Shown here piece after piece: positions 1 through 21,729 of a DNA stretch of 21,729 nt. Where the stretch lies: positions 1 to 21,729 of IMG/VR virus record IMGVR_UViG_3300030382_000893; one strand, given 5' to 3'. The stretch comes from a virus. The notes under the pieces were generated by a model. That model saw only the letters and a program-made list of their open reading frames with translations. It had not been told where the DNA came from and ran no database searches. The first letter of the stretch is position 1. Each line of letters begins with the position of its first letter. The position numbers were made by a program, and so were the translations under genes.

Positions 1-1200
1 GACGTCTCCTTGACGATATAGATCTGCTTGTTTCATAATCTCTGTTATGCCCCCTAGTCTATCTTGCATAGCTGTTTTTCTAGCATCTTCCATTGTGTTT
101 TCTGATGGAATAGATAAACCACCTTCATAGAATCCTGCTCTTCCACCTTGAGCCATGATGTCAATATTTTTAGTTTCTTTAGCTCCTAAGAAAGGATATT
201 TAATTCTGATTTCTTCTAATGCTTTACCAGTTGGATCTCTGAATGCTTCTCTAACTTCTGTTCTAATAGCATCCATATCAAATCCTTTGCCTCTCATTTG
301 TTCTATTGAATCATCAGCTGGGTTTTTAGCTGTATATAATCCTGCTAGTGCTGATGCACCTACGATACCAGCCATTGCAGCTGTGTCCATTCCCATTCCT
401 TTTAAAAAGTTATGGAAAGCATTTCCTTTGTTACCAGCTTCTATAATTTTTTCACCACCTTTTGTATAATCTCCTTGATTTGTGGATTCTTCGAGAATTG
501 ATTTTGTTTCATCAACTTTTTTTCCTCCGCCGCCTCCGCCGCCAAACCAATCATCAAAAAATCTTTCATTCGTTCCAATAGGTTTACTAAATCCTCCTCT
601 GAATCCTTCCATTCCTCCTCTGAATGCTCCTGCTCCACCACCATATCCTCCGGTCATTGAAAAAGGATTACCCTGTAGTTCAGCTCCACCCATATATCTT
701 GCAGCTTGACCCATACCATAATTCATTAACCCTGATTTTAAACCTTTACTTATACTTCCATGTCTATCAAACCCACCAACACCTGACATTACTCCTGCAA
801 GTGCAGGATTGAATGGTGCAACAAAAGGTGCTGCAACTTCTGCAACTTTTGCAACTTCATTCGGTATTAATTTTCTAATTCTTTTTTTTATACTTCCAAA
901 AGCATAACGTCTTCTACCACCAACATCCATGATGCCACCATAAGCTGCCATCTGTCTATTAGGCATAGGTTGTGCAGAACTCATTTGGCCTTCCGCCATA
1001 ACTTGTTCTATAAACTGTTGGAAAGACATTGGTTCTAATCCTTGTTCTTGCATTTCAAATACATATTTCTTGTATTCTTCTTTTAGTTGAGCTACCATTT
1101 GCTCTTGTCTAGGGTCTTGAGGTCCCTCATTACCTTCATATTTTATAGAAGGTGCTCCTGTTTCTAATGTATCTGATATTTGTATATCTGTTATTGCCAT
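1..1200 (-). CDS. GGRAGF-motif virion-associated protein, 3' end cut by window edge
   Basis: Reading back from the ATG at 1198-1200 gives 400 uninterrupted codons to base 1, so the C-terminus lies outside the window. Residues 1-75 are acidic and probably helical. Around 88-103 is a Gly/Arg motif (YGGIMDVGGRRRYAFGS), followed by a basic stretch (KKRIRK) and an Ala/Pro-rich segment. Residues 175-226 are glycine-rich and end in seven consecutive Gly. Residues 271-291 are small and hydrophobic and could span a membrane. Near 350-361 is GGRAGFYEGG. I recall similar Gly-rich proteins near the end of structural modules in uncultured marine phages, but know no function. An internal or ejected virion protein is a guess based on position after the tail-hub gene. 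No ribosome-binding site is visible. Confidence 0.85.
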   Translation of the reverse strand, partial: MAITDIQISDTLETGAPSIKYEGNEGPQDPRQEQMVAQLKEEYKKYVFEMQEQGLEPMSFQQFIEQVMAEGQMSSAQPMPNRQMAAYGGIMDVGGRRRYAFGSIKKRIRKLIPNEVAKVAEVAAPFVAPFNPALAGVMSGVGGFDRHGSISKGLKSGLMNYGMGQAARYMGGAELQGNPFSMTGGYGGGAGAFRGGMEGFRGGFSKPIGTNERFFDDWFGGGGGGGKKVDETKSILEESTNQGDYTKGGEKIIEAGNKGNAFHNFLKGMGMDTAAMAGIVGASALAGLYTAKNPADDSIEQMRGKGFDMDAIRTEVREAFRDPTGKALEEIRIKYPFLGAKETKNIDIMAQGGRAGFYEGGLSIPSENTMEDARKTAMQDRLGGITEIMKQADLYRQGDV

Positions 1201-1252
1201 AATTTTGTCTTATTTTAATGTTGAAGCAGGGTATATTTCCTGATCTTATACT

Positions 1253-1423
1253 TTACTTTGTTTTTGCGAACAAATCAAGGGCTGGCATTATAACTTTTAC
1301 ATCCCTTCGAATGTCCTTTTCATCAATGCCTTGAGCCTTCCATTCCTCCTCGGTGTTATATTTTTCTCCTGTTTTAAGATTAGAAATAGTGGTTATTATT
1401 TCTTTGGGTTCTATTGTTTTCAT
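1253..1423 (-). CDS. Small acidic/basic hypothetical protein (56 aa)
   Basis: This short ORF starts with the ATG at 1423, which shares one base with the stop of the preceding gene (TAATG). An AAGGAG ribosome-binding site lies about 11 nt upstream, inside the previous gene. The product is highly charged: an N-terminal MKTIEPKEI stretch, a central EEEW segment and an Asp/Lys/Arg-rich C-terminal half ending in LFAKTK. It has no membrane segment or recognised domain. The overlap and ribosome-binding site make it a genuine translated gene. Its position in a chain of TAATG-coupled tail genes suggests a virion or assembly role, which is inference only. Confidence 0.75.
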   Translation of the reverse strand: MKTIEPKEIITTISNLKTGEKYNTEEEWKAQGIDEKDIRRDVKVIMPALDLFAKTK

Positions 1424-1770
1424 TATGTGGTTATCTCCTTTTTAATGTTTAGGTAGCTAATAGCTACATCAAATGACGCTACATTACTCGCCTGAACTGT
1501 CAAAGTAGTACCTCCTTCTACCACCATTGGAACTGTTAATAATTCAGTAGTAGTATCAGCTGTTAATGCTGCTGATTTAATAGCTGTTATTGAGTTGTTT
1601 AATACTGTAACTGTAGGTGTTGAAGCAGATGTTACTTTAATAGATTTAATTATATAGGTCTCAGTGACTAAAGGATTTTGAACACTATCTGTTGTACCAA
1701 ACATTGTGAGTGCAGCTCCCCCTGTATCATTATCTACACCGTAGAATTTATATTGATTTACAACTGCCAT
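1423..1770 (-). CDS. Small beta-rich virion-type protein (115 aa)
   Basis: The protein is rich in Thr, Val, Ser and Ala, with alternating beta-strand-like stretches (for example TPTVTVLNN and TTLTVQASN) and no Cys. This composition resembles other small phage structural proteins in the window, such as those at 15981 and 16342. It has no catalytic motif. The ATG at 1770 overlaps the stop of the 54-residue gene by one base (TAATG), and its own stop overlaps the next start in the same way, so translation is probably coupled. A minor tail or head-surface protein is the most economical reading. The exact role is unknown. Confidence 0.75.
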   Translation of the reverse strand: MAVVNQYKFYGVDNDTGGAALTMFGTTDSVQNPLVTETYIIKSIKVTSASTPTVTVLNNSITAIKSAALTADTTTELLTVPMVVEGGTTLTVQASNVASFDVAISYLNIKKEITT

Positions 1771-1934
1771 TATTCCATAAAGAAGCTTCTAGCTTCTATC
1801 TCCTGTTTTAATTCTTCTTGAAATGTAGTATTTAATTTTTCTAATACAGCATCTAAATCTCTTACCAAAGACTGAGCGACATCCTGTCTGTAGTCTTCAC
1901 TAGCTCGGGTCAATGTTTGTACTATCTTAGCCAT
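1770..1934 (-). CDS. Small helical hypothetical protein (54 aa)
   Basis: An intact 54-codon ORF fills the space between its neighbours exactly. Its ATG at 1934 shares a base with the preceding stop (TAATG), and its TAA at 1772-1770 shares a base with the next ATG. The product begins MAKIVQTLTRASEDYR and continues as a charged heptad-like stretch (roughly residues 20-48, with L/V/I spaced 3-4 apart), suggesting one long amphipathic or coiled-coil helix. There is no Cys and no membrane segment. It may be a small assembly partner for adjacent tail proteins, which is inference from context. Confidence 0.7.
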   Translation of the reverse strand: MAKIVQTLTRASEDYRQDVAQSLVRDLDAVLEKLNTTFQEELKQEIEARSFFME

Positions 1935-2686
1935 TATGTATATAACTGTGAAATGTAGTCTCTAATTTGTGGATCTAAAGTTCCTTGATCTTGTCGATAA
2001 GGATTATCTACTCTAAATCTTTGAGACCAATCTTGCATATTACCGGTGGATGTATCTATATCTAAACCATCTTCCTCCATTACATTCTGAGCATAAAGAT
2101 CATCCCAGTTATATAGAGATGGAATGTATGGTTTGTCTCCTCTATTAGGACCACTAAATGGATTGTTTTGAGTTGGATTGTATCCCATATCTTCTCTTGG
2201 ACCCATAGAAGAATCCCAACCAGTGCCAAATTTACCAAAAACATCTTTTATTCCTCTGATACCCATACCAATTAATCCACCACTCGTAATATAATTTTTT
2301 ATACCTGTTCCTACTCTTCCTAAAAAACCTTTTGGTGTAGGAGTGTGCCCAGTGCTTGTACTCCTTCCTGGAGGTGCTCCCAACATTGAAATCTGTGCTT
2401 TTATTTGATCTTGAATATGACGTGCTTTTCCATCGTCGTCACCTCTGAATCCACCAGTTGAAGTTGTTCCAGGAGATTTTCCGCCTGGTCCGCCCCAGCC
2501 GCCACCGCCGCCATGACCACCTCTACTACCAGTGCTTCCACCTGTACCACCAAAAGCAAGAGCAAGTCTCATGATTCCTCCAAGATTTGCTTGTATTCTA
2601 CTTCCATAAGTATCGGTCCAGTCTCTTGCGATCTCTGGTTCGTTGGCCCATAGGTATCTTCTTTGCTTCTCTGATTTGAAAGGCAT
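1934..2686 (-). CDS. MPFKSEKQRR-type phage protein with glycine-rich linker (250 aa)
   Basis: The N-terminus (MPFKSEKQRRYLWANEPEIA) matches a short motif I recognise at the start of many phage proteins of unknown function, where it ends near a GGI segment (residues 36-38 here). Residues about 46-70 are a Gly/Ser linker. The middle is basic, and the C-terminal third is Asp/Tyr/Gln-rich with a possible helix at the end (DPQIRDYISQLYT). The start at 2686 overlaps the stop of the 734-residue gene by one base (TAATG). It directly follows the tail-hub gene, so a tail or ejection protein is plausible, but no enzymatic motif was found. Confidence 0.75.
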   Translation of the reverse strand: MPFKSEKQRRYLWANEPEIARDWTDTYGSRIQANLGGIMRLALAFGGTGGSTGSRGGHGGGGGWGGPGGKSPGTTSTGGFRGDDDGKARHIQDQIKAQISMLGAPPGRSTSTGHTPTPKGFLGRVGTGIKNYITSGGLIGMGIRGIKDVFGKFGTGWDSSMGPREDMGYNPTQNNPFSGPNRGDKPYIPSLYNWDDLYAQNVMEEDGLDIDTSTGNMQDWSQRFRVDNPYRQDQGTLDPQIRDYISQLYT

Positions 2687-4890
2687 TATCGTCTTCCTCC
2701 TGCATGTACATCTAACCTAAATGTGCCTAATTTCCAATTAGAATCTACTGCAGTATTAGATATTTTCACTGCAACCGCTCTGCCTCTAGCTCTACAAGAT
2801 TTATACTGGGTAGAAGATGTAATGGTGAATGGTCCTAGTGATGAACTAGCTGCTGTGTCATTTGGAAAATCTCTTAAGTCTAATTCAACAATAGTATTCC
2901 CTGCCTGAGTTAGAAAGTCTGGCAAAAATCTACTTACTCTCATTATATATTCCCCATCTCCTCTAAAAGTAATTCCCTGTTTTTGATCTTGAGTAATGTC
3001 AAAATCTCCCGATAATATATTAGCAGGAATAGCTGCTGTTGTTCCTATTTGAACTTGATTAACTCCTGTTTCATGCTCATAGTAATAAGTAACTCCATCA
3101 CTGTTTCCAGTCACATCAAAAGATGTATCTGTATCGGCATCATAATTAGCGGCATGAGGTAAACCAAAAATAGATGAGTCGATCCACGCCGTTCTTGGAA
3201 AAAGAGAATTAGCATTTGTGTACCAAATAGGTCTATTGATTGTTGAATCTAAATAACTGTATATGACACATCTATTATTAACATTAGAATCTGAAGTAGG
3301 ATAGAACCACAATACTTCCCCAAACAAGTTATTTAATCCACAATAAATCATTTGATTAGAAGTTTTATTTAAATCATCATAAACATAGTCTTCTACTAAA
3401 CAGTCTAAGGATTCTAGCTTACCTGTAAATCTAAAGAAACCATTTTCAGACATCCAGTACGCAGCACCATCAACCTCAATCGATGCATTTTTTCCAATCA
3501 ATCCACAATTGGTCCCTACTTGCTCATAGGCAAAAGTAAAGGGCTGACCTACAAAACGCATGGTAAATAATGAGGTATCTGTCCATACGTAAATTGTATT
3601 TCTCCCTAACTTAGCTCCCATGATCCGTGAGCCGGCAGCCAATCTTTGTGTGCCAGCGCTATTGATTGCAGTAGGTGTCCAAGTGTTGATATCCTCCTGA
3701 GAAGAGAATCTTATAAACATATCATCTTGTGTTGATGTTGTTCCAATTGTTGTTTCTGTTCCAAATAAAACTAAGTGACGATCAGGGGTTGATACAATCA
3801 TATCTCTAGAAGCTGTGGGTGCTCCCGATATGATGGTTGCTCGTGTGGCTGTTGCATTGGATGCATCTGCATCCCATTCAAATACAGCTCCATTACAAAT
3901 TAAAGCAATAGCCGTAGTACCTAAATTATCTAATGACCATAAACCTGGTTCAGCAACTTTATCAGTTGAAGCTGCTGCTTGGCCCCATGCAGCATAGTCA
4001 CTATAATTAGTAACCGTGGCTCCATCAGAGTGGGCGGCTCTTGTTGTTCCTCGAGCAGCTCTGCTTATTCCTGTTAGATCACTTCCTGAAACTCCAGTAT
4101 AAGAAATTTCTTCCGTGCCAACTAAAATATAATTCGTTCCTGTTGTTGGAAATCCAGTTACTGAATCTAAAGTAATACTCGTTCCTGATCCTCCAGTTCC
4201 ATAAACATTGTCTCCTAAAGCTCCATCTAAAGTGTTTGTTTGAGGATTGGTAACTGTTCCACCAAACTGAGATATACCCCAGCCGTAAACTCCAACTTGA
4301 TCAGCCGGACCAACGTGGTAGTATCTATAATAAGTTATTCCTCCAGAAGTTGTGGCTCCTGAGTCAGTTTCAGTAGCTCCCGCATTAATAGTAATAGTTG
4401 TATTAGTAGGTGCAGATAACACCATAAATTTTTTTTCACAAAAAGTATTATCATCAAAAACAGAATCAGTGATTGAAGAAAAAGTAGAAGCAGCCCCAAA
4501 TAAAATTATATCTCCAGCAACCATACCATGAGCGGAACTAAAAGTTATTGTAACAGTTGTGTCTCCATTAGTAGTAGTAAATGCACTGGTAATTGCTGTG
4601 CCTGATGGATTAGTTAAAGGATGGATATCATAATAAACTCCCCCTGAATAAACATATAAAATTCTATTAGTACCTAAGAGGGCATATTTAATACCTTCTT
4701 TATTAACCATATGATGAAGAGCTCGCGTAGGACCTGTTAATTTCTTGTCTCCGAGTGAGGACCAACCCCCTATTTTTTCAGGTGTACCATATCTAAAACG
4801 AACATTTTCCCCACCCGTCCATTGAGCTTCTGCTCCTGTGGGCGTTTTTTGTTTATTAAATCCTGGTAAAAATCCTATCTTCTGAAGCAT
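2686..4890 (-). CDS. Tail hub/nozzle-like protein (P22 gp10 / stabilisation-type)
   Basis: At 734 residues this is the largest protein in the window. Its N-terminus (residues 5-47: GFLPGFNKQKTPTGAEAQW, then VRFRYG and PEKIGGW) is the pattern I associate with the large tail protein of P22/SU10-like short-tailed phages, which forms the nozzle or hub below the adaptor. The body is beta-rich with many WxxT/W repeats, consistent with a beta-propeller. Residues about 238-294 hold an inserted module (FPTTG, then EEISYTG, DLTGISRAARGTT and AHSDGA) that recurs in the 271-residue protein at 14396-15211. Residues 96-135 hold a second beta module (SSAHGMVAGDIILF). A weak AGGAA site precedes the ATG. The family call is moderately secure; the exact position in the tail is inferred. 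Confidence 0.65.
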   Translation of the reverse strand: MLQKIGFLPGFNKQKTPTGAEAQWTGGENVRFRYGTPEKIGGWSSLGDKKLTGPTRALHHMVNKEGIKYALLGTNRILYVYSGGVYYDIHPLTNPSGTAITSAFTTTNGDTTVTITFSSAHGMVAGDIILFGAASTFSSITDSVFDDNTFCEKKFMVLSAPTNTTITINAGATETDSGATTSGGITYYRYYHVGPADQVGVYGWGISQFGGTVTNPQTNTLDGALGDNVYGTGGSGTSITLDSVTGFPTTGTNYILVGTEEISYTGVSGSDLTGISRAARGTTRAAHSDGATVTNYSDYAAWGQAAASTDKVAEPGLWSLDNLGTTAIALICNGAVFEWDADASNATATRATIISGAPTASRDMIVSTPDRHLVLFGTETTIGTTSTQDDMFIRFSSQEDINTWTPTAINSAGTQRLAAGSRIMGAKLGRNTIYVWTDTSLFTMRFVGQPFTFAYEQVGTNCGLIGKNASIEVDGAAYWMSENGFFRFTGKLESLDCLVEDYVYDDLNKTSNQMIYCGLNNLFGEVLWFYPTSDSNVNNRCVIYSYLDSTINRPIWYTNANSLFPRTAWIDSSIFGLPHAANYDADTDTSFDVTGNSDGVTYYYEHETGVNQVQIGTTAAIPANILSGDFDITQDQKQGITFRGDGEYIMRVSRFLPDFLTQAGNTIVELDLRDFPNDTAASSSLGPFTITSSTQYKSCRARGRAVAVKISNTAVDSNWKLGTFRLDVHAGGRR

Positions 4891-4910
4891 ATTATTCCTA
4901 TTTTAAAGCT

Positions 4911-4938
4911 ACTTTACTAAATTATGCCCAGAAATCAA
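4911..4938 (-). promoter_or_regulatory. Weak candidate sigma70-type promoter before tail-hub gene
   Basis: On the minus strand, TTGATT (4938-4933) is followed after 16 nt by TAAAGT (4916-4911), in the 50-base gap between the sulfotransferase and the tail-hub gene. Each element matches the bacterial consensus at 4 of 6 positions. AT-rich DNA produces such matches by chance, so this is tentative. It would let the tail gene escape dependence on read-through from the accessory cassette. Confidence 0.2.
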
Positions 4939-4940
4939 CG

Positions 4941-5687
4941 TCATATTATTTCATAGTCGGAATATTTTTCTATTATATCTTCTGGTAAATAATCACGTAT
5001 ATCATATTTTTGACGTTTAATTTGATCGATTCTTATTTTGTGGAGATTTTCAATCCCATCCTGATAGTATACATCATTAACATTAAACTGCTTTAACTCA
5101 TTATAATGTTTTATTTTAAATCCTATAAAGGCACTTAAATCTTTTAAGAACCTATCCGTGTTATTAACTAAATCATCATAGGAAAATATTTTATAATCTT
5201 CTTTTTCTTTAATTAAATTTTTAATACTCCATATGTTTTTTCCAGTTATACCCTCTGTGCTCATTAATTCTTCAACATATAAGTGAATATTTTCTTTAGT
5301 ATAAATACCATTATCAATCTGTAATTTTGCAAAAGATGCAATACATTCAATAACTGGTCTTATTAATATAATAAATTTTGGTTTTTTAATTAATTGTTTT
5401 ATTATATTTAAGTTATCGGGTGTGCCCCAAGGCGCTCTGTCTATGATTACTTCTGCCTTCCAATCTTTATAATAACTCCCTATAATTGTTTCAATCACAT
5501 TGTTTAAAGATTGGTGATCGGGAAAATTTTGAAATACATCCTTGTTTTTTAATCCACATAAATAATATAAAATCTCTGGAAGTATAGAATTAGCGGTAAC
5601 TTTTATATTTTTATTTTGATTAATAATCGAACTAAACAAAGTATTACCAGCTCTAGGTATGCCACATAAAAAAATTATTTTTTTCAC
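4941..5687 (-). CDS. PAPS-dependent sulfotransferase
   Basis: This 248-residue protein begins with a beta strand and a P-loop-like 5'-phosphosulfate motif (residues 8-22, CGIPRAGNTLFSSII), the signature of sulfotransferases that take sulfate from PAPS. The 3'-phosphate-binding segment is at 105-122 (FIILIRPVIECIASFAKL), with the expected Arg110 and Ser118. A typical helix-and-loop C-terminal half includes KIFSYDDLV. It should be a soluble enzyme sulfating a hydroxyl or amine on a glycan, protein or small molecule; the substrate cannot be read from the sequence. It starts with GTG, overlapping the stop of the last dioxygenase gene by four bases (GTGA), so the two are probably co-translated. 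It ends the accessory cassette and is more AT-rich than the flanking tail genes. Confidence 0.85.
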   Translation of the reverse strand: MKKIIFLCGIPRAGNTLFSSIINQNKNIKVTANSILPEILYYLCGLKNKDVFQNFPDHQSLNNVIETIIGSYYKDWKAEVIIDRAPWGTPDNLNIIKQLIKKPKFIILIRPVIECIASFAKLQIDNGIYTKENIHLYVEELMSTEGITGKNIWSIKNLIKEKEDYKIFSYDDLVNNTDRFLKDLSAFIGFKIKHYNELKQFNVNDVYYQDGIENLHKIRIDQIKRQKYDIRDYLPEDIIEKYSDYEII

Positions 5688-6385
5688 TCGTCCTCTTTAA
5701 ACCAAGGCTCGTCCTTTTTAAACCAAGGAGGTAAGCCTAGATGTGGACGTTTGTCAAACATATTATCCTTAGCTCCCAGTGTTTTTCTATTATGATAGTG
5801 AAGAAATACTTGAATACATTCTTTGCCTTTGAATTTCTCTCTCCAGTGTTCTATTTCACAGCCACTATAAACCAGCATATCTCCTGGTTTTAAATTTACT
5901 TTCAGACCTTTGTTAGGATTTTTTATAAGTCTTTTAGATTCTTCAACAAAGTCCTCTGCACTAGGTTTGACACTTGATTGTCCTGTCGGATCTAAGAAGA
6001 TTGGCCAATGATCACCCCCAAGATTCATCGTGGCAGAAATCTCAGCACCAAATCTATCTTTGTGTCTGTGAAGGAGATCCCCTTTTTTATACATTCTTGC
6101 GTAGCTATAGTTGGGAGTTAGTTTTAAACCTGTTGTTTTTTCCATAACAGGTTGGATTTTTAACAATAAAGTTTCCATAGCAATATCTGCATAAACTGAA
6201 TAGGTATTATAGCATTGCTTATCTTCAAAAGTTCCCATCATTCTTTCAAAAGGAGAAAGATACCGGTGCTGTAGCATAGTAATATAAACTTGTTTTTTTA
6301 TTTTAAAATAATTAGCAAAGAATCCAGCTAAATCTTTTGATATAGCTTGACGAACAATTGTATATTTTTTACTTTTAAAACTCAT
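5684..6385 (-). CDS. 2-oxoglutarate/Fe(II)-dependent dioxygenase (HxD type, 233 aa)
   Basis: The double-stranded beta-helix core shows the iron site: H108-K-D110 (HRHKDRFGAEISATMNL), distal H180 in YSGCEIEHWRE, and a Pro-Gly-Asp turn at 167-169. These dioxygenases couple oxidative decarboxylation of 2-oxoglutarate to hydroxylation of a substrate. The usual downstream Arg that holds 2-oxoglutarate is not obvious; K186, K188 or Q192 lie in that area. The GKECIQVFLHY segment is one I associate with a marine phage/bacterial branch. The extreme C-terminus repeats itself (WFKKDEP then WFKEDE, about 221-233). Its ATG overlaps the previous stop by four bases (ATGA), and its stop overlaps the sulfotransferase start. 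Substrate unknown. Confidence 0.8.
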   Translation of the reverse strand: MSFKSKKYTIVRQAISKDLAGFFANYFKIKKQVYITMLQHRYLSPFERMMGTFEDKQCYNTYSVYADIAMETLLLKIQPVMEKTTGLKLTPNYSYARMYKKGDLLHRHKDRFGAEISATMNLGGDHWPIFLDPTGQSSVKPSAEDFVEESKRLIKNPNKGLKVNLKPGDMLVYSGCEIEHWREKFKGKECIQVFLHYHNRKTLGAKDNMFDKRPHLGLPPWFKKDEPWFKEDE

Positions 6386-6900
6386 GAGTATTCAATATTT
6401 CCACTTACAATTAGTTTTTTATTATCTCTCGCTGGAACAGATTCATGTGGCAATGCACCAAAAAATATTACACATTTTCCAGGTACCGGTTTTGAATCAA
6501 GATAGCGATCATAATAAACATAGGGATAACCTAAATTGTAGAATCTAGTGGCTCCTGAGTTACGACCTCCATCAATATACAGAACAAAAGAATAAGCACT
6601 CTTTTTAATCTCGTGTACATGAATGTTATGGTAATCTGCTATTCCATATTTTTGAATCCATACTTCTTTAAAAATATGTTTTTTCTTATCCAAAAGTTTT
6701 CCTACTTCGGTAACGTACATGTGTAAATAATTTTGTATTTCATTTCTTAAATCTTCTGGTAAAGCTTCATAAAAAGTTGTGTTTAAATCGTTATATCTCT
6801 TCACTGAATATCTTTTTATTTTGTTAAATAATTTTTTATCTATATTTAAATTTGCATAAAATATATCTTGAACAAAAGAGGTATGTGTTATCTTAAACAT
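6382..6900 (-). CDS. 2OG-Fe(II) oxygenase-like protein (HxH type, 172 aa)
   Basis: I chose the ATG at 6900 rather than the upstream ATG at 6966. The shorter form begins MFKITHTSFVQDIFYANL, which aligns in style with the start of the preceding family member, and it overlaps that gene by 8 nt rather than 74. The core has H91, then H94-V-H96 followed by an aromatic strand (SAYSFVLYIDG), a gap, and PGKCVIFFGALPHESVPA with distal H152 and R158. This matches the small 2OG-Fe(II) oxygenase group in which HxH replaces the classical HxD. Activity and substrate are not deducible. Order and overlaps place it in the same transcript as its neighbours. Confidence 0.7.
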   Translation of the reverse strand: MFKITHTSFVQDIFYANLNIDKKLFNKIKRYSVKRYNDLNTTFYEALPEDLRNEIQNYLHMYVTEVGKLLDKKKHIFKEVWIQKYGIADYHNIHVHEIKKSAYSFVLYIDGGRNSGATRFYNLGYPYVYYDRYLDSKPVPGKCVIFFGALPHESVPARDNKKLIVSGNIEYS

Positions 6901-7525
6901 CTTTAGCCATTTGTTTTGGAACTGCTTGTATATTCCAATGGATAAATCTAAAAGGTGTTTTACCATAATCTACACTGTACTCATGCTCCATATAACCTGG
7001 AAATATAATTAAAGTGCCAGGTTGAGGTCTATAATGAACTAGATCATGCCCTGGCCAAATACCTTTAAGATCTGGTTTCATATGTAATTTAGTTGCTCGT
7101 GCTCCTGTTTTAGGCTCATGAAAAACAGGCATAGAAGTGTCTGGTCCACATTTTAAAAAATAAAAACCTGACACATGTTGGTTCCAATGTACATGAGGTG
7201 AATGATGTCCTCCTCCTTTTTTAGCAAACTCTTGCACCCACATTTCAGAAAACAATGTTGTGTATTTATGCATATCATATCCCATATTATCTAAAAACTC
7301 CCAAGACTTATTGCCAATATATTCTCTAAAATCTAAAAAATTATTATCCTGTAATAAGGTTGTTGAATGATAGCTCGTTCCAAAGTCACCATAATATTTT
7401 ATATAATCTTTATTTCTTTTCTTTGCTTCAATAATATATTTATTGGAAGCCTTATTAAGACTTTTTATATATTCTGGTCTGTGTTCTGCCCAAATAGGTG
7501 TAGAAAAATAATTATGTTTTTCCAT
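6893..7525 (-). CDS. 2OG-Fe(II) oxygenase, 2OG_Oxy_5-like (HxH type, 210 aa)
   Basis: The N-terminus (YFSTPIWAE) and core fit the family often described as putative 2OG-Fe(II) oxygenase. The metal segment is HHSPHVHWNQHVSGFYFLK (107-125, H111-x-H113), followed by FHEPKTGAR. The PQPGTLIIFPGYMEHEYSV strand carries distal H181, and PFRFIHWNIQ carries R193. The SGFYFL strand after HxH is the characteristic SGxYY(L/V) signature. It starts one base after the preceding stop, with AGGA close upstream, and overlaps the next gene by 8 nt. The closest neighbour by motif is the next gene, so the pair may be an old duplication. Substrate unknown. Confidence 0.78.
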   Translation of the reverse strand: MEKHNYFSTPIWAEHRPEYIKSLNKASNKYIIEAKKRNKDYIKYYGDFGTSYHSTTLLQDNNFLDFREYIGNKSWEFLDNMGYDMHKYTTLFSEMWVQEFAKKGGGHHSPHVHWNQHVSGFYFLKCGPDTSMPVFHEPKTGARATKLHMKPDLKGIWPGHDLVHYRPQPGTLIIFPGYMEHEYSVDYGKTPFRFIHWNIQAVPKQMAKDV

Positions 7526-7526
7526 G

Positions 7527-8204
7527 TTATCCTATCGTCCGTTTCATTTCTGGTACGGGAAATTTTACTTGCTCTGTATCCCGTCTATAAATTTGATGGA
7601 TAAAAGATACTAAAGTCAATCTACCCTCTGAGACATCTTTATCAAAAAAACCATCCCCTGAATGCCATTGATGTCCATCATAAAGAACTAATCTATTAAA
7701 ACAACTGTCGATCTGTAAACTTTTTTCAAATCTTGAATTATTTTTCTGTAAAGCATTATAAAATTTTTTATCAAATTTTTTATTATTGAGATAATAATCT
7801 GTTCTGATGTTATTAGCTTCTACATCTATGGATCTATGAAAAAATTTTGGTTTATAAATAGAAGTCCCACATCCTTTATGCTGTGATAAATATATTACAG
7901 AAGATAGTTGAGTAGTTGTATCTTTATGAATCCATCCTTCTTTAACATCTTCCCCATAATCAACAAGTTGAAAAAATAGGGATGCCTCCCAAAATAACTG
8001 ATTATAGGTGTCAGGATATATAAGACGCATTATTTTAGTCGTTGCAAATTGAAAAAAGTCTTTGTCAATATGAAATATACTCTTTGTGCGTTTTCCTGGC
8101 CATATGCCCTCGGGATCTTTTTTATAATCTAAACCCGATGCAAACTTAACTACTTTATAAGGATCATCAAAAAAATTATCTACTGTATAAGTTGGAAATA
8201 ACAT
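7527..8204 (-). CDS. 2OG-Fe(II) oxygenase-like protein, DUF6445-type (225 aa)
   Basis: The predicted metal site is H93-K-D95 in WIHKDTTTQLSSVIYLS, with distal H181 in LVLYDGHQWHSGDG and R195 in GRLTLVSFIHQIY, so the full H-x-D...H...R pattern is present. A GCGTSIY turn and the N-terminal NFFDDPYKVVKFA segment are what I recall of the DUF6445 family, a beta-helix group usually predicted to be 2OG dioxygenases. The start overlaps the previous stop by one base (TAATG). Hydroxylation of an unknown substrate is the expected chemistry; nothing in the sequence fixes the target. Confidence 0.7.
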   Translation of the reverse strand: MLFPTYTVDNFFDDPYKVVKFASGLDYKKDPEGIWPGKRTKSIFHIDKDFFQFATTKIMRLIYPDTYNQLFWEASLFFQLVDYGEDVKEGWIHKDTTTQLSSVIYLSQHKGCGTSIYKPKFFHRSIDVEANNIRTDYYLNNKKFDKKFYNALQKNNSRFEKSLQIDSCFNRLVLYDGHQWHSGDGFFDKDVSEGRLTLVSFIHQIYRRDTEQVKFPVPEMKRTIG

Positions 8205-8839
8205 TATTTAAATGGATAGCCTAGATGCCACACGACTAAACTATATCTTGTTCCTTTCGTTACCGGTTTAACTCTATGCCAAATAGATGAAGGAAATACA
8301 ACAATAGAACCTTTAGGCAATATTTCTTTACATTGTATTTTATGTTTGGCTTCATCGCGCATATGAGGGGGATAGTTTTTAAAATCAAATTCTAGCTCTC
8401 CGCCTTCATATTCTGATCCATCTGTTAATTGGCAAGTCATAGATAATTTTCTAATTCTTCCTGTTTGAGGATGGTCCTTACCTTTTTCATATGGTTTATC
8501 ATACGAATCAAAATGCCAATCATAATATTGATTTAATTTATATTTAGTAAATTGACATGACTCTGATCTATCCCATTGAAAATTCCAACCAGCATTGTTA
8601 TTTGCTTTATGTACATAAGGATGTATTTCTTTATATATCCACCTATCATCTAACCAAACTATGTCAGAATGTCTTTTTCTTTTTAAATTTTTAATTCCAT
8701 CTGCAGTTAATTCCTTATCAGTAAAACTACCTGTTCGTGCTAATTTATCTTGGTGAGATAAACCATATTTAATTACTTCATCACAAAATCTAGGAGTTAA
8801 AGCACTCTTAAAATACCAATAATAATAGTTTAAGTTCAT
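8204..8839 (-). CDS. Prolyl-4-hydroxylase/PKHD-like 2OG-Fe(II) dioxygenase (211 aa)
   Basis: This is the clearest dioxygenase of the cassette. H109-F-D111 (YYDWHFDSYD), RKLSMTCQLTD at 130-140, EYEGGELEF at 143-151, the PKGSIVVFPSSIWHRV strand with distal H188, and R198 in GTRYSLVVWHLG give the complete iron and 2-oxoglutarate sites in family spacing. The resemblance is to the P4H/PKHD hydroxylases (PiuC/YbiX-like), which hydroxylate peptidyl or small-molecule substrates in the cytoplasm. The ATG overlaps the preceding stop by four bases (ATGA), directly after a run of ten A. A phage role might be modification of a virion or host surface component, which is inference. Confidence 0.85.
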   Translation of the reverse strand: MNLNYYYWYFKSALTPRFCDEVIKYGLSHQDKLARTGSFTDKELTADGIKNLKRKRHSDIVWLDDRWIYKEIHPYVHKANNNAGWNFQWDRSESCQFTKYKLNQYYDWHFDSYDKPYEKGKDHPQTGRIRKLSMTCQLTDGSEYEGGELEFDFKNYPPHMRDEAKHKIQCKEILPKGSIVVFPSSIWHRVKPVTKGTRYSLVVWHLGYPFK

Positions 8840-9354
8840 TTTTTTTTTAAATAAGTTATAAATAATATAGAATTTAATTGTTCTGATCTATTTTTATCAA
8901 TGTGATATTTTAAAGTTGAAGGGAAAAGAACAAAATCATTGTTATTTAAATTCATCTCTTTTACACAACCTTTAATTCTATTATTATTATATTCAATTAT
9001 GATTCTACAAGAATCTTTTCCAACATTTACTCCATATAAACAAACGTAATCTGGAGATTCTGTTGGATTCATAGGATTCATATGGTTCATAGGTTTAGAA
9101 CGCTCATGGGGAAAATAAAAATCTGATTCAGTACCAAGCTCCTGTAAAATAATATTATGTTTAATAAAAATATGTTCCCTAATATAAGCTCGTAATTTAT
9201 CTAATTCTCTTGAAAAAGGAGTTTCCTTAATTTCTTCAGTGACCCCCTCTTGTAACATATGATGAAATATTGTTTTTCGATCAATCTCAAAATACTCAGG
9301 CATTTTAATTTGACCATGATAAATAGCTATCTCAGATAGTAGAATCTTTCTCAT
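8836..9354 (-). CDS. Degenerate 2OG-oxygenase-like protein (172 aa)
   Basis: The C-terminal half looks like the last strands of a dioxygenase beta-helix: DYVCLYGVNVG, then NNDFVLFPSTLKYHIDKN with H151, and SEQLNSILFITYLKKK. A convincing HxD/HxH is missing; the only candidate is a Met/Asn/Pro-rich stretch with NHMNPMNP. The trailing Arg is not in the usual place. It is therefore either a divergent family member, a non-catalytic relative, or one whose metal site I cannot see. It is the first gene of the cassette, has no ribosome-binding site, and lies just downstream of a candidate promoter. Its last codons are AAA triplets within a run of ten A before the ATGA overlap. Confidence 0.55.
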   Translation of the reverse strand: MRKILLSEIAIYHGQIKMPEYFEIDRKTIFHHMLQEGVTEEIKETPFSRELDKLRAYIREHIFIKHNIILQELGTESDFYFPHERSKPMNHMNPMNPTESPDYVCLYGVNVGKDSCRIIIEYNNNRIKGCVKEMNLNNNDFVLFPSTLKYHIDKNRSEQLNSILFITYLKKK

Positions 9355-9373
9355 TATAAATTAGTTATGTGAA

Positions 9374-9402
9374 ATAGTACTATAGGACTGTGTTTTCGTC
9401 AA
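9374..9402 (-). promoter_or_regulatory. Candidate promoter for the oxygenase-sulfotransferase cassette
   Basis: TTGACG (9402-9397) and TACTAT (9379-9374) are separated by 17 nt on the minus strand, matching the bacterial consensus at 5/6 and 4/6. The -35 element lies within the last codons of the 173-residue gene. The predicted start near 9367 leaves only about a dozen untranslated bases before the ATG at 9354, which also lacks a ribosome-binding site, so the first cistron might be nearly leaderless. The prediction comes from the sequence alone. Confidence 0.4.
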
Positions 9403-9901
9403 CAAAAACCCAACCTTGGGTATTATCTGCTTGATGAGCGGATTCGCTCCATTCATACCATTTAGGGCATTTGTCAGCGTCAAATAAAATTTTATTTTCT
9501 GCCTCTTGTTCAGCCGTTAAGGCTGGGGGATCCCCGAGAGGTGATTCCCATTTGGCTGTTGAAGTATTTTTTACCCAAGAACCATATGGTTGTGGTTCCC
9601 AAAAAATTTGATTTGTCGCATCCCATATAAAGCTTATGCCAGCATAGTTTCCTCTAAATGCTTTTGATTGATCATCAGATAAAACAGATAGACCTTCTTC
9701 GTTAGTGCTATAATATTGATTACCACGTGTATTGTAAGAAGTTTTAATCCAAAGATGAGCTGGCCAATTATTATGTTGTTCAAGATATGCTTGACCAATA
9801 GATTCAGTTTCAGTGCCTTCTTCGTCTTTACAATCTTTATCAGCAAGTGTTAAGACTTGTAAAACAACATTTTCTTCAGAAATTTTTGCAAAATGTGCCA
9901 T
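9380..9901 (-). CDS. Tail-associated structural protein, MAHFAK type (173 aa)
   Basis: The N-terminus (MAHFAKISEENVVLQVLTL), the central WIKTSYNTRGNQYY, the GNYAGISFIWD segment and the C-terminal W-rich part (KWYEWSE, GWVFVDE) are the layout of a protein I recognise from many marine phages, notably cyanophages, where it sits beside tail-fibre genes. It has no catalytic motif; aromatic residues dominate the second half. Here it directly follows the glycine-rich fibre gene with a 4-base gap and no clear ribosome-binding site, so coupling to that gene is likely. A fibre-tip or fibre-associated role is the best reading from context. Confidence 0.7.
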   Translation of the reverse strand: MAHFAKISEENVVLQVLTLADKDCKDEEGTETESIGQAYLEQHNNWPAHLWIKTSYNTRGNQYYSTNEEGLSVLSDDQSKAFRGNYAGISFIWDATNQIFWEPQPYGSWVKNTSTAKWESPLGDPPALTAEQEAENKILFDADKCPKWYEWSESAHQADNTQGWVFVDENTVL

Positions 9902-9905
9902 GATA

Positions 9906-10919
9906 TTAAGATTGATATTTGTATCGTATCACTACGACTCCACTTCCTCCAGCACCTCCAGGATAGTTATCGCTATATCCACCTGAGCCGCCGCCTCCGC
10001 CGCCGCTATTAGCTTGAGCAGAAGCACCAGCATTTTTTCCACCGTTAGCTGCACCTCCGCCGCCGCCTAGGCCACCAGCTGGTTCTCCGCCGCCGCCTCC
10101 GCCGCCGCCTTTAGTTATTCCACCTGTAATAATTTCTGTTGTAGCTGCTTGACCACCTGGACCACCATTTTTAGCTCTTGGTGGACCACCTGTTGCATTA
10201 GTACCAGTGTTAGTAGCGCCTCCGCCACCTCCACCTGATGAAGTTGCTCCAGCACCACTACCGCCAGTATTTCCTTGTGGGGGACTTGTAGGAGGAGTAT
10301 TTCCTGTTCCTCCTGGACGTCCCATACCACCGCCGTGGTCAGCTGATCCGCCGCCACCGCCTGAGCCGCCATCTAATCCTGCTTCTTTTCCTTTTGATCC
10401 TCCGCCACCGCCGGCTGAAGTTATTGGAAATGCGCTTGAAGCTGATCCACATCCACCGTCACCGGTTCCTGGACTTGAAGCGCCACCTGCGCCAACTGTA
10501 ATTGGATAACCTGTTGCTGAAACTGCTACGGCACAACCACCTGCAAGTGGACTTGCTGTGTAGCAACCTGCTGCTGCACTAGGGGATTCTCTAAATCCTC
10601 CTGCGCCGCCTCCTCCGCCACCATATCTACGAGATCCTCCACCGCCAGCTCCACCCGCCACTACGAGCCAAGTTACACTGTTAGAACCATCTTCATCTCC
10701 TGCGCATGATACGCAAAAGGTTCCGGGACTATTAAATGTGTGCATTTTATAAGCACCACAAGTGGTTATACAACCTCCTGTAGCTGTTACGAATTTTGCA
10801 CCCGCACCTCCAGCTCCAAAGCCTAATACTTGATAACCAAAACCTTTAGTTTTTGGTCTAATTGTTCTTTTCTTGTCTCCTTTTATATTAGGAAAGGATC
10901 CTAGTTTTATATCTCTCAT
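9906..10919 (-). CDS. Glycine-rich tail fibre / adhesin-like protein (337 aa)
   Basis: After a basic N-terminus and a Cys-containing segment (Cys50, 54, 69, 72), residues 59-90 carry the KMHTFNSPGTF and VTWLVVAGGAGGGG signature of glycine-rich domain proteins. Residues 90-325 are then about half glycine in runs of up to eight, separated by short Ser/Pro/Asn/Thr turns, ending GGSGVVVIRYKYQS. The start and end motifs match the glycine-rich domain known in phage fibre tips and adhesins. Polyglycine-II packing, as in T4-type receptor adhesins such as S16 gp38, is a reasonable structural model. GAGGAA lies before the ATG. GGC/GGA runs make this locally the most GC-rich and repetitive part of the window. 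Likely receptor-binding. Confidence 0.75.
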   Translation of the reverse strand: MRDIKLGSFPNIKGDKKRTIRPKTKGFGYQVLGFGAGGAGAKFVTATGGCITTCGAYKMHTFNSPGTFCVSCAGDEDGSNSVTWLVVAGGAGGGGSRRYGGGGGGAGGFRESPSAAAGCYTASPLAGGCAVAVSATGYPITVGAGGASSPGTGDGGCGSASSAFPITSAGGGGGSKGKEAGLDGGSGGGGGSADHGGGMGRPGGTGNTPPTSPPQGNTGGSGAGATSSGGGGGGATNTGTNATGGPPRAKNGGPGGQAATTEIITGGITKGGGGGGGGEPAGGLGGGGGAANGGKNAGASAQANSGGGGGGSGGYSDNYPGGAGGSGVVVIRYKYQS

Positions 10920-10930
10920 ATTTATTCCTC

Positions 10931-12151
10931 TTATGCGTCGTTCGCTAAATCCGTAGTGAAGAATAATCTAATTCCTAATACTCTTGCATCACCCGTAAAG
11001 GTATCACTACCATCGGCTGCATCTCTATATAATTGGAAGTATGTTTGTTCTCCGACTGCGGCTGCTGTAATTGTTACTGCGCCACTTTCTGAGGTAATTT
11101 GTTGATCTTCAACTGTTCCTATACCTGCATCTGTGACTTCTACACCTGTTCCATAAGCAACGTCAAGAGTATCACTGTCGCCACATGAAACTCCTTGTAA
11201 ACCAAAAATACAATCTCCTGTATCAGTATTACTAGGCGTCCAATAAACTTGGTAAGTTACGGTTCCTGCGTTCCATGATTTAGGAAACGCAATTGAAAAT
11301 TGTGCATATTCAGCTGTGCTAGCATCAAAATCTAAAACTTTCATATCTGGTCTAGTAGCTGTTGTTTCAACTTGCTGTGCATCAGCACCATTAGTATCTG
11401 ATCCATACATAGCAGAAGCTGGAATCCACATAGTTTCTTTTCCTGCAATTTTAACTGCAGCAACTGTTCCACCAGCGTCTTCAGCTTGAATAACTCCAGT
11501 TCCTTTTGTTTGTAAAGCAATACCTATATTTGAATCATCCCCTGATGCTGTAAGTGTTGGGTTATTACCTGTAGCAGCATTAGCTAATGTAATTTCATTA
11601 ACAGCAGAACTTGTAGCTGTTAAAAGAGCTAATTGAAGTCCATTTGTATCTAAAATGGAAGTTCCAATTTTAGGAGATGTTAAAGTTTTGTTTGTTAAAG
11701 TTTGTGTACCAGCAGTAGTAACAAATCCTAAATCAATAATGTTTGGATTACTTCCTGATCCTGTACCATAAAGTATTTTAGAAGATGTATCACCACCTGT
11801 AAATGCAACACTAGATCCTGTACCACTCACATATTTAAATGTAACAGCTTGAGAACCTGTTGTAGAATTTTTAAGGACATACATTTGTTGTACGTCAATT
11901 GGAATAGTTACATTTCTTGCACCTGTAAGTGCACCTGTTAAATCTATTACTCTGTGAGCAAGAGTTGCTCCAGTTGAACCATCAGAAACTGAAAGATCTG
12001 TATCTCCAGAATCAGAGACTGCTTGAGTAGTATAACCACCAGCAAATTGTTCGATGATTTCTAAGTTTGTATTGGTTTTTGTTCCCCATGTACCGGCGTT
12101 CTCACCAGTTGCCATTTTTTCAACACCTAATGGTGTATATGTTGAAGCCAT
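10931..12151 (-). CDS. Tail fibre protein (406 aa)
   Basis: Residues 1-40 (TPLGVEKMATGENAGTWG, then TNTNLEIIEQFAGGY) form a motif I recognise at the start of marine phage fibre proteins. Residues 60-145 are beta-repeat-like. TQTLTNKTLTSPKIGTS at 149-165 is a hallmark of phage fibre shafts. Residues 200-225 (NIGIALQTKGTGVIQ) form another fibre repeat. The C-terminal 170 residues from ETMWIPASAMYG onward look like a compact beta domain that could bind a glycan. A candidate promoter and GCAGGAG ribosome-binding site precede the ATG, so this gene probably heads a fibre transcript with the two genes after it. Confidence 0.78.
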   Translation of the reverse strand: MASTYTPLGVEKMATGENAGTWGTKTNTNLEIIEQFAGGYTTQAVSDSGDTDLSVSDGSTGATLAHRVIDLTGALTGARNVTIPIDVQQMYVLKNSTTGSQAVTFKYVSGTGSSVAFTGGDTSSKILYGTGSGSNPNIIDLGFVTTAGTQTLTNKTLTSPKIGTSILDTNGLQLALLTATSSAVNEITLANAATGNNPTLTASGDDSNIGIALQTKGTGVIQAEDAGGTVAAVKIAGKETMWIPASAMYGSDTNGADAQQVETTATRPDMKVLDFDASTAEYAQFSIAFPKSWNAGTVTYQVYWTPSNTDTGDCIFGLQGVSCGDSDTLDVAYGTGVEVTDAGIGTVEDQQITSESGAVTITAAAVGEQTYFQLYRDAADGSDTFTGDARVLGIRLFFTTDLANDA

Positions 12152-12176
12152 AATTTATCTCCTGCTTAAGTTGTTA

Positions 12177-12205
12177 TTTTTAATTTGTTTTATACATAAT
12201 GTCAA
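12177..12205 (-). promoter_or_regulatory. Candidate promoter for the fibre genes
   Basis: A perfect TTGACA (12205-12200) is followed after 17 nt by TAAAAA (12182-12177) on the minus strand, within the 67-base gap before the 406-residue fibre gene. The -10 match is only 4/6. The location at the largest gap in the fibre block supports a real promoter, while the AT-rich context weakens it. Confidence 0.4.
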
Positions 12206-12218
12206 TAACATATATTTC

Positions 12219-13193
12219 TTATGGTGGAGTAACTTTACTCCAACTACCGCCTTGTGTAGCTGTTTTTTTACTCCAACTACCACCCTGGCTTGGAGTTACT
12301 TTTTCCCATGCTATTGGACCACCAATCTGTCCTAGACTAATAGTAGCAGAAATACCAGTTAATCCTATAGACATTTCTGTCGGAGAAATTGATCCTACTC
12401 CAGTAGTTGCTACTCCTGCAGTTGATAATCCTATAGCCATTTCTGTTGGAGAAATAGATCCAACTGCACTCGTTGCTCCTACTCCACTTATATCAAATAT
12501 TTGTGCATCACTAACATCTACCGATCCTACAGAAGAAGTAGCATCTACTCCTGTTAATCCCACTGCATCTGCTGGTGCAATCGCACCGACTGAAGCCGTA
12601 GCGCCTTGACCACTTAAACCTATTACCATTTCAGTTGGTGCAATTGCTCCTACTGAAGATGTTGCTCCTACTCCACTTAACGAAACCGTTGGTGATAATA
12701 TAATAGTTGGTGTACCTAGACTTGAAGTAGCACCTACTCCTGTTAAACCCATTACGTCTGCTGGTGCTAAATAATACTCACCACCCCAACCAGTTGAGTC
12801 AGATCCCCAAGTTTGATATCCCCATCCTACATTTGGAAGAGATGCTGTAAGACCATCAGGAGCTGTTATTTCTAAAGTTAATCCCGATTCACCCCAGTTT
12901 TCTACACCCCAATCATTATCACCCCATCCTGCATTTATTTCAGTTGTGACTGTTGCAGTTCCTAAAGAAGAAGTTAATCCAAAACCAGTTTCAATAATAA
13001 TGTTTGGATCATAACTATCGCCCCATGGTTCTTCACCATAAGCATCACGACCCCATCCTTGTTCAGCATAAGCTACTAAATCGCCAAGAGATGTTGTTGC
13101 TGATAGACCAGTAAGTTCTGCTGAATTATTATCTTGTTCACCCCAAAGACCTTGCCCCCAGGTTGTGCCGGTTCTGTTCCAAGTATTAGCCAT
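12219..13193 (-). CDS. Repeat-rich tail protein with Trp-Gly and GLTGVGATSSLG repeats (324 aa)
   Basis: Residues 1-140 contain repeated Trp-Gly pairs (TWGQGLWGE, QGWGRDAYGEEPWGD, GWGDNDWGVENWG, GWGYQTWG, GWGGEY) separated by GLxxSLG-type strands. Residues 149-288 contain seven units resembling GLTGVGATSSLG, spaced about 21 residues with connectors such as AIAPTEMVI. The C-terminus has two GGSWSK copies. No enzymatic motif is present. The architecture suggests an elongated repeat fibre or spike in the tail. I recall such proteins in marine phage structural blocks without a known function. It has an AGGGAG site upstream, and the last seven codons form a perfect inverted repeat. Confidence 0.7.
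   Translation of the reverse strand: MANTWNRTGTTWGQGLWGEQDNNSAELTGLSATTSLGDLVAYAEQGWGRDAYGEEPWGDSYDPNIIIETGFGLTSSLGTATVTTEINAGWGDNDWGVENWGESGLTLEITAPDGLTASLPNVGWGYQTWGSDSTGWGGEYYLAPADVMGLTGVGATSSLGTPTIILSPTVSLSGVGATSSVGAIAPTEMVIGLSGQGATASVGAIAPADAVGLTGVDATSSVGSVDVSDAQIFDISGVGATSAVGSISPTEMAIGLSTAGVATTGVGSISPTEMSIGLTGISATISLGQIGGPIAWEKVTPSQGGSWSKKTATQGGSWSKVTPP
12225..12242 (-). repeat. 8-bp perfect inverted repeat at 3' end of the repeat-rich tail gene
   Basis: TGGAGTAA and TTACTCCA are separated by two bases and overlap the final codons of the gene. The RNA could fold into a hairpin just before the stop, though the 2-nt spacer would open the top pairs. No T-run follows, so it does not look like an intrinsic terminator; mRNA 3'-end protection is possible. 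Confidence 0.4.
12326..12750 (-). repeat. Degenerate tandem coding repeats (about 63-bp period)
   Basis: This stretch encodes residues 149-288 of the repeat-rich tail protein. Seven units of roughly 21 codons carry the core G-L-T/S-G-x-G/D-A-T-S-S-L/V-G. The units are clearer in protein than in DNA, where synonymous differences have accumulated, so the array is old rather than freshly duplicated. Confidence 0.7.
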
Positions 13194-13206
13194 AAGGACT
13201 TACTCC

Positions 13207-13647
13207 CTATGCTATACGAATTATCGCTGTAGTTGCTGCTGCTGCAGGGAATTGAATTGTAAATGTTCCACTAGATACAGTTTTATCACCACCAAATGCT
13301 ACTGCACAAACTGATGCGTCTGTAGAATGTGAATCATTAAAAATTAAACATCCGTTAGCTGTGAAAGAAGCTGATGTCCAAGAAACATCTGCAAAATCGC
13401 AAACTGCAGTTGAAGAATCTAAAGTTGGTGTAACACTTGTTAATGCTTTTCCTTTAGCACTATAAGCTGATCCAGAAGTATTTGTTATTTCCGCTGTATC
13501 TGAATAAGCTGTTGTACTCGCTCCTAAAGTTGCAGAGCTAGTATATAAGGCTAAATTAAAAGTATTTCCAGTAGTAGTTGTAAAATTATGTTCTGCTTCT
13601 AAGATTTCTTGCTTAAAGCTATTACAAATTGCCGATGTTATTGCCAT
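13207..13647 (-). CDS. Small virion structural protein (146 aa)
   Basis: The N-terminus (MAITSAICNSFKQEILEAEHNF) is followed by Ser/Thr/Ala-rich beta-type sequence with FNLALYTSSATLGAST, GKALTSVTP and GGDKTVSSGTFTIQFP. I recognise this pattern as a common small structural protein of marine phages, but its place in the particle is not established to my knowledge. TTAGGAG lies before the ATG. It sits between the second adaptor-like gene and the repeat-rich tail gene, so a tail or neck component is likely. Confidence 0.7.
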   Translation of the reverse strand: MAITSAICNSFKQEILEAEHNFTTTTGNTFNLALYTSSATLGASTTAYSDTAEITNTSGSAYSAKGKALTSVTPTLDSSTAVCDFADVSWTSASFTANGCLIFNDSHSTDASVCAVAFGGDKTVSSGTFTIQFPAAAATTAIIRIA

Positions 13648-13661
13648 AGTTTATCTCCTAA

Positions 13662-14393
13662 TTACTGATTCGCAGATTCAATTGGTATACGGATAGTACC
13701 GTCTGTATAATCATCTCGTCTACGTCTCCCAATTTGCACTCCTGCAAATTTTTGTAGTTCAGTTTTATACTTATTTTCATATAGTGTCAACATATCCATT
13801 GGACCTTTTAAATAACTATAAGCCTCCACCAGGGAAGCATAAAGTAGCCCTTGTGGAAAGTATTTACTTATGTAAGTTCCACTTGTAGCAGTTCCTAATC
13901 CTGTTGGCACTATATTTCCATGTATATTTATTAAATAATTAGCATCAGGTGTAGGAGCCATTATAATATTTCCTGATGTAGTTGAGCCAGTTCCAGTCGC
14001 TCCTCCAAACATAGCATAATATTTAGGTAACCCTGTAGTATCTTGCCCTGTAGATCCACCTTCAGGACCAGTTAATTCTCCCACATATTCACTTATCAAA
14101 GTTCTATCTCTTTTTTGAAGCCAATAGGTTCTACCTGTTCTAGAAGAAGTAGAATTAAAAAGTTCAATACCTCTTACAAAAACCATACCTGCAGGAACTC
14201 TAACAGTTTGAACATCTGCGGCTAAGGTTCCTTCATACTCCACTCTATCTGAATCCATAGGAACATCATAAAAAATTCTATATTCTGCATTTTCTATAAA
14301 TCTGCCTAGAAGAGCACCACTAAAAACAGTACTATCTACTTCAGTATAACTTCTAATGTCCGATTCTAATTCTGAAAGTGTATATCCAGCCAT
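13662..14393 (-). CDS. Head-tail adaptor-like protein, SU10 adaptor type (243 aa)
   Basis: Residues 1-45 (YTLSELESDIRSYTEVDSTVF, then GRFIENAEYRIFYDVP) form the opening helices I associate with the SU10-type phage adaptor family, which joins the portal to the tail in short-tailed phages. RVPAGMVFVRGIELF and the TGLPKYYAMFG segment follow, and a C-terminal helix (PMDMLTLYENKYKTELQKF) leads to a basic GRRRRDD patch. Length and helix-beta-helix layout fit an adaptor ring subunit. It is the second adaptor-like gene of the window, two genes downstream of the first. Its ATG follows the previous stop after two bases. Confidence 0.6.
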   Translation of the reverse strand: MAGYTLSELESDIRSYTEVDSTVFSGALLGRFIENAEYRIFYDVPMDSDRVEYEGTLAADVQTVRVPAGMVFVRGIELFNSTSSRTGRTYWLQKRDRTLISEYVGELTGPEGGSTGQDTTGLPKYYAMFGGATGTGSTTSGNIIMAPTPDANYLINIHGNIVPTGLGTATSGTYISKYFPQGLLYASLVEAYSYLKGPMDMLTLYENKYKTELQKFAGVQIGRRRRDDYTDGTIRIPIESANQ

Positions 14394-14395
14394 AA

Positions 14396-15211
14396 TTATT
14401 CTCTATCATTCACGGGTCCAATTGTACACAGAAAACCGCCTCCTGTATCAGTACTACTTGCATTTGAAACAAGAGGTACTGTTAAAGAATTATATTGAGT
14501 TTCGGTTGATGGTTGACCTACTGTATTAACTGTTGTTGCAACTGCTGTTGCTAAATATGAACCAAAAACTTTTGCACCGCTTGAATGAGTTCCCGCTGTA
14601 GTATTAGTGGGAGTTACTCCTTTATAAGGAGCGGCTGTACCCCTAGTACACCCAGTTAAATCATTACTTGATTTTCCAGTATACTTAATAGTTTCATTAA
14701 AATATTGTCCATAAGTAGAAGAACTTGAATCCTGATCCACTTTTTCTATTACAATATATCCAGAGCTTGGAAACTCACTTGCATCCGTCAAAGTAACAGT
14801 AGTAGCAGAATCAGATATATCCCCGTTTAAAGTAGTCTCTAATTCTAACGTTGTTATTGCAACACCGCCCACGGGACTTTTAACTTCTCTAAATCTTACA
14901 TAAGTTGTTCCAGCATTAAAACCATTACTTGGAAAAGAAATACTTAAGGTTGTTGAAGAAGCTGTGGTTGTAAATGGATTATATGGTAAAAGATCTTCTG
15001 TTGCAAATTCTGTTCGTGCAGGTTTAGCATGTTCTAAAGCTTGTGGATCTGCACCGTGTGGTCTTGGTGAAACTTGTGGTTGCTTAGGTTCATATTCAGA
15101 ATTATGTACCCATGCACCAGTCCATTCTTGAACCATTTCTCTGTATGGAAATGCGGCTCCAGAACGATCTGAAATCATTAATGAATATCTACCTCTAGAA
15201 AATTTTCCCAT
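14396..15211 (-). CDS. Virion protein with MGKFSRGRY N-terminus and shared beta module (271 aa)
   Basis: The N-terminal 65 residues (MGKFSRGRYSLMISDRSG, FPYREMVQEW, EPKQPQ) form a strongly conserved start I recall from marine phage and myovirus-like genomes. No function is known to me. A Thr/Ser-rich beta segment follows. Residues about 137-215 then hold a module (TVTLTDASEFPSSG, IKYTGKSSNDLTGCTRGT, THSSGAKVFG) that matches in layout the insertion in the 734-residue tail-hub protein. Its ATG overlaps the preceding adaptor stop by one base (TAATG). Lying between two adaptor-like genes, it is probably a connector- or neck-decorating protein. Confidence 0.7.
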   Translation of the reverse strand: MGKFSRGRYSLMISDRSGAAFPYREMVQEWTGAWVHNSEYEPKQPQVSPRPHGADPQALEHAKPARTEFATEDLLPYNPFTTTASSTTLSISFPSNGFNAGTTYVRFREVKSPVGGVAITTLELETTLNGDISDSATTVTLTDASEFPSSGYIVIEKVDQDSSSSTYGQYFNETIKYTGKSSNDLTGCTRGTAAPYKGVTPTNTTAGTHSSGAKVFGSYLATAVATTVNTVGQPSTETQYNSLTVPLVSNASSTDTGGGFLCTIGPVNDRE

Positions 15212-15972
15212 TATATATTTGGATAATAAGTTTTCGGTGTAATATACGTACTCGCTGCTGATCCATCCTCCGCTAAAGCTCTTGCTAATTCATCTTCATA
15301 AAATAATTTTAATTCTTGTGTTCTTTGTGGTGCATATTTTTGAGATAAATAAAATGATAAACCAGCAACCATAGAAGGAACAAATCTATAAGGAGCATCA
15401 GTTGCATTTGTATAAGCTCCTACGTCTTGAATTCTTTTAACAAAATAAATGTGCATATCTTTAGATGCAGCTGTAGAATTAGGTGTTGGGTAAATTGTAA
15501 TTGTAGTCTTATCTACAAATCTTTGTACCCAGAATTGACTGGGAGTTCCTTTAGTTAATTTGTTAGAAAAAGCTGCATAAGTTGATCTTGCAACTTTTGT
15601 CATAGGTAAATCAGTTTGATCAGTTTCAGTTCTATCAGTTCTATATTGAGCAGATAAAACATCAGATAATCCATAAGTAGAAGCACCAGAAGTTCCACCT
15701 ACTGTAGTAGAAGATGTTCCATCATCTGATGATCTATAGAAAGTATACTCTGCTTGACCTTCAATTAAATCAACATTGGTATCACCCACTTCCCAAAAGT
15801 GGATTCCTCTATTACCCCATTCTTGAAATAAAATATTTAATGATCTTCGTGCGCTATGTATTTGATGACCCGCAGAACCAACAAGACCTATTCTCTCATA
15901 AGCTTCTGAGATTATATCATCAATCGCAAAATTCTTTTCAAATGTATATGAGCCAGATGTTGTGTTTGCCAT
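15211..15972 (-). CDS. Head-tail adaptor-like protein (P22 gp4-like, 253 aa)
   Basis: Residues 12-60 (EKNFAIDDIISEAYERIGLVG, then ARRSLNILFQEWGNRGIHFWEV) are a widespread phage adaptor/tail-accessory signature: two helices packed against the portal, then a beta strand (NVDLIEGQAEYTF). The C-terminal part includes WVQRFVDKTTITIYPTP, DMHIYFVKRIQD and a long helix (RTQELKLFYEDELARALAEDG). By position after capsid genes and before fibres, it should form the ring between portal and tail nozzle. AGGAG lies 6 nt upstream of the ATG. The exact analogue (P22 gp4 or SU10 adaptor) is uncertain. Confidence 0.65.
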   Translation of the reverse strand: MANTTSGSYTFEKNFAIDDIISEAYERIGLVGSAGHQIHSARRSLNILFQEWGNRGIHFWEVGDTNVDLIEGQAEYTFYRSSDDGTSSTTVGGTSGASTYGLSDVLSAQYRTDRTETDQTDLPMTKVARSTYAAFSNKLTKGTPSQFWVQRFVDKTTITIYPTPNSTAASKDMHIYFVKRIQDVGAYTNATDAPYRFVPSMVAGLSFYLSQKYAPQRTQELKLFYEDELARALAEDGSAASTYITPKTYYPNI

Positions 15973-15980
15973 CTAAACTC

Positions 15981-16295
15981 CTATCCATAATAAACAGTAA
16001 CATGTGTAGTTATAGCATTTATAACTTTAAGTTTTGTTCCACATCTAATTCCTGTTCCTGGTAACATAATAACACCTGAAACAGATTTACTGTCTCCTGC
16101 GTCTGAATCATTTGTTCTTGGAACATCTACTACCCATATTGCTGTCGTATCATCATAAACCGTAATAGTTCCGGCTGCTACGTTATAAGGTTGTACCCAA
16201 GAAACTCCTAAAATTCTTGCAGGACCATCAAACACTGTAGTAGTTGTTGCGGTCGTTATGTTCGCTGTTTTTATATCCACTGGATATGTACTCAT
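15981..16295 (-). CDS. Small beta-type virion protein (104 aa)
   Basis: A compact Thr/Val-rich protein with alternating strands (TTTTVFDGPARILGVSWVQ, GTITVYDDTTAIWVVDVP, SGVIMLPGTGIRCGTKLKVI, THVTVYYG), one Cys and no enzymatic motif. It resembles small immunoglobulin-like or decoration proteins of phage particles in size and composition. A strong AAGGAG site lies 4 nt before the ATG, and a C(UUCG)G hairpin sits immediately upstream, suggesting high and independently tuned expression. Location on head or neck is inferred. Confidence 0.7.
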   Translation of the reverse strand: MSTYPVDIKTANITTATTTTVFDGPARILGVSWVQPYNVAAGTITVYDDTTAIWVVDVPRTNDSDAGDSKSVSGVIMLPGTGIRCGTKLKVINAITTHVTVYYG

Positions 16296-16310
16296 ATTTT
16301 CTCCTTAAGT

Positions 16311-16332
16311 GTAAGCTCCCGAAGGAGCTCAC
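16311..16332 (-). promoter_or_regulatory. Intercistronic stem-loop with C(UUCG)G tetraloop
   Basis: On the minus strand GTGAGCTCC, TTCG and GGAGCTTAC form a 9-bp stem (one G-U pair) capped by an exceptionally stable UUCG loop closed by C-G. It lies between the 142- and 104-residue genes, four bases before AAGGAG. There is no T-run after it, so it is not a standard terminator. Such hairpins are known from T4-phage intercistronic regions. Confidence 0.75.
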
Positions 16333-16341
16333 ATTATTTTA

Positions 16342-16770
16342 TTAACTTAGGTTTCTATTTTGAAGGTATTGAACCGTCAAAACACCAGTGCCACTACCGC
16401 CGGCAACAGAGTCATAATAGATAGTAACATCAGATGTACCAATGTCTTTCCAATTTCCTTCTGTTCCAGTATAAGCTGCAGTTACTCTGTGATTTCCAAC
16501 AACCGTAGCTGGTAAACCATCACAATACAGATCAGCATCATCTGAAGTACCAATGTCCAGTGTGTTAGTCCCACCATCCCAAGCAGTTTGTATCAAAACA
16601 TAAAAATTAATGATTTGGCTGTTTGCTGGGATAATAATAGAGCTAGCTGTGTTTGCCGCAAGTTCAGTAATCGCCGCTGATTGAGCGCATACTAATGTAC
16701 CAATATTAGCTGACGATCCTTGTCTTATTGTTCCGGATTTTACTGGTCCGGAAAATGTAGTTGTACCCAT
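16342..16770 (-). CDS. Small virion protein, MGTTTFSGPVKSG type (142 aa)
   Basis: The opening MGTTTFSGPVKSGTIR is a pattern I recall from marine phage structural blocks. It is followed by beta-rich sequence with a hydrophobic core (SSIIIPANSQIINFYVLIQTAWDGG), an Asp-rich TLDIGTSDDADLY turn, and a Gly-rich end (VAGGSGTGVLTVQYLQ). The NTLDIGTS segment also appears in the 193-residue decoration-like protein as NTLDIGST, hinting at related folds. AGGAGG lies 6 nt before the ATG. It is preceded by its own promoter and the structured leader at 16771-16837, so it is probably made in large amounts late in infection. Confidence 0.72.
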   Translation of the reverse strand: MGTTTFSGPVKSGTIRQGSSANIGTLVCAQSAAITELAANTASSIIIPANSQIINFYVLIQTAWDGGTNTLDIGTSDDADLYCDGLPATVVGNHRVTAAYTGTEGNWKDIGTSDVTIYYDSVAGGSGTGVLTVQYLQNRNLS

Positions 16771-16837
16771 AATATTCCTCCTAGAATATTTAAATGTAGT
16801 CCCTAGGGGATAGTCGACTATACGCGTCTACATTTAA
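16771..16837 (-). promoter_or_regulatory. Structured 5' leader: nested palindromes and ribosome-binding site in a hairpin loop
   Basis: Outer arms TTAAATGTAG and CTACATTTAA (16837-16828 and 16799-16790) pair perfectly over 10 bp. Between them lie three self-complementary blocks: ACGCGT (16827-16822), a 12-base palindrome centred on GTCGAC (16821-16810), and CCCTAGGG (16808-16801). The RNA could fold as a three-way junction with small hairpins (ATAG/CTAT with a TCGA loop, TCCC/GGGA with a CTA loop). Directly after it, AATATTC and GAATATT (16790-16784 and 16777-16771) pair around a UAGGAG loop, placing most of the AGGAGG site in a hairpin loop against the start codon. It is probably a cis-regulatory leader or protein-binding site. 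Confidence 0.65.
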
Positions 16838-16864
16838 GTTTTGTTAAATTTGTATAGTGATTTA

Positions 16865-16893
16865 TTTATATAGTAGATTTATATAGAGTGCAA
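16865..16893 (-). promoter_or_regulatory. Candidate sigma70-type promoter upstream of the structured leader
   Basis: TTGCAC (16893-16888) and TATAAA (16870-16865) are spaced by exactly 17 nt on the minus strand, close to the bacterial consensus. The predicted start near 16858 gives an 88-base leader containing the palindromic structure. The site lies in the longest gene-free stretch of the window. Part of the -35 overlaps the TGCAAG/CTTGCA hairpin just upstream. Confidence 0.5.
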
Positions 16894-16950
16894 GAGGTCC
16901 TTGCAGAAATACGTTATTTCAGCGATGTGGCGTTTATCTAAGTAGCCACA
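16889..16950 (-). repeat. Three consecutive short hairpins after the 69-residue gene
   Basis: In transcription order these are TGTGGC/GCCACA (16950-16945 and 16931-16926), with the stop codon in its 13-nt loop; GAAATA/TATTTC (16920-16906, 3-nt loop); and TGCAAG/CTTGCA (16905-16889, 5-nt loop). None is followed by a T-run, so a standard intrinsic terminator is not proven. They may attenuate read-through or protect the 3' end ahead of the next promoter. Confidence 0.5.
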
Positions 16951-17147
16951 GAAACTTGGGCGGCAGCATTATCAATTGCATTTTCTCTATCTGCAATCTT
17001 ACGTTCCTCGGCTTTAATCTCAGTGATAACATTTTTAATAGCGTTATCAATTTCGACCATATTGAGAGTATATTTACCACTTTGCTCATACTCCAACTGC
17101 CACTTCAACTCCAAGGACCGTTTTTCTTTGTACAGCTCTTGTACCAT
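16938..17147 (-). CDS. Small coiled-coil hypothetical protein (69 aa)
   Basis: I chose the ATG at 17147: a perfect AGGAGG lies six bases upstream, whereas the further upstream ATG at 17162 would place that motif inside the coding region. The product (MVQELYKEKRSLELKWQLEYEQSGKY...) is charged and helical. A C-terminal heptad-like run (NAIKNVITEIKAEERKIADRENAIDNAAAQVSV) looks like a coiled coil. No Cys, membrane segment or known domain is visible. It overlaps the preceding small gene by 62 nt in another frame. Following the capsid gene, it may be a head or assembly component. Confidence 0.7.
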   Translation of the reverse strand: MVQELYKEKRSLELKWQLEYEQSGKYTLNMVEIDNAIKNVITEIKAEERKIADRENAIDNAAAQVSVAT

Positions 17148-17334
17148 CAACAACCTCCTCATAGGTTATTCTGTGGGGACTGTCTTTAAACATTCCCGTT
17201 GATTCCCACTTTATACTCTTTTCTCCAATTTTGTCAAGGATAGAGTTTTCAATAGATTCAGCATTATCGTCAGCTCCTACTTCAAAAGAAGCATAGTGAT
17301 CGTAAGCCCATATTTTTACTAGGAATTTCTTCAT
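17086..17334 (-). CDS. Small hypothetical protein after the capsid gene (82 aa)
   Basis: The ATG at 17334, preceded by GGTGAG, is preferred. An alternative GTG at 17379 would put the capsid-gene terminator hairpin inside the coding region. The product (MKKFLVKIWAYDHYASFEVGADDNAESIENSILDKIGEKSI...) has a beta-alpha-beta look with a conserved-looking WAYDHYASFEV strand, and ends in VQRKTVLGVEVAVGV. I recall proteins of this size and opening in marine phages but no function. It overlaps the next gene by 62 nt. It must be expressed by read-through of the terminator or from an unseen promoter. Confidence 0.7.
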   Translation of the reverse strand: MKKFLVKIWAYDHYASFEVGADDNAESIENSILDKIGEKSIKWESTGMFKDSPHRITYEEVVDGTRAVQRKTVLGVEVAVGV

Positions 17335-17351
17335 TTTCTCACCGTATTTAG

Positions 17352-17380
17352 AAAATGTGGCGGAACTGTGTCCCGCCACA
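17352..17380 (-). terminator. Intrinsic terminator after the major capsid gene
   Basis: TGTGGCGG (17380-17373) and CCGCCACA (17363-17356) form a perfect 8-bp GC-rich stem with a 9-nt loop, followed by TTTT (17355-17352) on the minus strand. It begins 16 nt after the capsid stop codon. The T-run is short, so partial read-through to the next genes is likely, which would keep capsid mRNA in excess over downstream messages. Confidence 0.75.
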
Positions 17381-17395
17381 AATTTAATTTAGATT

Positions 17396-18307
17396 CTACG
17401 CACCTTCAACGCCGTAGATACCTCTATAGTCCGATGCGCCAAAAACGTATCTTTCTCTAGCTTTGTATCTAACGTTACCAGTATCGAAATCACCTTCCAT
17501 TGAAGTTGTCAATGGAGTTCTCTCAAAGTGTTTCATACCATTAGGAACGTCCGTAATCACATACCATGAATCAGAATCATTTAAGAAATGGTTTACTCTG
17601 TATCCTTGAGGAACCATTCCCATAGAGTTGACTGCATTGATGTCATTATCTGCTGTAGCAGTTCTACCTTGAGATTTTAATAATCTCTCAGCATTAAACT
17701 GGTTAGCAGATGGGACTATCATCTTCACGCCTCTAGCAGCGATTTTTAAACCTCTTTCATCAGTCATTGCAGCGATATCAATCAGTGCTTGCTCTAATGA
17801 AGTTTCGTTTAAATCCGCTTGCGTAGTAAGTGTGTTCGAACAAGCCCCAGCTATAGTAGTGTGGTTTGTTGAGAACAAAGAAACAGTATCACCAGTTTTA
17901 AATGTTGCTACCGAAGGTAGACCATTATTTAAAGGTGAAGCTGCTTTTACTTGTTTAGCGTTTGACATAGATCTTGCTAATGCTTTTGTATATCTAGAAG
18001 CTAGTCTATCGTAGAGATTATCTTCGATAGCTTCTTCTGTGATTGCGAAAGCAAGCGCGATCGTTTCCATTGTGTAACGAGCAGTGTAAGTCTCTTGAGC
18101 GTAATCATAATTCACTCCTTGACCTTCTGCTTTTACATCAGCGTTAGCGAATCCTGCTAACATTACTTCCTCTTCGAAAGCTCTGTCAGATGATTCGGTT
18201 ACGTATATTTCGGCAGACTCATTGTCATACCGTTTGTACTCCAGCCCAAATAGTGCATTTAGGCCTGGTTCTAGTTCTTTAACTAGCTGTGCTCTTGATA
18301 TTGCCAT
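17396..18307 (-). CDS. Major capsid protein (HK97-fold type, 303 aa)
   Basis: Layout and position identify it: scaffold, 153-residue protein and decoration-like protein immediately before it, and a strong terminator after it. The sequence starts with an N-arm helix (AQLVKELEPGLNALFGLEYKRY). It has the acidic E-loop-like region (EIYVTESSDRAFEEEV), a long spine-helix segment (ETIALAFAITEEAIEDNLYDRLASRYTKAL), an A-domain-like stretch (LKIAARGVKMIVPSANQFNAERLL) and the terminal GNVRYKARERYVFGASDYRGIYG. The RYxFGASDYRGIYG end and 300-residue length are typical of capsid proteins in this phage group. AGGAG lies before the ATG. No protease gene is visible in the window, so maturation cleavage cannot be judged. 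Confidence 0.82.
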   Translation of the reverse strand: MAISRAQLVKELEPGLNALFGLEYKRYDNESAEIYVTESSDRAFEEEVMLAGFANADVKAEGQGVNYDYAQETYTARYTMETIALAFAITEEAIEDNLYDRLASRYTKALARSMSNAKQVKAASPLNNGLPSVATFKTGDTVSLFSTNHTTIAGACSNTLTTQADLNETSLEQALIDIAAMTDERGLKIAARGVKMIVPSANQFNAERLLKSQGRTATADNDINAVNSMGMVPQGYRVNHFLNDSDSWYVITDVPNGMKHFERTPLTTSMEGDFDTGNVRYKARERYVFGASDYRGIYGVEGA

Positions 18308-18322
18308 GTCTATATGCTCCTA

Positions 18323-18904
18323 TTACGCGCTATCAACAAACTCATTAAGATTACAAACAACAACAACTTTAGCATAAGCTGCAGTTATGTCTCTGTTTGA
18401 TGGATCTTCGGCAAGTCTTAATAATCGCCATGAGTAGTTAGTAGCATGTGTAGATCCAATATCCAACGTGTTAGTTGATTTACCTGTGACTGAACTTCCA
18501 GCAGCTGCATTCATGTTATATGTTTCCATAAAACCTGCTTGCGTTACTGCTGCGTCTGTAAAAACTTCGTAGTTCTGCCACGGCGCATCATTAACGAACG
18601 CTGTGATATCTTCACTGTTAGCCGGAGTAATACTGCCTGCGTAATAGTTATCCCAAGTTGGCTTCAAAGTTGTAGCCGCATTGTAGAAAACACCATTTAG
18701 CACGCCGACAGATGAAGTGGTTCCAGTTGTTACCACCGTACCCTCAGTCATATATCCTGCAGCACTAACACACGGAGCGCCATTATAAATAGCAGTTCCG
18801 TAGGCAGCGTCAATCTTATAAGCAGATTGACCTTGCGGTGCAGGAGTATTTCCAAGCATACTTGTAGCATTCAAACCGTCACCAGCTGTTGCACTATTTG
18901 CCAT
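18323..18904 (-). CDS. Probable head decoration protein (193 aa)
   Basis: The protein (MANSATAGDGLNATSMLGN...) is Ala/Thr/Asn-rich, with segments such as GAPCVSAAGYMTEGTVV, SSVGVLNGVFYNAATTLKP and TNTLDIGSTHATNYSWRLLRL. It sits directly before the major capsid gene, where many marine phages encode a decoration or capsid-stabilising protein. No catalytic motif is present. It carries an AAGGAG site and an 8-bp hairpin immediately upstream, consistent with high expression. The 14-base gap to the capsid gene suggests one message for both. The decoration role is inferred from location and composition. Confidence 0.65.
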   Translation of the reverse strand: MANSATAGDGLNATSMLGNTPAPQGQSAYKIDAAYGTAIYNGAPCVSAAGYMTEGTVVTTGTTSSVGVLNGVFYNAATTLKPTWDNYYAGSITPANSEDITAFVNDAPWQNYEVFTDAAVTQAGFMETYNMNAAAGSSVTGKSTNTLDIGSTHATNYSWRLLRLAEDPSNRDITAAYAKVVVVCNLNEFVDSA

Positions 18905-18920
18905 AGTTATTACTCCTTAT

Positions 18921-18940
18921 GTCTATAATAAATTATAGAC
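18921..18940 (-). promoter_or_regulatory. Stem-loop directly upstream of decoration-gene ribosome-binding site
   Basis: GTCTATAA and TTATAGAC form a perfect 8-bp stem with a TTTA loop, ending two bases before AAGGAG. No T-run follows. Its placement mirrors the hairpins before the 142- and 104-residue genes, suggesting a shared strategy to keep the ribosome-binding site open or to block 5' decay. Confidence 0.6.
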
Positions 18941-18978
18941 GGGTTAATTTAAATCGATGATAAGGAATAGTTAAAAAA

Positions 18979-19440
18979 TTAACTTTTCTTTGTACCACCG
19001 AAGGTTACACGAGACTGTCGATCGACATCGATCGGCATACTCTTATGTTGTTCCCTAAGCAAGTCGGTTTCAACCGCTTCGTCTTGACCTTCAGTAAGTT
19101 TTTTCTGATAATCAACACGTTGCTGCGCGAGTTCTTCGGGTATCCTAGCCAACAATAGGCCTCCTACTCCAATCACTCCAGCGTATTTGCCTTCAGTAAC
19201 TACAGGATAATCAGAATCTTTGTATTCATCAGCTCTCACTAATTCATACCCTTCTCTAAGTCTTCCATAAATGTTTTTACTATCTTGGAATCCTACAGAT
19301 TCAGCTCTGATCCATCTGTGCCTAAAGCCATTAGGCGCTGGTGGTGCATCCAGAGAGGATGGTGGCTTGTACTCTTTTGGACGTTCAGTTTTTGTCCGAG
19401 TATCCGCCGCACGAGAAGTTTTTGTGTCTTGTTTTTTCAT
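18979..19440 (-). CDS. Conserved hypothetical head-module protein (153 aa)
   Basis: A basic N-terminal 28 residues (KKQDTKTSRAADTRTKTERPKEYK) leads to a conserved-looking core: APNGFRHRWIRAESVGFQD, YGRLREGYELVRADEY, DYPVVTEGKYAGVIGVGGLLLARIP. A helix (EELAQQRVDYQKKLTEGQDEAVETDLL) and VTFGGTKKS follow. I recall this core between scaffold and capsid genes in marine phages, without assigned function. A capsid vertex, core or assembly factor is plausible. The start is supported by GGAGG ten bases upstream, four bases after the scaffold gene's end. Confidence 0.75.
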   Translation of the reverse strand: MKKQDTKTSRAADTRTKTERPKEYKPPSSLDAPPAPNGFRHRWIRAESVGFQDSKNIYGRLREGYELVRADEYKDSDYPVVTEGKYAGVIGVGGLLLARIPEELAQQRVDYQKKLTEGQDEAVETDLLREQHKSMPIDVDRQSRVTFGGTKKS

Positions 19441-19444
19441 ATGC

Positions 19445-20419
19445 TTACGCCTCCTTCGTGAGTTTTAATTGTTTTGCATATTCTTCGAGTGGCACACCTA
19501 ATTTTTTAGCTATTGCTACTTGAGACGATGTGAGTCTCATTGTTTTGCGACCAGTCTTTGCACTTCTATTCGCAGAAGCCACCGACTGAACGGGTCTAGT
19601 CGTTTGTCTATCTCCACTATTATCAAATTTATGGGGAAAGTCAACTCTTATACGCTTATCTATTTCCTCATAATATTCATTTGATTTAGGATCATAACCT
19701 TCTTTTTCCACTAGATCTTTGTGAATCTCGAACGCAGTAAAAGTCATGGGTCGGTCAGTTCCGAACCATCTATTTTTACCAGCCCAATCTTCAGCCATAG
19801 GATCAGCTTGAGGTAATGATTGTGGAGCTTTTTGGGGTAGTTTTCCACCGTCAGAAAGCTGTGCAGGTTTCTCTTCCTGTACAACTTTATGTTGTTGTAT
19901 TTTCGCATTTTCGAACGCTAATTCGGCAATACGTTTATTTGCTTCGACTTGAGCAGCTGCATCTCCTGTTTCAATGGCTTGCGCTAAACTTTTTTGCGCT
20001 GTTTCCATTCCAGTTTTTACATGCTCCTCAACTTTCTTACTATAATCAGAATCAACTTTTTGAAATCTTTCCTGATCAAGTTTTCTTTTTTGCTCTAACG
20101 CATTAGCATATTCTACAGCTGCAGCTTCTCTACGTTCTGCTTCTCTCATCTTACGAGTAAGTTTAGCAATACGTGATTGAACACCTTTACTATAGTCTTC
20201 TAATTTAGAGTCATCTTCTTTTTGTTCTTTTTTTATTTCTTTTACTGTTTCATCTTTTTTTGTTTCCTGTTCCTGTTCCTGTTCTTGTTCCGGGGCACTT
20301 GTTTCCTCTTTAGGAGCTTCCGTCTCAATAACGGCTTCATCCTTTTTTTCTTCAACAGCTACATCTACTTCAGGACCTGAAGTATCAATATCAACTGTTT
20401 TTTTCTCATCTATTGGCAT
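19445..20419 (-). CDS. Capsid scaffolding protein (324 aa)
   Basis: Residues 1-70 are extremely Glu/Lys-rich, including four consecutive Glu-Gln pairs. Residues about 75-185 form a long charged coiled coil (GVQSRIAKLTRKMREAERREA onward). 210-265 hold a more folded stretch (DWAGKNRWFG, FTAFEIHKDL). The C-terminus (RLTSSQVAIAKKLGVPLEEYAKQLKL) is a short helical segment typical of scaffold ends that bind the capsid protein in this phage group. Composition, absence of Cys, and position upstream of the capsid gene all fit a scaffold that shapes the procapsid and is then released. GAAGGAG lies before the ATG. No protease domain is seen. Confidence 0.78.
   Translation of the reverse strand: MPIDEKKTVDIDTSGPEVDVAVEEKKDEAVIETEAPKEETSAPEQEQEQEQETKKDETVKEIKKEQKEDDSKLEDYSKGVQSRIAKLTRKMREAERREAAAVEYANALEQKRKLDQERFQKVDSDYSKKVEEHVKTGMETAQKSLAQAIETGDAAAQVEANKRIAELAFENAKIQQHKVVQEEKPAQLSDGGKLPQKAPQSLPQADPMAEDWAGKNRWFGTDRPMTFTAFEIHKDLVEKEGYDPKSNEYYEEIDKRIRVDFPHKFDNSGDRQTTRPVQSVASANRSAKTGRKTMRLTSSQVAIAKKLGVPLEEYAKQLKLTKEA
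20264..20291 (-). repeat. Hexanucleotide tandem repeat in the scaffold gene
   Basis: Read on the plus strand, ttcctg occurs three times followed by ttcttg and ttcc, encoding alternating Gln and Glu in the acidic N-terminal tail. Slippage here would change tail length in steps of two residues without a frameshift. Confidence 0.7.
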
Positions 20420-20437
20420 AGTTTTCTCCTTCTATGT

Positions 20438-20890
20438 TTAGTATTTATGCAAGATATCTTCTGGATTCTTGACGGTTGCTAAAATTTCATCTTCATTCAA
20501 CAACCTAACTTCCCCACCTTCAATTTGTATACGTGATCCTGCATAACGTGCAAAGACCACCCAATCACCAACCTTGCACCAAGGACCATTAGGATAACGT
20601 TCTTTATCCCTATAACATTCTGATCCCATTGCTAATACGTTTCCGCATTGTGATGCAATTTGTTGTTTGTCTATAGTTTCATGTGCAAACATGACTCCAC
20701 CTTTAGATTTTTCATTCATTCTAAATGGAAGAACTAACATTCTCCAACCTGTCGGTTGTGGTAGTTTATCTTTTTCTTTTGTAACTTCTTTTTGAGGTTC
20801 GGATTTTTTAACTCCGACTAATTCTTTATTTGGTGTGATTATCTTTGGGCTTTGTGCCGTTGATATTGATGACTGTGCCTTTTGACTCAT
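20438..20890 (-). CDS. GroES-like co-chaperonin (150 aa)
   Basis: After a 45-residue polar extension, residues 48-140 show a Cpn10 fold: TGWRMLVLPFRMNEKSKGG (first strand and mobile-loop region, with GGVMF where GroES has GGIVL), GNVLAMG, then VGDWVVFARYAG, EVRLLNEDEILATV, closely following GroES. Such proteins cap the host GroEL chamber; phage versions (T4 gp31 type) help fold the major capsid protein. Its location just before scaffold and capsid genes fits that job. The start overlaps the preceding gene by 65 nt but is supported by AAGGAG four bases upstream. The roof region carries Cys92 and Cys105, which E. coli GroES lacks. Interaction with host GroEL is inferred. Confidence 0.8.
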   Translation of the reverse strand: MSQKAQSSISTAQSPKIITPNKELVGVKKSEPQKEVTKEKDKLPQPTGWRMLVLPFRMNEKSKGGVMFAHETIDKQQIASQCGNVLAMGSECYRDKERYPNGPWCKVGDWVVFARYAGSRIQIEGGEVRLLNEDEILATVKNPEDILHKY

Positions 20891-21080
20891 TTTGCTCCTT
20901 ATCGTCTAGCAGGTTAGAGAGTTCCTGTTTAGTTGCCTCTAGGGCGTTTATTTGTCCTATTATATACTTGTATGTTTCCATATTGTCAACCCCTCCGGAC
21001 GTTACAGAGATTGCTAATTGTTTAATTCTATTATCTAAAGCTCTTCTTAACTTGTAGATTACGTTTTCTAAATCCACCAT
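20826..21080 (-). CDS. Small helical hypothetical protein (84 aa)
   Basis: The product (MVDLENVIYKLRRALDNRIKQLAISV..., then NMETYKYIIGQINALEATKQELSNLLDDKEQ) is two amphipathic helices joined by a TSGGVDN turn, with a polar tail. It looks like a helical hairpin of the kind found in small assembly or scaffold-type proteins. I recall near-identical openings in marine phages but know no function. The ATG follows the stop of the 58-residue gene by one base, so translation is probably coupled. It overlaps the co-chaperonin start by 65 nt. Confidence 0.75.
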   Translation of the reverse strand: MVDLENVIYKLRRALDNRIKQLAISVTSGGVDNMETYKYIIGQINALEATKQELSNLLDDKEQNESKGTVININGTKPKDNHTK

Positions 21081-21081
21081 A

Positions 21082-21258
21082 TTATATTACCCCAACTGCT
21101 CTTAAGCAATCCGGGCAATTCTTTCTAAATCTTATGTGAGATACACAGTGTTGAACTGTGGATTCTTCTTTTTCTTCAACTACAGGAGTTTCTTCCACAA
21201 CTACTGATTCTTTTTTCTTCCCGAATAGGAAGTTCCATATTTTCTTTAATAGATTCAT
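21082..21258 (-). CDS. 58-residue protein with hydrophobic N-terminus and CxxH...CxxC motif
   Basis: The ATG at 21258 shares one base with the stop of the preceding gene (TAATG), and the ORF runs to the TAA at 21084-21082. Residues 1-16 (MNLLKKIWNFLFGKKK) are hydrophobic/basic and could lie on a membrane. Residues 17-34 are Glu/Val-rich. The C-terminal part carries C38-x2-H41-x6-C48-x2-C51 (KNCPDC), a probable small zinc knuckle or ribbon. I recognise no family. Its place just before the head-assembly genes suggests an assembly or regulatory partner, but that is open. Confidence 0.7.
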   Translation of the reverse strand: MNLLKKIWNFLFGKKKESVVVEETPVVEEKEESTVQHCVSHIRFRKNCPDCLRAVGVI

Positions 21259-21729
21259 TATTTTATTTGGATACCGACTTTTTTGCCTTTAAGAACTGCA
21301 CCACCGGATTTATAACCCTTATTCAATTCTCTATGAACTCTGCTTATTTCAGCTCTTCTGTTTCTGTTTGAAGGTTCAGCTTCTACACGACCTAGTTCTT
21401 CTAATAAATCTGTTCTTCCACCATGTTGGAAACCGGCTCTTCCACCTGTTTTATAATTACCTTTTTGTAGATGTGATAATCGTTTTTTTCTTGCTTTTTC
21501 TGTTCCTGGTCCTGTTCTAGTTTGACGTTTTTTTTCCTTTAGTCTCATGATCTCATTTAATCTCTTACTAGATTTCTTATGAAGTTTTAGATTAGTTCCT
21601 GGAGGACCGGATTCTTTGAATGTGCCGTGTACTTTAGTTTTCTCCATCTTTGTTTGACCAGTTTGTGGACCTTTTTTTATCTCTCTAAATTTAGTTTTTC
21701 CAGGACGTGAAATTAAATTACCGCCCCAT
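21258..21729 (-). CDS. Basic GGRAGF-motif protein, 5' end cut by window edge
   Basis: The reading frame is open to the edge of the window (first complete codon at 21728, reading WGGNLISRPGKTKFREIKKG...), so the ATG at 21647 is probably internal and the true start lies outside. The protein is very basic, with helical Lys/Arg stretches (SSKRLNEIMRLKEKKRQTRT). The Gly motif YKTGGRAGFQHGGRTDLLEELG is followed by SNRNRRAEISRVHRELNKGYKSGG and the ending GKKVGIQIK. GGRAGF also occurs in the partial gene at 1-1200. I recall this motif in marine phage proteins of unknown role. DNA- or RNA-binding is possible given its charge. Confidence 0.7.
   Translation of the reverse strand, partial: WGGNLISRPGKTKFREIKKGPQTGQTKMEKTKVHGTFKESGPPGTNLKLHKKSSKRLNEIMRLKEKKRQTRTGPGTEKARKKRLSHLQKGNYKTGGRAGFQHGGRTDLLEELGRVEAEPSNRNRRAEISRVHRELNKGYKSGGAVLKGKKVGIQIK

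Follow-up and report, generated by a model that had tools for sequence, protein, structure and literature searches.

Why does a phage line up six dioxygenase-type genes and a sulfotransferase among its tail genes? The question arises from a 21,729-nt stretch of a viral record (hereafter the window), in which seven consecutive minus-strand ORFs, gA to gG, form a translationally coupled run from position 9354 to 4941.

A coupled run beside the fibre genes

The seven genes are packed end to end. Read on the sequence, gA and gB overlap by 4 nt (ATGA), gB and gC by 1 nt (TAATG), gC and gD are separated by a 1-nt gap, gD and gE overlap by 8 nt from the likely gE start at 6900, gE and gF meet at an ATGA and gF and the sulfotransferase at a GTGA. 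Promoter and terminator scans of the array region returned nothing clearly exceeding shuffled sequence. The three bordering genes described next are on the same strand. Upstream, the array is bordered by fib9380 (9380..9901, 173 aa, phrog_7759), a small fibre-side protein, and beyond it by a glycine-rich fibre or adhesin protein (9906..10919; PF21722 Gly_rich_2, 5e-11; phrog_2295) that is a candidate substrate. The first-pass annotation placed the run between fibre and tail-hub genes: the fibre side stands, while the downstream neighbour (2686..4890) is a phrog_3287 "virion structural protein" (1.6e-95) and is so named here in place of "tail hub".

The capsid protein is 69% identical over 300 aa to that of HTVC023P, and most other structural genes are ~39-58% identical with their order largely kept. 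Because of this capsid identity and the synteny of the structural module, we assign the record, on its sequence, to a fragment of an HTVC023P-type pelagiphage, a marine phage akin to those of the most abundant bacterium of the ocean.

Dioxygenase folds, a triad-less member and a sulfotransferase

Two members match Pfam dioxygenase families above the cut-off: gB (8204..8839, 211 aa) matches PF13640 (5e-16) and gD (6893..7525, 210 aa) matches PF13759 (8e-12). The HxD-type site of gB (H109, D111, H188, R198) is invariant in 40 members and the HxH-type site of gD (H111, H113, H181, R193) in 36. The accessory gene gC (7527..8204, 225 aa) encodes a DUF6445-type dioxygenase (PF20043, 7e-20) of the HxD type, whose H93, D95, H181 and R195 are invariant in 22 members and which hhalign relates to the PF13759-type set at 95.6%. 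A second accessory gene, gE (6382..6900), encodes an HxH protein of the PF13759 type, matching phrog_81 at 2e-19 and PF13759 at a sub-threshold 1e-3; in the gE-type set of 96 related ORFs the first HxH histidine (H120) and the distal histidine (H176) are nearly invariant. Its ORF is open from 6966, a mechanical start, and the ATG at 6900, which gives a protein of ~172 aa, is the likely one because of the sequence itself and the length of the homologue L010 (also ~172 aa). The arginine that follows the distal histidine at the usual 2OG-binding position is R198 in gB, R195 in gC and R193 in gD; in the window sequence gE has a lysine at about +10. The PHROG matched by gC bears the name "minor coat protein". 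We dropped this and the Endonuclease V name (phrog_274, phrog_2297, phrog_1644), the matched genes being of the 2OG type.

The HxD-type gF (5684..6385, 233 aa) has no Pfam match and is therefore placed by its fold; since hhalign found no match between gF and gB, their relation rests on fold as well. The AlphaFold model (pLDDT 90.2) matches P4H in Foldseek (4.5e-8), and VIA gives SnoN (Z 16.3), P4H (15.6) and PHD2 (15.6). Thus the modelled fold resembles Pseudomonas putida prolyl-4-hydroxylase and the HIF hydroxylase PHD2 at ~9-16% identity, and H108, D110 and H180 are invariant in 58 members. Unlike in these enzymes, the position that canonically binds 2OG, ~9-14 residues after the distal histidine, shows no conserved basic residue in the gF family; an invariant R182 sits at +2, and use of 2OG by gF is not assured. 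Its PHROG family, phrog_2954 (1e-44), carries the name "ferrochelatase", and two papers have paired this name with 2OG oxygenases in pelagiphages; in one of them, PMC9599517, the two are frequently nearby, not adjacent. The ferrochelatase identity is ruled out by the HxD triad, by the model's match to 2OG enzymes and by the absence of PF00762, which gives no hit to gF at E<1 and matches in 0/9 phage records with a gF-type gene, against 8/14 control genomes. Model and alignment show a prolyl-hydroxylase-like protein of the 2OG-dioxygenase fold, and phrog_2954 has long borne the wrong label, that of an enzyme of haem synthesis. Therefore statements resting on the name, including published iron and haem readings of the pelagiphage and cyanophage "ferrochelatase", need correction.

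This correction bears on a proposal made for cyanophages and pelagiphages (PMC3037559, PMC9599517, PMC11561400), in which such genes would be auxiliary metabolic genes shifting the host 2-oxoglutarate/nitrogen balance or iron and haem metabolism. The haem link depends on a name that fails for gF, and bulk consumption of 2OG does not account for a slot that can carry as many as 10 distinct enzymes, along with a dead member and a sulfotransferase, at a fixed fibre-side position. We regard it as very unlikely to account for the cassette.

The dead member is gA (8836..9354, 172 aa), the first gene of the array. Pfam gave no match, so that it too is placed by fold, and the best PHROG match, to an unnamed family, reached only 0.003. 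Its AlphaFold model (pLDDT 89.0; VIA Z 15.6) has TlxI, 3bvc, PHD2 and P4H as top Foldseek matches, and each PDB neighbour listed is either a 2OG-type protein or an uncharacterised one that falls among these. Against the PF13759-type set hhalign gives a probability of 90, with Tyr150 at the distal histidine position; no HxD or HxH is conserved among 51-52 members, and the metal ligands are absent from all 51 examined. Because the iron triad is missing in this way, we describe gA, from its model and sequence, as a conserved pseudo-enzyme of the dioxygenase fold, not itself a dioxygenase. TlxI is the top match: in the fungal meroterpenoid oxygenase TlxIJ, a heterodimer, catalysis belongs to TlxJ alone and TlxI has an auxiliary part (PMC12141560). 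gA and TlxI share ~11-13% identity; a dimer of gA with gB or any other neighbour is hypothetical.

Could the dioxygenase-fold proteins instead be structural components of the virion, adhesin or cap domains formed by a beta-helix barrel, in which catalysis has become a side function or has disappeared? A member that is conserved yet catalytically dead invites the thought, as do the coat-protein name of gC's PHROG and the position of the genes among structural ones. The reading is improbable: purely structural domains would not be expected to keep the iron triad unchanged throughout the gB, gC, gD and gF families and almost unchanged in the gE-type set. By fold or family match and iron triad, gB, gC, gD, gE and gF are placed in the 2OG-Fe(II) dioxygenase superfamily. 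The first-pass count of two HxH (gD, gE), three HxD (gB, gC, gF) and one degenerate member (gA) proves exact, and the members are, as it had proposed, not copies of one another.

The run ends with gG (4941..5687, 248 aa, GTG start), which matches PF13469 (9e-7) and PF00685 (5e-6). Residues P11, R12, G14 and T16 of the 5'-PSB loop PRxGxT, and R110 and S118 of the 3'-PB site, are invariant in 23 members, and gG is a predicted PAPS-type sulfotransferase with intact PAPS sites. It shares these motifs and profile similarity with CurM (1e-11) and tyrosylprotein sulfotransferase 1 (TPST1, 8e-11). It differs from the latter at the catalytic glutamate, numbered E99 in human TPST2: gG has Asn33 there, and the profile consensus likewise has Asn. 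Because this glutamate is absent, we do not claim tyrosine sulfation. A GTDB scan, pattern-based and weak, found no cellular relatives of gG. Thus profile searches, the gA and gF folds and the junctions bear out a tightly packed run of six dioxygenase-type genes and a PAPS-type sulfotransferase, most of them placed in the superfamily that had been proposed.

Would PAPS be available in the host? Sulfate reduction is missing from most SAR11. The argument that SAR11 lacks PAPS, and that the sulfotransferase cannot work, is not upheld: Table 3 of PMC5069961 lists cysC and cysQ, and aprA is present, yet its text gives cysDNCHIJ as absent, and 2/23 SAR11 genomes have full-length APS kinase matches. 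We infer a supply via AprBA and CysC. An APS kinase in the relative L107 is not claimed, the match being confined to the first 92 positions.

The fibre module keeps a slot for cargo genes

To see the locus without bias we used 29 contigs picked solely by the downstream structural gene (2686-4890, t2686) as bait. All 133 dioxygenase ORFs (1-10 per contig) fall between the tail gene t10931 and t2686, and none lies in the other 182 kb of these contigs. Because of this confinement, we call the array a standing cargo slot of the fibre module. Every relative with a complete interval carries dioxygenases there, so that the tail-gene location first proposed holds and a one-off insertion does not. The core order is fib9380-gA-gB-gD-gF; fib9380 is the next upstream gene in 79/83 gA loci, and its association with gA (Fisher p 0.027) is confounded by relatedness. 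Among relatives the dioxygenases stay grouped in the slot, and a minority (8/80 contigs) also have a sulfotransferase. Neither outcome that the first-pass annotation had named as refuting was observed: most genes do fall in the superfamily, and related phages do not show them scattered and never joined by a sulfotransferase.

The cargo changes while the tail backbone stays. In L103 and L101 most flanking tail genes are 83-94% identical to the window (exceptions are t10931, 66% in L101, and t12219, 54-62%), fib9380 is just 31-38% identical and the enzymes are replaced. Even within one near-identical population (L008/L009), gF occurs with a divergent N-terminal and central allele.

The same slot and the core gA, gB, gD and gF are found in HTVC023P (gp64-gp67 and gp71; Wittmers et al. 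2022, PMC9599517), with identities of 42%, 75%, 77% and 67%, against 42% for the fibre and 45% for fib9380. The gA homologue, gp64, is annotated there as "hypothetical protein"; the window run also has gC, gE and the sulfotransferase, an enzyme that the paper nowhere mentions. The same families adjoin fibre genes in HTVC033P, whose capsid and tail show no detectable homology to the window apart from a weak fib9380 similarity, and in the myoviruses HTVC008M, Mosig, P-RSM4 and S-RSM4. HTVC008M has 5 and Mosig EXVC030M 6 consecutive 2OG-type genes, both with gB and gF homologues as in the window, on an unrelated myovirus backbone and without gA or a sulfotransferase. The array had been called unusual for its density and its sulfotransferase: the enzyme and the exact combination are indeed uncommon, but such density is normal in this phage group and can be seen in published phage genomes (HTVC023P, HTVC008M, Mosig).

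Other tailoring enzymes share the relatives' slot, namely a tryptophan halogenase, a NodU-type carbamoyltransferase, JmjC_2 and other sulfotransferases. Such companions, together with the appearance of SnoN and TlxI, both proteins of natural-product pathways, among the top folds, would suit a cluster making a small molecule or modified peptide. We give this little credence: a scaffold-making enzyme or precursor peptide was not recognised within the window, and the genes stand among virion genes.

What the cassette may act on

What can be stated, on sequence and models, is five proteins of 2OG-dioxygenase fold or family whose iron triads are intact, one conserved member of this fold lacking the triad, a sulfotransferase whose PAPS sites are intact and a fixed slot behind the fibre-side gene. 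From these we propose, at a probability of about 45%, a late, coupled and swappable fibre-module cassette that modifies side chains in fibre, other tail or other virion proteins of the phage itself. Expressed late, as gene position suggests, the products would act during virion assembly. The dioxygenases would differ in the residue or protein that they hydroxylate; gA may act, like TlxI beside TlxJ, as a partner without catalysis of its own or as a guide for the substrate; and the sulfotransferase, where present, would add sulfate from host-made PAPS. Rapid gene exchange among relatives would then yield a combinatorial surface chemistry. The original interpretation is thus partly supported, an ordered hydroxylate-then-sulfate chemistry and its target being hypothesis.

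Slot placement, the fixed core order and the fibre-side location in other phage types speak for a virion substrate, as do the cargo turnover on a stable backbone, the other tailoring enzymes and a gF fold near prolyl hydroxylases. Against it, fibre genes of the window kind occur without nearby dioxygenases (Greip, HTVC025P, CRP-143), the sulfotransferase is infrequent, gF is without the usual basic residue, and the core enzymes are better conserved than fibre or fib9380. This last point could mean a substrate more constant than the fibre. In many marine phages a fib9380 homologue immediately follows a fibre or structural gene; it also occurs without dioxygenases nearby, and we do not adopt it as sole substrate.

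The main rival, itself unlikely, is that the cassette alters the surface of the infected cell, LPS or other glycans, blocking superinfection or aiding release. Glycans are known to be tailored by hydroxylation, carbamoylation and sulfation, the slot's carbamoyltransferases and sulfotransferases belong to kinds with known activity on sugars, Sulfotransfer_3 proteins occur in 16 of the 23 SAR11 genomes searched (in one next to an APS kinase), and the conservation of the core enzymes above the fibre fits as well. Strict fibre-module placement and exchange alongside fibre genes suit a virion substrate better; moreover, six of the seven genes have the dioxygenase fold, and the window cassette has no glycosyltransferase.

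More tentatively than virion-protein modification as such, we envision the pelagiphage fibre-side slot as a combinatorial modification island that rewrites the phage's own fibre surface chemistry with dioxygenases and a dead partner, and optionally a sulfotransferase, tryptophan halogenase or carbamoyltransferase. Dioxygenase genes of marine phages are common, unexplained and usually filed as host-metabolism genes. Strict fibre-side placement, rapid exchange, a dead member and a sulfotransferase lead instead to a specific, testable idea, that of modified virion proteins. If such an island exists, phages would have a counterpart to the tailoring of glycoproteins, in which host recognition is diversified by post-translational chemistry and not by sequence.

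The cargo slot beside the fibre genes

All recognised genes of the window, a 21,729-base fragment from an IMG/VR virus record, lie on the minus strand. The array runs from 9354 to 4941 (-) and comprises six dioxygenase-fold genes (gA to gF, in transcription order) followed by a sulfotransferase gene, joined by overlaps of 4, 1 or 8 nt or by a single-nt gap. On the upstream side lie fib9380, a small fibre-side gene (9901-9380), and a fibre-like gene rich in glycine (PF21722); on the downstream side, a virion structural gene (phrog_3287, 2686-4890) follows the array after a 50-nt spacer. Elsewhere in the window, a structural gene (12219-13193) contains mutually alignable internal DNA repeats (about 74-83% identical) and many WG and GL motifs, and a Cpn10/GroES co-chaperonin (20890-20438; PF00166, 1e-10) is 47% identical to gp36 of the pelagiphage HTVC023P.

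To avoid selection by cargo, we fetched 80 viral contigs by the downstream structural gene alone, 29 of which span the interval from this gene to the upstream tail gene t10931. All 133 dioxygenase-profile ORFs of these 29 contigs fall inside the interval, at a density of 0.82 per kb and with 1-10 in each contig. The other 182 kb, mostly structural because the contigs are cropped around the bait, contain none. Pfam scans support these calls, with PF13759 in 65 and PF13640 in 26 of 96 broad-class ORFs. HTVC023P (74% scanned) likewise confines its dioxygenase genes to this interval. The position of the array is a standing cargo slot. It also holds two JmjC_2 proteins, two Sulfotransfer_2 proteins and, by Pfam scan of a set of ~500-aa proteins, four Trp halogenases and four NodU-type carbamoyltransferases. 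Individual loci of this set are assigned by motif or appearance only: L112:135-1640, L141:4147-5667 and L172:3787-5265 have an N-terminal Rossmann motif, L102:2133-3629 looks carbamoyltransferase-like, and L154:7533-9008 is a further member. A P-loop kinase in the slot (L107:1466-1930) matches the first 92 positions of APS_kinase.

Relatives of the window sulfotransferase occur in 8 of the 80 contigs, each with dioxygenases. Most of 34 sulfotransferase loci directly adjoin a dioxygenase, and in three the sulfotransferase precedes gA rather than following gF. In pelagi-, cyano-, roseo- and methylophages, a fib9380-family gene immediately follows a fibre or structural gene, whether or not dioxygenases are near; the small protein is a candidate fibre-tip or assembly factor.

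The members of the array

In four members the iron triad is invariant in family alignments built from fetched viral contigs: gB (211 aa; PF13640, 5e-16) with H109/D111/H188 and R198, gC (225 aa; DUF6445, 7e-20) with H93/D95/H181 and R195, gD (210 aa; PF13759, 8e-12) with H111/H113/H181 and R193, and gF (6385-5684, 233 aa) with H108/D110/H180. gE (about 172 aa from an ATG at 6900) matches PF13759 weakly and phrog_81 at 2e-19. The sulfotransferase (248 aa, GTG start) matches PF13469 and PF00685, and its PRxGxT and R110/S118 are kept in 23/23 aligned members. CurM and TPST1 are the closest solved structures by sequence; the TPST catalytic Glu is absent, and therefore no acceptor can be named.

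gF belongs to phrog_2954, a family named ferrochelatase, and two studies build on this name, one pairing the 2OG oxygenases of HTVC023P-type phages with "ferrochelatases" (PMC9599517), the other describing a seasonal enrichment of both (PMC11561400). Modelled with AlphaFold from a 58-sequence alignment (pLDDT 90.2, pTM 0.86), gF resembles in fold the prolyl-4-hydroxylase of P. putida, PHD2 and SnoN (Foldseek 4.5e-8; Z 15-16); nearly all structural neighbours listed are 2OG-type enzymes, and none of those listed is a ferrochelatase. Nine more relatives from phages, mostly annotated ferrochelatase (Syn30, S-SSM5, S-SM1 (two copies), S-H9-2, Mosig, HTVC008M, HTVC033P, HTVC023P), all keep HxD...H, and PF00762 was found in 0/9 phage genomes carrying a gF-type gene, against 8/14 control genomes. 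On these results the ferrochelatase name is rejected: on its predicted structure, gF is a dioxygenase-fold protein, and haem metabolism fits poorly as the role of the array. At the site where a basic residue normally binds 2OG, gF has none that is conserved, so its co-substrate is not certain. The 023Pt_psg01 record was already hedged ("putative ferrochelatase / putative Fe(II) dependent oxygenate superfamily protein").

The 2OG-dioxygenase fold extends to "ferrochelatase" genes (phrog_2954, T4-GC 615) of the window, Syn30, S-SSM5, S-SM1, S-H9-2, Mosig, HTVC008M and HTVC023P. Dioxygenase-type proteins are also matched by phrog_3531 ("ferrochelatase"), phrog_274 and phrog_2297 (both "DNA endonuclease") and phrog_1644 ("minor coat protein").

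gA (172 aa) has no Pfam match. Its model (51 sequences, pLDDT 89.0) matches the 2OG-dioxygenase-fold structures TlxI, 3bvc, PHD2 and P4H, and hhalign aligns it with 96 PF13759/PF13640-type proteins at probability 90; their FPSxxxH reads FPSxxxY in gA, and neither HxD nor HxH is conserved anywhere in its alignment (51-52 members). The fetched contigs carry 89 gA copies; the first recognised gene upstream of gA is fib9380 in 79/83 of those that could be tested, and the first downstream is gB in 78/88. Because these neighbours are kept, gA is a conserved dead member of the fold rather than a decaying gene. Its top Foldseek match, TlxI, is a non-catalytic subunit assisting TlxJ (PMC12141560), and by analogy gA may act as a partner subunit.

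Runs of phage dioxygenases are already known: HTVC008M has five in a row, Mosig six, and the S-SCSM1 genome holds 24 dioxygenases (PMC9602691). In the open-licence literature searched, we found no prior description of the slot's fibre-side position as a general rule, of the conserved pseudo-dioxygenase, of a sulfotransferase within this array or of the ferrochelatase correction.

Turnover and transfer of the cargo

In relatives such as L100-L103, the structural gene is 88-92% identical to that of the window and the cargo very different; fib9380 is divergent (31-38% where present), several other tail genes are at 83-94%, and t10931 is at 66% in L101. Two closer contigs, L008 and L009, are 98-100% identical to the window across most of 6900-2600; in gF they have a different allele over the N-terminal and central stretch (55-86% at 6350-5950), and gB of L009 also diverges, mostly 85-89%. 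The divergent gF and gB alleles (6350-5950, 8860-8300) have sharp edges in otherwise near-identical members, which suggests recombination confined to the enzyme genes.

The window also shares gB, gD and gF, at 44-58%, with HTVC033P, a phage whose capsid and tail genes have no detectable similarity to the window except a weak one in fib9380. This sharing despite unlike backbones points to transfer between unrelated phages.

Host, sulfate supply and proposed role

The capsid is 69% identical to that of HTVC023P, and synteny with this phage makes SAR11 the likely host. Most SAR11 lack assimilatory sulfate reduction; for HTCC1062, cysC and cysQ are listed in Table 3, though the text says that cysDNCHIJ are absent (PMC5069961). 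With that cysC listing and with aprA present, PAPS could possibly be made via AprBA and CysC. Across 23 SAR11 genomes, Sulfotransfer_3 proteins occur in 16 and ATP sulfurylase in 1. APS kinase is matched over its full length in 2 of these genomes, and another 15 show only partial matches, to APS-kinase-like kinases; a host supply of PAPS is plausible. In one SAR11 genome (G014, C1:110356-112618) an APS kinase adjoins a sulfotransferase, which suggests sulfation chemistry in some SAR11.

Against HTVC023P, identity is 67-77% for the enzymes and about 39-49% for the fibre and the structural genes close to it, which favours a substrate that varies less than the fibre. Modification of the host surface is the strongest rival reading; bulk consumption of 2-oxoglutarate, as proposed in PMC3037559, fits poorly. 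The cassette lies beside the fibre genes and is exchanged with them, and it is best read as acting late to modify side chains of fibre or other virion proteins. We envision that the dioxygenases, with gA perhaps assisting them, would hydroxylate such side chains late in infection, and that the sulfotransferase would then sometimes add sulfate to them.
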